A program made the position numbers and the translations under genes. Positions 1 through 53,770 of a stretch of DNA of 53,770 nt are shown piece by piece (positions within the stretch are counted from its first letter, which is position 1; every line of letters begins with the position of its first letter). Under the pieces are notes generated by a model, which worked only from the letters and a program-made list of their open reading frames with translations, had not been told where the DNA came from and did not search any database. The DNA is from a virus: IMG/VR virus record IMGVR_UViG_3300009684_001705, positions 1-53,770 of that record, one strand, 5' to 3'.

Positions 1-1
1 A

Positions 2-77
2 TGGTGCTACCTGTCGGATTCGAACTGACGGCCTATGAATTACTAGTTCATTGCTCTACCAACTGAGCTAAGGTAGC
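2..77 (-). tRNA. tRNA-Thr(AGU), CCA encoded
   Basis: Complete cloverleaf on the minus strand: 7-bp acceptor stem, D-arm, anticodon arm with loop CTAGTAA, T-loop TTCGAAT with one A-C mismatch in the T-stem, and encoded CCA. The anticodon read is AGT. An unmodified A34 in a threonine tRNA is unusual for bacteria and phages, so identity should be rechecked. It is the last tRNA visible before the window edge; the array probably continues. Confidence 0.85.
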
Positions 78-83
78 AAACTT

Positions 84-203
84 TTAAAATACGCTATAAA
101 CAAAATACCCAATGATACCAAGGAAAATAGTATACCCTGACAATAAAGCTAGGTATTCATATGGAGCTGTCTTATTAAAGATCTTAGTCGGTGTCATTTG
201 CAT
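84..203 (-). CDS. Small membrane protein, 39 aa, inside tRNA array
   Basis: A short reading frame between two tRNAs, below usual ORF cutoffs. It starts with MQMTPTKIF after an AAGGAAA ribosome binding site with good spacing. A polar N-terminus is followed by one hydrophobic segment (about residues 18-38, LALLSGYTIFLGIIGYFVYS) running to the C-terminus, so a single-pass membrane protein is predicted. The frame fills almost the whole space between the tRNAs, which supports it being real. I recognise no family. It could be a holin-like, spanin-like or host-membrane-acting peptide, but the sequence does not decide this. Confidence 0.6.
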   Translation of the reverse strand: MQMTPTKIFNKTAPYEYLALLSGYTIFLGIIGYFVYSVF

Positions 204-230
204 TTTGGTTTCCTTTGCTGTTATAATATT

Positions 231-307
231 GGTGCCCTCCCTCGGATTCGAACCGAGAACCTCTTGCTTCTAAGGCAAGCACCTCTAACCAGTTGGGCCA
301 GGAGGGC
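231..307 (-). tRNA. tRNA with Leu anticodon UAG but short variable loop
   Basis: Perfect acceptor stem GCCCTCC/GGAGGGC, anticodon stem CTTGC/GCAAG with loop CTTAGAA (anticodon TAG, reads CUA), T-arm CTCGG/CCGAG, and encoded CCA. The variable region is only about 5 bases. Leucine tRNAs of bacteria and phages normally have a long class II variable arm, so this class I body with a Leu anticodon is odd. Confidence 0.8.
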
Positions 308-312
308 AATAG

Positions 313-387
313 TGGAGCGGAGTACAGGATTCGAACCTGCGACGAACAGCTTGGAAGGCTGACACTCTACCACTGAGTTAACTCCGC
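313..387 (-). tRNA. tRNA-Gly(UCC), CCA encoded
   Basis: Cloverleaf with acceptor GCGGAGT/ACTCCGC, anticodon loop CTTCCAA, T-loop TTCGAAT and discriminator U, followed by CCA. One of two glycine tRNAs placed side by side. Confidence 0.92.
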
Positions 388-395
388 ATAAAAGT

Positions 396-470
396 TGGAG
401 CGGGCAATCGGACTCGAACCGACGACATCTTCGTTGGCAACGAAGTGCTCTACCACTGAGCTATACCCGC
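396..470 (-). tRNA. tRNA-Gly(GCC), CCA encoded
   Basis: Cloverleaf with acceptor GCGGGTA/TGCCCGC, anticodon loop TTGCCAA in a CTTCG/CGAAG stem, T-loop TTCGAGT, discriminator U and CCA. Second of the adjacent Gly pair; together they read all four GGN codons. Confidence 0.92.
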
Positions 471-475
471 ATAAA

Positions 476-552
476 TGGTGATTGAGGAAGGACTTGAACC
501 CTCAACATCCGGTTTCGAAGACCGGCGCTCTATCCAGTTGAGCTACTCAATC
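476..552 (-). tRNA. tRNA-Arg(UCG), CCA encoded
   Basis: Acceptor GATTGAG/CTCAATC, D-arm GCTC/GAGC, anticodon loop CTTCGAA in a CCGGT/ACCGG stem, T-loop TTCAAGT, then A and CCA. Reads CGN-type arginine codons. Confidence 0.92.
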
Positions 553-556
553 AATA

Positions 557-631
557 TGGAGGTGCTTCCCAGAGTCGAACTGGGTTCTCAAGGATTTGCA
601 GTCCCGCAACTTACCGTCCGCCCCAAGCACC
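557..631 (-). tRNA. tRNA-Cys(GCA), CCA encoded
   Basis: Acceptor GGTGCTT/AAGCACC and T-stem CCCAG/CTGGG are perfect. The anticodon loop CTGCAAA gives GCA, and discriminator U73 agrees with cysteine identity. D-arm and anticodon stem are weak, with wobble pairs and a C-U mismatch, but the identity elements support Cys. Confidence 0.85.
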
Positions 632-645
632 ATAATGTTATTTAT

Positions 646-721
646 TGGATCCGGAGGATGGACTCGAACCACCGACATACAGATTCAGAGTCTGTCGTTC
701 TACCAACTGAACTACTCCGGA
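646..721 (-). tRNA. tRNA-Gln(CUG), CCA encoded
   Basis: Acceptor TCCGGAG/CTCCGGA, D-arm GTTC/GAAC, anticodon loop CTCTGAA in an ACAGA/TCTGT stem, T-loop TTCGAGT, then CCA. The anticodon reads CAG only. Confidence 0.88.
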
Positions 722-727
722 ATAAAA

Positions 728-804
728 TGGCGACCTCGACCGGACTCGAACCGGCGACTTCTAGCGTGACAGGCTAGCACTCTAACCAACTGAGCTACGA
801 GGCC
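728..804 (-). tRNA. tRNA-Asp(GUC), CCA encoded
   Basis: Acceptor GGCCTCG/CGAGGTC, anticodon loop CTGTCAC in a CTAGC/GCTAG stem, T-arm GCCGG/CCGGT. Discriminator G73 agrees with Asp; CCA is encoded. Confidence 0.92.
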
Positions 805-977
805 AAACTCGCACTGGTTACTACAATCCAGCTTCACTCTATCGCGGTGAAAGATTAATTGAGATTAAGATCGAATCAGCTAAATGGACTCCAGTGGCCA
901 CACACTATACCCGAAGATGGCGGCTGACTCCACGATCGCCGGCGAAAGAGAGGTTCTCATCTCCCCCCTTTAAATAT
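805..977 (-). other. Gene-free stretch in tRNA array, possible structured RNA
   Basis: No reading frame and no complete cloverleaf could be fitted in these 173 bases. Short complementary segments are visible on the minus strand (CTGG/CCAG near the low end, the GTGGCCAC palindrome, GGGAG with CTCTC near the high end). It is more GC-rich than its surroundings and would be transcribed with the tRNAs. T4 encodes small stable RNAs in its own tRNA region, so a non-coding RNA is possible but unproven. Confidence 0.3.
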
Positions 978-1055
978 TGGAAACGGGAGTGGGATTCGAA
1001 CACCACGATTTTCAGTTTATGAGACTGACGGGAACGACCTCTTCCCTATCCCGCT
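978..1055 (-). tRNA. tRNA-Met(CAU), CCA encoded
   Basis: Acceptor AGCGGGA/TCCCGTT (7 pairs including a G-U), D-arm GGGA/TTCC, anticodon loop CTCATAA in a TCAGT/ACTGA stem, then CCA. The T-arm is irregular, with an 8-base loop or a closing mismatch. The paired first base argues against an initiator; elongator Met or lysidine-modified Ile2 cannot be separated by eye. Confidence 0.8.
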
Positions 1056-1059
1056 ATAA

Positions 1060-1133
1060 TGGTGCCCCAACGAGGAATCGAACCCCGGACGACTGATTAC
1101 AAAACAGTTGTTATACCATTTAACTATAAGGGC
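1060..1133 (-). tRNA. tRNA-Thr(UGU), CCA encoded
   Basis: Anticodon loop TTTGTAA, T-loop TTCGATT with stem CGGGG/CCTCG, D-arm GTTA/TAAC, and encoded CCA. One T-T mismatch in each of the acceptor and anticodon stems suggests some decay or relaxed structure. A second threonine tRNA besides the one at positions 2-77. Confidence 0.82.
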
Positions 1134-1211
1134 GAATAAGTGATAGTTCCGATATCTCCCATCGTCACTAACAACCGTTGAGTATCAGATGCCCCCGATA
1201 CTGTTTGCCTT
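1134..1211 (-). other. Gene-free spacer with hairpin
   Basis: No gene is seen. On the minus strand AGTATC and GATACT can pair around a 10-base loop, and a second small stem GATA/TATC lies nearer the low end. No complete tRNA could be fitted. Confidence 0.3.
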
Positions 1212-1287
1212 TGGTGGAGACATGCGGGATCGAACCGCAGACCTTCTGAATGCAAATCAGACGCTCTCCCAACTGAGCTATGTCCCC
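1212..1287 (-). tRNA. tRNA-Ala(UGC), CCA encoded
   Basis: Acceptor GGGGACA/TGTCTCC, anticodon loop TTTGCAT in a perfect TCTGA/TCAGA stem, T-arm TGCGG/CCGCA with loop TTCGATC, then CCA. Confidence 0.92.
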
Positions 1288-1292
1288 AATAA

Positions 1293-1368
1293 TGGTACCC
1301 GGTGACGGGATTGAACCGCCGACAATCTCCGTGTAAAGGAGGCGCTACTACCGCTGAGCTAACCGGGC
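1293..1368 (-). tRNA. tRNA-Val(UAC), CCA encoded
   Basis: Acceptor GCCCGGT/ACCGGGT, anticodon loop TTTACAC, T-arm GGCGG/CCGTC with loop TTCAATC, then CCA. The D-arm (GCT/AGC) and the first anticodon-stem pair are imperfect. Confidence 0.85.
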
Positions 1369-1376
1369 GAACTAAT

Positions 1377-1409
1377 CTAACATTAAAGATTCACAGTCCT
1401 TAATGTTAG
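1377..1409 (-). other. 13-bp hairpin with a His(GUG) anticodon-like loop
   Basis: On the minus strand a 13-base arm (1409-1397) pairs with 1389-1377 through 13 base pairs, one of them G-U. The enclosed 7-base loop is CTGTGAA, exactly the form of a tRNA anticodon loop with U33 and anticodon GUG (His). There is no room for a T-arm and acceptor stem before the Val tRNA, so it is not a normal tRNA. It may be a degenerate tRNA or a stand-alone anticodon-arm mimic. Confidence 0.55.
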
Positions 1410-1519
1410 CAACTCTATCCTCGTTGCCTCACTATCACTTGTTCCGCTGATATGGCAGTTGTGAACCTGCTTTCTCAGCCTCACTCAATGAGGGTCCATC
1501 CAACGAAGATGAGTTAATT
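1410..1519 (-). other. Gene-free spacer with T-arm-like hairpin
   Basis: No reading frame or full tRNA is seen. The minus strand has a GCAG/CTGC stem around GTTCACAA, which resembles a T-arm, and CCTCA/TGAGG and GCAAC/GTTGC hairpins. Either degenerate tRNA remnants or a structured non-coding RNA would fit. Confidence 0.3.
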
Positions 1520-1595
1520 TGGCTCCCCGACCAGGGCTCGAACCTGGGACATTCTGATTAACAGTCAGACGCTCTACCAACTGAGCTATCGGGAA
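1520..1595 (-). tRNA. tRNA-Asn(GUU), CCA encoded
   Basis: Acceptor TTCCCGA/TCGGGGA, D-arm GCTC/GAGC, anticodon loop CTGTTAA in TCTGA/TCAGA, T-arm CCAGG/CCTGG. G73 agrees with Asn; CCA is encoded. Its 5' end lies only 4 bases after the stop codon of the radical SAM gene, implying one transcript. Confidence 0.93.
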
Positions 1596-1599
1596 AAAC

Positions 1600-3120
1600 T
1601 CATAGTATACTTTTTTTATACCTATCAAGATATTCATTAAATGGTTTTTGTATATCATATCTAAATGGTAAACCTTTTTTACCACTTTCACGAATATCTT
1701 TTATCAATGTTTTAATATCATATCCACTATTATAAAGATATGGCAAAGAAAACGCACCACCAATTCGGTTAGCTCTTTCCATCGTAAAAGTTCTTGATAA
1801 TTCTAAAACTTCTTCATAAGAAGACCATGGACTAGTCCAATTTCTTGGATTATCGTTTGGTAAAACATAGTCTTTAAATGGATCGTTTCTAGATTTATTT
1901 ATCTCGTTTTTATCTTTATTTTTTACATATAAGACAAATGCAGTATATGCATAATGGTCCAGATAATATCTGCCTTCAATACTGTTTAACCACTCATATG
2001 TTTCGATCATATGTGATATTGGTTCTTTGGGCAAACCAGCGATAAACAATCCAGTAAAAATAGCTTCATCTTCAAAAACATCTCTCAATATTTCTAAAGA
2101 TTTTAGAAGCCTAACTTTATCAGTTACTTTACCGATAAATGGTCCTGATTCTTTATATAAACTTTCAATACCGAAATTAGCCCCAATCATACCAGATTCT
2201 TTTAAAAGAATCGCTTGTTCTTTGGTTCGAATAGTATCTAATCTAGCATATCCAGTCCACTTAAAATCAATACCAGTTTTATTCCTGACATCAATTAAGT
2301 ATCTGATTTTCTCGGGTGTATCATTAACGATATTATCAGTTAATGTATAAAAGTCGATATTGAAGTTTTTATGGTTTTCAATAATTTCTTTTTCAAAACT
2401 ATCATATGATCTTGTATATTCGTTTTTCTTTTTTCCTAATGCAGCGTAATCACAAAACGAACAACTGAATATGCATCCAGCAGCAACTTCTGTACATATG
2501 CTTTCGTTAGGAAAAATTTTATCATCTAAAATATATGTCGAAGCACAATCACTAAAATCAAATAAATCATCAGTGCGTAAAATAGGTTTACCGTTAATGA
2601 TACTAATTTCTAATGGTTCTTCATTACATATTTTTTCTATAATATCAGGATTATTACCAATAACAAAATATGTTACATACTTTGATAATAAATCAAAACC
2701 CATAATATCTTTTTTTCTTTTCATGGCAATAGAAGTTATTTCCCAGCCACCCAGAATATATTTGAAATTATTCGCTTCACATATTTTTCCTATGTTCAAC
2801 AGGAACAGTATGGTTTTTAATCCCCATACTCTAGTTATGTCTTCAAATTCTTTTGATGGAAGTTTAAACTTTTTATTTTTTCTATCGACACCAGCAAGAA
2901 AAGAAGTGCTAACACAAATAAGAATTTCTTCATTATTAGAAAAATCAGAAACAATTTTATTAAGTTCATCATAAGAAAAATTAGTGCAATGGTGTATCTG
3001 TTTTACTTCAAAGTTTTTTTTACGTAAAGCATATGCAATTCTTGAAATAGATGCGCTTTTAAGCGGCATAGATTCTAGAGTTTTAAAATCGCCAAATATC
3101 AATATCTTTTTAATCATCAT
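1600..3120 (-). CDS. Radical SAM enzyme embedded in tRNA array
   Basis: A 506-residue protein with the CxxxCxxC signature of radical SAM enzymes at C216, C220 and C223 (CIFSCSFC), which binds the 4Fe-4S cluster that cleaves S-adenosylmethionine. Residues 1-200 form a Rossmann-like region resembling the N-terminus of B12-binding radical SAM proteins, without an obvious DxHxxG motif. The gene lies between tRNA-Lys and tRNA-Asn with no promoter of its own seen, so it is probably co-transcribed with the tRNAs. That suggests, but does not prove, a role in RNA modification. An ATGATG doublet leaves the start uncertain by one codon; its AGGAT ribosome binding site lies in a hairpin arm. Substrate unknown. 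Confidence 0.8.
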   Translation of the reverse strand: MMIKKILIFGDFKTLESMPLKSASISRIAYALRKKNFEVKQIHHCTNFSYDELNKIVSDFSNNEEILICVSTSFLAGVDRKNKKFKLPSKEFEDITRVWGLKTILFLLNIGKICEANNFKYILGGWEITSIAMKRKKDIMGFDLLSKYVTYFVIGNNPDIIEKICNEEPLEISIINGKPILRTDDLFDFSDCASTYILDDKIFPNESICTEVAAGCIFSCSFCDYAALGKKKNEYTRSYDSFEKEIIENHKNFNIDFYTLTDNIVNDTPEKIRYLIDVRNKTGIDFKWTGYARLDTIRTKEQAILLKESGMIGANFGIESLYKESGPFIGKVTDKVRLLKSLEILRDVFEDEAIFTGLFIAGLPKEPISHMIETYEWLNSIEGRYYLDHYAYTAFVLYVKNKDKNEINKSRNDPFKDYVLPNDNPRNWTSPWSSYEEVLELSRTFTMERANRIGGAFSLPYLYNSGYDIKTLIKDIRESGKKGLPFRYDIQKPFNEYLDRYKKSIL

Positions 3121-3123
3121 ATT

Positions 3124-3149
3124 ATCCTGTTTTTATTATTTAGCAGGAT
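3124..3149 (-). promoter_or_regulatory. Hairpin covering the radical SAM gene RBS
   Basis: ATCCTG (3149-3144) and CAGGAT (3129-3124) on the minus strand are perfect complements separated by 14 bases. The AGGAT ribosome binding site of the radical SAM gene lies inside the 3' arm, so folding could limit its translation from the tRNA transcript. Confidence 0.45.
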
Positions 3150-3152
3150 TTT

Positions 3153-3228
3153 TGGTGAACCATGAAAGATTCGAACTTTCGACAAAGAGATTAAGAGTCT
3201 CCTGCTCTACCAGCTGAGCTAATGGTCC
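3153..3228 (-). tRNA. tRNA-Lys(CUU), CCA encoded
   Basis: Acceptor GGACCAT/ATGGTTC, D-arm GCTC/GAGC, anticodon loop CTCTTAA in a GGAGA/TCTCT stem, T-arm GAAAG/CTTTC, then CCA. Reads AAG; a second Lys tRNA (UUU) starts the same array. Confidence 0.9.
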
Positions 3229-3235
3229 GTAAAGA

Positions 3236-3308
3236 TTTGCCGTATAGGATTTGCACCTATCTCTCACCCGACTCCGCAGATGTGTCCTAACTTATAGACG
3301 AACGGCAA
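3236..3308 (-). tRNA. Aberrant tRNA-like gene, anticodon unclear, no CCA
   Basis: 73 bases fold as a tRNA: acceptor TTGCCGT/ACGGCAA perfect, D-arm GTCT/GGAC, T-stem ATAGG/CCTAT. The T-loop is TGCAAAT instead of TTCAAAT. The anticodon stem (CATCT/GGGTG, three wobble or weak pairs) encloses an 8-base loop GCGGAGTC without a U before any plausible anticodon. CCA is not encoded, unlike every other tRNA here. It may be a decayed tRNA, a tRNA with unusual decoding, or a tRNA-like RNA. Confidence 0.5.
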
Positions 3309-3312
3309 AAAT

Positions 3313-3387
3313 TGGTAGGGCGTAGGAGAGTCGAACTCCTCTAACAGGAATGAAAATCCTGGATCCTAACCGATAGACGAACGCCCC
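3313..3387 (-). tRNA. tRNA-Glu(UUC), CCA encoded
   Basis: Acceptor GGGGCGT/ACGCCCT, typical Glu-type TCGTCTA D-arm start, anticodon loop TTTTCAT in CAGGA/TCCTG, T-arm AGGAG/CTCCT, then CCA. Confidence 0.92.
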
Positions 3388-3514
3388 AAATAGCTCCGGT
3401 CACTATCGTAGTCCGGCAACGGATGGTTATTTAAGTGTCTCTCATTGATGCTGCAGCTTGAGAGAGAATCATTTACCATCACCCTAGTCTGTTTCAACAC
3501 TAAAGGGCACGTAT
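3388..3514 (-). ncRNA. Candidate structured RNA between tRNAs
   Basis: A 127-base gene-free stretch in the tRNA transcript. Positions 3422-3427 and 3475-3480 (GATGGT/ACCATC) form an outer stem, and 3438-3443 with 3460-3465 (TCTCTC/GAGAGA) an inner one. A second hairpin at 3396-3416 uses CCGG/CCGG plus ACTA/TAGT. No reading frame is visible. This could be a stable small RNA processed with the tRNAs; the evidence is secondary structure only. Confidence 0.4.
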
Positions 3515-3604
3515 TGGCGGAAGAGGTAGGATTCGAACCCACGGTACCTTGCGGTACGTCGCATTTCAAGTGCGGTGCCTTAAACCAGACTCGGCCACTC
3601 TTCC
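3515..3604 (-). tRNA. tRNA-Ser(UGA), class II, CCA encoded
   Basis: 90 bases with a long variable arm (GTACC...GGTACC), acceptor GGAAGAG/CTCTTCC, anticodon loop CTTGAAA in CCGCA/TGCGA, T-loop TTCGAAT, discriminator G and CCA. All are typical of serine tRNAs. Confidence 0.93.
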
Positions 3605-3611
3605 GTATATT

Positions 3612-3688
<77 letters not shown>

Positions 3689-3693
3689 ATTAT

Positions 3694-3768
3694 TGGTTGG
3701 CGCAGAAGGTAACGATCCTTCCACCCCTGTCTTATCAGGACAGTGCTCTTCCTCTGAGCTATGCGCCA
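3694..3768 (-). tRNA. tRNA-Ile(GAU), CCA encoded
   Basis: Acceptor TGGCGCA/TGCGCCA, D-arm GCTC/GAGC, anticodon loop CTGATAA in CTGTC/GACAG, T-stem GAAGG/CCTTC. The T-loop ATCGTTA departs from the TTCRAAT norm, but all stems are intact and CCA is encoded. Confidence 0.88.
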
Positions 3769-3774
3769 GTATAA

Positions 3775-3850
3775 TGGTGGACACTCTGGGACTCGAACCC
3801 AGGACCATCAGATTAAAAGTCCGATGCTCTACCAACTGAGCTAAGTGTCC
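3775..3850 (-). tRNA. tRNA-Lys(UUU), CCA encoded
   Basis: Acceptor GGACACT/AGTGTCC, D-arm GCTC/GAGC, anticodon loop CTTTTAA in TCGGA/TCTGA, T-arm CTGGG/CCCAG, then CCA. First tRNA after the array promoter. Confidence 0.93.
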
Positions 3851-3986
3851 AATCTGTTTCTACAAAGATACACCTAATCCCTCACCTTCAGGAGCCTCTT
3901 ACGAGTCGGTCCCGATGTATCTATGAAGAAACAACTTTCGTTGTTTCTAGGTTTAAATTGTCAAACAGCGCCGATTTAGTATCACC
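3851..3986 (-). ncRNA. Structured leader of the tRNA transcript
   Basis: The stretch between the array promoter and tRNA-Lys(UUU) has no reading frame. Two clear structures occur on the minus strand: a 9-bp hairpin (3948-3940 with 3935-3927, AGAAACAAC/GTTGTTTCT) capped by a GAAA tetraloop, and a 57-base element (3922-3866) closed by the perfect 7-bp stem AGATACA/TGTATCT. The second has the size of a small stable RNA. Function unknown; processing signal or non-coding RNA are both possible. Confidence 0.45.
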
Positions 3987-4015
3987 ATTATACCCTAGAT
4001 AGAAACCTAAGTCAA
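3987..4015 (-). promoter_or_regulatory. Sigma70-type promoter of the tRNA array
   Basis: Minus strand: TTGACT (4015-4010), 17-base spacer, TATAAT (3992-3987). The -35 box is preceded by AACTG, a context repeated at other promoters here. It lies between the terminator at 4031-4061 and the first tRNA, so it should drive the tRNAs and radical SAM gene using host RNA polymerase. Confidence 0.88.
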
Positions 4016-4030
4016 CAGTTATTTTAACAA

Positions 4031-4061
4031 AGAAAAAGGCGGGAACTTTTCAGCCCCGCCT
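4031..4061 (-). terminator. Rho-independent terminator after the small early gene at 4086
   Basis: On the minus strand AGGCGGG (4061-4055) pairs with CCCGCCT (4043-4037) around an 11-base loop and is followed by TTTTTCTTT. It insulates the early gene block from the tRNA array. Confidence 0.88.
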
Positions 4062-4085
4062 CTAAAATTCCTGATTTAGGAACCT

Positions 4086-4343
4086 TTAGACGAGACCAGC
4101 CGCAAGAGCCTTATATCCTGCAGCAATAACTTTACGAGATGGTGTGCCGAATGAATATTTATTCGTAACACGTCCCTTAGTATCTGTGTGTTTATTACAG
4201 TAGATAGAGTAACCCTCCATACGTAGCTGGTAAACAGCATCGTGTGGATTAGCAATATTATATCGTGCAGAAATCTGCTTAGCAGTGAGCTTTTCACCGT
4301 TAAGTACTAGAGCAGTATGCAGCTTTTCAAATTGGGTTGTCAT
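4086..4343 (-). CDS. Small protein with winged-helix-like sequence, 85 aa
   Basis: 85 residues, starting MTTQFEKLHTALV after AGGAGAATCTA. The middle (KLTAKQISARYNIANPHDAV, then an arginine-containing helix and a GYSIYCN strand pair) looks like a winged helix-turn-helix: helix, turn, recognition helix, beta wing. A DNA- or RNA-binding regulator is therefore plausible. It has its own consensus promoter upstream and a strong terminator downstream, so it is a single-gene transcript expressed early. No specific family is recognised. Confidence 0.7.
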   Translation of the reverse strand: MTTQFEKLHTALVLNGEKLTAKQISARYNIANPHDAVYQLRMEGYSIYCNKHTDTKGRVTNKYSFGTPSRKVIAAGYKALAAGLV

Positions 4344-4371
4344 TAGATTCTCCTGATTAAATTATTTAGTA

Positions 4372-4400
4372 AGTATACTACAATTTTTAACGAAAGTCAA
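4372..4400 (-). promoter_or_regulatory. Sigma70-type promoter for the 85-aa protein
   Basis: TTGACT (4400-4395), 17-base spacer, TATACT (4377-4372) on the minus strand, preceded by the AACTG context. It is about 30 bases upstream of the start codon at 4343. Confidence 0.85.
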
Positions 4401-4409
4401 CAGTTATTT

Positions 4410-4583
4410 TCACAAAATGTCAATAATTCGTCCATTCATATCCACACAGCGAACTCGCTGTCCAGGAAACTGGGAGGCAAGAGAATGCATCCCAGAGTAG
4501 ATCATTTGGGAGTTGCTCAATGTAACTTGATACGTACGCCAGTTACCAGTCGTATCCTGAAGCTGAATTTGCACCTGATCCAT
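4410..4583 (-). CDS. Small hypothetical protein, 57 aa
   Basis: 57 residues starting MDQVQIQLQD. This ATG is chosen over an upstream one because AGGAGAGG stands 6-8 bases before it and it begins directly after the stop of the preceding gene. The sequence suggests a compact beta-rich fold (WRTYQVTL, GQRVRCVDMNGRIIDIL). No family is recognised. It is followed without a terminator by the next promoter, as expected for a small early gene. Confidence 0.65.
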   Translation of the reverse strand: MDQVQIQLQDTTGNWRTYQVTLSNSQMIYSGMHSLASQFPGQRVRCVDMNGRIIDIL

Positions 4584-4584
4584 A

Positions 4585-4998
4585 TTAACCTCTCCTAGAC
4601 TTTGAGCCGACCTGTGTAAGATCTTCACCAGGAGTCGCATACTGCAATCCGCCTTTATTGAACAGAGGCATCACACGGCTCGCCTTCATAAGGATTTCCT
4701 TACGAACGTTTTCTGGTTCCTTATGGAGGTTGGTCATAATGTCACGTTTTAGACAGGAAGCAGCGTTGCCGCTCATCCCGGATGATTCGTAATCATTACC
4801 CTCAACAACCATAGTCTCATTATACCTTTTTTTCCATCCTACGTCAACAGTTTTCTTTGCCCTGATTTGATCAGGATGTACACCATTTTTACGTAGCCAG
4901 AGATCGTGTTTCGATACCTGGCCAGTCACCTTCGACTTACTCTTACGTTGTCTAAGATTCGTGGTCGTGTAATAGGCGGGAAGGATCTGTGTTGACAT
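4585..4998 (-). CDS. Hypothetical early protein, 137 aa
   Basis: 137 residues, basic N-terminal half (KSKSKVTGQ, RAKKTVDVGWKKRY) and mixed C-terminal half. A GAGGAGA ribosome binding site precedes the ATG, and a sigma70-type promoter stands just upstream at 5024-5051. A second consensus promoter lies inside the coding sequence at 4819-4847 and may give extra transcription of the 57-aa gene downstream. No domain is recognised. Confidence 0.65.
   Translation of the reverse strand: MSTQILPAYYTTTNLRQRKSKSKVTGQVSKHDLWLRKNGVHPDQIRAKKTVDVGWKKRYNETMVVEGNDYESSGMSGNAASCLKRDIMTNLHKEPENVRKEILMKASRVMPLFNKGGLQYATPGEDLTQVGSKSRRG
4819..4847 (-). promoter_or_regulatory. Intragenic sigma70-type promoter
   Basis: TTGACG (4847-4842), 17-base spacer, TATAAT (4824-4819) on the minus strand, again with AACTG before the -35 box. 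It lies within the 137-aa gene and points at the 57-aa gene. Confidence 0.72.
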
Positions 4999-5023
4999 AG
5001 TGTTCTCCTCAAGCTTATAACCA

Positions 5024-5051
5024 ATTATACCCTATCAGAGGAAAAAGTCAA
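5024..5051 (-). promoter_or_regulatory. Sigma70-type promoter for the 137-aa gene
   Basis: TTGACT (5051-5046), 16-base spacer, TATAAT (5029-5024) on the minus strand. The -35 box overlaps the end of the upstream gene. The start codon at 4998 is about 20 bases past the expected transcription start. Confidence 0.82.
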
Positions 5052-5290
5052 GCGATTTTTTTGATTTCAGAGTCGATTTCTTCCTCGTCGATCACCTCTA
5101 CGACGAAATCGTAGAGGGCTTCTCGGAGAAGATTCTTGGCCGGGAGATATCTATCGGCCTTAATACGTTCCATGTGTCTATAGTTAGAGTACTTCTCTTC
5201 CTCCCACATATCATCTCGGGCATCAATCATCTCTTCAAGAGCTGTGATAAATTTATCAATATTCTCTATTGGTAGCTTGGATTTCTTCAT
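5048..5290 (-). CDS. Small acidic hypothetical protein, 80 aa
   Basis: 80 residues starting MKKSKLPIENID at an internal ATG preceded by GGAAGA; the longer frame upstream overlaps the previous gene too deeply. The protein is helical and acidic (EEMIDARDDMWEEEK, VIDEEEIDSEIKK). It overlaps the previous gene by about 35 bases, which suggests translational coupling. No family is recognised. It is the last gene of the clamp/regA transcription unit before a new promoter. Confidence 0.6.
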   Translation of the reverse strand: MKKSKLPIENIDKFITALEEMIDARDDMWEEEKYSNYRHMERIKADRYLPAKNLLREALYDFVVEVIDEEEIDSEIKKIA

Positions 5291-5621
5291 TACGATCTTC
5301 CATGTCTTCGACCAAGATATACTTGGCATCCTTGTCGAATTGAGCATAAGCATCAAGTAGACGGCGAGCTTTCATTAGTCTATTAATAACGCTATTGATA
5401 GTCTTATGTACTACAGGATCGTTATGATTGTCCTGTAAATCCATTAATGCAGCATCTAAATTTGAATCCACTGAATAATCAATATGATACTTCATTACCG
5501 AGCCGTCTTTATCCATTTTCTCTTCTAAAATTAGAGGAGGAAACAGTATAGTTTTAATCTCTTCAAGTCTTTCGTCTGAAGGAGTCCAAGTCTGTTTCAC
5601 AATTTTCCATGGCATTTTCAT
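5256..5621 (-). CDS. Hypothetical protein, 121 aa
   Basis: 121 residues from MKMPWKIVKQTW. This start is favoured by GGGAGT about ten bases upstream and by a smaller overlap with the gene before it. The sequence is mostly helical (LDAALMDLQDNHNDPVVHKT, RLMKARRLLDAYAQ). It belongs to the run 45-44-62-regA-unknown-unknown, with overlapping ends throughout, so it is presumably a middle gene linked to replication. No family is recognised. Confidence 0.6.
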   Translation of the reverse strand: MKMPWKIVKQTWTPSDERLEEIKTILFPPLILEEKMDKDGSVMKYHIDYSVDSNLDAALMDLQDNHNDPVVHKTINSVINRLMKARRLLDAYAQFDKDAKYILVEDMEDRNEEIQATNREY

Positions 5622-5751
5622 TACAAATAATACTCCCTTGCGTTTTTTCAGCAATTAATATAGTTACAACAACGTCAGGAGACTTCTTTTTTCTCCGAAA
5701 TGTTTTACGAATTTCGTCGATATCTCGTTCAATCTCCTGACAGTTTTTCAT
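5563..5751 (-). CDS. Small hypothetical protein, 62 aa, coupled to regA
   Basis: 62 residues starting MKNCQEIERDIDEIRKTF. The ATG overlaps the regA stop as ATGA, the arrangement used at every other junction of this operon, and this supports it being translated. The N-terminus is a charged helix, the middle a possible strand (DVVVTILIAE). It overlaps the next gene by about 59 bases. No family is recognised; in T4 regA is followed by polymerase gene 43, which is absent here. Confidence 0.5.
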   Translation of the reverse strand: MKNCQEIERDIDEIRKTFRRKKKSPDVVVTILIAEKTQGSIICNENAMENCETDLDSFRRKT

Positions 5752-6149
5752 TTCTTCTTACGCCCCATGTTATACTTAGCCTCTAGGGTCCATTCATTCT
5801 TTTCTTTATGATTAATGATCTTAATCTGACTCATAGATGCCAGCGGATCTTTAATTTTTTCAGAGTCAACGACCTTTAACAGTCCCCAATCCTGGAGCAA
5901 ATCAATAATTTTATTACGTCGTCCGATATCTTCATCGGAGAAATTAGAAGGTTTACCGTCAATTGCAAACATTTCCTTAAAGTGGACAATATAATATTTG
6001 CCTTGCTTATGAAAAATGTGGCAGGACTGATAGAGTTTTTTTTCTTTTCGGGAAGCAACCCCGATCCTTGTAAGAGTTTCTTTAATTTTAAGAAAGTCTT
6101 CTTCTTCTGCTATCCTCACCTCAATTAAAGTTTCCAGAATGTCATTCAT
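5748..6149 (-). CDS. regA: RegA translational repressor
   Basis: 133 residues. Segments DFLKIKETLTRIGVA, LYQSCHIFHKQGKYYIVHFK and EDIGRRNKIIDLLQDWGLL match T4 RegA closely. In T4 this RNA-binding protein represses translation of many early mRNAs, including its own and those of 44, 62 and 45, by binding near initiation codons. It overlaps gene 62 by four bases (ATGA) and has the gene order seen in T4. It is slightly longer than the 122-residue T4 protein, with a basic C-terminus. Confidence 0.94.
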   Translation of the reverse strand: MNDILETLIEVRIAEEEDFLKIKETLTRIGVASRKEKKLYQSCHIFHKQGKYYIVHFKEMFAIDGKPSNFSDEDIGRRNKIIDLLQDWGLLKVVDSEKIKDPLASMSQIKIINHKEKNEWTLEAKYNMGRKKK

Positions 6150-6526
6150 TTAATCCCACCCTTATCCAGTTTTTCTTTTATGGTTTTAACATTTTCTTCT
6201 GTAAGAATGGATAAAGCTACTTTGGCTTTCTGGTAATTATAACCAAAATACTGTTGGATTGCTTCAATATCCGTATCTTCCTTACGCTTCGCCCACTTAG
6301 ACTTTTTACGGGCTTTCGGGCGTATTGTATTTATTAAATATTGAAACTGAAGTTTATGGTCAAGGTGGTGGTTGGTATTCATCTCCTGGGCGTAAAGGAT
6401 AGTATCCGGGTGATATGACAGTGCACGATTTGTAAGAAAAGGAACATATGCTTTTTCCGATATTTCGTCGACTATCAAATTTTCTTTAGTTTTAAGAATA
6501 GAATCGACATAATCGAAAGGGTTCAC
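6146..6526 (-). CDS. gp62: Clamp loader small subunit gp62
   Basis: 126 residues. The best start is a GTG that overlaps the gene 44 stop (GTGA), with GGAG eight bases upstream, giving NPFDYVDSILKTKENL. The ATG further up would run deep into gene 44. Assignment rests mainly on position between 44 and regA and on size; the sequence itself is weakly conserved. With four gp44 subunits, gp62 forms the T4 loader that places clamp gp45 on DNA. The central KARKKSKWAKRK segment is strongly basic. Confidence 0.85.
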   Translation of the reverse strand: MNPFDYVDSILKTKENLIVDEISEKAYVPFLTNRALSYHPDTILYAQEMNTNHHLDHKLQFQYLINTIRPKARKKSKWAKRKEDTDIEAIQQYFGYNYQKAKVALSILTEENVKTIKEKLDKGGIK

Positions 6527-7467
6527 TTTGCAAACTCCAGCTCCATCATCATCTCTGTCAAACAAGCCATGACATTAATCTCGGCATCGGCAGAGAATGC
6601 TGCCTGATATTGATAGCGTCCGAGCAAAAGAACGAGTGCAGGAACACTTGATTTAACAAGAAATTCAGCACAGTGATCATACAGCTTACGGAAAATCATA
6701 TTCTGATCGCTGTCGAGATTCTCACCAACCCATTTACGGATGCCAGTGAAATTCTTTTCTCTAAGAAGAGTAACCAATTCGTTAAGAGAGATCTCCTGGA
6801 TATTTGCCAAAATACCAGAATCAATTGCACCAGTGGCAGAGTAACGCTGAAGTTCATTAAGAACACGACGCCAATCAGGGAAATGCTTATTGATAACTTC
6901 CGCAACAACTGCCTTATCATTTGTCACGTTTTCGGTAGTCAAAATACTGGTAACTCGCTTTAGGAACTGGACAGCGAGTTTGGCCATATCTTTCTTGCCA
7001 ATTTTAAAATCGATTACAGAACATCGAGAATGAAGAGGCTCGATAATTCGGTTCTTAAAATTACAAGTAAGGATAAAACCACAGTTTCGAGAGAACTCCT
7101 CCATAAAGTTACGAAGAGCTGGTTGAATTGTTTGGGCGTTCATATAATCTGCTTCGTCTAGAATAACATATTTACGACCACCACTAAGCGAGACAGAAGA
7201 TGCAAAATTTGCAATCTCATTTCGTAGAGTGTCGATCAATCTACCTTCATTAGATCCGTTGATTATAATATAATCACAACTGAGCTCTTCAAGCATGGCA
7301 CGAGCTATTGTCGTTTTACCAACACCAGCTGTACCAGACAAAATAAGATTAGGAATATTTTTTTGATCCACGAACTGTTGGAAGGTCGCCTTAAGTTCAG
7401 CGGGAAGAATAGTTTCTTCAATTGTTTTCGGACGATACTTCTCGACCCAGAGAAAATCATTATTCAT
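6523..7467 (-). CDS. gp44: Clamp loader ATPase gp44
   Basis: 314 residues from MNNDFLWVEKYRP, after AAGGTGG and overlapping the previous stop by eight bases. AAA+ ATPase of the RFC small-subunit type: WVEKYRP box at 7-13, Walker A GTAGVGKT at 45-52, Walker B VILDEAD around 101-107, and the SRC motif at 147-149 that senses ATP at the neighbouring subunit. It hydrolyses ATP to open and load the gp45 clamp with gp62. Confidence 0.97.
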   Translation of the reverse strand: MNNDFLWVEKYRPKTIEETILPAELKATFQQFVDQKNIPNLILSGTAGVGKTTIARAMLEELSCDYIIINGSNEGRLIDTLRNEIANFASSVSLSGGRKYVILDEADYMNAQTIQPALRNFMEEFSRNCGFILTCNFKNRIIEPLHSRCSVIDFKIGKKDMAKLAVQFLKRVTSILTTENVTNDKAVVAEVINKHFPDWRRVLNELQRYSATGAIDSGILANIQEISLNELVTLLREKNFTGIRKWVGENLDSDQNMIFRKLYDHCAEFLVKSSVPALVLLLGRYQYQAAFSADAEINVMACLTEMMMELEFAK

Positions 7468-7813
7468 TACAATCCACCTTATCATTAATAAACAATTCAA
7501 GATTCAAAGTCGGTATTTGAAGTTGTTCATTAGTTTTCCAACCAAAACCTTTCTTATTGTTACGGTTTTTCTCGTCAAAAGCTAATTTAGATATAGATCT
7601 AAAAGAATTAACATGCAAAGTTCTCGGATCAATATTTTGCATATATTGTTTTACATAAGTTTCCTCAGAAGGAATAAGTTTATGAGTTACTTTGCAATAA
7701 ATCAAAAGCGGAACCTGTTTTTGATCATCAATTCCCAAAAGTTCAGTTAATGGATTACGAATCGGTTCATACGATTGCATCAATCTTTTAGGTTTTTTAT
7801 TAGACATTCTCAT
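7460..7813 (-). CDS. Hypothetical protein between clamp and clamp loader genes, 117 aa
   Basis: 117 residues from MRMSNKKPKRLMQ; a GGAG seven bases upstream favours this start over a longer frame. A basic N-terminus is followed by VPLLIYCKVTHKLIPS and QIPTLNLELFINDK, which look like beta strands. It lies between 45 and 44 and overlaps 44. Its own promoter at 7845-7873 reads through it into 44-62-regA. T4 has no gene at this place. Function unknown. Confidence 0.7.
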   Translation of the reverse strand: MRMSNKKPKRLMQSYEPIRNPLTELLGIDDQKQVPLLIYCKVTHKLIPSEETYVKQYMQNIDPRTLHVNSFRSISKLAFDEKNRNNKKGFGWKTNEQLQIPTLNLELFINDKVDCNE

Positions 7814-7829
7814 CACATATCTCCATAAC

Positions 7830-7858
7830 AAAAAGGGGAGAGCTATTATACTCTCCCC
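7830..7858 (-). terminator. Terminator after gene 45, with a promoter -10 box in its loop
   Basis: On the minus strand GGGGAGAG (7858-7851) pairs perfectly with CTCTCCCC (7842-7835) and is followed by TTTTTG. The 8-base loop is TATAATAG, so the -10 hexamer of the promoter at 7845-7873 sits in the terminator loop. Confidence 0.85.
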
Positions 7859-7873
7859 GAAATAAAAAGTCAA
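7845..7873 (-). promoter_or_regulatory. Sigma70-type promoter for the 44-62-regA operon
   Basis: TTGACT (7873-7868), 17-base spacer, TATAAT (7850-7845) on the minus strand. The -35 box touches the gene 45 stop codon and the -10 box lies in the loop of the gene 45 terminator. Confidence 0.85.
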
Positions 7874-8527
7874 TTAGAAAGTTGAAGACTGTTCAACAGC
7901 AATCCAGTATTCAGCTTCCTTACCTACAAAGTGAGAAATACCACGGGCAGAAATATCTACACTATACTCACCAGGAATAATTTTGATATTTTCTGATTTA
8001 AAGATAGCCTTGAAAACCTTATCGGTAAGGCCAATATTAATTGAGTAAACGTCGCTAGAAGGATTTTTAGTATCAGCAGCTTGAAGAAAAATGTTTGTAC
8101 CATCTCCAGAAATTACGATTTCTGGAAGCTGAAGAACACCAGCACCTTTTTCTACATCCTTAAGGTTCTTATCTGTAAGGATAAATGATACATCAATAGA
8201 AGGAAGGTTAATCTCCTTATTTGGAGCCTTATTAATCGCTGCCTCATCAGCATACGTATAATTCGAATGTGCATTATTATCCGAAATAACGACAAACTTA
8301 TCCTTAAAGTCTAATTCAGGATCGTTAAACAAACTGAGTGCAGAAAGGAAACGATCCATATTATATATGGCAAAATGCTTATGAAATTCAGTAGCGACCG
8401 TTGCCTTAGCCATGATAGTTTTCGATGGCGAAATGGTTTTCAAAACATTTCCTTCTGTAATAACAATAGAAGGATTAATCTTTGCGAAATTCTTGAGCAC
8501 GTTGATGGTGTTTGTATCAATCTTCAT
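7874..8527 (-). CDS. gp45: Sliding clamp gp45
   Basis: 217 residues, close to the 228 of T4. The N-terminus (NVLKNFAKINPSIVI) and the C-terminus (GKEAEYWIAVEQSSTF) align with T4 gp45. The clamp is a trimeric ring that tethers DNA polymerase and, in T4, also activates late transcription through gp33 and gp55. It has its own promoter, contained in an inverted repeat, and a strong terminator, so clamp can be made separately from the loader. Confidence 0.95.
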   Translation of the reverse strand: MKIDTNTINVLKNFAKINPSIVITEGNVLKTISPSKTIMAKATVATEFHKHFAIYNMDRFLSALSLFNDPELDFKDKFVVISDNNAHSNYTYADEAAINKAPNKEINLPSIDVSFILTDKNLKDVEKGAGVLQLPEIVISGDGTNIFLQAADTKNPSSDVYSINIGLTDKVFKAIFKSENIKIIPGEYSVDISARGISHFVGKEAEYWIAVEQSSTF

Positions 8528-8555
8528 AATATATTCTCCAATGATAAAGGGAAGT

Positions 8556-8591
8556 GTTGCTATTGTACCCTACTTCAAGCACAATAGCAAC
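8556..8591. repeat. Perfect 11-base inverted repeat over the gene 45 promoter
   Basis: GTTGCTATTGT at 8556-8566 is the exact reverse complement of 8581-8591, with a 14-base spacer. One arm contains the -35 box and the other the -10 box of the gene 45 promoter. There is no U-tract, so it is not a terminator. An operator for a dimeric regulator or an RNA hairpin would both fit. Confidence 0.75.
8562..8590 (-). promoter_or_regulatory. Probable sigma70-type promoter of gene 45
   Basis: TTGCTA (8590-8585), 17-base spacer, TACAAT (8567-8562) on the minus strand, about 35 bases upstream of the gene 45 start. Both boxes lie in the arms of an 11-base inverted repeat. Confidence 0.65.
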
Positions 8592-8599
8592 ATTTATTT

Positions 8600-9457
8600 T
8601 TACTTCTTCTTGGGTTTTCCACCAAGCTGCGAAGGATCAGCAGTAGCTGATGCACCAATTGATGCAAGATCAGCAAGAGATCCACCAAAGATATAAGTGC
8701 CAACATGCTGCATTTTCATCCAAGGACAGAACCAAGTTTTAAGATTAGCTTCCTGAGCCTTTTGGCAGAACCAGTAGTCTTCCGAAAGGTAACGCTTAGA
8801 CTTAGGATCGACTTCCGCCTGGAAAGCCATCATGATTTCACGAGTGCCATCGAAATGTTCAGTGCGAACATGATCGGGCTTATACATATACTGAGGATAG
8901 AACTCACAGAACTTCTTCATTGCTGGCTTTGAAATCATCATGAAACCAGTACCAATTTCAAGAACCTCACAAGGTTCACCGATTGCGATGCTCTGCTGAC
9001 CGCCCTTTGGATTGAAGACATAATCACCAACAAACTTTTCAAGAACGTTTGGATCTTCGTCAGCAATACCCTTATCAACAGCGAGCTTAATCTTTTCCCA
9101 GCTGATGCACTTCTTAGGATAAGGACCGCCAATGATGTCATACTTATCAGGATCCTGAGTTTGAAGAGCCATAAGAGCGATAATATCTTGTGGATTAAAA
9201 CCAATGTCCGAGTCGATAAACATTAGATGATCTGCATCAGAACGAATAAATTCATCGACACAATAGTTACGTGCACGAGTGATCAATGATTCGTTGAAGA
9301 GAAAATAAAACTGAAGAGGAATTCCATACTGTGCACACAATGCTGAAAGATCAGCAACTGAACGAGCAAACATACCAGCACACATACCACCATACATTGG
9401 TGTAGCAATGAAAAGCTTACGCTTACGAAGCTCTTCAATATTAATATTAATTTCCAT
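8600..9457 (-). CDS. Glycosyltransferase-like protein (GT-A fold)
   Basis: 285 residues. The start (KLFIATPMYGGM), the segment LITRARNYCVDEFIRSDADH and the metal-binding type motif MFIDSDIGF (DxD-like DSD, near residue 80) are typical of GT-A glycosyltransferases. The protein ends in a lysine-rich tail (GGKPKKK). It overlaps the DUF3310 gene by one base pair of codons and lies downstream of the kinase and base-transfer genes. It could glycosylate modified DNA bases or virion/host surface components; the acceptor is unknown. Confidence 0.72.
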   Translation of the reverse strand: MEININIEELRKRKLFIATPMYGGMCAGMFARSVADLSALCAQYGIPLQFYFLFNESLITRARNYCVDEFIRSDADHLMFIDSDIGFNPQDIIALMALQTQDPDKYDIIGGPYPKKCISWEKIKLAVDKGIADEDPNVLEKFVGDYVFNPKGGQQSIAIGEPCEVLEIGTGFMMISKPAMKKFCEFYPQYMYKPDHVRTEHFDGTREIMMAFQAEVDPKSKRYLSEDYWFCQKAQEANLKTWFCPWMKMQHVGTYIFGGSLADLASIGASATADPSQLGGKPKKK

Positions 9458-9801
9458 TATTTACCATCCTTATAATGATCCACATATAAACACATTAGCG
9501 TGTAGTGGAGCGTTTTCATCAAATCAGCTTTATTGCTGCCATTCTTTTTACCATAACGCCAAAGATACTTGAGCGCTGTGTTACGAAACGTAGGCATCGA
9601 ATCACCAAATGCAATCCAAGCATCAAAACATTCAATGCTCTGATCTTCAGACTTGTAGTGTTCACCATACGTCTTATCTATATAGGTTTTGAAGTCGGCG
9701 ATAATCCGATCCTCAGCATACTTATAAGAAATATTTTCCGAATCTTCACAAACCATATTAGTTGATTTCAATGACATATAATAATCTTTATCTATCTGCA
9801 T
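9457..9801 (-). CDS. DUF3310-like small phage protein
   Basis: 114 residues. The segment ALKYLWRYGKKNGSNKADLM is the signature of the DUF3310 family, common in phages and sometimes labelled nucleotide-kinase-related without biochemical proof. It overlaps the P-loop kinase gene by 14 bases and the glycosyltransferase gene by a few bases, so the three are translated together. Confidence 0.72.
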   Translation of the reverse strand: MQIDKDYYMSLKSTNMVCEDSENISYKYAEDRIIADFKTYIDKTYGEHYKSEDQSIECFDAWIAFGDSMPTFRNTALKYLWRYGKKNGSNKADLMKTLHYTLMCLYVDHYKDGK

Positions 9802-10339
9802 TATAAATCTCCACGTCTGCAGTTATTGCCTCAAACACCCTTTCTTGTTCTTCCAAGTTATTGTTGGCAAACTTTGTAATATGAAACATCAATCCAAAAT
9901 TAGTAAGGATGTTTCCAATCTTTGTTTCTCGTCCCTGAAGCCAAGTTTCATTTTGCTCGCTACCACGTTCTTTATATCGTTCTGTACGAATTTCTTTATT
10001 CGTTGAAAGATAAACGATAGTTGTATCGTAGTTATCAACGCACGACTCGAGAAACGAAGCTGTGAAAAGACGATCGCCTTCATAAAGAAGAACTGCATCT
10101 TTGGGCAAAGTAGCGAGGAATTTAATAGCCTCTGGCTGAACAGCCATGCTCATACGATCTGTTCCGGCGAATACCTGACCTTCTTCATACTTACCAAGAA
10201 CATATATGTTCTCTTTCTGAAGATAAGGTACAAGCTTCACCGAATCATACTTAGGTTCGAGTTTATAATTCTCGATAATACGTTTCATCAAAGTAGTTTT
10301 ACCAGATCCTGGTTCACCACCAATAGCAATAACTTTCAT
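9788..10339 (-). CDS. P-loop kinase, candidate DNA-base kinase
   Basis: 183 residues with Walker A GEPGSGKTT at 8-16 and a small-kinase layout: LLYEGDRLF as likely Walker B/substrate strand, and RTERYKERG as an arginine-rich lid. Such kinases include dNMP kinases and the 5-hydroxymethyluracil DNA kinases of phages with hypermodified thymine. The gene starts three bases after the pyrophosphorylase-like gene at 10342. In known systems the kinase and the transferase act consecutively, so a DNA kinase role is preferred, but a nucleotide or metabolite kinase cannot be excluded. Confidence 0.7.
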   Translation of the reverse strand: MKVIAIGGEPGSGKTTLMKRIIENYKLEPKYDSVKLVPYLQKENIYVLGKYEEGQVFAGTDRMSMAVQPEAIKFLATLPKDAVLLYEGDRLFTASFLESCVDNYDTTIVYLSTNKEIRTERYKERGSEQNETWLQGRETKIGNILTNFGLMFHITKFANNNLEEQERVFEAITADVEIYNADR

Positions 10340-10341
10340 AA

Positions 10342-11331
10342 TTACTCCATAAATGCTTCAATGCCAGCACTCTTCGTTTCGAAGATACCAGTTGCATCGA
10401 GAATATTAGAATTAAGGTATAGACTCATTTTACTATGATTTATACTATTAGTCAACAGTTTATTTTGTATAGTTTCAGACCTGGAGTCCCATAGTGGTTG
10501 CCAGTCAATACCATTCCAATTATCTTTTTCGCATTTGGCAATCTCTTCGGCCTGTCGATCTAGATAATAACCTAGATACCTACCATGTTTAACACGAAAC
10601 AGTTTTTTAAACGAACAGAGACATGTTTCCATATCAAAGTAATCAGTGTTGGGGAAATCTTTACGAATCTCGTTAAGAATATCTTGCGCCTCGCCTTCAA
10701 GATAAGCAATTTGTGATGCAGTAAGTTTTTGATCATACCACTCATCAAGACCAAGAGCCATAAGCAAACCATTACGATGTGACCTTGAACCATCGTAATC
10801 GTCAAGCATAAGATTGTTTGGTTCAATTGGCATATTACAACACTGTTTAAGCGTTTGTAAATAAAACCAAGTTGAATAACGTCCAAACTTATGGAACTTC
10901 GACTTTATTTCGGGCCAGAGTTGTTTGAAGTTTTCATCGGGGGATCCTGTAAGGAATGGTTGAAATGCTTCCCGTTGAGTTTTATCGCCCACCCATTGTT
11001 TGTAGGACTCGAACTGGGCTGGAAGATGACCCTTATTCCACTTGGTGTCAGTTTGATAACGGAGCCGTTTGTAATTGTTATTATTCCATTCGCGAAGTCG
11101 TTCAACGCCAACGAGCTCCATATCCGGAAATTCGTTCCAAATCACCCATGTAGTTGGGAGGTAATATGTTGTACCATAGATCCAAGAAATCCAAAGCTTC
11201 TGCTCCTTATTATGTTCAAATCTATCAAACAAATAATTTGTCATGAAAATCGCTGGATCGCAATCCTTAATGGAAAGCGACCAGCGATACCAGTTAATAA
11301 AATCTTGTTTACGCTGCAATTTGTTTTTCAT
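10342..11331 (-). CDS. Alpha-glutamyl/putrescinyl thymine pyrophosphorylase-like protein
   Basis: 329 residues from MKNKLQRKQDF, which limits overlap with the preceding gene. DFINWYRWSLSIKDCDPA, LWISWIYGTTYYLPTTW, SRSHRNGLLMALGL and many Trp/Tyr residues match my recollection of the aGPT-PPlase clade 2 family. These proteins act on pyrophosphorylated 5-hydroxymethyluracil in DNA and replace the leaving group with an amine such as glutamate or putrescine. The adjacent P-loop kinase would supply the activated base. A promoter near the 3' end serves the kinase. Family assignment is from memory of motifs and needs a profile search. Confidence 0.6.
   Translation of the reverse strand: MKNKLQRKQDFINWYRWSLSIKDCDPAIFMTNYLFDRFEHNKEQKLWISWIYGTTYYLPTTWVIWNEFPDMELVGVERLREWNNNNYKRLRYQTDTKWNKGHLPAQFESYKQWVGDKTQREAFQPFLTGSPDENFKQLWPEIKSKFHKFGRYSTWFYLQTLKQCCNMPIEPNNLMLDDYDGSRSHRNGLLMALGLDEWYDQKLTASQIAYLEGEAQDILNEIRKDFPNTDYFDMETCLCSFKKLFRVKHGRYLGYYLDRQAEEIAKCEKDNWNGIDWQPLWDSRSETIQNKLLTNSINHSKMSLYLNSNILDATGIFETKSAGIEAFME
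10427..10455 (-). promoter_or_regulatory. Intragenic sigma70-type promoter before the kinase gene
   Basis: TTGACT (10455-10450), 17-base spacer, TAAAAT (10432-10427) on the minus strand, with the AACTG context before -35. It lies about 90 bases upstream of the P-loop kinase start. Confidence 0.65.
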
Positions 11332-12760
11332 CAAACAACATATTGACAATATTATTTATCATATTACCCTTTCTTGTGGTGTCATAACGAGCTGGCAAAG
11401 AAACAATAAACACCATGGCATCATTATGTTTCCCAACAAATGGAACATACCCATTTATGGCTTTAGATTTATCAGGGAAAAAATTATAAAATTCGAAATT
11501 ATTTTTCACATTTTGAAAAATTTTCGTTTCTTGGTTTTCAGTTTTAGTTTCTGTATGATATGCAAGAATAACTTCAGCAGTTTTTCCTTGCGAAGATCCA
11601 GTAGTGCCAAAGAAATTAGCCGGATTAGAAATTGCATCGCGATGCAAACTTGAAAATGATGATCTACTAACTGATGCTTTAGGGAATTTCATGTTAACAT
11701 AATAAGAAATTTTTTCAAGCAACTTATTAGCACTATAATTTACCCAATTATCGCTTTTTATCTCATTTTCTTCATATTTTTCTTTATATGATTTAAGGTT
11801 TTGAACTAAAGCCTGTGTACTAAATTTTTTGTAATATAAAGCTTTAAAACATTCACAAAAATATTCAAAAGAGTTTTCAAATAATTCTTTATGATCCATA
11901 TGAAAATTATGAATGTGATTCGGTAGTTCTTTACTTGGATCCTGTGCCTTTTTATATTGTTCAGGAATATTTCGAGCTGAACAATAATTTCTCATGATAG
12001 AACTAGTGTCATTGAATACGTTTGATTTAAGCCTAACTACAGGAACAGTTGACCAAATTTTGCATTTTTCAATAGCATGCACAGTTGTCGTGCCATCCAA
12101 ACGCATTTCTGTACCATCTGGATATTCAACGATTGTACAAGCTTCAACTTTTCGAACAGCTGCAATAGGATCTCGCAGCATAGACTCAGCGACTTTACTG
12201 ACTTCTTTAGGATCTACATGATTTTCAGTAATTTGCAAAAACTCCATTTTAACCATGCGATCAACAGGTTCATAAGTTACCTTATGAATAACTTTATCAG
12301 GAGTATCCAATTGGACAATAACTGCTTGTTTAACTTCTGAAGCTAATTTTTCAATACGTAAATTAATTTTTTCATATTCTTCAACAGAATACTTTTCTGG
12401 AAAAATATTATAAAAAATCATATTTTCACCAACAATATAATCTTTTTCTTCAAGAATACTTTGGCGAGCGCCACCAACATATCCACCGCCACTATTTTTA
12501 TTGTAAAGATCAATTGCATTATTTTTCGCAAGATTGATTAAATATGTTTCAAGAGCATGAGCTTTTTCTTTGCTCTCACCTTTATAAACAATATATTCGT
12601 CGATTAAATTATCTTCAATAGCTTTTTGAAGAAAAATACTAGATGAAGAATGTGTGTATGATTTGCTGCCAATTTGATGATGCAAACCAATATAAAAACA
12701 ATTGATAGAATTATTATGCAGGATATATACGTACCAGTAGTTCGGTTCAAAGTTCAACAT
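11309..12760 (-). CDS. GIY-YIG domain protein with long C-terminal extension, 483 aa
   Basis: Residues 8-100 resemble a GIY-YIG nuclease: YVYILHNNSINCFYIGLHH, then a helix and KAHALETYLINLAKNNAI with the conserved Glu. The remaining about 380 residues are not recognised; they include a basic/aromatic central part and RSSFSSLHRDAISNPANFFG. AGGAGATATAA precedes the ATG. It sits directly before the pyrophosphorylase-like gene and overlaps it by about 23 bases. Length and location differ from the two small homing endonucleases here. It may be a nuclease linked to modified DNA rather than a mobile element. Confidence 0.6.
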   Translation of the reverse strand: MLNFEPNYWYVYILHNNSINCFYIGLHHQIGSKSYTHSSSSIFLQKAIEDNLIDEYIVYKGESKEKAHALETYLINLAKNNAIDLYNKNSGGGYVGGARQSILEEKDYIVGENMIFYNIFPEKYSVEEYEKINLRIEKLASEVKQAVIVQLDTPDKVIHKVTYEPVDRMVKMEFLQITENHVDPKEVSKVAESMLRDPIAAVRKVEACTIVEYPDGTEMRLDGTTTVHAIEKCKIWSTVPVVRLKSNVFNDTSSIMRNYCSARNIPEQYKKAQDPSKELPNHIHNFHMDHKELFENSFEYFCECFKALYYKKFSTQALVQNLKSYKEKYEENEIKSDNWVNYSANKLLEKISYYVNMKFPKASVSRSSFSSLHRDAISNPANFFGTTGSSQGKTAEVILAYHTETKTENQETKIFQNVKNNFEFYNFFPDKSKAINGYVPFVGKHNDAMVFIVSLPARYDTTRKGNMINNIVNMLFDEKQIAA

Positions 12761-12799
12761 TTTATATCTCCTAAATTCTCATATTTTGATAGAGCGAGA

Positions 12800-13402
12800 T
12801 TATATCAGCATTAAGAACTCATTATAGCGTGATGGATGTCCAAAGTCAAATTTAGTATGTTTTTTAACTTTTTTAGCTATCCATTTTAATTTTGCATTAC
12901 GAAGTTCTTGTGGATATTTGTTTATGATTTCACTTGCAGTCATATTTTGCGTATCTTTAAAACATTCTACGCCTTTCATGTTAATAGGAAGGTCGCAGAA
13001 CATGGAATGACCTATGGTTGTTCCCCAATAAGTCATTCCAAGCCTATCATAAAAGCCGAGGGCTGAGCGGTTACAGTCTAATCGTATGCTTGTAGCCCCG
13101 ACATCAACTGCTTCGAGAATATTACGATGTAACATTTCTCTGGCAGAACCTTTACCCCTGCCCGGAACAGGAGTAAAGATATTAGATATGAAGAGAACTC
13201 TGGATTTTGATTGACCAGAAAGTTTCATAAAACACACGGACAAAATCTCACCGTTCTCTTCTAAAACTCTGGGTGGCCATTTATCCCAAGCTTTCATATA
13301 GTTCCACATACCTATGGCAACTTTCGAAAACTTCCGATCTTTCCCAACCAGAGTATTATTATACCTCAAATATGCTTCTTTGTCAAGCGTTTTGTAGATC
13401 AT
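12800..13402 (-). CDS. GNAT family N-acyltransferase
   Basis: 200 residues. The acetyl-CoA-binding loop is FTPVPGRGKGSAREML (motif A, R/QxxGxG/A type), followed by the motif B segment LDCNRSALGFYDRLGM. GNAT enzymes transfer acyl groups to amines; one phage relative, Mu Mom, modifies DNA adenine. The start overlaps the amidoligase stop as ATGA. A perfect sigma70 consensus lies inside the first 15 codons (13358-13386), so a shorter product from a later ATG is conceivable. Target unknown; an amine on a hypermodified base or on the amidoligase product would fit the cluster. Confidence 0.75.
   Translation of the reverse strand: MIYKTLDKEAYLRYNNTLVGKDRKFSKVAIGMWNYMKAWDKWPPRVLEENGEILSVCFMKLSGQSKSRVLFISNIFTPVPGRGKGSAREMLHRNILEAVDVGATSIRLDCNRSALGFYDRLGMTYWGTTIGHSMFCDLPINMKGVECFKDTQNMTASEIINKYPQELRNAKLKWIAKKVKKHTKFDFGHPSRYNEFLMLI
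12821..12849 (-). promoter_or_regulatory. Sigma70-type promoter for the GIY-YIG/pyrophosphorylase genes
   Basis: TTGACT (12849-12844), 17-base spacer, TATAAT (12826-12821) on the minus strand, within the 3' end of the GNAT gene and about 60 bases before the start at 12760. Confidence 0.8.
13358..13386 (-). promoter_or_regulatory. Perfect-consensus sigma70 promoter inside the GNAT gene start
   Basis: TTGACA (13386-13381), 17-base spacer, TATAAT (13363-13358) on the minus strand. Both hexamers are exact consensus. It lies 16-45 bases inside the GNAT reading frame, so it drives either an N-terminally shorter GNAT or the genes after it. Confidence 0.8.
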
Positions 13403-14319
13403 ACTGAAAGAAATTTACGAGACTTACCGAGCTTGTTAAGACCAAGTTTTTCGGCAGTTTCATCATCAAGGTTGCGATCAGTACGTTCATGTTTGGTCTT
13501 TTCCCAACCAACATACATCTCATGATCGTATTCAAATGGTGGAAACTTGTAATCATTGTAGAACAGAATTTCCTGTACGTCTGGACCATTATTGAGCGCC
13601 GCATCAATCCATTCAGTGGCAAACTTGAAACAGTCTTCGATTTCACGTCGATCAACAGAGCTACGGAAACAACGAAATTCAATAGTCTTAGAATTTTTAA
13701 GAGCGTATGTGTGAATACCATATCGGAAAGGGCGAGACTGAGTAACCGCATCTTTACCACAACAATGAACACGAAGCCAATCATTGAAGTCAGTCGGTAC
13801 TGTCCCAAGATTAGTTGCGAGCCAGTCGGCCATAATACGCCCACCATCGTGCTTAAGATAAGTTTTGGCAGTCTTAGTGAGATCCATATTTGGAACAACT
13901 CGAAACTGGTAACAACGATCAATGGTCATGTGCTGATTATCACGAAGATAAAGCGACAGACGCTTCAATGCATCGATGTCTTCGGTAAGGCCAGGAACAT
14001 GAATATGGAGATGTCCATGGTTAACGCAACCGGCAGTCGGTACAGTGCCATGATCAACAAACATATCATGAAGCTTCATAATGTTGTCGACTTGCTCCTG
14101 CCATGTCTTAGTTGGTTTGGTATTGATCTCACCACCAACAGGTGGGTTAACACCCTTCGGGTCAGAGCCTAGTCCACGGTAAGGATCACGAAGATTTATG
14201 ATATCAGTTTCACAATATTCCCATGCGCCGAGCTCTTCGGGAATTGGCATTTTGCGATCAATATCACCCCATTCAATTTCATAACCATAAGTGAATGTGT
14301 TTCGATCATACTTTGTCAT
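13399..14319 (-). CDS. Amidoligase family protein (first copy)
   Basis: 306 residues. The pattern YGYEIEWGD (11-19), NPPVGGEINTKPT (58-70), NHGHLHIHV (100-108) and TIEFRCFRSS matches the COOH-NH2 amidoligase family with a glutamine-synthetase-like fold. These are predicted to join carboxylates and amines at the expense of ATP. It overlaps the class II glutamine amidotransferase gene (ATGA), a pairing described for this family in which the amidotransferase supplies ammonia. A paralogue lies at 43741-44532. Substrate unknown; peptide-like or amino-acid adducts on DNA bases or proteins are possible. Confidence 0.8.
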   Translation of the reverse strand: MTKYDRNTFTYGYEIEWGDIDRKMPIPEELGAWEYCETDIINLRDPYRGLGSDPKGVNPPVGGEINTKPTKTWQEQVDNIMKLHDMFVDHGTVPTAGCVNHGHLHIHVPGLTEDIDALKRLSLYLRDNQHMTIDRCYQFRVVPNMDLTKTAKTYLKHDGGRIMADWLATNLGTVPTDFNDWLRVHCCGKDAVTQSRPFRYGIHTYALKNSKTIEFRCFRSSVDRREIEDCFKFATEWIDAALNNGPDVQEILFYNDYKFPPFEYDHEMYVGWEKTKHERTDRNLDDETAEKLGLNKLGKSRKFLSV

Positions 14320-15002
14320 TGTAAATCCTCAATGTTATCCGGAACAGATATACCATGGCTCATAAGCGTAAAATCTATCACCATATAAACACGGTACATC
14401 TCGGTTTTTTCAATATCAGTTAATCCTGCCCGCTTTAAAATGTCAGCAGTCGAGGCAAAAATAGTCATTCTAGAATCAGAATAATAATATAAAGGTCGTT
14501 CTTCATTTCTAAATGCAGTAATTACCTTATCATTATCAATAGTACAAACCGCCATCGATGCCGGTCTAAATGTTTTTAATGGGTGTCCTTTTCCGCTTTC
14601 AAGTTGGCGCAAAATAAGTTCTGAGTCATTGGCTGTCTCAGTTTCAAAACCAAAGGATTTTCTCCATAATTCTTTTGGTTCTTGTGTGATAACTCCATTG
14701 TGGACGATTGAGAGTTTATCAGACGCCATAGGCTGATTGTAGTTAAGATCACTGGTAGAATAACGGATATGCCCAATACAATATAAGTTACCATCTTCAT
14801 TTCTCCAAGAATTTAAATCTTGAGTTTTAATAAATTCATCAGCGGGGATTGGTTCTTTAATTGTATTTATCATTTCGTTTTTCACATACGAAACGCCTGT
14901 GGCATGTTTACCACGAATCATAGACTGTTGAAAAAGACCACGAACTAAATCGTGATCTCCTTCATTAAAATTATCAATTGTTATTGCAAGAACACCACAC
15001 AT
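14316..15002 (-). CDS. Class II glutamine amidotransferase
   Basis: 228 residues with an N-terminal nucleophile Cys2 (MCGVLAI) exposed after Met removal, RGKHATGVS near 30, GHIRYST, SIVHNGVIT and ANDSELI, all hallmarks of Ntn glutaminases of the PurF/GlmS/AsnB type. It hydrolyses glutamine and hands ammonia to a partner. No synthetase domain is fused; the amidoligase encoded immediately downstream with a four-base overlap is the obvious partner. TAATG overlap with the dioxygenase gene upstream places all three in one operon. Confidence 0.88.
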   Translation of the reverse strand: MCGVLAITIDNFNEGDHDLVRGLFQQSMIRGKHATGVSYVKNEMINTIKEPIPADEFIKTQDLNSWRNEDGNLYCIGHIRYSTSDLNYNQPMASDKLSIVHNGVITQEPKELWRKSFGFETETANDSELILRQLESGKGHPLKTFRPASMAVCTIDNDKVITAFRNEERPLYYYSDSRMTIFASTADILKRAGLTDIEKTEMYRVYMVIDFTLMSHGISVPDNIEDLQ

Positions 15003-16312
15003 TAAAAGAATGAATCCAAACTAGCTGATTCTACTTTTTTATATGGATCGTTCATATAATGGGCTTTCATATAATCATACCATTCTTTATCTTCCCACAT
15101 TGCAGGAGATACACCATTCCAAAGAGTGCGATGCAATTTATGATTTTTATTCATACGCCGTTCTTCAACATATTTCTTGCGAAGCATTTCATAATCATAT
15201 GACTTAAGGTCAACCATCTTTTCACGGAAATATGCAACAATGGTCATACGATCGTTGTCATCACCGATAAGTTCATCGTTAGCATGAATACCTTCGTGAT
15301 TATTTACAAGGAGCATATCACCAGGCTGGAGATTAATAGCAATACGGTACTCAGGGAGAATAAATTGGCCACCTCTCCATCCTTTCCCGTCAGGCCCAGT
15401 AATACCGCATATGTTACTGAAGCCAGTAGTAAGATCGCCTGCATCACGGTGGCAGGCAGTGCGCCAGTTATGGTTAACAGTAAGAGTAGTGAAGACAGTG
15501 CCATCGATGCGGAATCGATAGTCAAGTTTGTCGGCCTCTGCATTTTGAGCTTTCCATCTACCAGGAATCAGTTCACGAAACTGATCATTCAGCTTGTGTA
15601 GATAAGGATATGAAAGAGCAAACTTATCTGGATTCTTTTCATTATATGCACAAGCACGACCATGAGGGATACGAGGATAACGATCAAAGTATCCAGCAAT
15701 ACCAGACATCACAGACTGCGCATAATTGGTGTCTGAAATATAATTATCAATAACATGCTGCGCTTCATTCATCTGCTCTTCACGAGACATATTATGAAGA
15801 CCCATAAGCCACTTATCAAACCAACCATGGTACTCAGGATAAATCTTAGTTACTTCCGAACGAAGCCAAACCTGACCACGTGTTTCTTCTTTTGAATTAT
15901 GTTTGTAACTTTCCTTAATTGAATCCAAAGTTCGATGTTCGTTATGTTCTACCATAGGATTATTAGGACGACACAGATACTCTAAAATTTCAATCTGTTC
16001 TGGTGTAACCCAGTCGCGATTACCACGACCTTCCTGACCTAGCTGGTCTCCACGAGGTCCAGCCGCCATACCACGGTTTTGTGATTCTGTTGCAGCCCCT
16101 CTCAAACCAATATATGCAGAATCGCATTCTTCTTTCGTAAATGTATTTTTACGAAACTTGAAAATAATATTATCTTCGGTGAGAGTACCGTCGATAGCTT
16201 CTGCATAAAGATCACAATCATCTTGAATAATTCTATCATAATAATTATTACCGACAAATGTTCCAAGAACTTCTTCTGAACTGATCTTTGGTCTTACTAA
16301 AATTTCTACCAC
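15002..16312 (-). CDS. TET/JBP-family Fe(II)/2-oxoglutarate dioxygenase
   Basis: 436 residues, GTG start with AGGAG six bases before it. The C-terminal half (about 270-365) carries TLTVNHNWRTACHRDAGD with HxD at H288 and D290, GGQFILPEYRIAINLQPGD, the distal His in NNHEGIHAND (H343) and an Arg-containing DRMTIVAYFR for 2-oxoglutarate. The pattern NxNxxTxxHRDxxD...GGxLxLPxY is that of the TET/JBP group, which oxidises the methyl of thymine or 5-methylcytosine in DNA. The N-terminal half is unassigned. It heads the amidotransferase-amidoligase operon, making 5-hydroxymethyl-base production in DNA the preferred role. Confidence 0.78.
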   Translation of the reverse strand: MVEILVRPKISSEEVLGTFVGNNYYDRIIQDDCDLYAEAIDGTLTEDNIIFKFRKNTFTKEECDSAYIGLRGAATESQNRGMAAGPRGDQLGQEGRGNRDWVTPEQIEILEYLCRPNNPMVEHNEHRTLDSIKESYKHNSKEETRGQVWLRSEVTKIYPEYHGWFDKWLMGLHNMSREEQMNEAQHVIDNYISDTNYAQSVMSGIAGYFDRYPRIPHGRACAYNEKNPDKFALSYPYLHKLNDQFRELIPGRWKAQNAEADKLDYRFRIDGTVFTTLTVNHNWRTACHRDAGDLTTGFSNICGITGPDGKGWRGGQFILPEYRIAINLQPGDMLLVNNHEGIHANDELIGDDNDRMTIVAYFREKMVDLKSYDYEMLRKKYVEERRMNKNHKLHRTLWNGVSPAMWEDKEWYDYMKAHYMNDPYKKVESASLDSFF

Positions 16313-16359
16313 AATTATCTCCTAAATTAGTTGAATCATATACTCGTATATATGCAATG

Positions 16360-16779
16360 TTACAACGTAATTTGTGCATTTCTCAAAACAATTTCATCAT
16401 GTGACTTTTTCAATACGCCAGCAATATCTGGTGGCGTCCAACCTTCGGGCTTTTGTACCTTACCATCCGCACGACGAAGAACCTTACCATCAACTAGCTT
16501 TGCCATATTTGAACGATGAACTTCTTCAAACACTTTATCTAAAGGAATACCATATGAAACGGCTGTTCCCAAAGCAATGTAGATAATATCAGCAAGAGCA
16601 TCTGCGATTCCTACAATGTCAGCATCTTCTTCAGCATCAAAATATTCATCAAACTCTTCTTCAAGAAGAGACATACGAAGTACACACTCATCAATACTTT
16701 CGGGAATAGCAGGAACTTCGCCAATACGTTGACCGAATGCCCGATGAAAATCTTTTACGTCATTAAACCAATTAGTCAT
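16360..16779 (-). CDS. MazG-like nucleotide pyrophosphohydrolase
   Basis: 139 residues. LLEEEFDEYFDAEEDADIVG followed by ADALADIIYIALGTA reproduces the EExxE...ExxD...DxxAD metal-binding pattern of the all-alpha NTP pyrophosphatase superfamily (MazG, HisE, dUTPase-like). These enzymes hydrolyse (d)NTPs to (d)NMPs and pyrophosphate. In a phage with modified DNA it might remove an unwanted dNTP, or lower host nucleotide alarm signals; the substrate is unknown. GGAG seven bases upstream and a TAATG overlap with the preceding gene fix the start. Confidence 0.82.
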   Translation of the reverse strand: MTNWFNDVKDFHRAFGQRIGEVPAIPESIDECVLRMSLLEEEFDEYFDAEEDADIVGIADALADIIYIALGTAVSYGIPLDKVFEEVHRSNMAKLVDGKVLRRADGKVQKPEGWTPPDIAGVLKKSHDEIVLRNAQITL

Positions 16780-17326
16780 TAATCCACTCCGGAGGTTGGC
16801 GGTTTTTCCACTTATGCAATTTTGACTTACCTATTCTATAATAATTCCGATAGTTAGTCAAGGGTTCATTTGAAATAATATACTCATCAGCCATGCATGA
16901 TGGCATAGGAGTCCAATCATATTCATGCAGGTTCTTGGGTGGCGACTGAAGCATATACGAGATCTCACCATAACATTTATGCTGTTTTTCGTAACGATAC
17001 GTATACTCGCCCATCAATGCAAAAAAGTGATCAACGAGCCAAGTATAATTTTCAATAGAATTACGGCACCAGACAGCAGAAGGATGATTGATATGAGTCG
17101 CTGCATACAAAACTGAATCTCTTGAATCATCAAGAACCCAAGCTTTGGTTTTGCGAGCGGTTTTCTTTTCTAAATTAACTTTGACGCCTTCTACCTGACG
17201 ACCGTCAAGAACACGATGTGCTGTCGAGAGCAACTGTGCACTCTCGAGGATCATCTTAACCACATGCTTATCAACCATCCATTCGGCAGCTTGAACGGGA
17301 TCATGATCAATATAGAAAATATTCAA
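16772..17326 (-). CDS. Conserved phage-type hypothetical protein, 184 aa
   Basis: 184 residues, TTG start with GGAG six bases before it. The N-terminus MNIFYIDHDPVQAAEWMVDK then HVVKMILESAQLLSTAHR looks strongly conserved and His/Lys-rich, and AVWCRNSIENYTWLVDHF follows. I have seen this type in other T4-like phages but cannot attach a verified function. It is translationally coupled to the deformylase and MazG-like genes. Confidence 0.7.
   Translation of the reverse strand: MNIFYIDHDPVQAAEWMVDKHVVKMILESAQLLSTAHRVLDGRQVEGVKVNLEKKTARKTKAWVLDDSRDSVLYAATHINHPSAVWCRNSIENYTWLVDHFFALMGEYTYRYEKQHKCYGEISYMLQSPPKNLHEYDWTPMPSCMADEYIISNEPLTNYRNYYRIGKSKLHKWKNRQPPEWIND
16833..16861 (-). promoter_or_regulatory. 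Sigma70-type promoter before the MazG-like gene
   Basis: TTGACT (16861-16856), 17-base spacer, TAGAAT (16838-16833) on the minus strand, inside the end of the 184-aa gene. It can drive the MazG-like gene and the dioxygenase operon behind it. Confidence 0.65.
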
Positions 17327-17327
17327 T

Positions 17328-17813
17328 TTACGCTCCGTTTTGTTTCCAGCGCTTCATGGCCTGTTCCCGATGGAACTTATTTGCTCTCTGATAATAAACT
17401 ACGCCATCCAGATGATCTAGTTCATGCTGGAAAATACGTGCTGACAAACCAGTAAACTGCTTAGTCAAAGTGTCTCCATTCGGTATCTGAAACCGAACCT
17501 TGATATGTTGCGACCTCTTTATCTTAACTAAAAGACCTGGAAAAGTCAAGCACCCTTCTTCGAGGACAATCTGATCAGTGCCAGGCATAACAATCCTAGG
17601 ATTAAAACAAACAAAGTTCTCAGGTGCGGCACGCATAGCAAAAATGCGATATCCAACACCAACCTGATTTGCTGCCAAACCAAGACCATTTTTTTCATAC
17701 ATAAACTTAACTAGATTTTGTGAAAATTCAATAGGGTCAAATGGTGGGTTTAAAAAATCAAAAAGTTTACATGTTGTCTTTAAAATAATATCGTCGCTTT
17801 TAACTAATTCCAT
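17328..17813 (-). CDS. def: Peptide deformylase
   Basis: 161 residues with all three deformylase motifs: GLGLAANQVG (44-52), EEGCLTFPG (85-93) with the metal Cys, and HELDH (130-134) with the two metal His and catalytic Glu. It removes the formyl group from nascent proteins. Phage deformylases are known from marine T4-like phages, where they are thought to support fast translation during infection. AAGGAAATACT precedes the ATG. It is near the short end of the bacterial size range, as expected for a phage form. Confidence 0.95.
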   Translation of the reverse strand: MELVKSDDIILKTTCKLFDFLNPPFDPIEFSQNLVKFMYEKNGLGLAANQVGVGYRIFAMRAAPENFVCFNPRIVMPGTDQIVLEEGCLTFPGLLVKIKRSQHIKVRFQIPNGDTLTKQFTGLSARIFQHELDHLDGVVYYQRANKFHREQAMKRWKQNGA

Positions 17814-17847
17814 AGTATTTCCTTCACCAGTGTCTTATTAAGTTTTA

Positions 17848-18498
17848 TCATGTTTCTCGTAAAATAAGATCGAAATTAATGATACAACGATAATTAATCG
17901 TTGGTTGACTTGAACAATGATATCTACTTCCATCAAAAAACACCATACGACCACGTTGTGGAGTTACTCTCTGGTGTTCTGTTAATGCTACTCCTACCGA
18001 ACCACCAACAGCATCATTGCTGGTTTGGTCGTATATAATAGTATCACCATCAGATCCATTACAATAATAGATACAAGCAATATGCTTCATCTCTTTTGGA
18101 AGATCTACATGAATACCATTATGCTCTTTCTTATATTGAGGAGCCATTGGTATTTGCAAAAACGCTCGTGTATAATGGACTTCTTTAACTTCAAGGCCGA
18201 AACTATAAAATTTTGGCTGGAAAATATTATTTACAATGGGTAGATAATTGGGAGATCGTTTTTGAATATCAGGATGTTTCAGAACATGAACGAAACCATG
18301 AGAAGGATATGAATGATTATTTACGCCACTAACATCGTTTAGAAATTTCCAATCAGACGCCATAATTGAATCATGTACTAGCTTCTGTTCGTTTTCGTTC
18401 AAAAATTTATCGACGATTTTTGTCTCAAACATTTTATTTTTCATAATTGTTTCGTACATTATATCGTACGTATCATACCATACTTCTTTTTCGGTCAT
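17848..18498 (-). CDS. 2-oxoglutarate/Fe(II) oxygenase, prolyl-hydroxylase type
   Basis: 216 residues. EHNGIHVDLPKEMKHIACIY carries the HxD motif, GRMVFFDGSRYHCSSQP the distal His, and NYRCIINFDL the Arg that binds 2-oxoglutarate: the double-stranded beta-helix oxygenase pattern. Such proteins are frequent in T4-like phages of aquatic hosts. It belongs to the prolyl-4-hydroxylase-like branch, unlike the TET/JBP-type enzyme at 15002-16312. Substrate unknown. Its start overlaps the gene 46 stop (ATGA), and a promoter lies 80 bases upstream within gene 46. Confidence 0.85.
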   Translation of the reverse strand: MTEKEVWYDTYDIMYETIMKNKMFETKIVDKFLNENEQKLVHDSIMASDWKFLNDVSGVNNHSYPSHGFVHVLKHPDIQKRSPNYLPIVNNIFQPKFYSFGLEVKEVHYTRAFLQIPMAPQYKKEHNGIHVDLPKEMKHIACIYYCNGSDGDTIIYDQTSNDAVGGSVGVALTEHQRVTPQRGRMVFFDGSRYHCSSQPTINYRCIINFDLILRET

Positions 18499-20201
18499 GC
18501 TATCCTCGAGAAATTTTTATGTTTTTCAAACACAATGCATCGATCGAACTTATCCTGAAGCTGATCACCCTTATGACTTATTATAAATGTATTCGTGTCT
18601 GAAGTCAAGCTTTTTATTACCTTCAGGAACTCTTCTGTGCCATTAGAGTCAAGAGAGCTATCAAACACCTCGTCCATGATAAGAAGGTTGGTATTGATAC
18701 TATTACGCAGTTTGGCCACCGCTCTCCATGTGAACAGGATCGCGAGATCGATTCGCATTTTCTCTCCTTCCGAGAAAGAAGCGTAGGAGAATTCATCACG
18801 ATATCTTGATTTGATTGTCTCATTAAAATTCTCGTCAAGTTCAAACTGACACATAAACTCCATGGAAGAAAGATACTTGTTGATCAATTTATTAATCACA
18901 GGTATATATTGTTTGATAATTTTCGACTTAATACCACCATCCTTGAGCACAATACCTGCAGCGTTAAGAAGGTTTTTTTCATTATAAAGATCGTTATAAT
19001 TCGTTTCAATTTCTTTTAATTCGACTTCAAGATCGTTTATCTGAGCGCCGTCATGCGCTTTTGATTTTTTACTTAAATTTGATATTTCTTTTGTAAGTTC
19101 GTCGCGGTAGTCAACAAGAGAATTAATTTTTGTTTTGAGGCGATGAATTTCCATTTTTTCATTGTTTATTTGCGAATGAATCTCAAGAATTTTATCAAGA
19201 CTAGCGTTTGTTTCGTCATATTGAGTTACTAGTTGGTTAAGACCAGTATCGATATTTTCTATTTCTCGAGTTTTAGTATCAATAGATATTTCACGAAAAT
19301 CTTTACTAATGGTCTGAGTACATGTAGGACAATTTTCATGTTTCTTAAAAAAATTAATATCATTGGAAATAATAGCACGTTTGGCTTCTATCTGATGTTT
19401 CAGAGAAGAAAGTTTCTGAACTTTCTTAGTAAGAGTCGTTTCATCACTAACGGATTCTTGAAGAGTTTTTAACTTATTTGATAATTCCCAATACTGATCA
19501 TTGATAACTGTAATATTATCATTAGTTTCATTAATCCGATTACGCTTCTCTTCGATCATTTGTTCATTATTACTTTGAAGTTCAAGAAGATGAACCTTCA
19601 TAAGTTTAATCTTTTCTTCAATAATTTTCTTATTATTAGAACATGTAACGATAGAGTCGTTGTTGATCATGATTTTGTTTTTGAGAAGCAAATTCATTGT
19701 CGTAAAAATTTGTAAATCAAGAAGGTCTTCAATAATATCGCGACGAGCAGCAGGAGACAACTGCATAAAGGACTGAAACGTTGCCGATCCAAGCACAACT
19801 ACCTGACAGAAAGACTTATGATTTACCTTAAGAATTTGTTTCTCTAAAATTTCCTGATAATCTTTCATCTCAGCTGATTGATTCATAAGATTACCATTCA
19901 TCCAAACTTCGAATATATTTGGTTTGATTCCACGAATGATTTTATAATTATTCGAATTAATAGAGAATTCTACTTCAACGACGAGCATCTTATTGGTGAT
20001 CGTATTGATCATCTGACCTTTATTAATTTTACGAAACGCTTTACCAAACAGAACAAATGATATAGCGTCAAGAATTGTAGACTTACCAGCTCCATTCTCG
20101 CCAACGATAATCGTCGACGTGTGAGTGTTCAAATCGATCTCTGTAAACATATTTCCTGTTGACAGAAGATTTTTCCATCGAAGTTTATTAAATAATATCA
20201 T
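18495..20201 (-). CDS. gp46: Recombination nuclease subunit gp46 (SbcC/Rad50-like)
   Basis: 568 residues. Walker A VGENGAGKS near 34-42, long central coiled coil interrupted by a zinc hook CPTC, ABC signature SFSEGEKMRIDLA and Walker B LLIMDEVFDSS near the C-terminus. With gp47 it processes DNA ends for recombination-dependent replication and host DNA degradation in T4. It overlaps gene 47 by four bases. Intragenic promoters at its 3' end serve the oxygenase gene. Confidence 0.96.
   Translation of the reverse strand: MILFNKLRWKNLLSTGNMFTEIDLNTHTSTIIVGENGAGKSTILDAISFVLFGKAFRKINKGQMINTITNKMLVVEVEFSINSNNYKIIRGIKPNIFEVWMNGNLMNQSAEMKDYQEILEKQILKVNHKSFCQVVVLGSATFQSFMQLSPAARRDIIEDLLDLQIFTTMNLLLKNKIMINNDSIVTCSNNKKIIEEKIKLMKVHLLELQSNNEQMIEEKRNRINETNDNITVINDQYWELSNKLKTLQESVSDETTLTKKVQKLSSLKHQIEAKRAIISNDINFFKKHENCPTCTQTISKDFREISIDTKTREIENIDTGLNQLVTQYDETNASLDKILEIHSQINNEKMEIHRLKTKINSLVDYRDELTKEISNLSKKSKAHDGAQINDLEVELKEIETNYNDLYNEKNLLNAAGIVLKDGGIKSKIIKQYIPVINKLINKYLSSMEFMCQFELDENFNETIKSRYRDEFSYASFSEGEKMRIDLAILFTWRAVAKLRNSINTNLLIMDEVFDSSLDSNGTEEFLKVIKSLTSDTNTFIISHKGDQLQDKFDRCIVFEKHKNFSRIA
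18580..18608 (-). promoter_or_regulatory. Sigma70-type promoter for the accessory gene block
   Basis: TTGACT (18608-18603), 17-base spacer, TATAAT (18585-18580) on the minus strand, inside the 3' end of gene 46 and about 80 bases before the oxygenase start at 18498. Confidence 0.85.
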
Positions 20202-21265
20202 TCTACAGTCAATGCCTCTTGATATAATTCTATAATTTTACTCGTCAATTTAACTGTATCAACGTTTTTAATTTGTGTCGTTTCAAGATACTTTTTAAAA
20301 ATATCAATGGTTGATTCAGCTTCATTGACAATGTCACCATCATCTTCTAAATTAAGGTTTAAATGATCTTCTACAATTTGCATTTCAATAGGATTTTCTG
20401 ATTCAATATTTTCAATAAATTTATCGAACCACAGTGGGTTATTTTTATTTTGAACAATGACCTTAACAATTTTTTTTCGATACTTGCTGTAATCAAACAC
20501 TGTTTCTAGGAACTTGGTGTCCGTGTCATTGTACCAAACTTTTTCGAACATAGTATATGGATTTTTTATAAAAGTTAATTCCCTAGTTTCTGTATCAAAG
20601 ATATGAAAGCCTTTTGGATCGTCATAATCAGACCAAGTAAACTCTCCATGACTGCCCAAATAACAAATAGTACCATCAGAGGAACGGTGATGGTAATGAC
20701 CACTGAGAACAAGATCAAAACGGTTAAAGATATTACGATCATCGCCATGAGAAACCATAGAACCTCTATACATCTCAAATCCTGCAAGCTCAAGGTGTCC
20801 CATAACAATTTGGGCCGGTGTAGATTTAATTTTTTCAAGTGAAACTTTCCTATTCTCGTCGCATATCCATGGAAGTAGTAGTACTATTATATTATCAAAC
20901 TCTACCTCGACTGGATAGTTGGAGTATACCTTGAACGTAGGATACTTACCGACTACAAGCTCGCGAAGAGCGTTGATATCGTTTGTATTTTTAAAGTATG
21001 TGTCATGATTGCCAGCGATGAAATGAACGGCGAGATTACGATCAGATAAAGGTTTTAGAAAATCTTCGCGTAAACGTCTGGCGGTATTGATGTTAACATA
21101 CTTACGGCGATCAACAAAATCCCCGAGATGTACAACGGTAGAAATATGATTGTCATCAATGTAAGGAAAAAATGTCTTTTCGAGGAACATTTTGCTATTG
21201 TCCATAAAGGCGACATTATCATTTCGAACTCCCCAATGAGTATCTGTAATTAATGCAATTTTCAT
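20198..21265 (-). CDS. gp47: Recombination nuclease subunit gp47 (SbcD/Mre11-like)
   Basis: 355 residues. Calcineurin-type phosphoesterase motifs in order: DTHWG (7-11), GDFVDRR, AGNHDTY, VMGHLE and SGHYHHRS. These bind the two metals of the Mre11/SbcD nuclease active site. Partner of gp46, encoded directly downstream. Confidence 0.96.
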   Translation of the reverse strand: MKIALITDTHWGVRNDNVAFMDNSKMFLEKTFFPYIDDNHISTVVHLGDFVDRRKYVNINTARRLREDFLKPLSDRNLAVHFIAGNHDTYFKNTNDINALRELVVGKYPTFKVYSNYPVEVEFDNIIVLLLPWICDENRKVSLEKIKSTPAQIVMGHLELAGFEMYRGSMVSHGDDRNIFNRFDLVLSGHYHHRSSDGTICYLGSHGEFTWSDYDDPKGFHIFDTETRELTFIKNPYTMFEKVWYNDTDTKFLETVFDYSKYRKKIVKVIVQNKNNPLWFDKFIENIESENPIEMQIVEDHLNLNLEDDGDIVNEAESTIDIFKKYLETTQIKNVDTVKLTSKIIELYQEALTVE

Positions 21266-21266
21266 A

Positions 21267-21485
21267 TTATCTACCGATACGAGTATTGGCTAACTTTGAT
21301 CTGGTATCTTTATCCATAAACGAACGTTTATCCCGAGAATAAGTGTTCAAAATCATTGTACAATAATCTCTAATTGCTTCAATTCGAAGTTCATAATTAT
21401 CTCTCTCGGTGCTCCGTAAATTAGGATCGTTGAGTTTGTGTGCAAGGTCAATCACATTGACCGGCAGCATATGTTCATTCTTCAT
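21267..21485 (-). CDS. Small protein between genes 55 and 47, 72 aa
   Basis: 72 residues from MKNEHMLPVNVIDLA. GAGGT upstream and a short overlap with the end of gene 55 favour this internal start. It is helical and charged (RSTERDNYELRIEAIRDYC). T4 and its relatives have small genes at this place as well, but I cannot assign it to a named one. Confidence 0.65.
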   Translation of the reverse strand: MKNEHMLPVNVIDLAHKLNDPNLRSTERDNYELRIEAIRDYCTMILNTYSRDKRSFMDKDTRSKLANTRIGR

Positions 21486-22035
21486 CACATACCTCTTTAA
21501 TTTCCTCCAATATTGGAGTATCAGTAAATTTTTCAACACCACTTAGTTTACTATTTTTTTTGATGTTAGTCAACTTATTTTCATAGCTACGGACAACTTC
21601 ATCAGAATATTCGTTTGCTTTTAAATGAATATTTTCAGCATCTGTCCAAAGGTTATTCATTAAAAATGCGTTCTCGAAATTTTTATGCTTGATATATGTT
21701 TGTTTCTTTTCTTTATGAATACGGCGAATAAAAGCATTCCATGCTATCTGTGTAAAGTAAGCGAAAGGATTGTTTGTTTTATCAGGATTAAAATTATCAA
21801 CAGCAGCGATACAATCTATGATGCCATCAGAGATCATGTCCTGCTTATATGTATATCCTGAAAAATTAGGTTTCTTTGCTAAATTATTACAAATTAAAAG
21901 AATAGACTGTCCGATATAATTTGTAACCTGTGGCTTGGGTTTATCTTCTCGTTTCGAGATCTCAAGCTTCGTTCTGTGTTCAACCATCGAGGTATAAAGT
22001 GTTTTATTATTAATATAATTCTTTGCTTTCGCCAT
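21475..22035 (-). CDS. gp55: Late-transcription sigma factor gp55
   Basis: 186 residues, as in T4 (185). The central part (YKQDMISDGIIDCIAAVDNF, NPFAYFTQIAWNAFIRRI) is the sigma region 2-like core-binding and -10 melting part. gp55 directs host RNA polymerase to TATAAATA late promoters, and such sites are visible in this window before genes 22, 23 and 13. It lies between uvsW and 47/46 as in other T4-like genomes. AAGGAATTAATT precedes the ATG. Confidence 0.94.
   Translation of the reverse strand: MAKAKNYINNKTLYTSMVEHRTKLEISKREDKPKPQVTNYIGQSILLICNNLAKKPNFSGYTYKQDMISDGIIDCIAAVDNFNPDKTNNPFAYFTQIAWNAFIRRIHKEKKQTYIKHKNFENAFLMNNLWTDAENIHLKANEYSDEVVRSYENKLTNIKKNSKLSGVEKFTDTPILEEIKEVCDEE
21545..21573 (-). 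promoter_or_regulatory. Possible sigma70-type promoter for genes 47/46
   Basis: TTGACT (21573-21568), 17-base spacer, TAAACT (21550-21545) on the minus strand, within the end of gene 55. The -10 box is weak, so confidence is moderate. Confidence 0.5.
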
Positions 22036-22045
22036 AATTAATTCC

Positions 22046-22073
22046 TTGACTTTTTCTGTAGAACGGGTATAAT
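22046..22073 (+). promoter_or_regulatory. Sigma70-type promoter on the opposite strand, antisense to uvsW
   Basis: TTGACT (22046-22051), 16-base spacer, TATAAT (22068-22073) on the plus strand. The element resembles the minus-strand promoter at 5024-5051 (both TTGACTTTTTC ... GGGTATAAT). It lies in the gap between genes 55 and uvsW and points into uvsW from its 3' end. Confidence 0.6.
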
Positions 22074-22100
22074 CACTATGTGGTGTGTGAATGAACAGTA

Positions 22101-23549
22101 CTACTGATTGATTGCTACTTTATAGATCTTGTATGGAAACTTCTCCTCATTATAGATCTTAATGCGCTCCATAAAGTGGAGCAGTGTAAAGTTCTTCTTT
22201 GTTTTCCAAGACATATCATCAGATATGTCATATAAGGTTGACTCTGTCTTTGTCTCTGACCTACGAAGACCACGACCAATAGACTGAAGGTTACGTATAC
22301 GAGACTTAGTCGGTGAAGAAAAGATTACGTTATGAAGATTCTTAATATTGATACCTGTCGAGAACGTGCCATACGAAGCAACGATGATAGCATCAGATTG
22401 AGTTTCCACAATCTTTCTGATCTCTTCTCTTTCATCAGCGTCAACAGATCCAGAAACATAATGCACCGGACGATCTCCAGCTTCTTTTTTAAGAGTTTCA
22501 AATAGACCCTTACCATGTTTATCAACGAACTGGAACAGCAACAGAGTGTTTCCTTCAAGAGATAATGCGAGATTACGAACGAAACGATTACGTGCCTCGA
22601 GTCGAACGATATAATCCATTTCTCCCTGATAATTCATCTTAGAAACGAGCTGACGAATTTCATCGGAGTATGACAGAACGATTGCTTTGATTTTAAAATC
22701 CGCAGCATACTTATTTTCGATAAGCTCGGAAGTAGTAGTGACAACACGAACAGTGCCGAATAGCCCTTCAAGTACGAGCTTATTAGTCGAAGTACCATCA
22801 AGAGTTCCGGTAAATCCGAAACGATACTTACATTTATCTAACTTAGTCATGATAGTTATAAGAGACTTTGCCTTAAATAAATGCGCCTCGTCGCCTATTA
22901 CCACATCAAACTGTTCGAAATATTTTTTATCCATTTTATATATGGACTGCCATGTGGAAATTGTGATAGGTTTATTCGTTTGTTTATCTTGCCCTGCATA
23001 TATTCTGTGAACGAACTTATCAGATTCAAAACCATAGTCGGCAAAATCAGAAGCAAGCTGACTAACCAAAGAAGTAGTTGGGACAATAATAAGAGTACGA
23101 GCACTATAATACCTCATTAATAGATAGATAATAAAAGATTTGCCTGATGAAGTTGGGGAAAGTAAAAGAGCTCTACGTTCACGAACAGCATGGACAAAAG
23201 CTTCCATCTGGTAGTCACGTGGCTTCATAGTTGGTGCAAGCTTATCAACGAAATCTTTTGCCTCTTTAAGCGAAAACTCGTCCGAACTAAGGTCATTAGT
23301 ATAATCAACAACATAGTTTCTTGAACGACAAAACTCTTCAACATAAGAGTTTAGGCCACCATAAAGGGTGCATGATAAAAGATTAAATAGACGAATTTTA
23401 CCGTCCCAAACTTTATTTTGAAACGCTGGCATAAACTTTGCGCCAGGAACATCGAAAGTGAAGTACTCATTAAGCTCATATGCGATTGCTGGATCGCAAT
23501 GAATTTTATTATATACTTCGTTTAATTTTTCAATATTAACAGTATCCAT
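22101..23549 (-). CDS. uvsW: UvsW RNA-DNA and recombination helicase
   Basis: 482 residues, superfamily 2 helicase. The N-terminal domain is followed by KPRDYQMEAF (Q-like motif), Walker A SPTSSGKS, VVIGDEAHLF (motif II), FGFTGTLDGT (motif III) and QSIGRGLRRS (motif VI). In T4 UvsW remodels recombination intermediates and removes R-loops, switching replication from origins to recombination. Order uvsY-uvsW-55-47-46 is conserved in T4-like aquatic phages. Confidence 0.96.
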   Translation of the reverse strand: MDTVNIEKLNEVYNKIHCDPAIAYELNEYFTFDVPGAKFMPAFQNKVWDGKIRLFNLLSCTLYGGLNSYVEEFCRSRNYVVDYTNDLSSDEFSLKEAKDFVDKLAPTMKPRDYQMEAFVHAVRERRALLLSPTSSGKSFIIYLLMRYYSARTLIIVPTTSLVSQLASDFADYGFESDKFVHRIYAGQDKQTNKPITISTWQSIYKMDKKYFEQFDVVIGDEAHLFKAKSLITIMTKLDKCKYRFGFTGTLDGTSTNKLVLEGLFGTVRVVTTTSELIENKYAADFKIKAIVLSYSDEIRQLVSKMNYQGEMDYIVRLEARNRFVRNLALSLEGNTLLLFQFVDKHGKGLFETLKKEAGDRPVHYVSGSVDADEREEIRKIVETQSDAIIVASYGTFSTGINIKNLHNVIFSSPTKSRIRNLQSIGRGLRRSETKTESTLYDISDDMSWKTKKNFTLLHFMERIKIYNEEKFPYKIYKVAINQ

Positions 23550-24106
23550 TATGCTCTCATTTTACAATTATCAAAGTGCCATCTTAACATACTAGAACCT
23601 TTTCCAATTTTATTGCAATGTGGACATGTTCTTTCTATAGAAGCAATGTTTTTTAATAATGGATTAGGTAAACCTTTATTCCATGCTTTTTGTTTGCCTT
23701 TTAAACCCTTATTCCAAGGATTTTTCTCTTTCATTCTTTCTGAATGTTTTAAAGCTGCATTTTTTTGTTTTTCTGTTCTTTTTTCTCCTTTTAATAAATT
23801 AGTAGGAGAAACTTTACCAGTTCTAATTGGAGGAGATCCACCTCCAATTGTAGAATTATAACACATAGGATTTTTAATCATTTCTATACTAACAAGTTTA
23901 GATTCAAATATCAAAGCTTCTGATCTATCGTTAAAAAATGATATTATTTCTTTTTTAAAATTTTCTATTCCATATTTTTTAATGGCGTTTTTCAAACCAT
24001 TACCCGAACCTAAGTAACCGTCTTCTAAATTTTCTGTAGAATGGACACCATAATAATATTTGTTATTTTTAATATTTGTTGTTTTATAGATTATATGAAA
24101 AATCAT
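23549..24106 (-). CDS. GIY-YIG homing endonuclease (free-standing)
   Basis: 185 residues. FHIIYKTTNIKNNKYYYGVH is the GIY-YIG motif region, with a conserved Arg/Glu helix (SEALIFESKLVS). NUMOD3-like basic repeats (NPWNKGLKGKQKAWNKGL) and a CPHCNK...H...C zinc finger at the C-terminus bind DNA. It is wedged between uvsY and uvsW, overlapping the uvsW start, a typical position for a mobile endonuclease that invades conserved phage genes. Its start region lies in the loop of a 9-bp inverted repeat. Confidence 0.9.
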   Translation of the reverse strand: MIFHIIYKTTNIKNNKYYYGVHSTENLEDGYLGSGNGLKNAIKKYGIENFKKEIISFFNDRSEALIFESKLVSIEMIKNPMCYNSTIGGGSPPIRTGKVSPTNLLKGEKRTEKQKNAALKHSERMKEKNPWNKGLKGKQKAWNKGLPNPLLKNIASIERTCPHCNKIGKGSSMLRWHFDNCKMRA

Positions 24107-24127
24107 AGAAATTCCTCCATAATCTAT
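24086..24127 (-). promoter_or_regulatory. 9-bp inverted repeat around the endonuclease start
   Basis: ATAGATTAT (24127-24119) and ATAATCTAT (24094-24086) on the minus strand are perfect complements. The GGAGGAA ribosome binding site and the ATG of the GIY-YIG gene lie in the loop between them. It could modulate translation of this endonuclease. Confidence 0.5.
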
Positions 24128-24141
24128 TTAGGTAAAAGCTG

Positions 24142-24576
24142 CTATTGACCATTAATAAATTTTTGAAAGTCGATAGCTGCTTTAATATTGAATCCACGAT
24201 TAACTAATGATTTGATAATTGATTCGATAAAATCGATTTTTTCGTTCTGAATACCAATTTTAAGAGACAATTTAACAATATCTCGATCGGCGTCCATGTA
24301 CATTGGAATATCAGACTTTAGGATTAATCCTTTGGCGGGCATTACCCAACCTTTTTCTTTGGTCTCTTCGTTAGGACCCTGAGTATAAAACTCATATTTG
24401 TCTAACTTTAACTGTTTCATTTCAGCATCGTATTGACGAAGAAGAAGTCTTTCACCAATATACATTTGATAATATTTGTGATGAAGCTTTGGTATTTTAA
24501 GAACTTCATCACCAAGCTCAGTACGGTCGATATCCGAATCTTCTTTCCACTGTGTAAAAATATCTTCTATCTTCAT
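24142..24576 (-). CDS. uvsY: UvsY recombination mediator
   Basis: 144 residues from MKIEDIFTQWKEDSDIDRTE; the second ATG of an ATGATG doublet has the better spacing to AAGGAG. IDRTELGDEVLKIPKLHHKY and the C-terminal IKSLVNRGFNIKAAIDFQKF resemble T4 UvsY (SRGFAIKHIQDMRAFEAG). UvsY loads the UvsX recombinase on gp32-coated single-stranded DNA. A sigma70-type promoter lies just upstream. Confidence 0.88.
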   Translation of the reverse strand: MKIEDIFTQWKEDSDIDRTELGDEVLKIPKLHHKYYQMYIGERLLLRQYDAEMKQLKLDKYEFYTQGPNEETKEKGWVMPAKGLILKSDIPMYMDADRDIVKLSLKIGIQNEKIDFIESIIKSLVNRGFNIKAAIDFQKFINGQ

Positions 24577-24604
24577 CATCTCTCCTTCAAAAATATTATA
24601 TTAT

Positions 24605-24633
24605 ATAATACTATACTTTTAGGAAAAAGTCAA
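24605..24633 (-). promoter_or_regulatory. Sigma70-type promoter of uvsY
   Basis: TTGACT (24633-24628), 17-base spacer, TATTAT (24610-24605) on the minus strand, about 30 bases upstream of the uvsY start. The -35 box overlaps the end of the structural gene before it. Confidence 0.75.
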
Positions 24634-25154
24634 GGAATTTTATTAATGTCATAGTAAGTATATTTGAAAACTGCAGAAGCTTCGATATAATTGACGTCTG
24701 AATCGATAGTGTTGAAGTTGGCACCAGTCAGGCTTACTGGGAATGCATCGACATAAACAATTTCATAATTTGCTTGTTTAGTACTTGTCAAAACGATCAG
24801 CGATATATCAGAATAGATACCATCTCCAGATGCAATTGGTTTATTTTCGATAGTTTTGTATTGATCAAAATTTTGTGGTTTACCAAGAGACTTGAGCCAA
24901 TTATGAATTTCTAGATAATTTTGAAGCGCCTCATCAACCTTAAAGGTTATGCTAAGAGTTCCATAATTAATATGTTCGCCTGGATATGGAATTTTGACAA
25001 AAGGATTTGGAGATGTTGCTTCTTGAAGCGTAATGTCTGCGATGTTAACTTTCTGAATAAAAAAGTTAACATGAGGCGCTTTCTTAATTTGAAAACGAAA
25101 ATTAAGTGGTGATAAAAAGTTTTTATTACTAGGTGTATTATCAATAGCTGACAT
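24630..25154 (-). CDS. Tail-tube-like virion structural protein, 174 aa
   Basis: 174 residues from MSAIDNTPSNKNFL. FLSPLNFRFQIKKAPHVN, KIPYPGEHINYGTLSITFKV and EASAVFKYTYYDI give an all-beta layout like phage tail tube proteins such as gp19, whose KSHISYFGRKI-type strand occupies the same place. In related phages a structural gene often separates gene 23 from uvsY. It may be a tube-initiator, tube-cap or gp3-like protein; I cannot choose. The start at the internal ATG avoids a non-homologous leader. Confidence 0.7.
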   Translation of the reverse strand: MSAIDNTPSNKNFLSPLNFRFQIKKAPHVNFFIQKVNIADITLQEATSPNPFVKIPYPGEHINYGTLSITFKVDEALQNYLEIHNWLKSLGKPQNFDQYKTIENKPIASGDGIYSDISLIVLTSTKQANYEIVYVDAFPVSLTGANFNTIDSDVNYIEASAVFKYTYYDINKIP

Positions 25155-25255
25155 CAATATTTTCCTTATTATATGTACCATCTGTTTTTTTAAAGATGAT
25201 AGTTTGAGAGTAAACAGATGTTATCATTATTAGGAGTGCAAATAATATTTTAATA

Positions 25256-25669
25256 TTAAAAATCTCTAGATTTTTTTAATTCGTCTGGATCTTTTATTTT
25301 GGCATTTTCAAGATCATCATGACTAAGAGTATGTGTTTTTATTGTTTTAGCGCCAGCCCAATGTTGTTTTGCTACTCTATGCGAACCATCTATTATCCAA
25401 CCGTCTGGGTGTAACATTACCGGATGTTGCGTATCGGCTTTCATTGTTCTTTCTTTAAAAGAATCGCTGGGGTTTTTTAAATTATCAGCAAAATTACCTT
25501 CTTTTGTACCTAAATCAGAATTGTTACTTATAACTTGGTGAATTGGCGTGTCATCTGGTTTTCTTTTTGAAACAGTTTGAACTAATTTATTAATACTATA
25601 ATGATTATCACCATCGCTATATGTGCCTGGTACAAATGTTTCTTTTATAAATTGTTTAAAGTTTTTCAT
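25256..25669 (-). CDS. ParB/Srx-like fold protein, 137 aa
   Basis: 137 residues from MKNFKQFIKETF, with GGGGGT five bases upstream. The core HPVMLHPDGWIIDGSHRVAK then HWAGAKTIKTHTLSHDDL matches the ParB N-terminal/sulfiredoxin-like fold (xxDGxHRxxA), used by partition proteins, nucleases and some nucleotidyl-hydrolysing enzymes. It has its own late promoter and follows the capsid gene terminator, so it is expressed late. The MKNFKQFI start resembles N-termini of other late genes here. Role unknown, possibly DNA- or capsid-associated. Confidence 0.68.
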   Translation of the reverse strand: MKNFKQFIKETFVPGTYSDGDNHYSINKLVQTVSKRKPDDTPIHQVISNNSDLGTKEGNFADNLKNPSDSFKERTMKADTQHPVMLHPDGWIIDGSHRVAKQHWAGAKTIKTHTLSHDDLENAKIKDPDELKKSRDF

Positions 25670-25691
25670 TTTTACCCCCATCAATTACAAC

Positions 25692-25699
25692 TATTTATA
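25692..25699 (-). promoter_or_regulatory. T4-type late promoter TATAAATA
   Basis: Exact TATAAATA on the minus strand, 23 bases upstream of the ParB-like gene start and directly behind the gene 23 terminator. Confidence 0.8.
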
Positions 25700-25702
25700 T
25701 GT

Positions 25703-25731
25703 GAAAAAAGGAGAGCCGAAGCTCTCCTTTT
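25703..25731 (-). terminator. Terminator after capsid gene 23
   Basis: On the minus strand AAAGGAGAGC and GCTCTCCTTT pair perfectly around a stable TTCG tetraloop and are followed by a T-run. It ends the abundant capsid transcript. Confidence 0.92.
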
Positions 25732-25796
25732 AAAGTTTGCGGCTTGAAACCGTCTTAAAATATCTTGCCTTCATTGAGCAAGTTTAATACTATAGA

Positions 25797-25825
25797 ACTT
25801 TTTTAGTAAATAATACTAAAAAAGT
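25797..25825. repeat. 12-bp inverted repeat just after gene 23
   Basis: ACTTTTTTAGTA at 25797-25808 and its exact reverse complement at 25814-25825 with a 5-base loop. It lies eight bases past the gene 23 stop and about 65 bases before the real terminator. No U-run follows it. It may protect the capsid mRNA 3' end. Confidence 0.6.
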
Positions 25826-25832
25826 ATAGTGA

Positions 25833-27239
25833 CTACATAAGATTATTGACGATAATACGACGATAATAAACGTTAGTCGAGATAGCAAGAGCGCCTGAGC
25901 CCTTTGTTAGACCCTGTGCGAATGGGTTCGCGACAACGCCGTAACGAGTCTTGAAACCAATCTTAGGCTGGAAAGTTGACTGATCAACTGCACGTACCAT
26001 CTGTAGAGGAACGTATGGGCAATAGAATAGACCAGCGTCGAACGCTGACGAACCCTTATAACCAACAGTTAGATAGTTACCACCAAGTGCGTATGGATCA
26101 ATGTAAACCTTGAGGCGACCGTTAAGAACACCAGCGAAAGTATTACCAGTATCATCTACATCGAGCTTGTTGCTGTTAAGAGCAGGAGCGTAGTCAAGAA
26201 CACCGGCCATCTGAAGTGCAGACGCGACGTCTGAAGAACAGATAACGATGTTACCCTTGCCACGACGAGTCTGACGAGCAATAGCATTAGCTTCACGTTC
26301 AAGCTGGAACATAAGACCCTTAAACTTTTCAACTGACCAACGACCGTTTGAGTCAGTGTCAAGATCGAAAACACCAGCAGTCGTAGTATTGTCAGCAGCA
26401 CCAGCAACAGCTGTGATGTTGATAGTACGAACGATTTCACGATTGATTTCCGAAAGGATTTCAGCCGAAAGGATGTTTGCAAGTTCAGTTTCAGCATCAA
26501 GACCGTGAATAGCCTTAAGGTCCTGTGCAAGTTCCATAGTGTACTCGGCCTTTAGAGCACGAGTGTTAGCAGATACAGTAACCTTTTCAATCGAGAAGGC
26601 CATCTGTGGGAATACGTTACCGGAGTCAACACCAAGTGATTCGCCAGCAGCTGTAGTCATACCACCACCAGTGTTATAGGTGTTGGTTGCAGTTAGAGGG
26701 CTAGTGTTGGTTGCGCCTGGGATAGTACCCTTGAAACCAAGACCAAAGTTATTGCTATTAACGCCAGTTAGACCACCAGCACCAGTGAAGGCAGTGTTAA
26801 CTTCATTGTAGAAAGTTTCGTTGTCCTGAACAGAACCGTTCGAGAAAGTAGTGTTTGAACCAGACTGGTTAGAATAACGCGAACGCATCGCGAAAATAAG
26901 ACCAGTTGGGCCAGTCATTGGCTGAACGCCGCAAATGTCATAAGCAATGAGGTTAGGCATTGCACGACGTACTAGAGAGATAAGAACTGGATCGAAAGTA
27001 TCGATACCACCAGAACCAGCAGTAGACGAAGAACCGCCCATTGCGTTGACTGGGAGACCAGATGATGTTTCTGTAAGAGTTTGATAAGAACCATGAGCAG
27101 ATGACTCGATAAGAGCTCTCTCAGTGTTCTCAAGCATGATTGCGGTTACGGAACGGCGATGCTGATCCTTGATGATGCCAAGAGCGGCGTGATCGAGCAC
27201 AGGTGCCCACTTGTTTTGAATTGCCTCAGCTAGATACAT
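25833..27239 (-). CDS. gp23: Major capsid protein gp23
   Basis: 468 residues, HK97-fold capsid protein of T4 type. Segments PNLIAYDICGVQPMTGPTGL, AEYTMELAQDLKAIHGLDAE and the C-terminal GFKTRYGVVANPFA are diagnostic for gp23. The N-terminal about 65 residues form the delta region removed by protease gp21 during maturation. A late promoter stands 40 bases upstream and a strong terminator follows. Shorter than T4 gp23 (521), like many aquatic T4-like phages. Confidence 0.97.
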   Translation of the reverse strand: MYLAEAIQNKWAPVLDHAALGIIKDQHRRSVTAIMLENTERALIESSAHGSYQTLTETSSGLPVNAMGGSSSTAGSGGIDTFDPVLISLVRRAMPNLIAYDICGVQPMTGPTGLIFAMRSRYSNQSGSNTTFSNGSVQDNETFYNEVNTAFTGAGGLTGVNSNNFGLGFKGTIPGATNTSPLTATNTYNTGGGMTTAAGESLGVDSGNVFPQMAFSIEKVTVSANTRALKAEYTMELAQDLKAIHGLDAETELANILSAEILSEINREIVRTINITAVAGAADNTTTAGVFDLDTDSNGRWSVEKFKGLMFQLEREANAIARQTRRGKGNIVICSSDVASALQMAGVLDYAPALNSNKLDVDDTGNTFAGVLNGRLKVYIDPYALGGNYLTVGYKGSSAFDAGLFYCPYVPLQMVRAVDQSTFQPKIGFKTRYGVVANPFAQGLTKGSGALAISTNVYYRRIIVNNLM

Positions 27240-27276
27240 TTAATTTCCTTTCGGTGTAATAAGATATTGTTCAATT

Positions 27277-27284
27277 TATTTATA
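27277..27284 (-). promoter_or_regulatory. T4-type late promoter of gene 23
   Basis: Exact TATAAATA on the minus strand in the gap between genes 22 and 23, about 38 bases before the gp23 start; an AAAGGAAA binding site follows. Confidence 0.85.
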
Positions 27285-27289
27285 TAAGA

Positions 27290-28822
27290 TTAGTTCTTAA
27301 CTGTTTTCGAAATTGCTTGAACGTAACGATTTACATTTGGATCGACATATTTTGAACCAGTTGATTCATATAAATCGCCTTCGAACGTTTCTTCTTCAAT
27401 GTTTGAAGAATAGGTAGTCTCTGTACGGAAATAATTTTCCTTGATGATCATAACCTTACGTGCATAAGTTTCTAAATCGCCGTCAAATTCAATACCTTCA
27501 ACAAGAGCGTTGAATTTATCCTGCTGTGTTAGTGCAAGGTCAGAAGCGATTTCTTCAAGGATTTCTTCTTTCTTTGTTTCAAGAAGATATCCCTTAAGCT
27601 CTGTATTTTCTGTGATGGAATCATCAAGTCTATCTTCAAGAGCATTTACCTTATCGGCAAGAGCTTCGAGAACGTCTACCTGTTCCTGTGGTACAGAAAT
27701 ATAATGTTCAGCGAATAAATTCTTAAGACCTTCCATGAACTCTTCGGCAAGTTCATTACGGAGTGTTGATTCGATCGCTACTTCGTTCTCTTCCATCCAC
27801 TGTTCAACAACGTAGTCAAGGTACGAGTCAAGCTTAGTTGTTATACTTTCATTGAAGTTTTCTAGTTCTTCGCTGATTGCATCTTCATATTCTTCTTCAA
27901 GACGAGCCATTTCGGCGATCAAACGAGCGTTGATTGCAGCTTCAAAAAGAGTTGATGCTTTTTCCTTGAAATCTTCTGATAGTTCTTCACCAGCGAACAT
28001 TTCTTCAACGTCTTCCTTGACGTTAAGCTTTGGCATTGCATCTCTAGTTTTTGGACCAGTAGTTTTAGAAGCGTGTGATGGGCTCATGTCGATTGAAGAC
28101 TGATTTGAACCTGACTTATCGCCAACACCGTAGTTTTTACCTGGACCAAACTGACCCATTACCTGATTAAAAAAATTAACCATGTCGCTTTTTTCCATAG
28201 AATTCATAGTATGCATCATACGAGACATCATACCAATCTTTGAATTATCTAGCGACTTAGGGTCTGAAATTTTTCTTGCACCTGGCTTAAGCGAAGAAGA
28301 AGCCATAGTGTCTTCTTCAAGATCATATTCTTCAGCGTTGAAACGATTACCAACCGCATTAGTCATTTTATCAAAAGCCTTTGCTCCGTACTTTTTACCA
28401 AAACGTTCTTTTGATTTTGCAAATTTATTGAAATTCTTTTCGGCATTTTCTTCATCACCAGCATTTTCGGCATCGATGCCCTTAGCGGCACGGCCAAAGA
28501 TTGTTTTACCAGCCTTTGATTTAGAAACCTCGTCGAGTTCATATTCTTCTTCATAATTTTCTTCTTTTAACATACTTCTAACATGTTCAGCCGCATCTTC
28601 AACAGAATTGTGATGTCTAATTGTTGGGCTGCCCAAACCAGAAATAACATCTTCATCTGATGTTTTTATTTTTCCATTACCCATATCGTGGATTTTAACG
28701 CCATATTCATCATTACCTCTACGACGATGAACATAAGCACCAGTAGATTTAAGACCCGAAAGTTTTGCAATTTGTTTTGCAAGTTGTGCACTTTCAGTCA
28801 GTTCGTTGTAATTATCGGCCAT
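27290..28822 (-). CDS. gp22: Prohead scaffold protein gp22, extended
   Basis: 510 residues, very acidic and helical. The C-terminal half (from about 265, EEMFAGEELSEDFKEKASTL through VDVLEALADKVNALEDRLDD) has the coiled-coil scaffold character of gp22, the main core protein cleaved by gp21 during head maturation. T4 gp22 has 269 residues; the extra about 250 N-terminal residues (with GNDEYGVKIHDM and Lys-rich segments) are unusual and may combine another core protein. Position between 21 and 23 supports the call. Confidence 0.9.
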   Translation of the reverse strand: MADNYNELTESAQLAKQIAKLSGLKSTGAYVHRRRGNDEYGVKIHDMGNGKIKTSDEDVISGLGSPTIRHHNSVEDAAEHVRSMLKEENYEEEYELDEVSKSKAGKTIFGRAAKGIDAENAGDEENAEKNFNKFAKSKERFGKKYGAKAFDKMTNAVGNRFNAEEYDLEEDTMASSSLKPGARKISDPKSLDNSKIGMMSRMMHTMNSMEKSDMVNFFNQVMGQFGPGKNYGVGDKSGSNQSSIDMSPSHASKTTGPKTRDAMPKLNVKEDVEEMFAGEELSEDFKEKASTLFEAAINARLIAEMARLEEEYEDAISEELENFNESITTKLDSYLDYVVEQWMEENEVAIESTLRNELAEEFMEGLKNLFAEHYISVPQEQVDVLEALADKVNALEDRLDDSITENTELKGYLLETKKEEILEEIASDLALTQQDKFNALVEGIEFDGDLETYARKVMIIKENYFRTETTYSSNIEEETFEGDLYESTGSKYVDPNVNRYVQAISKTVKN

Positions 28823-28853
28823 TAGAAATGTCTCCTTTAATAGAATTTTAAAT

Positions 28854-28861
28854 TATTTATA
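28854..28861 (-). promoter_or_regulatory. T4-type late promoter of gene 22
   Basis: Exact TATAAATA on the minus strand at the very end of gene 21, about 32 bases before the gp22 start, with AAAGGAGA following. Confidence 0.82.
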
Positions 28862-29534
28862 TAATGCGTGTGTTTACTGTTAATGAAGCCATATAGTCTT
28901 CAAAAATTGTTAGTCGCTGTTCTTCTAATTGAGAATGTGACATTTTTCTAACAGCTTTTTTAATACCTTCGGCCTTTTCTTCGAGCCAAGTATCTTTGAT
29001 TGGATCATAAATCCATTCAACGCCTTCCATAATACCTTCGACGAAAGCATGTGGAGCCGATGGGTCATGAACAATATCCGCTGCTGTTGCAAGACGATAG
29101 TCGCCCTGAACTTCCATAATTCCATCTTTACCTGGCTTGAGCGAACCCATACCACGTGAAGAAACACCAATTTTACCACCAGACTTTAAAATACCTTTGG
29201 CAATATTTCCCATTGGAGTATCAGTAAGTTTCGCCTTACCAATATAATTACGACCGTCTTTTTTAAGATCGATAATAATATGAGAAACACGATCAAGATT
29301 AATTGATGGACCTGTAGGATGACCAAGTTCACCAAAAGCACGTGAATGCTTTACCATATCTTTCATATAACGTTCTACTTCTTTATCCAAAACATCAATT
29401 GGATAAATTCGACCATTACGGTTTTTCATATTGCCCTGAAGAAAGATACCATGAATGTAGTGTTCCTTTTCACCGCTTTCTTTAGCTTCTGAAAGGTATT
29501 CTACCTGTTCATTCATTTCGGTAATAAGCTTCAT
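28857..29534 (-). CDS. gp21: Prohead core protease gp21
   Basis: 225 residues, U9/gp21-type serine protease. Catalytic His in FGELGHP, Ser in IGVSSRGMGS; GIFLQGNMKNRNGRIYP is also typical. It assembles in the prohead core, activates itself and cuts gp23, gp22 and other head proteins at I/LxE sites. AAGGA upstream of the ATG. Confidence 0.96.
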   Translation of the reverse strand: MKLITEMNEQVEYLSEAKESGEKEHYIHGIFLQGNMKNRNGRIYPIDVLDKEVERYMKDMVKHSRAFGELGHPTGPSINLDRVSHIIIDLKKDGRNYIGKAKLTDTPMGNIAKGILKSGGKIGVSSRGMGSLKPGKDGIMEVQGDYRLATAADIVHDPSAPHAFVEGIMEGVEWIYDPIKDTWLEEKAEGIKKAVRKMSHSQLEEQRLTIFEDYMASLTVNTRII

Positions 29535-29543
29535 TTTAGTTCC

Positions 29544-29786
29544 TTAATATTTATAAGCAATTGATACGGCTTTCATATTAGCACCCGTAATCAAATCTGT
29601 TGCAGACTTTTGCAAAACAATATTTTCAGTGTTAGTAACTGTTAAATTTGCATAAACTAATGCATTTGCAAATGCAACGTTACAAGTTGCGGCAGCACCG
29701 GTGTTAATAATACGAACAAGAGTTGCGTTGGCGACTGAATTTGCTGTGGCGATAGATGTTTCTGCACCTAAAACTTTAATAATCAT
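29544..29786 (-). CDS. Small virion-type protein, 80 aa
   Basis: 80 residues, low in charged residues and rich in Ala, Asn, Thr and Val (NATLVRIINTGAAATCNVAF, LTVTNTENIVLQKSATDLI). This is a beta-rich composition like small capsid decoration or fibre proteins. It lies between the core protein and protease genes, overlapping the core gene's stop. No named family is recognised; a head decoration protein is a reasonable guess. Confidence 0.65.
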   Translation of the reverse strand: MIIKVLGAETSIATANSVANATLVRIINTGAAATCNVAFANALVYANLTVTNTENIVLQKSATDLITGANMKAVSIAYKY

Positions 29787-31135
29787 TATACTCTCCCCTG
29801 AGCGACGCCATCGCCTACGTTACCAGAAGAAAATGACATTGGTACATCGGAAGGAGATGATTCTTTTTCTAATTTGTTAGTATTTTTCTTTTTCTTTTTA
29901 CCGCCTTCTAGCATTGGCATTGCTAAATCTTCTTTAACATTACCATATATGATATAATCATGAATACTGCAAATAGAAGCTTTGGCTGTAGCAACTTTAG
30001 CCTGTACCCATGGTTCAATATGCATATTTTTTGGCATTTTTTTAAGAAGCTCACTGGCATCGGCAATCATAGCTTTTAATTCTGTAGTTACCATTGATAC
30101 TTCTTCTTCTGTATCATTATAACTTTTTTCTTCATAAACTTTTTTACCGGCAAGATTATTTTCACGACCGGTCATATACTGAGCAATTTCTTCTGGATTA
30201 GTCAATTTTACTGTTCGTAAATTTCCATTTGCATCAGGAACTAGTTTATGTGGATTCACAGGTCTTCCATAATGTTCATCGGCCTGTCCACGTGCTAAAG
30301 GGCTATTAGGATCAAAATCTTCATGCATTTTTTTATTTTTATTATCAAGCATTCCACGTTTGTTTACAGTAGCCCAAGCAATGTTTTCAGCTTCTTTTGA
30401 AGAATGTCCAGCTTTCTTTTCGTTTGCTGTAATATAACCGACCATACGATCTACTTTGGCGCCTTCTTTAACGGCAATAATTTCAGCAAGACCTTTTTTA
30501 CCACCAAGCAAAAGTTTTTTTTGGGCGCCACATTCACACTCTTCTTTGGAGCAAGTTTCGCACTTCATTCCTTTTGCTTCATAAACTCTACGTCCATTTT
30601 TATAAATTGGATCGCCCAAAATTTCAGTTGCTCTTTGCATTCCTGTCATGCGGTTACCAGCTTTACGATTTATTTCTTTTGACTTTTTCCGAAGTTCATC
30701 GACACTCATACTTACACCAGTTGGTAATACATCTTTTAATATTTTGTTTCTTGATGCTTCTGCACCAGGAAGGTATTTACGACGTAAAAAATCTCGGCCT
30801 TTAGCTGTATCACCAATTTCATCAAGCTCTTCTACTTCTTCATAAACTTTTTGAGCAGCGCCCTGCATATTACCATGACGCTTTTCTTTTTTAGAATTTA
30901 AAGTATAATGTTCTGGGTTACCGGTATATGGTTCGTCTGTATTACCGACACGATCTGCATGCTTTTCAGTTTTATGAGCAGCAACAAACTTCTGTCCCAT
31001 TTCGTCTTTTGGCATGTAGTCGACCCCTGGATCTTCGCCAGTTGATCCAGCTTCGATCGAAGACTTCTTTACGCCCTTAAGGTCGAACTTAGTATCCTTT
31101 GGTGCTGCAATGCTTCTTAGGGGCTTCTTTGCCAT
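29786..31135 (-). CDS. Prohead core-type protein at the gp68 position, 449 aa
   Basis: 449 residues, Lys- and Glu-rich, mostly disordered or helical. It occupies the place of T4 gene 68 (between 67 and 21) but is about three times longer. Around residue 190 it has a Cys cluster (CETCSKEECECG) that could bind a metal. Near the C-terminus VTTELKAMIADASELLKKMP and KVATAKASICSIHDYIIYG form a conserved-looking helical hairpin. A polylysine stretch (KKKKKN) follows. Likely packaged inside the head as core or internal protein; direct evidence is only position and composition. Confidence 0.65.
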   Translation of the reverse strand: MAKKPLRSIAAPKDTKFDLKGVKKSSIEAGSTGEDPGVDYMPKDEMGQKFVAAHKTEKHADRVGNTDEPYTGNPEHYTLNSKKEKRHGNMQGAAQKVYEEVEELDEIGDTAKGRDFLRRKYLPGAEASRNKILKDVLPTGVSMSVDELRKKSKEINRKAGNRMTGMQRATEILGDPIYKNGRRVYEAKGMKCETCSKEECECGAQKKLLLGGKKGLAEIIAVKEGAKVDRMVGYITANEKKAGHSSKEAENIAWATVNKRGMLDNKNKKMHEDFDPNSPLARGQADEHYGRPVNPHKLVPDANGNLRTVKLTNPEEIAQYMTGRENNLAGKKVYEEKSYNDTEEEVSMVTTELKAMIADASELLKKMPKNMHIEPWVQAKVATAKASICSIHDYIIYGNVKEDLAMPMLEGGKKKKKNTNKLEKESSPSDVPMSFSSGNVGDGVAQGRV

Positions 31136-31139
31136 TTAA

Positions 31140-31340
31140 CTATTCCTCTGAGTTATCTTCGTAATCGCTTTCATCATCATTAGAATCATACATCTGTTGA
31201 GCGATTTGAATTTTTTTATCGTAAATTGCATTTTGAATTCGGTCAACTACCAAACTACCAAAAGCCTGTTCGAAATCTAAAGGCTTGGCCGCGACAGCAG
31301 CTGAAACTAAATCTTCTAATTCATATTTATATTCTGTCAT
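31140..31340 (-). CDS. Small acidic prohead core protein, gp67-like
   Basis: 66 residues ending in a strongly acidic tail (SNDDESDYEDNSEE). T4 gp67, a core protein required for correct head shape, is also small, acidic and located between portal gene 20 and gene 68. Sequence similarity cannot be judged by eye; call by position and composition. Confidence 0.68.
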   Translation of the reverse strand: MTEYKYELEDLVSAAVAAKPLDFEQAFGSLVVDRIQNAIYDKKIQIAQQMYDSNDDESDYEDNSEE

Positions 31341-31358
31341 ATTATAAATTCCTTTTTA

Positions 31359-33137
31359 TTATTGTGCCCTGCCAGCGCCCATTTGTTTGGCAATATCTGG
31401 GTTTTTAGCAACAATTTGAACAGCAGCTTTATATTTAGATTGATCTTGTATTGAACGTTGATCTTTAGGTTTTTTCTTCATTTGTTCAACAGTTATTATA
31501 GCCTGTCGAACTTCTTCTGCTTTATTTTTATCTTCCGGAGAAGCTGTCTGATCGCCATCTGGTTGTGCAGCACTTTGCTGATCCTGTTGCATCATTTGCA
31601 CATTTTGTTCGATAGTTGGGTTTAACCAACGAGGATCTTGTGACTGCGATTCTTCGGTAATTTGTCCATCCATCTCTTCGATGTCATCATCAGACTGTTG
31701 AAGGATATTTTTACGAATCCATTCATGCGAATAATATTTACCAGCCATATCTTGCATATTACGTGCAAGGTTTGCTCTACCTTCGGTAATTTCATTAGAC
31801 TTAAGTTCAGTAAAATAATTATCTTTTGCAAAGTCGAAACGGATATCCATCATCATTGTTTGGAAATCTTCAATCGTCGTTACACCCTTAAGAACTAACT
31901 GTTTCTCGAGCATTTTAGTAAACAAGTGAGAGAAACGAAGACGTAAACGATCAACGAAACGAGCAAATTTCAATTCGTCACGAGTGATTTCAGTGGCTCT
32001 ACCAATTGAGAACAAAGCGTCTGAATTTAAACGTGAAATAGGCACATTAAGTGTTTGGAGAAACTTTTTTTGAAAATACAGAACGTCGTCCATCTGACCT
32101 AATGTTTGACCACCAGGAAGGGTAGTAACTTCCGTACCTCTTCCACCTTCACGACGAGGAAGCCAATAGTCTTCAAGCATCGTCATAAATTTGCGATCAT
32201 CTCGTACTTCGCCTGTTGAGGCGTCGTAAATTAATCTGTTTTTATGTTTAACCATGATGTCACGAACGTACTGTTCAGCTTTCATCTTTGGTAAATTACC
32301 AACGTCAATATACCAGATACGACGTTCAGGTGCACGTGCAAGTCGATAAATAACTAATGCATCTTCAAGAGTGCGTAGTTGATTCAAAGCTTTAATTGCT
32401 TTATGCATATAAGAAAGAACCATTGTTCCCTGATTGTCAGTTAGACCGGAAACAACATGTAGGATAGAATCTTTGGCGATTTTCAAACCGTTGGTGCTTG
32501 GACCAACTGATTTATTACCATAATTAAATCCTTTATCATTAAAGATAAAATATTCATTAACTACTTTAGATAAAGCCGATTCATTAGTACCTGCACCACT
32601 ACTCATACCAGCCTGAATTCGACGCTTTGAAATTTCTCTAACTTTACGAATTTTACGGGGATCGATATAACGAATTTCTTTGATACCCTCTTTAGGCGCT
32701 TTTTCATCAACAAGAATATGATAATATAGACGACCATCGATATACCAACGACGATAAATTTCATATGCATGTTTATTAAAATCAAGCAATTTTAAACAAG
32801 TTTGAAATTCTTCTCTCACTACTTTTTTAATAGAATCAGAAACTTTAACATTATCAAGATTAATTTGTACGATAATTTCATCATCGATTGAAATAGATTC
32901 ATTTACAATTTCATCAACAGCAGCATCACACTCTGGCTGAAGAGCCATTTCTCTATATTTCGTTACCAATTCTGCTTCGGTACGTACAGTACCATCAAGA
33001 TCAACATATGTACCAAACGCACCACCAGCAGCTACGACTAATGCACCGTCATCCTGTTCTTTAGGAGTAAACGATGGTATCTGCTCTTGATCTTTAAGGC
33101 TTTTGCGTTTAAACTCAAATCCGAATAGTTCTGCCAT
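31359..33137 (-). CDS. gp20: Portal protein gp20
   Basis: 592 residues (T4: 524). FGTYVDLDGTV, CDAAVDEIVNESISIDDE, EIRYIDPRKIRKVREI, RLARAPERRIWYIDVGNLPK and PISRLNSDALFSIGRATEIT are hallmark gp20 segments. Twelve copies form the ring at the capsid vertex through which DNA enters. The C-terminus is Gln-rich and longer than in T4. Confidence 0.97.
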   Translation of the reverse strand: MAELFGFEFKRKSLKDQEQIPSFTPKEQDDGALVVAAGGAFGTYVDLDGTVRTEAELVTKYREMALQPECDAAVDEIVNESISIDDEIIVQINLDNVKVSDSIKKVVREEFQTCLKLLDFNKHAYEIYRRWYIDGRLYYHILVDEKAPKEGIKEIRYIDPRKIRKVREISKRRIQAGMSSGAGTNESALSKVVNEYFIFNDKGFNYGNKSVGPSTNGLKIAKDSILHVVSGLTDNQGTMVLSYMHKAIKALNQLRTLEDALVIYRLARAPERRIWYIDVGNLPKMKAEQYVRDIMVKHKNRLIYDASTGEVRDDRKFMTMLEDYWLPRREGGRGTEVTTLPGGQTLGQMDDVLYFQKKFLQTLNVPISRLNSDALFSIGRATEITRDELKFARFVDRLRLRFSHLFTKMLEKQLVLKGVTTIEDFQTMMMDIRFDFAKDNYFTELKSNEITEGRANLARNMQDMAGKYYSHEWIRKNILQQSDDDIEEMDGQITEESQSQDPRWLNPTIEQNVQMMQQDQQSAAQPDGDQTASPEDKNKAEEVRQAIITVEQMKKKPKDQRSIQDQSKYKAAVQIVAKNPDIAKQMGAGRAQ

Positions 33138-33152
33138 TTAAATCTCCAAAAT

Positions 33153-33176
33153 GGAGAGGGAGTTTATTCCCTCTCC
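33153..33176 (-). terminator. Hairpin between genes 19 and 20, weak terminator
   Basis: GGAGAGGGA (33176-33168) pairs with TCCCTCTCC (33161-33153) on the minus strand around a 6-base loop, followed by ATTTTGG. The short U-run suggests attenuation rather than full termination. A second small hairpin CCTAAAT/ATTTAGG lies just upstream after the gene 19 stop. Confidence 0.6.
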
Positions 33177-33193
33177 TAAATCACTATTATTAT

Positions 33194-33808
33194 TTAGGCT
33201 GGACCAGATGGACCATTCTGGATCGCACTAGCGCCATAAGTATTTACGCCACCAGCTTTCTTATCGGAAGCTTCGATACCAGGAATCCAGTAATCGTATG
33301 AGAAGTTAACTGTGAAAGTTTCAACCTGATTTGCAGAATCCCAATCAAGAGCAATTGCACCAATCTGAGTTGGGAAAGCACCGATTAAGATATACGAACG
33401 AAGTTCAGAACCGTCTTTACTGTACTGAATAACTTCAAGGTCCTGTTTATACTGTTCTGCAGAAAGAGCAGGATCACGAATGTTTGATACCATGCGATTA
33501 AGCGCATTTGACCATGATTCGAATAATGAACGAACAGCAAAGTCTTCGTCATTCATTACAGTTACTGACCAATCAGTGAACTGACGCTCACCAGCGACCT
33601 TAATTTTACGACCGAAATATGGGATTTCGATTTGTGAAATTGTTGAATCAGGAATTTCAGCTGCGCGACAAACGAAACGGAACTTATCCACTGACACATT
33701 GTCGATGCCAATCCCTGCAGGGACTGACATAAACACGTTGAATAGGGATGGTCTGGTACCACCATATACCAGACCATTTGACTTGAAAGCACTAATATTA
33801 AAAGGCAT
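33194..33808 (-). CDS. gp19: Tail tube protein gp19
   Basis: 204 residues. FRFVCRAAEIPDSTISQIEI, IPYFGRKIKVAGERQFTDW and VETFTVNFSYDYWIPG are typical of T4-like gp19. It polymerises in hexameric rings to form the inner tube. It follows sheath gene 18 and is slightly longer than T4 gp19 (163) because of a Gly/Ala-rich C-terminus. Confidence 0.96.
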   Translation of the reverse strand: MPFNISAFKSNGLVYGGTRPSLFNVFMSVPAGIGIDNVSVDKFRFVCRAAEIPDSTISQIEIPYFGRKIKVAGERQFTDWSVTVMNDEDFAVRSLFESWSNALNRMVSNIRDPALSAEQYKQDLEVIQYSKDGSELRSYILIGAFPTQIGAIALDWDSANQVETFTVNFSYDYWIPGIEASDKKAGGVNTYGASAIQNGPSGPA

Positions 33809-33838
33809 CTATCTTACTCCTCGAGTTTTATTTATTTA

Positions 33839-36082
33839 TTAAAACTTGCCAACAACTTCGGAGAACTGAACGCCAGATGCAACAGCAACGAAGTTAAGCT
33901 GAATGAAGTTAATTGAACGAGCTGGCTTAATATAGATGTCGCCGACGAACTGATTCGTATCAACAATTTGCGGAGTATTATTGGTGTCGTCACAAACAAC
34001 CAAGAAGTCAGTAATACCACGACGACCCTGAATATTACGGAGGTATGGTGTTACGAGATTCTTAAACTGCGATCTTGTGAAAGCATCGTTAAACTCGAAA
34101 AGAGAGTACTTAGCAGCAGTTGAGATAGCCTTTTCAAGAACAATAAACAGACGACGAACGTTAATACGGTCGAAAGCTGATGGCTTTGCCTGTGCAGTTT
34201 TATCACCATAAAGAACAGTGCCCTGACCTGGGAATGTTACAACTGGATTGATGCCATTCTTATAAAGAATATCGCGATCGGCCTTGCGTGGATTATATGC
34301 AAGCTTGACAAGATTTTTAATTTGACCACGGTTGAAACCAGCAGGTGACCACCATGCATCATTAGTATTGTCAGTACGAGCACATAGACCAGCAATGTCG
34401 CCGTTCAATGGAATCCAACGATAAAGATCATTGTAACGATCATATTGATACTTATATCCAGAATCAATTACAGCATATGATGATGAGTGAACCGAATTTC
34501 TCCAAGAAACAAGATTAGTTGCTTCAGTACCAAACGAATTTAATGTTTGTAGTTTATCAGGAGAAACGAATACAACACAGTCTTTGCGAATTTCAGCGAT
34601 ATTATCGATAAGATAATTCGAAAGCTGCCATGAAGAACCAGAAGGTCCAATAGGACGACCCTGAAGAACAAGAGAAATGTCGATATCTTCGGCAGAAGCG
34701 AAATAATCATATGCAGATGCAATAATTGAAAAATTATTTGAAGAAGATTCATCGTAACCATCAGCGCCAAGAGTCATAATAATATTGGCAGGAACATAAT
34801 TGGTTGATGATGTAACAAGGGCCGCATTAGCAGATGCAGAACCTGAACGATCGTTCGCCCACCAAATATATTTTGAATCTTGATTAATTACATCTTTGTA
34901 ATAATTTCCAGTAGTATCAAGATTTTTTGCATCGGTTGCACGTGAAAGACCCTTGAATACTTCAAGAACACTACCAGGAGTTCCAGTAAACTGACCATTG
35001 TCATCAACAACTACAATATGAAGTTCATCTTTGGCGGCAGTATTACCATTTACAAGAACATAATTTGAAATACCAGGAGCAGTGTCGACAACATTATTAA
35101 ATTCCCAATAACGAGATACTGTATTTGTAGAGTATGCAGTATGTAAACGATATGGATCTTGAAATTGCATAGTCAAAGTTGTATTAGTTGAATTAGATAC
35201 AGCATTGATTTGAGTAATTTGAAGATACTGAAAACCAATAGTTGCATTACCAGCAAGAATTTTATCACCAATTACATATTGAGAAACGTTAGCAGAAGTA
35301 TTTGAAATTCCTGCAAAATTGGCAATGGCAACGTTGCTACCAATAGTAAAATCAACATTGGCGCCATAAGAGATATTAGACGAAAATGAATTTGTACTAC
35401 TACAAACTGAAACACGTAGAGAATTACCGATATCACCTGGATACTTAGCAACGAATGCAACATCAGAATCGAAAGAACCATCAAGTGTAGTGTATGCATT
35501 AAGATTAGGTACGATTTGATTTACAAGGTTAGCAACATAAGCATTTGCAGAATTAGTATCGAAACCAACAGCGTTATATGAAGTTTCTGGACGTCCGAAG
35601 TACATAGTAACAGCGCCATTCGAAACACCAGCATTGTTTGACATAGTAAAGGCAGTTGAATTGATAACTGCCGAAATTACTACAGATTTACCAGTATTGA
35701 AAGCAGCGCTGTTAGATACTTGAGTTAGATACATACCAGCGACAAGAGTGGCTGTGTTTGATACAATTACGTTAGCTGAAGCGTTTGTAACGTTCGCAGA
35801 AACAGATGGAGTTACGCCACTGGTGTTAGCAGCACGAACTACATAAAGACGATTTGAGTAAGATAGAAAATTAGCAGCAGTGAAAAATGTTTCTGCATTA
35901 TAATTGTTTGGTTTGCCAAATGTTTTAACGAGAACATTTTCGTTATCAACAAGATATCTTACACCGACTGGACCCCAATGGAATAGGCCCGCAAGTGCAC
36001 CATCAGATGTAGCAACTGCAGGGACAACCGTGGTAAGGTCAATTTCGGTTACATTAACGCCGGGACTTAGTTGGAATGCCAT
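33839..36082 (-). CDS. gp18: Tail sheath protein gp18
   Basis: 747 residues (T4: 659). The N-terminus FQLSPGVNVTEIDLTTVVPA and the C-terminal PSAFDRINVRRLFIVLEKAI, TPYLRNIQGRRGITDFLV and GDIYIKPARSINFIQLNFVA are diagnostic of contractile sheath proteins. The middle holds Asn/Ser/Val-rich domains that decorate the sheath exterior and vary among phages. Confidence 0.97.
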   Translation of the reverse strand: MAFQLSPGVNVTEIDLTTVVPAVATSDGALAGLFHWGPVGVRYLVDNENVLVKTFGKPNNYNAETFFTAANFLSYSNRLYVVRAANTSGVTPSVSANVTNASANVIVSNTATLVAGMYLTQVSNSAAFNTGKSVVISAVINSTAFTMSNNAGVSNGAVTMYFGRPETSYNAVGFDTNSANAYVANLVNQIVPNLNAYTTLDGSFDSDVAFVAKYPGDIGNSLRVSVCSSTNSFSSNISYGANVDFTIGSNVAIANFAGISNTSANVSQYVIGDKILAGNATIGFQYLQITQINAVSNSTNTTLTMQFQDPYRLHTAYSTNTVSRYWEFNNVVDTAPGISNYVLVNGNTAAKDELHIVVVDDNGQFTGTPGSVLEVFKGLSRATDAKNLDTTGNYYKDVINQDSKYIWWANDRSGSASANAALVTSSTNYVPANIIMTLGADGYDESSSNNFSIIASAYDYFASAEDIDISLVLQGRPIGPSGSSWQLSNYLIDNIAEIRKDCVVFVSPDKLQTLNSFGTEATNLVSWRNSVHSSSYAVIDSGYKYQYDRYNDLYRWIPLNGDIAGLCARTDNTNDAWWSPAGFNRGQIKNLVKLAYNPRKADRDILYKNGINPVVTFPGQGTVLYGDKTAQAKPSAFDRINVRRLFIVLEKAISTAAKYSLFEFNDAFTRSQFKNLVTPYLRNIQGRRGITDFLVVCDDTNNTPQIVDTNQFVGDIYIKPARSINFIQLNFVAVASGVQFSEVVGKF

Positions 36083-36125
36083 TTTCTATCTCTCCTTTTT
36101 ATCGAGAACATATTTTATTTATTTA

Positions 36126-37778
36126 TTAAAAGTTGTCTCTTACATTATGCATCCAGGCGTCAGGAACGAAGTGTTCAATTTCTTCATCGTAGTCTTCTCG
36201 TCCATCAAAGAAAAATCCAAATGGCGCCATATCCTGATCAAGGTCTTCTTCTGATTTTTCTTTTAACGATAATAATGTATTAATATTAGTATAATCTTTA
36301 AAATATTGCTGTTCTGAAAGCCAAGCGAACAGAACCAAACACATTACTAAGTCGTCATGTTTACCAGATTCAGCTTCATATGAATTGCTTTTTTTCGAAA
36401 AAGTAGAAAATTCTTGAATTGTATTAAAATCATTAATTAGTATTTGGTTTTGTTCAACTAAAAGTTTAATTATAGAACAACCGATAGATTTAACAACTTT
36501 TGTTGTACGAATACCTTTATCTGTATTTCCACCACCGAAACCACCGGTAATACGTTTACCTGATCTTCCGGCATTTTCAGTAAATAATACGTTCTCATAA
36601 CCAAGATCATAATGTAATGTATGAGAAACCTGTTCGCCGATATCATTTACTTCGACAAGAACAGAACAATTATTATATGCTTTGGCAACTCTATGTATTA
36701 TTTCAGCATAATCAGCTGGTCCGACATTGTTATTTCGGAATACACATACCTGCTGATATGGCATTTGTGTAACATCCATAAGCTGGAACGCTGAATAGTC
36801 TAAACCTTTACCACGTGAAACGTCACATACCATCATATAAACATGATCTTTTATGGGTTGAAAATATTGTTTAAGACCATCTTTATCAACTAATGGATTT
36901 TGATGAACTAATTCTTTAAGTTTCCAACCAGAGATAAGCGTTCCAGAAGAACCAATAAACTCACAGCAATATTCCTGTTCAAACTTTGCTGTATCGAAAT
37001 TCATGGCGGCTAACGTATCTTGTTTCCAAGCTTCGTCTCTGCCAGGAACATTTTGCCATTCAACTCGAATACTTACATACTGGTTACGTTTTTCTATCGA
37101 ATTAATCCAAATACTATAAAAGTGATTCAAACCATTTGGAGTTGAAACAAGAATAATTTTAGATTCAGTACCAGATGAAATGGTAGGATAAACTGAGGTA
37201 AAAAACTCGTCCCAGTTTTCAATGAAGGCTGCTTCGTCAATGAATAGTAGGTTGATAGCGTAACCACGGATAGCGTCAGTTGACGTAGCTGCAGCAAGAA
37301 CACGTGAACCGTTTTCAAGTTCCATAGAACCCTTATTCCATTCTTTCACACCCTGCTGCAGCCAAACCGGAAGGTGCTGGTACGCTAACTGAATTTTACC
37401 AAGAATTTCTCGGGCCGTATCGCCTTTGTTGGCGAGCAGAGCAACAGTTTTATCTGAGTGGAAAATAATATACCAAAGAATAAATGCACAGGTAGTAGTT
37501 GACTTACCTGCCTGCCGTGCTGTGGTAATAATATTAAAACGATTCGCAGCAAACGATCGTAACATAATTTTTTGATAATCATATAATTTAAAGCCGATAA
37601 GACCTTTATCGACGTTAACAATTTTCATATAAGTTTCGGTAAAATAAACTGGGTCTTGTGAACATCTAATATATTCAGCAACGGATTCTGTTGTCCAATC
37701 AATAGATTGATTGGCTCTTTTTAGAAGAGCATTACCATTATAACCAGTTGCAACATTAGATAGATCAGGAGCAAACAT
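36126..37778 (-). CDS. gp17: Terminase large subunit gp17
   Basis: 550 residues. ATPase domain with Walker A TTARQAGKS (85-93) and Walker B LLFIDEAAF (177-185), then coupling motif VSTPNG. The C-terminal RNase H-like nuclease has VCDVSRGKGLDYSAF, VLVEVNDIGE and GKHDDLVMCL with the metal-binding acidic residues. It cuts concatemeric DNA and pumps it through portal gp20. Start overlaps the gp16 stop. Confidence 0.97.
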   Translation of the reverse strand: MFAPDLSNVATGYNGNALLKRANQSIDWTTESVAEYIRCSQDPVYFTETYMKIVNVDKGLIGFKLYDYQKIMLRSFAANRFNIITTARQAGKSTTTCAFILWYIIFHSDKTVALLANKGDTAREILGKIQLAYQHLPVWLQQGVKEWNKGSMELENGSRVLAAATSTDAIRGYAINLLFIDEAAFIENWDEFFTSVYPTISSGTESKIILVSTPNGLNHFYSIWINSIEKRNQYVSIRVEWQNVPGRDEAWKQDTLAAMNFDTAKFEQEYCCEFIGSSGTLISGWKLKELVHQNPLVDKDGLKQYFQPIKDHVYMMVCDVSRGKGLDYSAFQLMDVTQMPYQQVCVFRNNNVGPADYAEIIHRVAKAYNNCSVLVEVNDIGEQVSHTLHYDLGYENVLFTENAGRSGKRITGGFGGGNTDKGIRTTKVVKSIGCSIIKLLVEQNQILINDFNTIQEFSTFSKKSNSYEAESGKHDDLVMCLVLFAWLSEQQYFKDYTNINTLLSLKEKSEEDLDQDMAPFGFFFDGREDYDEEIEHFVPDAWMHNVRDNF

Positions 37779-38194
37779 TATTTTTTCATCTCAGCTATTA
37801 CTTTTTGAAGTTCTGCGGTAGAACCCACGAACAAATTATTTGTTACTGATTTAGCATGTGCATTATTAGGTTCGTCGATATTTTTGATTTCACGAATTTT
37901 AGTTTGAAGTTCCATTAAATCTTTATTAGCCTGCAGCATAGTATCCATAAGCTTTGCCAAAACTTCAAAGGCTCTTGGATGTTGTGAACTGTCAGCAATT
38001 TGACCAAGTTTGAATATAGCTTCTTGACCAGTTTGAATAACTTCATGAATATTAGAGCGAGCCATTTCGAAATCGTTTGTGGCGCTATCATTATGTGCTG
38101 ATGATATAATATCTTTGACAGTATTATTAACTGTCGTCATTGGATTAATACCTAAAGCATCACTCAATGGATCATTATTAGCATTTTTTGTCAT
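37778..38194 (-). CDS. gp16: Terminase small subunit gp16
   Basis: 138 residues. The helical central region MARSNIHEVIQTGQEAIFKL then RAFEVLAKLMDTMLQANKDL resembles T4-like gp16, which recognises DNA and stimulates gp17 ATPase. Position directly before gp17 with overlapping stop/start (TAATG) supports it. Confidence 0.92.
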   Translation of the reverse strand: MTKNANNDPLSDALGINPMTTVNNTVKDIISSAHNDSATNDFEMARSNIHEVIQTGQEAIFKLGQIADSSQHPRAFEVLAKLMDTMLQANKDLMELQTKIREIKNIDEPNNAHAKSVTNNLFVGSTAELQKVIAEMKK

Positions 38195-39048
38195 TCTAAC
38201 TCATCTGTGTTGTAGATTTGGGAAATATATCCAAAATCGTCAGTCGCTTCAATTTCAACATAAGGAATAGTACCAGTACTATTATTTGCAGCACCATACC
38301 AATTAATTGGTGAACCGTTTGATGATAAACCTGGTTGTACTGTTACTCGTTCTGCAGGTGATGTATTACCGACCGAGTCTGCCAATGTTCCATCTGGAAC
38401 ACTGGGAATATAAAAAGTTGTATTAACGAATTTAATGATACCAGATTTTTTAACTGGACCATAGATATAACCTTTAAGTGTAAGATCGAGAGTCCAAACA
38501 ATAGATCTACGCTCTTTAAATTCCGAATCATACTTATCTTCATAACGAATATCATTAAGAATAACAGGAATATCCATAATAATTTCCATTTCTGGAATAA
38601 GTTTAACAGTCGTGGTCCAGTCTGGTGTAAAATATGGAAGAATTTGTTCTATAATTTTAGTACCATCTTCTGCATTTTTAGCATAAATATAAACTTTAAA
38701 ATTAAAATTATATGGTACTGGATTATATTGATATTTAAAATTACTGGCATCAAACTTAACTGAAGATTTAACAAGAGTATTTAATTTTCTAGTACCATCG
38801 TATTTTATCTGTCCCATTTCAAAAGAAATCATTGGCAATGTAATCATTGCTGTTTGACGATCAATATTAGGATCCTGTAAAACACGGGCCAACATTTTAT
38901 CTTTTGGTGCATAAGTAACAGGCACTTTCACAATAGAAACTACGTTACCAGTTTTATTTTCTTTTGTAACACGAATATCGTTGAATAATGTACCAACGAG
39001 AATTACGTATTTACGGATAGTTTGGAAATAAAAACCTTGTCCGAACAT
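38191..39048 (-). CDS. gp15: Tail sheath terminator gp15
   Basis: 285 residues (T4: 272). FYFQTIRKYVILVGTLFNDI, KVPVTYAPKDKMLARVLQDP and EMIDIPVILNDI-like strands match gp15, which caps the contracted-state tail and joins it to the head-neck. Overlaps both neighbours by a few bases, as in the 14-15-16 operon of related phages. The C-terminus carries an extra about 30 residues rich in Asn, Gly and Ser. Confidence 0.94.
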   Translation of the reverse strand: MFGQGFYFQTIRKYVILVGTLFNDIRVTKENKTGNVVSIVKVPVTYAPKDKMLARVLQDPNIDRQTAMITLPMISFEMGQIKYDGTRKLNTLVKSSVKFDASNFKYQYNPVPYNFNFKVYIYAKNAEDGTKIIEQILPYFTPDWTTTVKLIPEMEIIMDIPVILNDIRYEDKYDSEFKERRSIVWTLDLTLKGYIYGPVKKSGIIKFVNTTFYIPSVPDGTLADSVGNTSPAERVTVQPGLSSNGSPINWYGAANNSTGTIPYVEIEATDDFGYISQIYNTDELE

Positions 39049-39770
39049 TAAATATCGCCTTCGCTAAATGGATCTATTGCTGTAAAATCAACAAACAGAT
39101 CAGACTCGTTCTGTATTTGTTGATTATCAGCGCCTGGTAAAATCTGACTAAGACTAAATTTTTCAGAAACAAGATAATTTTCTGATTCATCAAGAAGATA
39201 ATTTCCAGCTTCATCTGTAATAGTCCAATCAATGATATTGGTCGAGAACTTTTTCTGTAAAATATCAATTTCAGGTATACCAGTATTTAATATCTCATTA
39301 GAATATTCAAATAATTCACAAGTCATTTCCCAAGTTTGTAAAGCTCCGAGCTGATAAAACATTTCGAATTTGTTAACAAATTTAATTTGGAAACACTTTT
39401 TATTGAGTGGGAAATATATTAAGTCGCCTTCATTAGGTCTAACTTGTGTATTGTAAACTTCAACTTCTTCTGTAAATCTTCTTTGTGCAACAGAGAAAAT
39501 AACTTGATCCCGAATTTCAATACCAAACTTAGACATGAAATTGCCATCGCCCTGAAATCCATCAACAGACTTAATATAAATTTCAATTGGATATGCGATT
39601 TCATAACTTGACTGATCATCAGCACCATATACAGAATCATAATTATTGAGTTTACGGGGAATATAATACATATCCTGACCGTAAATACGGACAGCCTCGA
39701 TAATCAAATTTTCAATAAGTTGTTGTTCTTGAGATGATTGAAAATTATTGAAGAAAAAGTTAGTTGCCAC
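39048..39770 (-). CDS. gp14: Neck protein gp14
   Basis: 240 residues, GTG start overlapping the previous gene's stop. TNFFFNNFQSSQEQQLIENL, GQDMYYIPRKLNNYDSVYGA and EMTCELFEYSNE are characteristic of gp14. With gp13 it forms the neck that closes filled heads and receives the tail. Size is close to T4 (256). Confidence 0.95.
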   Translation of the reverse strand: MATNFFFNNFQSSQEQQLIENLIIEAVRIYGQDMYYIPRKLNNYDSVYGADDQSSYEIAYPIEIYIKSVDGFQGDGNFMSKFGIEIRDQVIFSVAQRRFTEEVEVYNTQVRPNEGDLIYFPLNKKCFQIKFVNKFEMFYQLGALQTWEMTCELFEYSNEILNTGIPEIDILQKKFSTNIIDWTITDEAGNYLLDESENYLVSEKFSLSQILPGADNQQIQNESDLFVDFTAIDPFSEGDI

Positions 39771-40341
39771 TTTGTCTCTTTCTTAAAACTAAATTCATTT
39801 GACCAATTTTCTGTTGATTTGGATCTGTTGTTTTCTTATCTGCATACATAGGAGAATTTTTGTCGAGTGGAATTTCTTCGCCGTTTGGATGACGACCAAC
39901 AACTTCTAAATTAGGATCATCATGAAAACGACTCCACATTTTTTGTGCATCTGGCGAATGGCCAGTGCCAACAAATTCAGTGTTATTATTTTTGATGATA
40001 TTACTGTAAACTTGATTCATATGAACTGGTGAGTTTTTTCTGCTTTGTGCAGTTAAATATTTAAGTTGAGTTCCACCATCAGGAGTATCTGTTTTTTCAA
40101 CAGCATGTATAACATGATGTATTTTTTTATCTTCCGGACTCCAAGTAAAATGTGTCACACCACCCATACCATTATCAGACGAATGAATTTCCAATGGTCC
40201 TTCTTGCCCAATTTTTTGTGCATTAGGTTTAAAATCAGTTGGTGAATTATACTTGATATTTTTGGTAACGGATGCTTCTCTCGAACTTTTTCCGATACCA
40301 TTAGTCCAAGCTTCTGCATTAAAGTTACGGAAAGATTTCAT
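39760..40341 (-). CDS. Hypothetical protein inserted between neck genes 13 and 14, 193 aa
   Basis: 193 residues starting MKSFRNFNAEAW. The N-terminal Lys/Phe pattern resembles late-gene products here such as the ParB-like protein. The middle (GGVTHFTWSPEDKKIHHVIH) looks beta-rich, and GTGHSPDAQKMWSRFHDDPN plus GRHPNGEEIPLD looks like the end of an acetyltransferase- or toxin-like domain, but I cannot name it. In most T4-like phages 13 and 14 are adjacent, so this gene and the neighbouring endonuclease gene are an insertion. Confidence 0.6.
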   Translation of the reverse strand: MKSFRNFNAEAWTNGIGKSSREASVTKNIKYNSPTDFKPNAQKIGQEGPLEIHSSDNGMGGVTHFTWSPEDKKIHHVIHAVEKTDTPDGGTQLKYLTAQSRKNSPVHMNQVYSNIIKNNNTEFVGTGHSPDAQKMWSRFHDDPNLEVVGRHPNGEEIPLDKNSPMYADKKTTDPNQQKIGQMNLVLRKRQSGN

Positions 40342-40347
40342 AGGAAT

Positions 40348-41016
40348 TTATCGTTTTTTGCATTTATCATTATGATATCTTCCTATAGTTCCTGGGTTTC
40401 CTTCAAAATCACAATGCACACATTTGATTTTCATATTATTTAGTTCTTTAAAAACTGTTGTGCATTTGATTTTGTTTTTATGCTCTTCGGAAAGTTTTCT
40501 TCCTCTATTAGCTGCAGCGGCCATAGCAAGAGCTTTAGAATTATCTTTGCCTGTATTTTTACCTACCATAGATTTACGGCGCTTTTCACGAACTTCGAGA
40601 TTTGATGATTTAGTATCTCTTGTTGTTAATCCGGCAAGGTATTTTTCACGAACATCTGGTTTTTGCATTGCTTCTTTAGTTTTTTTAGATATTTTTTCTT
40701 TTATTGAAAATGAAGAATTTATGTCAGTTGTCCAATGACCCCATTTATGTTTACGTAAATTATAATATTTTTTACCCAATTCTTCTTCTTTTATAAAAGA
40801 AAACCATCGATGTTCTTCTTCAAACATTTGATTTCTGTCAGAAATATTAGTATTTAATATTTTTCTTTTGAAATCTTTTGGTCTTCTTCTATAAGCATCT
40901 CTCATTCTATTAGAAGAACAAAGGTATCTATCGTTTACATTTCCCCAATGACAACCAATGTAATACATTTTACGTTTTCTATCAAACCAAAGATATACGA
41001 ATCCATACTTTTCCAT
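40348..41016 (-). CDS. GIY-YIG homing endonuclease between genes 13 and 14
   Basis: 222 residues. GFVYLWFDRKRKMYYIGCHW is the GIY-YIG region with Arg/Glu residues after it. NUMOD3-like basic helices (GRKLSEEHKNKI) and a C-terminal zinc finger (CVHCDFEG...H...C) give DNA binding. Free-standing mobile endonuclease. Its ribosome binding site lies in one arm of a perfect 13-bp inverted repeat, suggesting translation is repressed unless transcription begins inside the hairpin. Confidence 0.9.
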   Translation of the reverse strand: MEKYGFVYLWFDRKRKMYYIGCHWGNVNDRYLCSSNRMRDAYRRRPKDFKRKILNTNISDRNQMFEEEHRWFSFIKEEELGKKYYNLRKHKWGHWTTDINSSFSIKEKISKKTKEAMQKPDVREKYLAGLTTRDTKSSNLEVREKRRKSMVGKNTGKDNSKALAMAAAANRGRKLSEEHKNKIKCTTVFKELNNMKIKCVHCDFEGNPGTIGRYHNDKCKKR

Positions 41017-41020
41017 ATTA

Positions 41021-41068
41021 AATACTCCTTATAAAGATAAAATTACATTATGCTATATAAGGAGTATT
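41021..41068 (-). promoter_or_regulatory. 13-bp hairpin sequestering the endonuclease RBS
   Basis: AATACTCCTTATA (41068-41056) and TATAAGGAGTATT (41033-41021) on the minus strand are perfect complements with a 22-base loop. AAGGAG of the GIY-YIG gene is inside the second arm, eight bases before its ATG. T4 I-TevI is controlled by a comparable hairpin. Confidence 0.72.
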
Positions 41069-41084
41069 TAGTAAAACGAGTGCT

Positions 41085-41825
41085 TCATCCGATCATATCT
41101 GTAACCGGCATTGAATAATTCATGATCATTTCTTTTTCGAGTTCAGCTCTTTCTTGTGTAGCTTCGTCGTAAATTTTTTGACCATTGAATGTCAATCCAC
41201 CGGGCATTTTCATGCCTTCGAATTTCTTAAGGTTTTGTCCCCACTGCTGCTTAATAAGGCATTCGGCATAACGAGAAAGCCAACGATCGCCCCAACAACG
41301 TGGATAAAGATCAGGATCAATAATTTGATACGCTTCAATAATAACAAAGTCTCCTTCGTTAATAATGTTCCAGTCCATATCAATAAAACATTTATTTTGG
41401 TGGCGATTATATCTTAAAGGCTGTTTACCAACTAGCATCTGCTCAAGGAACTGTACATGCTGCATTGCCATGTAATATGGCACCATGGAAACAGATGTCA
41501 ATGTGTAAAGATCATTTAATGCGATCTGATAACGAATGTTAAAAAGGTTATTAGTATTAAGAGCCTGTCCAATTTCGAAAATATTAATGACACCGATAAT
41601 ATTTTCTGGCATAGTAATATACCTGTTAGCTTTATCAGTATTAGTTATCTGAGCTTTATAATAAATTTTATCAGCACCATCGAAATGGTAATCCCAAAAA
41701 TAACGAAGAGCTTCGTCAATGCGATCTTCTACCTGATCATCATCAACGTTGATCTCAATAACTGGCTTACCAAGTTTACGAAGGCAATACTCTTTAAATT
41801 GTGATCTAGATGTTGGTAGCGACAT
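41085..41825 (-). CDS. gp13: Neck protein gp13
   Basis: 246 residues (T4: 309). SLPTSRSQFKEYCLRKLGKP, EINVDDDQVEDRIDEALRYF and GDFVIIEAYQIIDPDLYPRC are hallmark gp13 segments of aquatic T4-like phages. It binds the portal after DNA packaging together with gp14. A late promoter lies just upstream. Confidence 0.96.
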   Translation of the reverse strand: MSLPTSRSQFKEYCLRKLGKPVIEINVDDDQVEDRIDEALRYFWDYHFDGADKIYYKAQITNTDKANRYITMPENIIGVINIFEIGQALNTNNLFNIRYQIALNDLYTLTSVSMVPYYMAMQHVQFLEQMLVGKQPLRYNRHQNKCFIDMDWNIINEGDFVIIEAYQIIDPDLYPRCWGDRWLSRYAECLIKQQWGQNLKKFEGMKMPGGLTFNGQKIYDEATQERAELEKEMIMNYSMPVTDMIG

Positions 41826-41843
41826 TAGTTGTCTCCTTTAAAC

Positions 41844-41851
41844 TATTTATA
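41844..41851 (-). promoter_or_regulatory. T4-type late promoter of gene 13
   Basis: Exact TATAAATA on the minus strand 19 bases before the gp13 start, followed by AAAGGAGA. The leader would be short. Confidence 0.72.
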
Positions 41852-41854
41852 ATA

Positions 41855-42823
41855 CTATTTGAGTGACCTCAAAAGTTCCTTATCTGTTAAAAGTATATCT
41901 TTTACCAACTGATTAGTTTCTTCGTATTGAATGAAGTCCACGCCCATCTCAAGCTTATTGGCGTCTTGGATAAACTCTGGATCTTTCTCTAATTTTACGG
42001 CTGCATCAGCAAACATCTTAACAGTTTCATCACTCATTTTCGGCGATCCAAATACCAGTCTGGCTAATTTTACATTTTTCTCATAATATTCAAGTATTTT
42101 GGTCTGAGTCGGTGTCTTTAAATATTCTCTGGCGTTTGGTACATTTGGTAGTATCGAATGCCTTTTTGGAGAACCTACCTGAAGGATAGGTCGTATCTGA
42201 TTTCCTTCTTTAAACCATTCTGGAAAACGTACTTTGGCGTTTAGCAAAGAACCAAATCTTGCATCAATCTCGTTAATTTGTAGGGCAGTAATTATGTTCT
42301 TATAACCAAAAATTAGTTTTGATTTTACACCAACAATATCTTTCAAAATATAGGTTTGTATATTATTTGGACCGGGATTCCCAATAACATAGTCGTTATC
42401 AACCATCATCTTATCGATGTTTGTCAAACCTCTAGAATTATTTGCCCAAAGAACAAAAACATTGTCATCACCATCTTCCGCCGAAAATAACCATTTGAAC
42501 TTATTAATGTCATACTTAACAGATGGATCTTTTAAAATACCGTCCAGTATAACATCACTGTTAACATTTAGAAAAGCAATATTAGTATTTGGATCAGCAA
42601 CATTATACAACCAGTTTGCCATGGTTAAACCACCGGCACCGGGCATGTTTATTACACTGACTGATGTATTTGATGGTAAATGTTTTGGTAGGTGTTTCGC
42701 CACAACACGAGCCTGAAGATCGGCGCCATTTCCAGCAGCACTATGGACAACTACATATATTGATGAAGCATAACAGGTATTGCTTATAAATAAGAATAAA
42801 GACATCAACAAAATTTTAAACAT
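41855..42823 (-). CDS. TTT-type periplasmic solute-binding protein (Bug/TctC family), copy 1
   Basis: 322 residues from MFKILLMSLFLF; this ATG has GGAG five bases upstream, better than the GTG two codons earlier. A signal peptide (about 18 residues ending CYA) targets the periplasm. INMPGAGGLTMANWLYNVA is the family's ligand-loop signature; the usual APKDG that follows is replaced by DPNTN. The C-terminal MSDETVKMFADAAVKLEKDP region is also typical. Family members capture carboxylates for tripartite tricarboxylate transporters. Rare in phages; a divergent copy is at 44553. Ligand unknown. Confidence 0.85.
   Translation of the reverse strand: MFKILLMSLFLFISNTCYASSIYVVVHSAAGNGADLQARVVAKHLPKHLPSNTSVSVINMPGAGGLTMANWLYNVADPNTNIAFLNVNSDVILDGILKDPSVKYDINKFKWLFSAEDGDDNVFVLWANNSRGLTNIDKMMVDNDYVIGNPGPNNIQTYILKDIVGVKSKLIFGYKNIITALQINEIDARFGSLLNAKVRFPEWFKEGNQIRPILQVGSPKRHSILPNVPNAREYLKTPTQTKILEYYEKNVKLARLVFGSPKMSDETVKMFADAAVKLEKDPEFIQDANKLEMGVDFIQYEETNQLVKDILLTDKELLRSLK
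42785..42792 (+). promoter_or_regulatory. T4-type late promoter motif on the plus strand
   Basis: Exact TATAAATA on the plus strand, about 55 bases before the QueC-like start, inside the signal-peptide codons of the divergent binding protein gene. It is the only such site found pointing right at a plus-strand gene. Confidence 0.5.
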
Positions 42824-42846
42824 ATTCACTCCAAGAGGTTTTTTTA

Positions 42847-43755
42847 ATGAAAGACATATTATTATTTTCCGGCGGTGCCGACTCAGCTTATATAGCTTAT
42901 AAAATTTTAACCGAAACTACTAATGAGTTAACCACACTAACACTAGTTAACTCACCAGAAGGTACTACCAGTTGGGCACCAAAACCTAGATTTTTAACTA
43001 GAATCGATGCTCTTATCGAAGAATTAAAGAAAATAAGAAATTTCACTTCTATCAAAAAGTCAGTGTTTGATTCTGAGATAACATTCGAAAACGATCATAC
43101 ATATTTATATGGCATAGAATGGGCATCACCTTTTATGAATGATGGAACTTATGATCGTTTCATCACAGGCAGAACTTGGGAACAGCAGAACCAGTCTCTG
43201 TTTAAGGGAAGCACACTCAAAGGAACACCCACATACTTTGCATCAATTAATCTTTGGAACAAACTCGTTACCAAAGGCGAGCTATATGATCCTTTAGTAA
43301 ACAATGATTACAATGTAAACTTCAATAGATATGATCTTTTCAACGAACTACCAAATAACATCAAAGCACATACAATTTCTTGTCATAACCCATCATTTAA
43401 TGCAGAAGGTACAGATGTAATCGAATGTGGTAAGTGCTTCAAGTGTCTATGGGATGAGAAAACTAAAGAGTTTATATCAAAAGGTTATACTCCATCACAA
43501 CTTAATGCATGGCGTCGTATTAAGGCGCTTGAGTATGGTGGTGGCAATAGCGTATCAGCACCTATGAGATACTGGTTGCCAATTGAAATGAGCAAAGGTG
43601 ATATTATAAATGTTACCAATAGTGCTGGTGATAAAGTTAAATTGAATACTAAAGAGAAAATTCAAAACCTACTTCAAACTGAAGACCACTACACATACAG
43701 AGACAGACCTAAGATAGGCATCTGGGACTTCAGCAACTTTCTAAATGGGGTTTAA
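42847..43755 (+). CDS. QueC-like PP-loop ATPase
   Basis: 302 residues. The PP-loop is LLFSGGADS at 5-13. A zinc site C...CGKCFKC (SCHNPSF, then ECGKCFKCLW, about 180-202) is spaced as in 7-cyano-7-deazaguanine synthase QueC. QueC turns carboxy-deazaguanine into preQ0, used for queuosine tRNA or deazaguanine DNA. No other queuosine genes are seen in the window, so the real substrate may differ. It is on the plus strand, divergent from the binding-protein gene with a 23-base gap, and its end overlaps the convergent amidoligase gene by 15 bases. Confidence 0.75.
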   Translation: MKDILLFSGGADSAYIAYKILTETTNELTTLTLVNSPEGTTSWAPKPRFLTRIDALIEELKKIRNFTSIKKSVFDSEITFENDHTYLYGIEWASPFMNDGTYDRFITGRTWEQQNQSLFKGSTLKGTPTYFASINLWNKLVTKGELYDPLVNNDYNVNFNRYDLFNELPNNIKAHTISCHNPSFNAEGTDVIECGKCFKCLWDEKTKEFISKGYTPSQLNAWRRIKALEYGGGNSVSAPMRYWLPIEMSKGDIINVTNSAGDKVKLNTKEKIQNLLQTEDHYTYRDRPKIGIWDFSNFLNGV

Positions 43756-44532
43756 AAAGTTTTTCTTATATACTGGTATATGAACTTTTCGAGTTTTTAT
43801 CCAGCTATCATATAGAGACTGATCAAAATTTAATTTTGGGAATGAACCCGAATAGTCTAATTCATTCCCAAAAAGCGCATGATCAACGAAAGATTTGCAG
43901 AAATATAGAATGCTTCTAATCTCTTTTTTGCTAGTAGTTGCTCTAAAAAAACGAAATTCAAGAGTATCATTTTTCACCAGTGATAATAAGTTGATGAAAT
44001 AACGGTCAGAAATTTTGTTTGGATTACAAATACAATTTGCATAAAAATCTGTTGTATTTTGTGTTTTCATAATTTCTTTAAATTTTTTAGGGTGGTACTT
44101 TCTTCCGCTATCAACATTTAGATATTTCTCAGTTCCAATCCCATATATTTCGTCTATAATTCGATCCTGATGATCACGAGCAGACTGAATTATTTTCTTT
44201 AATAACATCAAATCATTTTTCAATTTTGGTATGTAAACATGAACATGTGTATTAGAAACACAAGACGCCGTTGGTTGGTAACCGTTTTTATTAAAAAAAT
44301 TTAATAATTTTTCAAAAATATTAATTTGTTTTTCTATATCATAAGTAGGGATTGTGTTTATTTCACCACCTACTGGTGGGTTTATGCCGAATGGATCAAC
44401 AGCAATACCCCAATAAGGATAAGTTTGATTGACGATATCACATTCATTATAGTTCCAATAACCACAGTCGGCGGGGAGAGTTAGGCTCCTCCTTACATCA
44501 CCAAATTCTAATTCTAGCCCCCAAGAATACAT
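43741..44532 (-). CDS. Amidoligase family protein (second copy)
   Basis: 263 residues. GLELEFGD (5-12), NPPVGGEINTIPT, SNTHVHVYIP and LEFRFFRATTSK mirror the first amidoligase at 13399 (NPPVGGEINTKPT and so on), so the two are paralogues. Predicted ATP-dependent carboxylate-amine ligase with a glutamine-synthetase-like fold. This copy has no adjacent amidotransferase but is surrounded by three PP-loop ATPases. Whether the two copies share a pathway is unknown. Confidence 0.78.
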   Translation of the reverse strand: MYSWGLELEFGDVRRSLTLPADCGYWNYNECDIVNQTYPYWGIAVDPFGINPPVGGEINTIPTYDIEKQINIFEKLLNFFNKNGYQPTASCVSNTHVHVYIPKLKNDLMLLKKIIQSARDHQDRIIDEIYGIGTEKYLNVDSGRKYHPKKFKEIMKTQNTTDFYANCICNPNKISDRYFINLLSLVKNDTLEFRFFRATTSKKEIRSILYFCKSFVDHALFGNELDYSGSFPKLNFDQSLYDSWIKTRKVHIPVYKKNFLNPI

Positions 44533-44552
44533 TATTTTACCACGGAGTTGAT

Positions 44553-45491
44553 ATGAAAAAACTACTTATGATTCTATGTATTATATTTTGTCTACCAGCA
44601 AATGCACAAGAATTAAACATTATTCTTTCTTCAGAGGGAGACGGTCATTCTGCAAATGCTCGCATATTTGGTAAATATTTGGCTAAAAATATTTCACCAG
44701 AAACTAATGTGCTATTTAAAATAGTTCCAGGTGCAGCAGGCGTCAATGCTGCCAATTATCTCTATAATATTGCACCAAAAGATGGAAATACTATCGGAAT
44801 ATTATTTAAAAATATTCCGATAATTGGAGCTATCGGAGGTTCAAATATCAATTTCGACGCTAGGAATTTTATTTGGCTAGGGTCAGTTGCTGACGGTCGA
44901 AAAGATGCAGTGGTACTCGTTTCAAACAAACCTTATACAGGCGACGAGTTGGTGGTTGGTGCTGAAAGTGTCGTTTCGGCAGACCCAATTAATTTTATTG
45001 AGAAATATTCTGGTTTGAAAATTAAAAAGATAACAGGATATCAAAGCTCTAATTCGGTTAGACTTGCATATGAGAGAAAAGAAATAGATGCTTTTGTATC
45101 TAGTTTACAAGGCATCAAAACTTTTAGAAAAGAATGGCTCACTAGCGAATTATTTATATTGCAATTAGGTAATGGGAAAATTAAACATTTGGAATTGCCT
45201 AATACACCAACGATAAACGAGCTAATTAAAGATGAAGAGAGTTTGAAGCTATTAACAGTATTTGAATCTCAATTTGCTTTATTAAGACCATTTGTTGCTC
45301 CTCCGGGTGTTTCCGAAAATAAAAAGAAAGAGCTAATATTAGCATTCGAAAAAGCAGTAAATGATAAAAATTATATTAAAGAGGTTGCTAGGATTAATTT
45401 AGATATTGATCCTATCTATCACGATGAAGCGCAAAAAATAGTTGATTTTACTTATTCAGCTTCGCGAAAAATTCTTGATGAAATTAAGTAA
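44553..45491 (+). CDS. TTT-type periplasmic solute-binding protein (Bug/TctC family), copy 2
   Basis: 312 residues. Signal peptide MKKLLMILCIIFCLPANA with a clean ANA-QE cleavage site. IVPGAAGVNAANYLYNIAPKDG is interrupted by nothing and carries both family motifs (PGA-G and APKDG). RPFVAPPGVSENKKKELILA matches the C-terminal family region. GGAG five bases before ATG. It lies on the plus strand, 20 bases from the divergent amidoligase gene, and overlaps the convergent PP-loop gene by eight bases. More canonical than copy 1; ligand unknown. Confidence 0.86.
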   Translation: MKKLLMILCIIFCLPANAQELNIILSSEGDGHSANARIFGKYLAKNISPETNVLFKIVPGAAGVNAANYLYNIAPKDGNTIGILFKNIPIIGAIGGSNINFDARNFIWLGSVADGRKDAVVLVSNKPYTGDELVVGAESVVSADPINFIEKYSGLKIKKITGYQSSNSVRLAYERKEIDAFVSSLQGIKTFRKEWLTSELFILQLGNGKIKHLELPNTPTINELIKDEESLKLLTVFESQFALLRPFVAPPGVSENKKKELILAFEKAVNDKNYIKEVARINLDIDPIYHDEAQKIVDFTYSASRKILDEIK

Positions 45492-46530
45492 TATAATATC
45501 TCTCAGATGGCACTGAGTATTTTTTCTTTATATCGATTTCTTGTTTAACTTGCCCGATCATATTTTTATAAAGACGAAATATATCAGAGTTTTTATTATC
45601 AATCAAATACGTATCTCGACAACTTAAAAATTGACTACCTGATTTACCTGCCACAAATTTAAGCGAGTTTTTCAAATTATAAATTAATGGCTTTATCGAT
45701 TCAATATAATTTGATTTAAATTTATGTTTAAATTCTTCGCCATCAACAATACAATTTTGAATATAGTAATTTTTAATAATGTGTAACTGTTTACGTATTA
45801 ATTTTTCTGCATCTGGATCTGTATAAAAATTAATTCTTGAAGCATTATTAAAATTGTATTTACAATAATTAGCGATAGAAGCATCGTCGAAATACGTATA
45901 AAATGCATCATTATTTTCTTCATAATTAAGATATGGTTTTTCAGCAGCTAATAATATAGCCGAGTTTTTTTTCAAATTTAAAAATTTATCGATATCATAC
46001 CAAAACAAATACGTTACGCTAGGATAAACACCGATAAATTTGTAATATTCAGCACCATACTGTTGATATAATGAAAAATTATTTAAATTTTTAAAATAAT
46101 CTGTATAATCTATAATTGTTTTTTTCGTATTAGGGAAATTCATAAAGTTCAAAGTGGGTATCACATTTTCATAAATTTCTCTATTATGATTAATATCTCC
46201 AATATTAGTTTTATCTTGAGAAAAAGAACCCACTGATACGATCTCATCTATATGAATATTATTGTAATAAAAAGACTCTAACATATTTGTTGAATCAATA
46301 CCACCAGAATAACATAAAACTACATAATCATATTTGTCACGAATCTGTTGAGCTCGTTGTTTATAAAGCTCCTGTAAAGATTCAGTGGGTTCTTTTTTCC
46401 AATCAACTTTTGAAAATTCAGCTGCTCGATAATTAAATTTTATTTCATTATTAGTTGACAAATTATATTTGATAGCATCGTATCTGTTATCAAAAGTTAA
46501 ATTTGGATTTATAACATCATAATAATGCAT
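45484..46530 (-). CDS. PP-loop ATPase, asparagine-synthetase-like, copy A
   Basis: 348 residues. YDYVVLCYSGGIDSTNMLES contains the PP-loop SGGIDS near 78. The rest is Tyr/Asn-rich with unclear domains. PP-loop enzymes adenylate a carbonyl or carboxyl group before amidation or thiolation. It begins at the ATG overlapping the end of the next PP-loop gene, so the pair is translated together. Substrate unknown. Confidence 0.75.
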   Translation of the reverse strand: MHYYDVINPNLTFDNRYDAIKYNLSTNNEIKFNYRAAEFSKVDWKKEPTESLQELYKQRAQQIRDKYDYVVLCYSGGIDSTNMLESFYYNNIHIDEIVSVGSFSQDKTNIGDINHNREIYENVIPTLNFMNFPNTKKTIIDYTDYFKNLNNFSLYQQYGAEYYKFIGVYPSVTYLFWYDIDKFLNLKKNSAILLAAEKPYLNYEENNDAFYTYFDDASIANYCKYNFNNASRINFYTDPDAEKLIRKQLHIIKNYYIQNCIVDGEEFKHKFKSNYIESIKPLIYNLKNSLKFVAGKSGSQFLSCRDTYLIDNKNSDIFRLYKNMIGQVKQEIDIKKKYSVPSERYYIT

Positions 46531-47323
46531 CAAAATACTTCTTTAAAAAAACATCAGGTTCCATAACCCACTTATAATTAGGAGTTTGTTTTCTACCAGT
46601 AATTAAATAACGTGCATAACTTTTGGTAATTTTTGTAAAATTAGCATATATTTTTTGTCTGTAAGGTATTTTATAAAGGTTACATTTAAATGTTTGAGAA
46701 TCTAAATTATTCATCTGACTAACCATAGAATATACGATTTCTGGCGTGTACATAAAAAAATCGTATGTGTAATTATCGATAATAACATCATTATAAAAAT
46801 CCCACTCGTTAACTTCTACAGCAACTTTATCGTTTATATCACCGATCATATGTTCAGCTTTGACGTATATACCACCGTTATTTTTAGCATATTCTGCCAT
46901 AATTAATGCTGGTACAGCACCTATACCAAAACTATTGAGTTTATCTTTAATGTCTAATTTAGATCTCATTAAAACGTTTTGTTCATCAATATTTAATATA
47001 GTCGGAATTATATTGTACTCTTTACAAATGTCAAAAGCTATTGATGATTCTTTTTCGTAACATTTACTATAAACTATTACAGGAGTAAATGGGACATCAT
47101 AAAACTTAAATTTACGAAAAACATATTCTGAATCAATACCACCACTAAGACCAATATAAATTTTATTGTTTATTTTATAAAGTTTTTCGATAACTTCTTT
47201 TGACGCCTGTTCAAAATCAAGTTTACGATAATTTGACACATTTATTGTAATATCGAAATTAGAATTATGGTCGTTCAATCTATTTGCAAGATTATGAGAA
47301 ATCCAGTTATTCTCTGATGGCAT
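46517..47323 (-). CDS. PP-loop ATPase, asparagine-synthetase-like, copy B
   Basis: 268 residues from MPSENNWISHNLANRL. KIYIGLSGGIDSEYVFRKFK carries the PP-loop near residue 64, and HMIGDINDKVAVEVNEWDFY follows. It resembles the C-terminal synthetase half of AsnB-type enzymes without a glutaminase domain. It overlaps the fatty-acid-hydroxylase-like gene and the second PP-loop gene, forming a three-gene unit. Confidence 0.75.
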   Translation of the reverse strand: MPSENNWISHNLANRLNDHNSNFDITINVSNYRKLDFEQASKEVIEKLYKINNKIYIGLSGGIDSEYVFRKFKFYDVPFTPVIVYSKCYEKESSIAFDICKEYNIIPTILNIDEQNVLMRSKLDIKDKLNSFGIGAVPALIMAEYAKNNGGIYVKAEHMIGDINDKVAVEVNEWDFYNDVIIDNYTYDFFMYTPEIVYSMVSQMNNLDSQTFKCNLYKIPYRQKIYANFTKITKSYARYLITGRKQTPNYKWVMEPDVFLKKYFDALL

Positions 47324-47753
47324 GAGATTTCCAAGTACCAAATATCATATCCCAGATAGGAAAGAACACACCATAGTTATAATTTTTGTTTATATGATGT
47401 ACAAGATGCCAACTACCGCTTGTTAGAAAAGGATATATATCAAATTTAGGATTATGTTCGACTGATTCTTGAATGAATGCTGCCCATATATAGTAGACGA
47501 CAAAGAGCCACCATCCAAAAAACAGGCTTAATACGATTGTAGGGATTACTTCTGTGTACCACTGATCGAGTGTACTTTTAGGCGAGTCGAAGTACAAGAA
47601 CAGGTTTTTCCAATTCAATCCTTGAATAGTATTATGAGATACCTGCTTGTGATGATCAGCATGAATATTTTTAAAATAAGGAAGTATATGTACTAGGCGA
47701 TGACACCAGTACACGACCAGAGTCCATAACAAAAACACAAAAACATAATACAT
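47307..47753 (-). CDS. Fatty acid hydroxylase / sterol desaturase family membrane protein
   Basis: 148 residues. Three histidine clusters fit the di-iron hydroxylase superfamily: HRLVH (18-22), HADHH (31-35) and HLVHH (116-120), plus an isolated H100. Two to three hydrophobic segments (2-16, 70-95) anchor it in the membrane. The family hydroxylates or desaturates lipids. It is shorter than most members, yet keeps all His boxes. Its place beside PP-loop enzymes and fibre genes suggests lipid or surface modification of the host, which is inference. Confidence 0.8.
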   Translation of the reverse strand: MYYVFVFLLWTLVVYWCHRLVHILPYFKNIHADHHKQVSHNTIQGLNWKNLFLYFDSPKSTLDQWYTEVIPTIVLSLFFGWWLFVVYYIWAAFIQESVEHNPKFDIYPFLTSGSWHLVHHINKNYNYGVFFPIWDMIFGTWKSHAIRE

Positions 47754-47760
47754 GATGATT

Positions 47761-48024
47761 TTACTCTTCGTAAAAACCCTGTGTAACTGACCACTTGGTT
47801 TGACCGATATGAATAGGTCTTTCTATCTCATCGTATTTATAATCGGGGTCTAAGTCTTTTATGATCTCATAAAGAGCCAACTCTTCATCAGTTTTCCCTA
47901 TAATATTTACAATGTTATCAGTTTCCACCAACTGATAACCTTCCGGAACAATATCATCGATAGAATTAACTACAATTACACTTTCAACAATACCAGTTTC
48001 TAAATTTACAAGCGCCGCTTTCAT
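47761..48024 (-). CDS. Small tail-fibre-linked protein, 87 aa
   Basis: 87 residues from MKAALVNLETGIV, with GAGAGGT before the ATG. The N-terminal pattern (VNLETGIVESVIVVNSIDD, VPEGYQLVET) is common in short proteins encoded beside phage tail fibres; some are fibre assembly factors. The gene overlaps none of the fibre frames and directly follows the glycine-rich adhesin gene. Function unproven. Confidence 0.62.
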   Translation of the reverse strand: MKAALVNLETGIVESVIVVNSIDDIVPEGYQLVETDNIVNIIGKTDEELALYEIIKDLDPDYKYDEIERPIHIGQTKWSVTQGFYEE

Positions 48025-48032
48025 GATACCTC

Positions 48033-48833
48033 TCAATTAAAAGAAAATAGTAAAAATGAATTAGTTTCAGATGCATTCACAACAGTTGGTTGATATGTGA
48101 TAACAATTATACCATTTGCGCCCGCAGATCGTCCAGCTAAACCAGCAGCACCGCCACCACCACCACCATAAAGACCACCGTTACCACCAAATGTGTATAT
48201 AGTACTATCACCAGATGCGTATGAGTGGAAAGCGCCGCCGCCGCCGCCACCAGCATAAACACCAATAGAACCATTAGCACCATCGGAGCTATTACCACCA
48301 GCGCCACCAGCACCACCACTTGGTGATCCACCAGCACCACCAGCACCACCAATAGTTGTTAGTCCACCACTACCAGCATTACCAGCAGAAGTAGCACCAC
48401 CTGCACCACCACCACCACCACCACAAGAAGCTACTGTACTGTTACCTGATCCACCGTTACCACCGGCAAATTTAACAGTACCTACCGAAGTTGCTGTTAA
48501 ACCACCAACACCACCTGTATAACCGGAACCTTGGGAACCACCTTTGGCAAGAATCGCACCACTATTAAAACTTGTGTCGGAACCAGCAGTTCCTTGTGTG
48601 CCACCAGCACCAATAGCTATTGGAATATTAACACCGAATGGCAGTACTACGTTATTGCTTCGGGCATACGCACCACCACCACCACCTGGACCACCATAAT
48701 TAAGGCCAGCAGTTCCTTGAAGTAAACCACCAGCACCACCACCATAACATTCGATAGAATTGTTAGAATTGTTCCAATTAGATGGAAGTTTCCATGTTGT
48801 ACCAGAAGTTAAAATTATAACAGTATTTGCCAT
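48033..48833 (-). CDS. Glycine-rich tail fibre/adhesin protein, copy 1
   Basis: 266 residues. A short N-terminal strand region (VIILTSGTTWKLPSNW) is followed by long Gly/Ala/Ser-rich stretches (GGPGGGGG, GGAGGAGG, AGGGGGGAF). Such repeats form polyglycine II sandwich folds in fibre-tip adhesins, for example S16 gp38. A receptor-binding role is likely. A related gene lies at 51495. AAGGCGAC precedes the ATG. Confidence 0.78.
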   Translation of the reverse strand: MANTVIILTSGTTWKLPSNWNNSNNSIECYGGGAGGLLQGTAGLNYGGPGGGGGAYARSNNVVLPFGVNIPIAIGAGGTQGTAGSDTSFNSGAILAKGGSQGSGYTGGVGGLTATSVGTVKFAGGNGGSGNSTVASCGGGGGGAGGATSAGNAGSGGLTTIGGAGGAGGSPSGGAGGAGGNSSDGANGSIGVYAGGGGGGAFHSYASGDSTIYTFGGNGGLYGGGGGGAAGLAGRSAGANGIIVITYQPTVVNASETNSFLLFSFN

Positions 48834-48845
48834 GGTGTCGCCTTA

Positions 48846-49298
48846 TTAACCGATAGCCCCGTCGACGATCACACTATTTGTAGTATAAACAAATACTGAC
48901 ATTGAACCATATTGTGTAGAGCAAGTATATGATCCAGTTCGTGAATTTAAAGTTACACCACTGGCATTACCAACAACAACATTACCTGTATTTAACATGT
49001 ATACTAAACATCTAAACCCAACAGGCAGACCAGTTGGCACAGTTACTGTCTTAAGAGCTGTATTAGAAATAGTAATAACTGAGCCACTATCATTAGCTGC
49101 CAAAGTATAATTGTCCGTTTTGTTTGACACAAACAAATTTGCACTAGTGATAGAGCCATTGACTGACATATTCGTAGAATTTACAGTGCAATAATTATTA
49201 CCACCAGCAATGATACTGAATGTGTTCGTACCAGAATACTGAATTCTATTATTGCCAGTTGATTCTAAATGTAAATTTGCTACTTGAAGTGTTGACAT
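48846..49298 (-). CDS. Short tail fibre-like protein, 150 aa
   Basis: 150 residues, beta-rich. MSTLQVANLHLESTGNNRI resembles the N-terminus of the other fibre genes (MSTLSVTTV, MSEIQVANV). SANLFVSNKTDNYTLAANDS then VITISNTALKTVTVPTGLP and RCLVYMLNTGNVVVGNAS resemble fibre tip domains of the kind also seen at 52415-52930. Probably a fibre segment or adhesin. Confidence 0.7.
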   Translation of the reverse strand: MSTLQVANLHLESTGNNRIQYSGTNTFSIIAGGNNYCTVNSTNMSVNGSITSANLFVSNKTDNYTLAANDSGSVITISNTALKTVTVPTGLPVGFRCLVYMLNTGNVVVGNASGVTLNSRTGSYTCSTQYGSMSVFVYTTNSVIVDGAIG

Positions 49299-49309
49299 TC
49301 TATTACCTT

Positions 49310-49855
49310 TTAATTAGAAAACAAATCGATTAAAGTCAAAGATGGACCAGTTTCCCATATAACTTCCATAAGAGGTCTTTCATAATCAAATCTAAATCTA
49401 GCAGCCTCTGGTTGATTCATTGATACACACTTAACTGTGCTATTTAAAACTCGACAGCTCATTGGCCTTACTTCATGAATATCACAAGAACTTTCGCTGT
49501 TTAAGAAAATACAAGGTTTTTTACCCAACCAATCTTTAAACGGTTTCTGGTTATCTTTCATAATTTCAGGCATATTATCAACCAGGTATTGTTTCCATTC
49601 TACAATAGTATCTTTACCTCTTTCGGCGATCATCTTGCGCATGTTATTTTTATCAATATATTCCGCAATATCATCCCACTCTATTTTAGAAGTAGGTGCA
49701 ATTTGACTACAACAGAAACCACAACCTTTTGCACATGCCAATTTTAACGGTTCTTTATTACTTAATTCATCGTGTACATTATGCACAGCTTTCGCAAATG
49801 TAACACCTTTTTTAATTTCTTTATCTACTAAAATTTTCACATCATTTTTATTCAT
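49310..49855 (-). CDS. YkgJ-type cysteine-cluster protein
   Basis: 181 residues. The motif CAKGCGFCC (41-49, CxxxCxxCC) plus CDIHEVRPMSCRVLN matches the YkgJ/zinc-or-iron-chelating family. Members are thought to bind metal; some act with Fe-S or sulfur enzymes, but a molecular role is unclear. It is unexpected within a run of fibre genes. Possibly a fibre or host-interaction factor, or cargo; not decidable. Confidence 0.78.
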   Translation of the reverse strand: MNKNDVKILVDKEIKKGVTFAKAVHNVHDELSNKEPLKLACAKGCGFCCSQIAPTSKIEWDDIAEYIDKNNMRKMIAERGKDTIVEWKQYLVDNMPEIMKDNQKPFKDWLGKKPCIFLNSESSCDIHEVRPMSCRVLNSTVKCVSMNQPEAARFRFDYERPLMEVIWETGPSLTLIDLFSN

Positions 49856-49869
49856 AATATAACCTCATA

Positions 49870-50739
49870 TTAAGTGATATAAACTGTCCAGTTGTACATA
49901 ATGTTAGTTGGGTTAGTTGCCCATGTTGGGCTTACCTGTTTAAATTCAAAATAGCTACCAGCAGTAACAGCAATATTTAATGAAGTATTGCTAAAATATA
50001 ACGAACCAGAAGACGCCATATTAAGTGCAACGCTACCATGGAACGTCGTGTCAGTTGTGTTATTATATCTAAAATAGATAGTAAAAGTTTCTGCAGATCC
50101 TTGGGTACCAGCGGCATTATAAGTCGAAAGGTAAATCGCAGTTACGTTACCGGAAACTGGTATATATTGACGATTTTGATCGGCACTGGTAATTAATGTC
50201 GCCTGTGGTTGAGACCCAAAATAGTATGTAGTAGCGTCAGCAAAAGACGATTTCTGTAATGTACCAATTAATGCTAAACCTTTGGTTGAAACTGTTGACC
50301 AATATCCAGTAGTGCCATTTGAGGTAAGCAACTGACCAGCAGTACCAATTGTGCCATTAGCAATAATACCAGCAGTAGAACCAAAAGTAACATTTCCGTT
50401 ATGTACAGTGTTAGCTGAAAATGTAGTATTACCGGTAATCGTAGTGTTACTACCAGAAATAGTGGTGTTACCAGTAATCGTGGTGTTACCGCCAGAAATA
50501 GTGGTGTTACCAGAAATAGTGGTGTTACCGCCAGATGAAATAGTAATTACGTTAGATACACCGAAACCAACGTTTCCAGTTGCTGTAGAAACTAAAATAT
50601 TAACTGAAGAATTTGGTCCTAAATTTAAACCACCACCTGAAGATAGAACTAGCTGACCTGCCAAAGTATTGGCAGATTTAACAGAAACATCTGTAGTTGC
50701 ATTTACTGAATTGACTGTTGTAACTGAAAGTGTTGACAT
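49870..50739 (-). CDS. Tail fibre protein with Asn-Thr-Thr-Ile repeats, 289 aa
   Basis: 289 residues. MSTLSVTTVNSVNATTDVSV start, then about six repeats of the type GNTTIS/TITGN between residues 75 and 110, forming a beta-helical shaft. TAGQLLTSNGTTGYWST follows, a segment also present in the 52930 protein. The C-terminal part (TFTIYFRYNNTTDTTFHG) is a globular, possibly receptor-binding, domain. The start overlaps the stop of the fibre gene before it (TAATG). Confidence 0.8.
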   Translation of the reverse strand: MSTLSVTTVNSVNATTDVSVKSANTLAGQLVLSSGGGLNLGPNSSVNILVSTATGNVGFGVSNVITISSGGNTTISGNTTISGGNTTITGNTTISGSNTTITGNTTFSANTVHNGNVTFGSTAGIIANGTIGTAGQLLTSNGTTGYWSTVSTKGLALIGTLQKSSFADATTYYFGSQPQATLITSADQNRQYIPVSGNVTAIYLSTYNAAGTQGSAETFTIYFRYNNTTDTTFHGSVALNMASSGSLYFSNTSLNIAVTAGSYFEFKQVSPTWATNPTNIMYNWTVYIT

Positions 50740-51401
50740 TATACGATTACCACCCTAGCGCCTGTTGATACGGTTATTGTATTACCAGTTCCAACTGTTA
50801 TTGGCCCAACAGCCAAAGAATTTTCACCAGTAGCGAAAGTAATATTATTTGAAACTGTGTTCGAATTTATACGAAACATATTGTTAACGTCGTTAGGGTC
50901 GCCGATAGCCCCTTTATTACCTTTATAATAACCACCACCGGCCGAAATTACACCATTAACATACAGACCGGTAGAATTAATATATGAATTTTGTACAGAA
51001 TTACCGATAAAAATCGCTGTCGTATTTACAACAACGTTGGCACCAACACCAACAGCCGATGTATTAACAAATACGTTAGCACCAGTATAAAAACCAGTGG
51101 CAAATGTTACGTTGGCTCCGATAAAGTTTAAATTGCCAGACATAACTCGTGAGTCAGTATTTTGAACATATCCAGAAGCAACAACACCACCGAGATTTGT
51201 GGCATTATTGGCTGTGCCTGAATATGCTGTCGAATTGATCGCAGCACTAACAGAAGAGTTACCGATGGTAAGGGAATTGTTTGTTAGTACAACACCATTT
51301 GATGTAGAGTTAATCGACGAGATATAAATTGCTGTCGAATTAACAACGATATTTGTGTTTACTACTAAACCATTTTTGACTACGAAATTAAAGTCAGCCA
51401 A
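50739..51401 (-). CDS. Tail fibre protein, 220 aa
   Basis: 220 residues, TTG start with GGGAG eight bases upstream and a late promoter before it. Repeats of the form ANVVVNTTAIFIGNS and GANVFVNTSAVGVG occur through the shaft. NTDSRVMSGNLNFIGANV and the C-terminal GPITVGTGNTITVSTGARVV are shared with the 52930 protein. Such C-terminal modules are frequent in T4-like fibre proteins. Confidence 0.8.
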   Translation of the reverse strand: MADFNFVVKNGLVVNTNIVVNSTAIYISSINSTSNGVVLTNNSLTIGNSSVSAAINSTAYSGTANNATNLGGVVASGYVQNTDSRVMSGNLNFIGANVTFATGFYTGANVFVNTSAVGVGANVVVNTTAIFIGNSVQNSYINSTGLYVNGVISAGGGYYKGNKGAIGDPNDVNNMFRINSNTVSNNITFATGENSLAVGPITVGTGNTITVSTGARVVIV

Positions 51402-51429
51402 AGATCACTCTCCCTGTTGGCGTTTCTTT

Positions 51430-51437
51430 TATTTATA
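51430..51437 (-). promoter_or_regulatory. T4-type late promoter for fibre genes
   Basis: Exact TATAAATA on the minus strand in the 93-base gap before the 220-aa fibre gene, 29 bases from its TTG start. Confidence 0.78.
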
Positions 51438-51494
51438 CAAATGCAATTATATCGATATAATAATATTACCAGTTATATACCAAATCGACTATAT

Positions 51495-52415
51495 TTACGG
51501 GGCACTTACGAATGTAAGAATAGCACGGCCATCTGTTCCGTTTGTTGATCCTGAACCACCTTGACCAGAGCCGTTTCTATCAGAATCTGCGCTATTTCCC
51601 GGTGTAGAACCACTTCCTGCTGTCAATGTTGCTGATGAAACTGTTCCTGAATTGAAATAACCAGATCCGCCACCGCCACCGCCAACATTACCACCACCAC
51701 CGCCATAGTAGCCACCACCACCACCACCGAGAGAACCATCGGCGTTTTGACCCAGTCCGCCAGTGAGAGCGGAACCTGCTGTAGAAGCATTGTAAGCAGC
51801 AGCAGCACCACCTGCGGACTGGGTGCCACCAGCACCTCCTTGTGTAGCTACACCAATGCCACCAGTTGTTCCTCCACCAGCACCAGCAGATGCAGCAAAT
51901 CCAGAATCAGACCCACCGCCACCACCACCAGCCATTAACCAAGCATTGCCTTGTGTTACACTTGTTGCAAAAATGCCTGTATAACCTGCACCTTCAGCAC
52001 CCCAACCCCTATTATTTGTTTGAACACCACCAGAAAGATATGTTGCGCCAGCCGTATTCAAATTAGCAATAGTGTTTCTGCTTCCACCACGAGCAATTCT
52101 TAGTATATAAGTTGATCCACTAGTTAACTGGAAAGTGCCGACAGCATAACCGCCGCCACCGCCCGTACCTATGCTTGTTGTCGGTGGATAGCTTGAAGTA
52201 TATGCGCCGCCCGGCGCACCACCACCACCCCACATCTTAGAAGTGACGGTCACAGTGCGAGACATCGTTATAGTATATTCACCAGATGTTCCTATATTCA
52301 AAGCGCCATCAGTAGTGAGGTTCCAACTTGAGATGCCTCCGACAGCCGGACTGATAGTAAAATCAACTACTTTAGAATTTGAAAAAGATGCAATCAATCC
52401 TACTACCGATGTCAT
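51495..52415 (-). CDS. Glycine-rich tail fibre/adhesin protein, copy 2
   Basis: 306 residues. A beta-rich N-terminal region (GEYTITMSRTVTVTSKMWGG) followed by polyglycine-type stretches (GAGGGTTGG, GGGGGYYGGGGGN, GGGGGSGYF). Ends NGTDGRAILTFVSAP, a typical terminus of this glycine-rich family. Likely forms a fibre-tip adhesin. Overlaps the gene before it by TAATG. Confidence 0.8.
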   Translation of the reverse strand: MTSVVGLIASFSNSKVVDFTISPAVGGISSWNLTTDGALNIGTSGEYTITMSRTVTVTSKMWGGGGAPGGAYTSSYPPTTSIGTGGGGGYAVGTFQLTSGSTYILRIARGGSRNTIANLNTAGATYLSGGVQTNNRGWGAEGAGYTGIFATSVTQGNAWLMAGGGGGGSDSGFAASAGAGGGTTGGIGVATQGGAGGTQSAGGAAAAYNASTAGSALTGGLGQNADGSLGGGGGGYYGGGGGNVGGGGGGSGYFNSGTVSSATLTAGSGSTPGNSADSDRNGSGQGGSGSTNGTDGRAILTFVSAP

Positions 52416-52930
52416 TATGTTAATCCTGCCCCAGAGATAACGAATGTGTTAGCAGCTACACAGACTACGGTGCAAATACCACGTTGTGCCAGTGTCCTAT
52501 TACCAGTGGTAGCAGTACCCGCCAAGTACATAGTTACGCTTGTGCCTTGTGTTATGGTCTGTGAACTTCCGCTGTTGTTGTAAATAGTTATGTTGTTACC
52601 AGCACTAAAAATGCTGCCGTTAATCGTGACACCACCGGTGGTAATATTAATCATCTTGCCGTTGTCAGCGGCTACTAACACATATGCTGCTGTTTTGTCG
52701 CTGTTAACTATATCACGCACGTTGCCGATAGTATCATACGTGCCAGAACTATTTGCAACAAATAAAGCTCCAACAGTAATGCTTAAACCATTAACAGAAA
52801 ATACACTAGTATTTACCAACAGTCTATCAGATGAACCTGTTCTGATGGTTACAACATCCGCAGTTGAACCAAGAATTCCATAAGTTTTACCTGTGCTTAA
52901 CCAAACGTTTGCTACTTGAATTTCTGACAT
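52415..52930 (-). CDS. Tail fibre segment, 171 aa
   Basis: 171 residues: MSEIQVANVWLSTGKTYGI start, then NGLSITVGALFVANSSGTYD and a C-terminal domain with VLVAADNGKMINITTGGVTI and ITIYNNSGSSQTITQGTSV. The last part resembles the fibre-tip domain of the protein at 48846. It overlaps both neighbours by TAATG, so the fibre genes are translated as a coupled series. Confidence 0.72.
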   Translation of the reverse strand: MSEIQVANVWLSTGKTYGILGSTADVVTIRTGSSDRLLVNTSVFSVNGLSITVGALFVANSSGTYDTIGNVRDIVNSDKTAAYVLVAADNGKMINITTGGVTINGSIFSAGNNITIYNNSGSSQTITQGTSVTMYLAGTATTGNRTLAQRGICTVVCVAANTFVISGAGLT

Positions 52931-53770
52931 TATACGATCACCAATCTTGCACCTGTTTCGACTGTTAAAGTAAATCCTGTATTGACCTGATATGGACCAA
53001 CAATTAATGAGTTAACTGTATTTGATACAGTATAATTAAATCCTAAAGTTGGTTTATTTGCGTGTTGGATATGTGCTGTAACGGTAGTCAAATTAGTAGT
53101 TGAGTTTGCCGTGCTGTTACCAACAAACAAAGCTGTTGTATTAGCAATAACGTTTGCGCCAACAAACAAACCAGTATTAAAAAAGTTATTAGTACCTGTA
53201 AAATTCAAGTTACCAGAAAGAACTCTCGAATCTGTATTTTGTACGTATGATGCAGCAGCAACAGTACCCAAAAACGAAGCATTGTTAGCATCAATAGTAG
53301 CAATATATGTAGCATTCACAAACACACCAGTAGCATTAGCGACAATTCCGGTATTTGCTAGAACAGAGACCGTACCTGTGGTTGTGATAGGTCCGCCAGT
53401 CATACCATTGCCAGTAGCAATGTTTGTTACGGTTCCTGATCCACCACCTGCTGATGACCAATATACTGTTGTTCCATTTGATGTTAGCACTTGTCCGGTA
53501 GTACCTATACCACCATTTGCTTGAAGACCAACAGCAGTTCCAAGAACAACACGTGAAGTATTTGCAATAAACGAAGTACCAACGGAAAGAGTAGCGCCAT
53601 TAACAACGCCAGTACTGTAAATGCCAAGGGTGTTACCAAAATTACCGGATCCACCAAGATAAGTTGCACTATTAGCAGCAAGTGTGGCTACGTTAGAGGA
53701 CAACCCAGCAGTAGTTTGATAATTAGCAAGATTACTAGACAGTTGAGTATTCGAAACCACATTGGCAGCA
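52930..53770 (-). CDS. Tail fibre protein, 5' end outside the window
   Basis: At least 279 residues; the frame is open to the right edge (ANVVSNTQLSS visible), so the N-terminus is missing. Repeated NGTTVYWSSAGGGSG and GANVIANTTALFVGNS modules, NTDSRVLSGNLNFTG, and the C-terminal GPYQVNTGFTLTVETGARLV are shared with the 50739 and 49870 proteins. Long fibre or fibre-connector protein. Confidence 0.78.
   Translation of the reverse strand, partial: AANVVSNTQLSSNLANYQTTAGLSSNVATLAANSATYLGGSGNFGNTLGIYSTGVVNGATLSVGTSFIANTSRVVLGTAVGLQANGGIGTTGQVLTSNGTTVYWSSAGGGSGTVTNIATGNGMTGGPITTTGTVSVLANTGIVANATGVFVNATYIATIDANNASFLGTVAAASYVQNTDSRVLSGNLNFTGTNNFFNTGLFVGANVIANTTALFVGNSTANSTTNLTTVTAHIQHANKPTLGFNYTVSNTVNSLIVGPYQVNTGFTLTVETGARLVIV

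Follow-up and report, generated by a model that had tools for sequence, protein, structure and literature searches.

The two TctC-family proteins encoded in this phage DNA, designated A and B, were confirmed as intact, homologous exported proteins of the TctC/Bug fold, and they represent one part of a gene pair that recurs in unrelated phages. Our preferred interpretation, which we hold tentatively, is that A and B belong to a TctC clade specific to phages, bind solutes in the periplasm and form half of a module, the other half being a cytosolic PP-loop ATP pyrophosphatase acting on the captured ligand. The window, i.e. the whole stretch of viral DNA that was analysed, is 53,770 nt in length. 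The sequence-only reading of this DNA had centred on the two binding proteins and did not include their constant genetic partner, the PP-loop enzyme.

Reading of the window confirmed both ORFs. A, placed in the family by homology (A-type), lies on the minus strand at 41855..42829 and is 324 aa in length; an ATG at 42823, with GGAG ahead of it, is the likelier start. B, assigned by family profile and fold (B-type), lies on the plus strand at 44553..45491 and is 312 aa in length. The two proteins are homologous (BLASTP 1e-31, 29% identity). Both N-termini show a charged start, a hydrophobic core and an A-x-A-like end (MKKLLMILCIIFCLPANAQ; MFKILLMSLFLFISNTCYAS), features that were also seen by inspection in the aligned phage relatives. 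The signal peptides proposed earlier are therefore upheld, as judged by inspection and a crude rule.

Pfam searches with the single proteins were weak, with no match for A and a value of 0.062 for B (below the PF03401 cut-off), and a PF03401 profile search of the window returned no match. Several relatives did clear the Pfam cut-off. Single-protein Pfam results were judged insufficient, and family profiles and fold comparison were used instead. The family profile recovered both A and B in the window, and matched the solved TctC proteins TBP (2.4e-15), TphC, Bug27, BugD and BugE (about 2e-15 to 5e-10; Bug27, BugD and BugE all <1e-9). The AlphaFold (AF2) model of B (pLDDT 93.5) has the two-domain type II binding-protein fold, and its top 17 fold matches in the PDB were all TctC/Bug proteins (TM 0.61–0.70). 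The proposal that the phage encodes exported TctC-family proteins is thus supported by family profile, by fold and, on inspection, by export signals.

The ligand pocket departs from that of the classic family members. The GGxxD pincer (P-F-x-A-G-G-x-x-D) coordinates the ligand carboxylate via two waters (PMC5812351). This loop was found in 120 of 138 bacterial relatives, in one of five A-type phage proteins and in none of the 24 B-type proteins; at the corresponding position A has a degenerate version, HSAAGNGAD, and B reads SSEGDGHSA and has lost the motif. Of the Bug/TctC signature claimed for both proteins, family membership therefore stands by profile and fold, but the carboxylate-binding part does not. 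Loss of ligand-binding residues had been named in advance as evidence against a binding role. The canonical pincer is indeed gone in B-type proteins and partly in A, so the B-type may no longer bind any ligand, but the binding-protein fold is kept, as are the subfamily residues W108, G162, Y163, E177 and Q204. The B-type clade additionally conserves D114, R116, H212 and E238. Judged from the alignments, the pocket appears to have diverged from the classic carboxylate-pincer form and may still accommodate a ligand. The reported difference in the APKDG motif is real (VADPNTN in A, IAPKDGN in B), and the suggestion that A and B may bind different ligands is plausible because they fall into distinct paralogous clades and differ in their pocket residues.

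Phylogenetic placement against bacterial Bug proteins put A and B in a separate, phage-only TctC clade of 29 sequences (support 99) that spans T4-like and P22-like phages. Within it, A and B are old paralogues found in these two unrelated phage types. The clade is sister to an alphaproteobacterial expansion of mostly orphan TctC proteins, of the kind described for Rhodoplanes (PMC5994714). The genes are under purifying selection, with dN/dS values of 0.04–0.15 for TctC pairs and 0.09–0.20 for pairs of the QueC-like PP-loop gene (PPq).

A tblastn search of INPHARED with A, B, podovirus-type TctC, TctC2 and both PPq types gave no match, and PHROGs holds no family for the TctC binding protein. 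Our literature search on phage TctC/Bug proteins found only a tctA domain match in SUP05 viral contigs (PMC4164917). BFVD entries from uncultured Caudovirales phages, automatically annotated as 'PBP2_Bug_TTT' or 'Bordetella uptake protein', likewise have a TctC-like fold and came up in the fold comparison at 14–17% identity; the literature search found no paper describing them. A and B resemble the TctC/Bug proteins of tripartite tricarboxylate transporters (PF03401; Bug27, BugD, TBP/TphC, AdpC, MatC) in fold, export, PGAxG region and overall length, but differ in their phage-specific clade, in the lost (B) or degenerate (A) pincer, in the B-type residues D114/R116/H212/E238, in their PP-loop neighbour and in the lack of TctA in the phage records. 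The PstS protein of cyanophages is a phage-borne periplasmic solute-binding protein that comes without its permease. A and B share that arrangement, but belong to the TctC rather than the PstS family, are linked to an enzyme and are present in many phages as sets of two or three paralogues.

A and B had been described as paired. Both are present and homologous, but their genes are separated by those for a PP-loop protein and an amidoligase, on alternating strands. One border of the cassette is a neck protein or head-tail adaptor gene (T4 gp13-like; 41085..41825, minus strand; phrog_211, 2e-43). PPq (42847..43755, plus strand), a QueC-like PP-loop ATP pyrophosphatase identified by domain and PHROGs matches and by alignments, is divergent from A across a 17-bp gap. 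A T4-type late-promoter-like box, TATAAATA, lies 55 bp upstream of PPq (42785..42792, plus strand); it is the sole such box on the plus strand of the window, and the motif is not enriched overall. The amidoligase (43741..44532, minus strand; PF12224, 5.4e-6, above the cut-off; phrog_2443) separates PPq from B. A second PP-loop gene, PPy (45484..46533, minus strand; YSGGIDS motif and a PHROGs match), is convergent with B with an 8-bp overlap, and is followed by a third, PPn (46517..47341, minus strand; LSGGIDS motif), and by a fatty acid hydroxylase gene (47307..47753, minus strand; PF04116), which the neighbour survey showed to be a recurrent cassette neighbour.

The association of TctC and PP-loop genes extends well beyond the window. 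Among 47 phage TctC genes, 33 had a PP-loop gene within 150 bp and 45 within 6 kb; the remaining two lie at contig ends, and one of these contigs (L028) has a truncated copy of PPq at its opposite end. The two genes of a pair share a strand in some cases and diverge or converge in others, and separate TctC lineages have different PP-loop partners: PPq for A or B, PPy or PPn for TctC2, and PPy for the TctC of L173. Scans seeded with PPq, for which two narrower alignments were used, found TctC neighbours in contigs that TctC had missed (L133, L135, L136, L140, L150, L159 and L160). TctC distances track those of PPq (Mantel r 0.81; 0 of 2000 permutations), and in six phage records, 429 kb together, 12 of 13 PP-loop genes lie inside the TctC cluster. 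By comparison, none of 80 bacterial TctC loci had a PP-loop neighbour, three regex matches being judged false. Because TctC is almost always found beside a gene for an ATP-using enzyme in unrelated viruses, the pair probably works together, and the gene neighbourhoods suggest that it probably acts jointly on a small molecule. The link is not obligatory in the direction from PPq to TctC, since PPq also occurs without TctC (L142, L144, L145, L146, L153 and L158, the last near a contig end).

PPq shares with the QueC-like PP-loop ATP pyrophosphatases (PF06508 superfamily, phrog_1550; QueC, QatC, Cap9, LarE, WbpG) the SGGxDS loop, present as SGGADS and invariant in the alignment, and, in T4-like members, a C-terminal Cys cluster ending in CxxCxxC. 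This cluster (C179-x14-C194-x2-C197-x2-C200) is incomplete in P22-like members, and departs from the canonical QueC zinc motif C(x)8CxxCxxC in its first spacing, which is 14 rather than 8. Canonical QueC enzymes carry the motifs YxQxHxxE, VPxRN and YPDC (PMC13329287). All three are absent from the window PPq on inspection, so we rejected a role as canonical QueC in 7-deazaguanine DNA modification. The PPq model is of moderate confidence (pLDDT 77.7), with fold matches to LarE and argininosuccinate synthase. The PADLOC QatC profile gave 0.023 for the window PPq and 0.0025 for that of L133, a weak resemblance confined to the Cys region. The partner of PPq is TctC, not queD/queE or defence genes, and a search for its bacterial home yielded one partial match in 199 genomes (one alphaproteobacterial order).

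The phage records were also searched for the membrane components TctA and TctB, as had been proposed. TctA was found in none of 24 records and TctB in none of 16 tested, many of the records being fragments; any transport would therefore need host permeases. The alphaproteobacterial genomes carrying relatives have 5–19 TctA matches each. It had been suggested that the phage redirects carbon uptake through host TTT permeases, and the plainest form of this idea is that the binding proteins sustain the infected cell by feeding it di- or tricarboxylates via host TctAB. Family, export and host-type permeases are in keeping with it, but a redirection of carbon uptake is not directly supported, the pincer that holds the carboxylate is lost in B-type and partly in A-type proteins, and the PP-loop partner is left unexplained. 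We regard this explanation as improbable.

Under our preferred interpretation, the phage would export the binding protein during infection, probably late. The protein would capture a small ligand in its remodelled pocket and might pass it into the cell by way of a host permease, TctAB being an example. Next, the PP-loop enzyme would activate the imported compound, or a derivative, with ATP by adenylation, and may amidate or conjugate it to give a product needed by the phage, for example a modified metabolite, nucleotide or surface group.

The genomic position of the cassette invites other explanations. In T4-like phages it lies between the neck gene and the tail-fibre genes, in Sinorhizobium phage phiN3 tail-fibre genes occupy its place, and in P22-like phages it adjoins a tail-fibre/host-specificity gene. 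One is superinfection exclusion or envelope remodelling: an exported TctC-like protein could block a receptor or inner-membrane entry point while PP-loop enzymes, resembling WbpG-type sugar amidotransferases, alter surface sugars, the cassette thus shielding the infected cell from rival phages. The host-recognition island of pelagimyophages has been linked to coinfection avoidance (PMC7029224), and loss of the canonical ligand motif would fit. The fatty acid hydroxylase is a further point in favour, as is the curli outer-membrane pore CsgG/CsgF, which adjoins TctC in six relatives; this pore points to the cell envelope and is also in keeping with our preferred interpretation. Known receptor-blocking proteins are usually lipoproteins or membrane proteins. 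The absence of a lipobox from A- and B-type proteins, noted on inspection, therefore counts against such a shield, as do the well-preserved binding-protein fold and its conserved residues (W108 to Q204, above), and we consider it rather doubtful. The same location among tail genes could place A and B in the particle as adhesins or decoys, the alternative that had been raised against a periplasmic role. This we set aside as highly improbable, given the Sec-type signal peptides seen by inspection across the family and a soluble, globular, single-domain-family binding-protein fold with no tail or trimerization domain.

Alternatively, TctC and PP-loop genes may be independent cargo of a shared hypervariable island that moves as a block with the tail fibres. 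The tail-fibre/host-recognition region is rich in cargo genes, here including 2OG-Fe(II) oxygenases, the fatty acid hydroxylase and the amidoligase, and linkage can arise in such a region without shared function; the existence of PPq without TctC is consistent with this. However, every TctC gene with sufficient flanking sequence has a PP-loop neighbour, and the pairing recurs across unrelated phages, separate TctC lineages and changed gene orders, which makes independent carriage unlikely in our view.

Returning to the module of binding protein and PP-loop enzyme, it is possible, if short of probable, that it constitutes a dedicated pathway assembled in phages, in which a binding protein re-tuned to a non-classical ligand and a new PP-loop ligase family, common to T4-like and P22-like phages, capture a compound from the environment or the host envelope and activate it chemically in the course of infection. 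The finding thus goes beyond two odd transport genes to a recurrent two-gene module shared by unrelated phages whose hosts are uncultured. Should the coupling prove real, the phage would be drawing a specific compound from the host periplasm and processing it in the cytoplasm, and each member of the TctC/PP-loop pair would provide a testable lead to the substrate of the other.

In IMG/VR, the window is a viral record of 53.8 kb, a T4-like phage fragment whose terminase is nearest to those of Sinorhizobium phages phiN3 and phiM12 (56% identity). It encodes a T4-type tail sheath and a gp13-like neck protein, and a cluster of 19 tRNA genes occupies the left end of the record (2-3850). Both ORFs that the sequence-only reading had proposed as solute-binding proteins were present where it had placed them: A at 41855-42829 on the minus strand, with a better start at the ATG at 42823 (GGAG ahead of it), and B, a TctC-family ORF, at 44553-45491 on the plus strand. 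The two are not adjacent, being separated by a PP-loop gene of the PPq kind (42847-43755, plus strand) and an amidoligase gene (PF12224; 43741-44532, minus strand), which was not seen as a recurrent neighbour. Beyond B lie two more PP-loop genes, PPy (45484-46533) and PPn (46517-47341), both on the minus strand. A homing-endonuclease-like gene (phrog_314; 40348-41016) adjoins the neck gene, and a similar-looking ORF occurs in the neck-gene region of a relative (L002:4548-5207).

The assignment of A and B to the TctC/Bug family, also made in that reading, was correct, and both are remote members. Single-sequence searches of Pfam gave no match for A and a weak one for B (E 0.062), and phmmer matches to the PDB were borderline. 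A and B are homologous to each other, and 24 viral loci with relatives were recovered. The family call rests on these relatives, on a profile and on fold. One relative (L001:2920, 27.9 bits) passed the Pfam TctC cut-off, as did a second type, TctC2 (67 bits in L001, 61 bits in L027); a profile built from 55 phage and bacterial sequences matched the solved structures TBP, TphC, Bug27, BugE and BugD (2e-15 to 5e-10); and the best 17 PDB matches to an AlphaFold model of B (pLDDT 93.5) were all TctC/Bug proteins.

Hundreds of bacterial relatives were found in the genome scan, and those retained (27-33% identity) were nearly all from Alphaproteobacteria. In a tree built by a quick method that gives a single support value and leaves the root unfixed, one branch divided 29 phage from 46 bacterial sequences (SH-aLRT 99); the phage part comprised an A-type clade (window A and four others) and a B-type clade. 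One bacterial genome with relatives held at least 150 TctC-profile matches versus 9 TctA matches, resembling the orphan solute-binding protein expansion described for Rhodoplanes (PMC5994714). Several phage contigs carried two or three TctC genes each, and paired copies are thus common in this phage group. The phage genes are under constraint, with dN/dS of 0.04-0.15 when TctC sequences of near relatives are compared.

TctC proteins grip the carboxylate of the ligand with a P-F-x-A-G-G-x-x-D loop, through two waters (PMC5812351). Within the aligned set, GG..D was kept in 120 of 138 bacterial relatives, in one of five A-type sequences (window A itself, as GNGAD) and in none of 24 B-type sequences. 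The region of the second loop, with GY followed by A and E177, was retained, and the B-type had fixed residues of its own, namely D114 and R116 in 24/24 and R211, H212 and E238 in 96%; D114 was invariant in the A-type too, R116 was not. Because the second loop is kept and the B-type has its own fixed residues, the phage site looks remodelled rather than merely decayed.

At almost every viral locus, a PP-loop ATP pyrophosphatase gene adjoins the TctC gene. Counting one locus per contig (47 TctC genes), a PP-loop gene lay at most 150 bp away in 33 and at most 6 kb away in 45; the two exceptions were at contig ends, and one of these contigs (L028) carried a truncated PPq gene at its opposite end. 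The partners were of three kinds, PPq, PPy and PPn. TctC2, a separate lineage, was likewise paired, as was the TctC of L173. TctC and PP-loop genes overlap on the same strand in P22-like phages, are divergent in the window (A and PPq, starts 17 bp apart) and have convergent ends in L008 and L009. Scans seeded with PPq only found TctC neighbours in contigs not recovered earlier, and found PPq without TctC in L142, L144, L145, L146, L153 and L158. Just one of 13 PP-loop genes in six phage records (429 kb) lay outside TctC clusters. A motif search at 80 bacterial TctC loci revealed no PP-loop neighbour, its three matches all being judged false, and across 199 genomes from a single alphaproteobacterial order PPq had only one partial match. 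PPq and TctC distances correlated (r 0.81), as would be expected from co-inheritance.

Several individual loci were distinctive. The TctC-less PPq of L142, L144, L145 and L146 apparently belongs to a different type of phage; there it follows a conserved gene of ~200 aa and precedes other cargo genes. A solitary LLSGGVDS PP-loop gene lies distant from the TctC cluster in a 157-kb relative (G001:68321-69130, locus L180). At L173:2751-6394, a canonical TctC (81 bits) overlaps a PPy gene by 4 bp, followed by a carbamoyltransferase (PF02543/PF16861), and at L140:2707-8400 one TctC gene sits amid five PPq genes, which are interspersed with a 2OG-Fe(II) oxygenase gene.

PPq carries an SGGxDS loop, and its T4-like members have four invariant cysteines, with CxxCxxC at the end. 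PHROGs labels it QueC-like (13/14 members), and its best fold matches, at low scores and with a moderate model, were LarE and argininosuccinate synthase. PPq lacks the catalytic motifs that PMC13329287 lists for canonical QueC, and for this reason we did not adopt its identification as QueC.

The cassette of T4-like phages lies between the neck gene and the tail-fibre genes; in phiN3, tail-fibre genes occupy its place. In the P22-like phages, a second type evident from terminase, portal and stabilisation proteins unlike those of T4, the TctC/PP-loop pair is directly upstream of a tail-fibre/host-specificity gene. The sole TATAAATA box on the plus strand of the window, a match to the T4 late-promoter consensus, is found 55 bp upstream of PPq. 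Across the window as a whole the motif shows no enrichment (11 found versus 7.1 expected), so late expression is only suggested. Beside TctC, two T4-like relatives (L027:140-5424 and L013:117-5406) encode CsgG (177 bits) and CsgF (60 bits), which are present also in L011, L014, L135 and L136. The L027 and L013 regions also encode a FecR protein, a CHASE2-guanylate/adenylate cyclase and a predicted exported protein of 225 aa with curlin-like Q-x-G-x-x-N repeats, seen by eye only, that had no match in the PDB. CsgF/CsgG, though not CsgA/B, have been reported from pelagimyophages (PMC7029224).

Proteins of the TctC and QueC-like kinds are already known, and some from uncultured phages have been annotated automatically as Bug-like. 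No description of the phage TctC clade or its PP-loop pairing was found in the literature searched, in PHROGs or by tblastn in INPHARED; such absence is not proof of being undescribed.

Searches found TctA in none of 24 phage records and TctB in none of 16; TctA was found in alphaproteobacterial genomes that carry TctC relatives. Two serious rivals bear on what the cassette does. Superinfection exclusion or a change to the envelope is rather unlikely, and hitch-hiking of TctC and PP-loop genes in a cargo-rich island is unlikely; simple feeding on carboxylates, with no part for the enzyme, is improbable, and less likely than either. We tentatively favour a joint reading of the exported binding-protein fold, the remodelled site, the constraint and the PP-loop linkage, itself possible rather than probable: the phage TctC-like protein would bind a ligand and pass it to a host permease, and the PP-loop enzyme would then activate the delivered compound using ATP.
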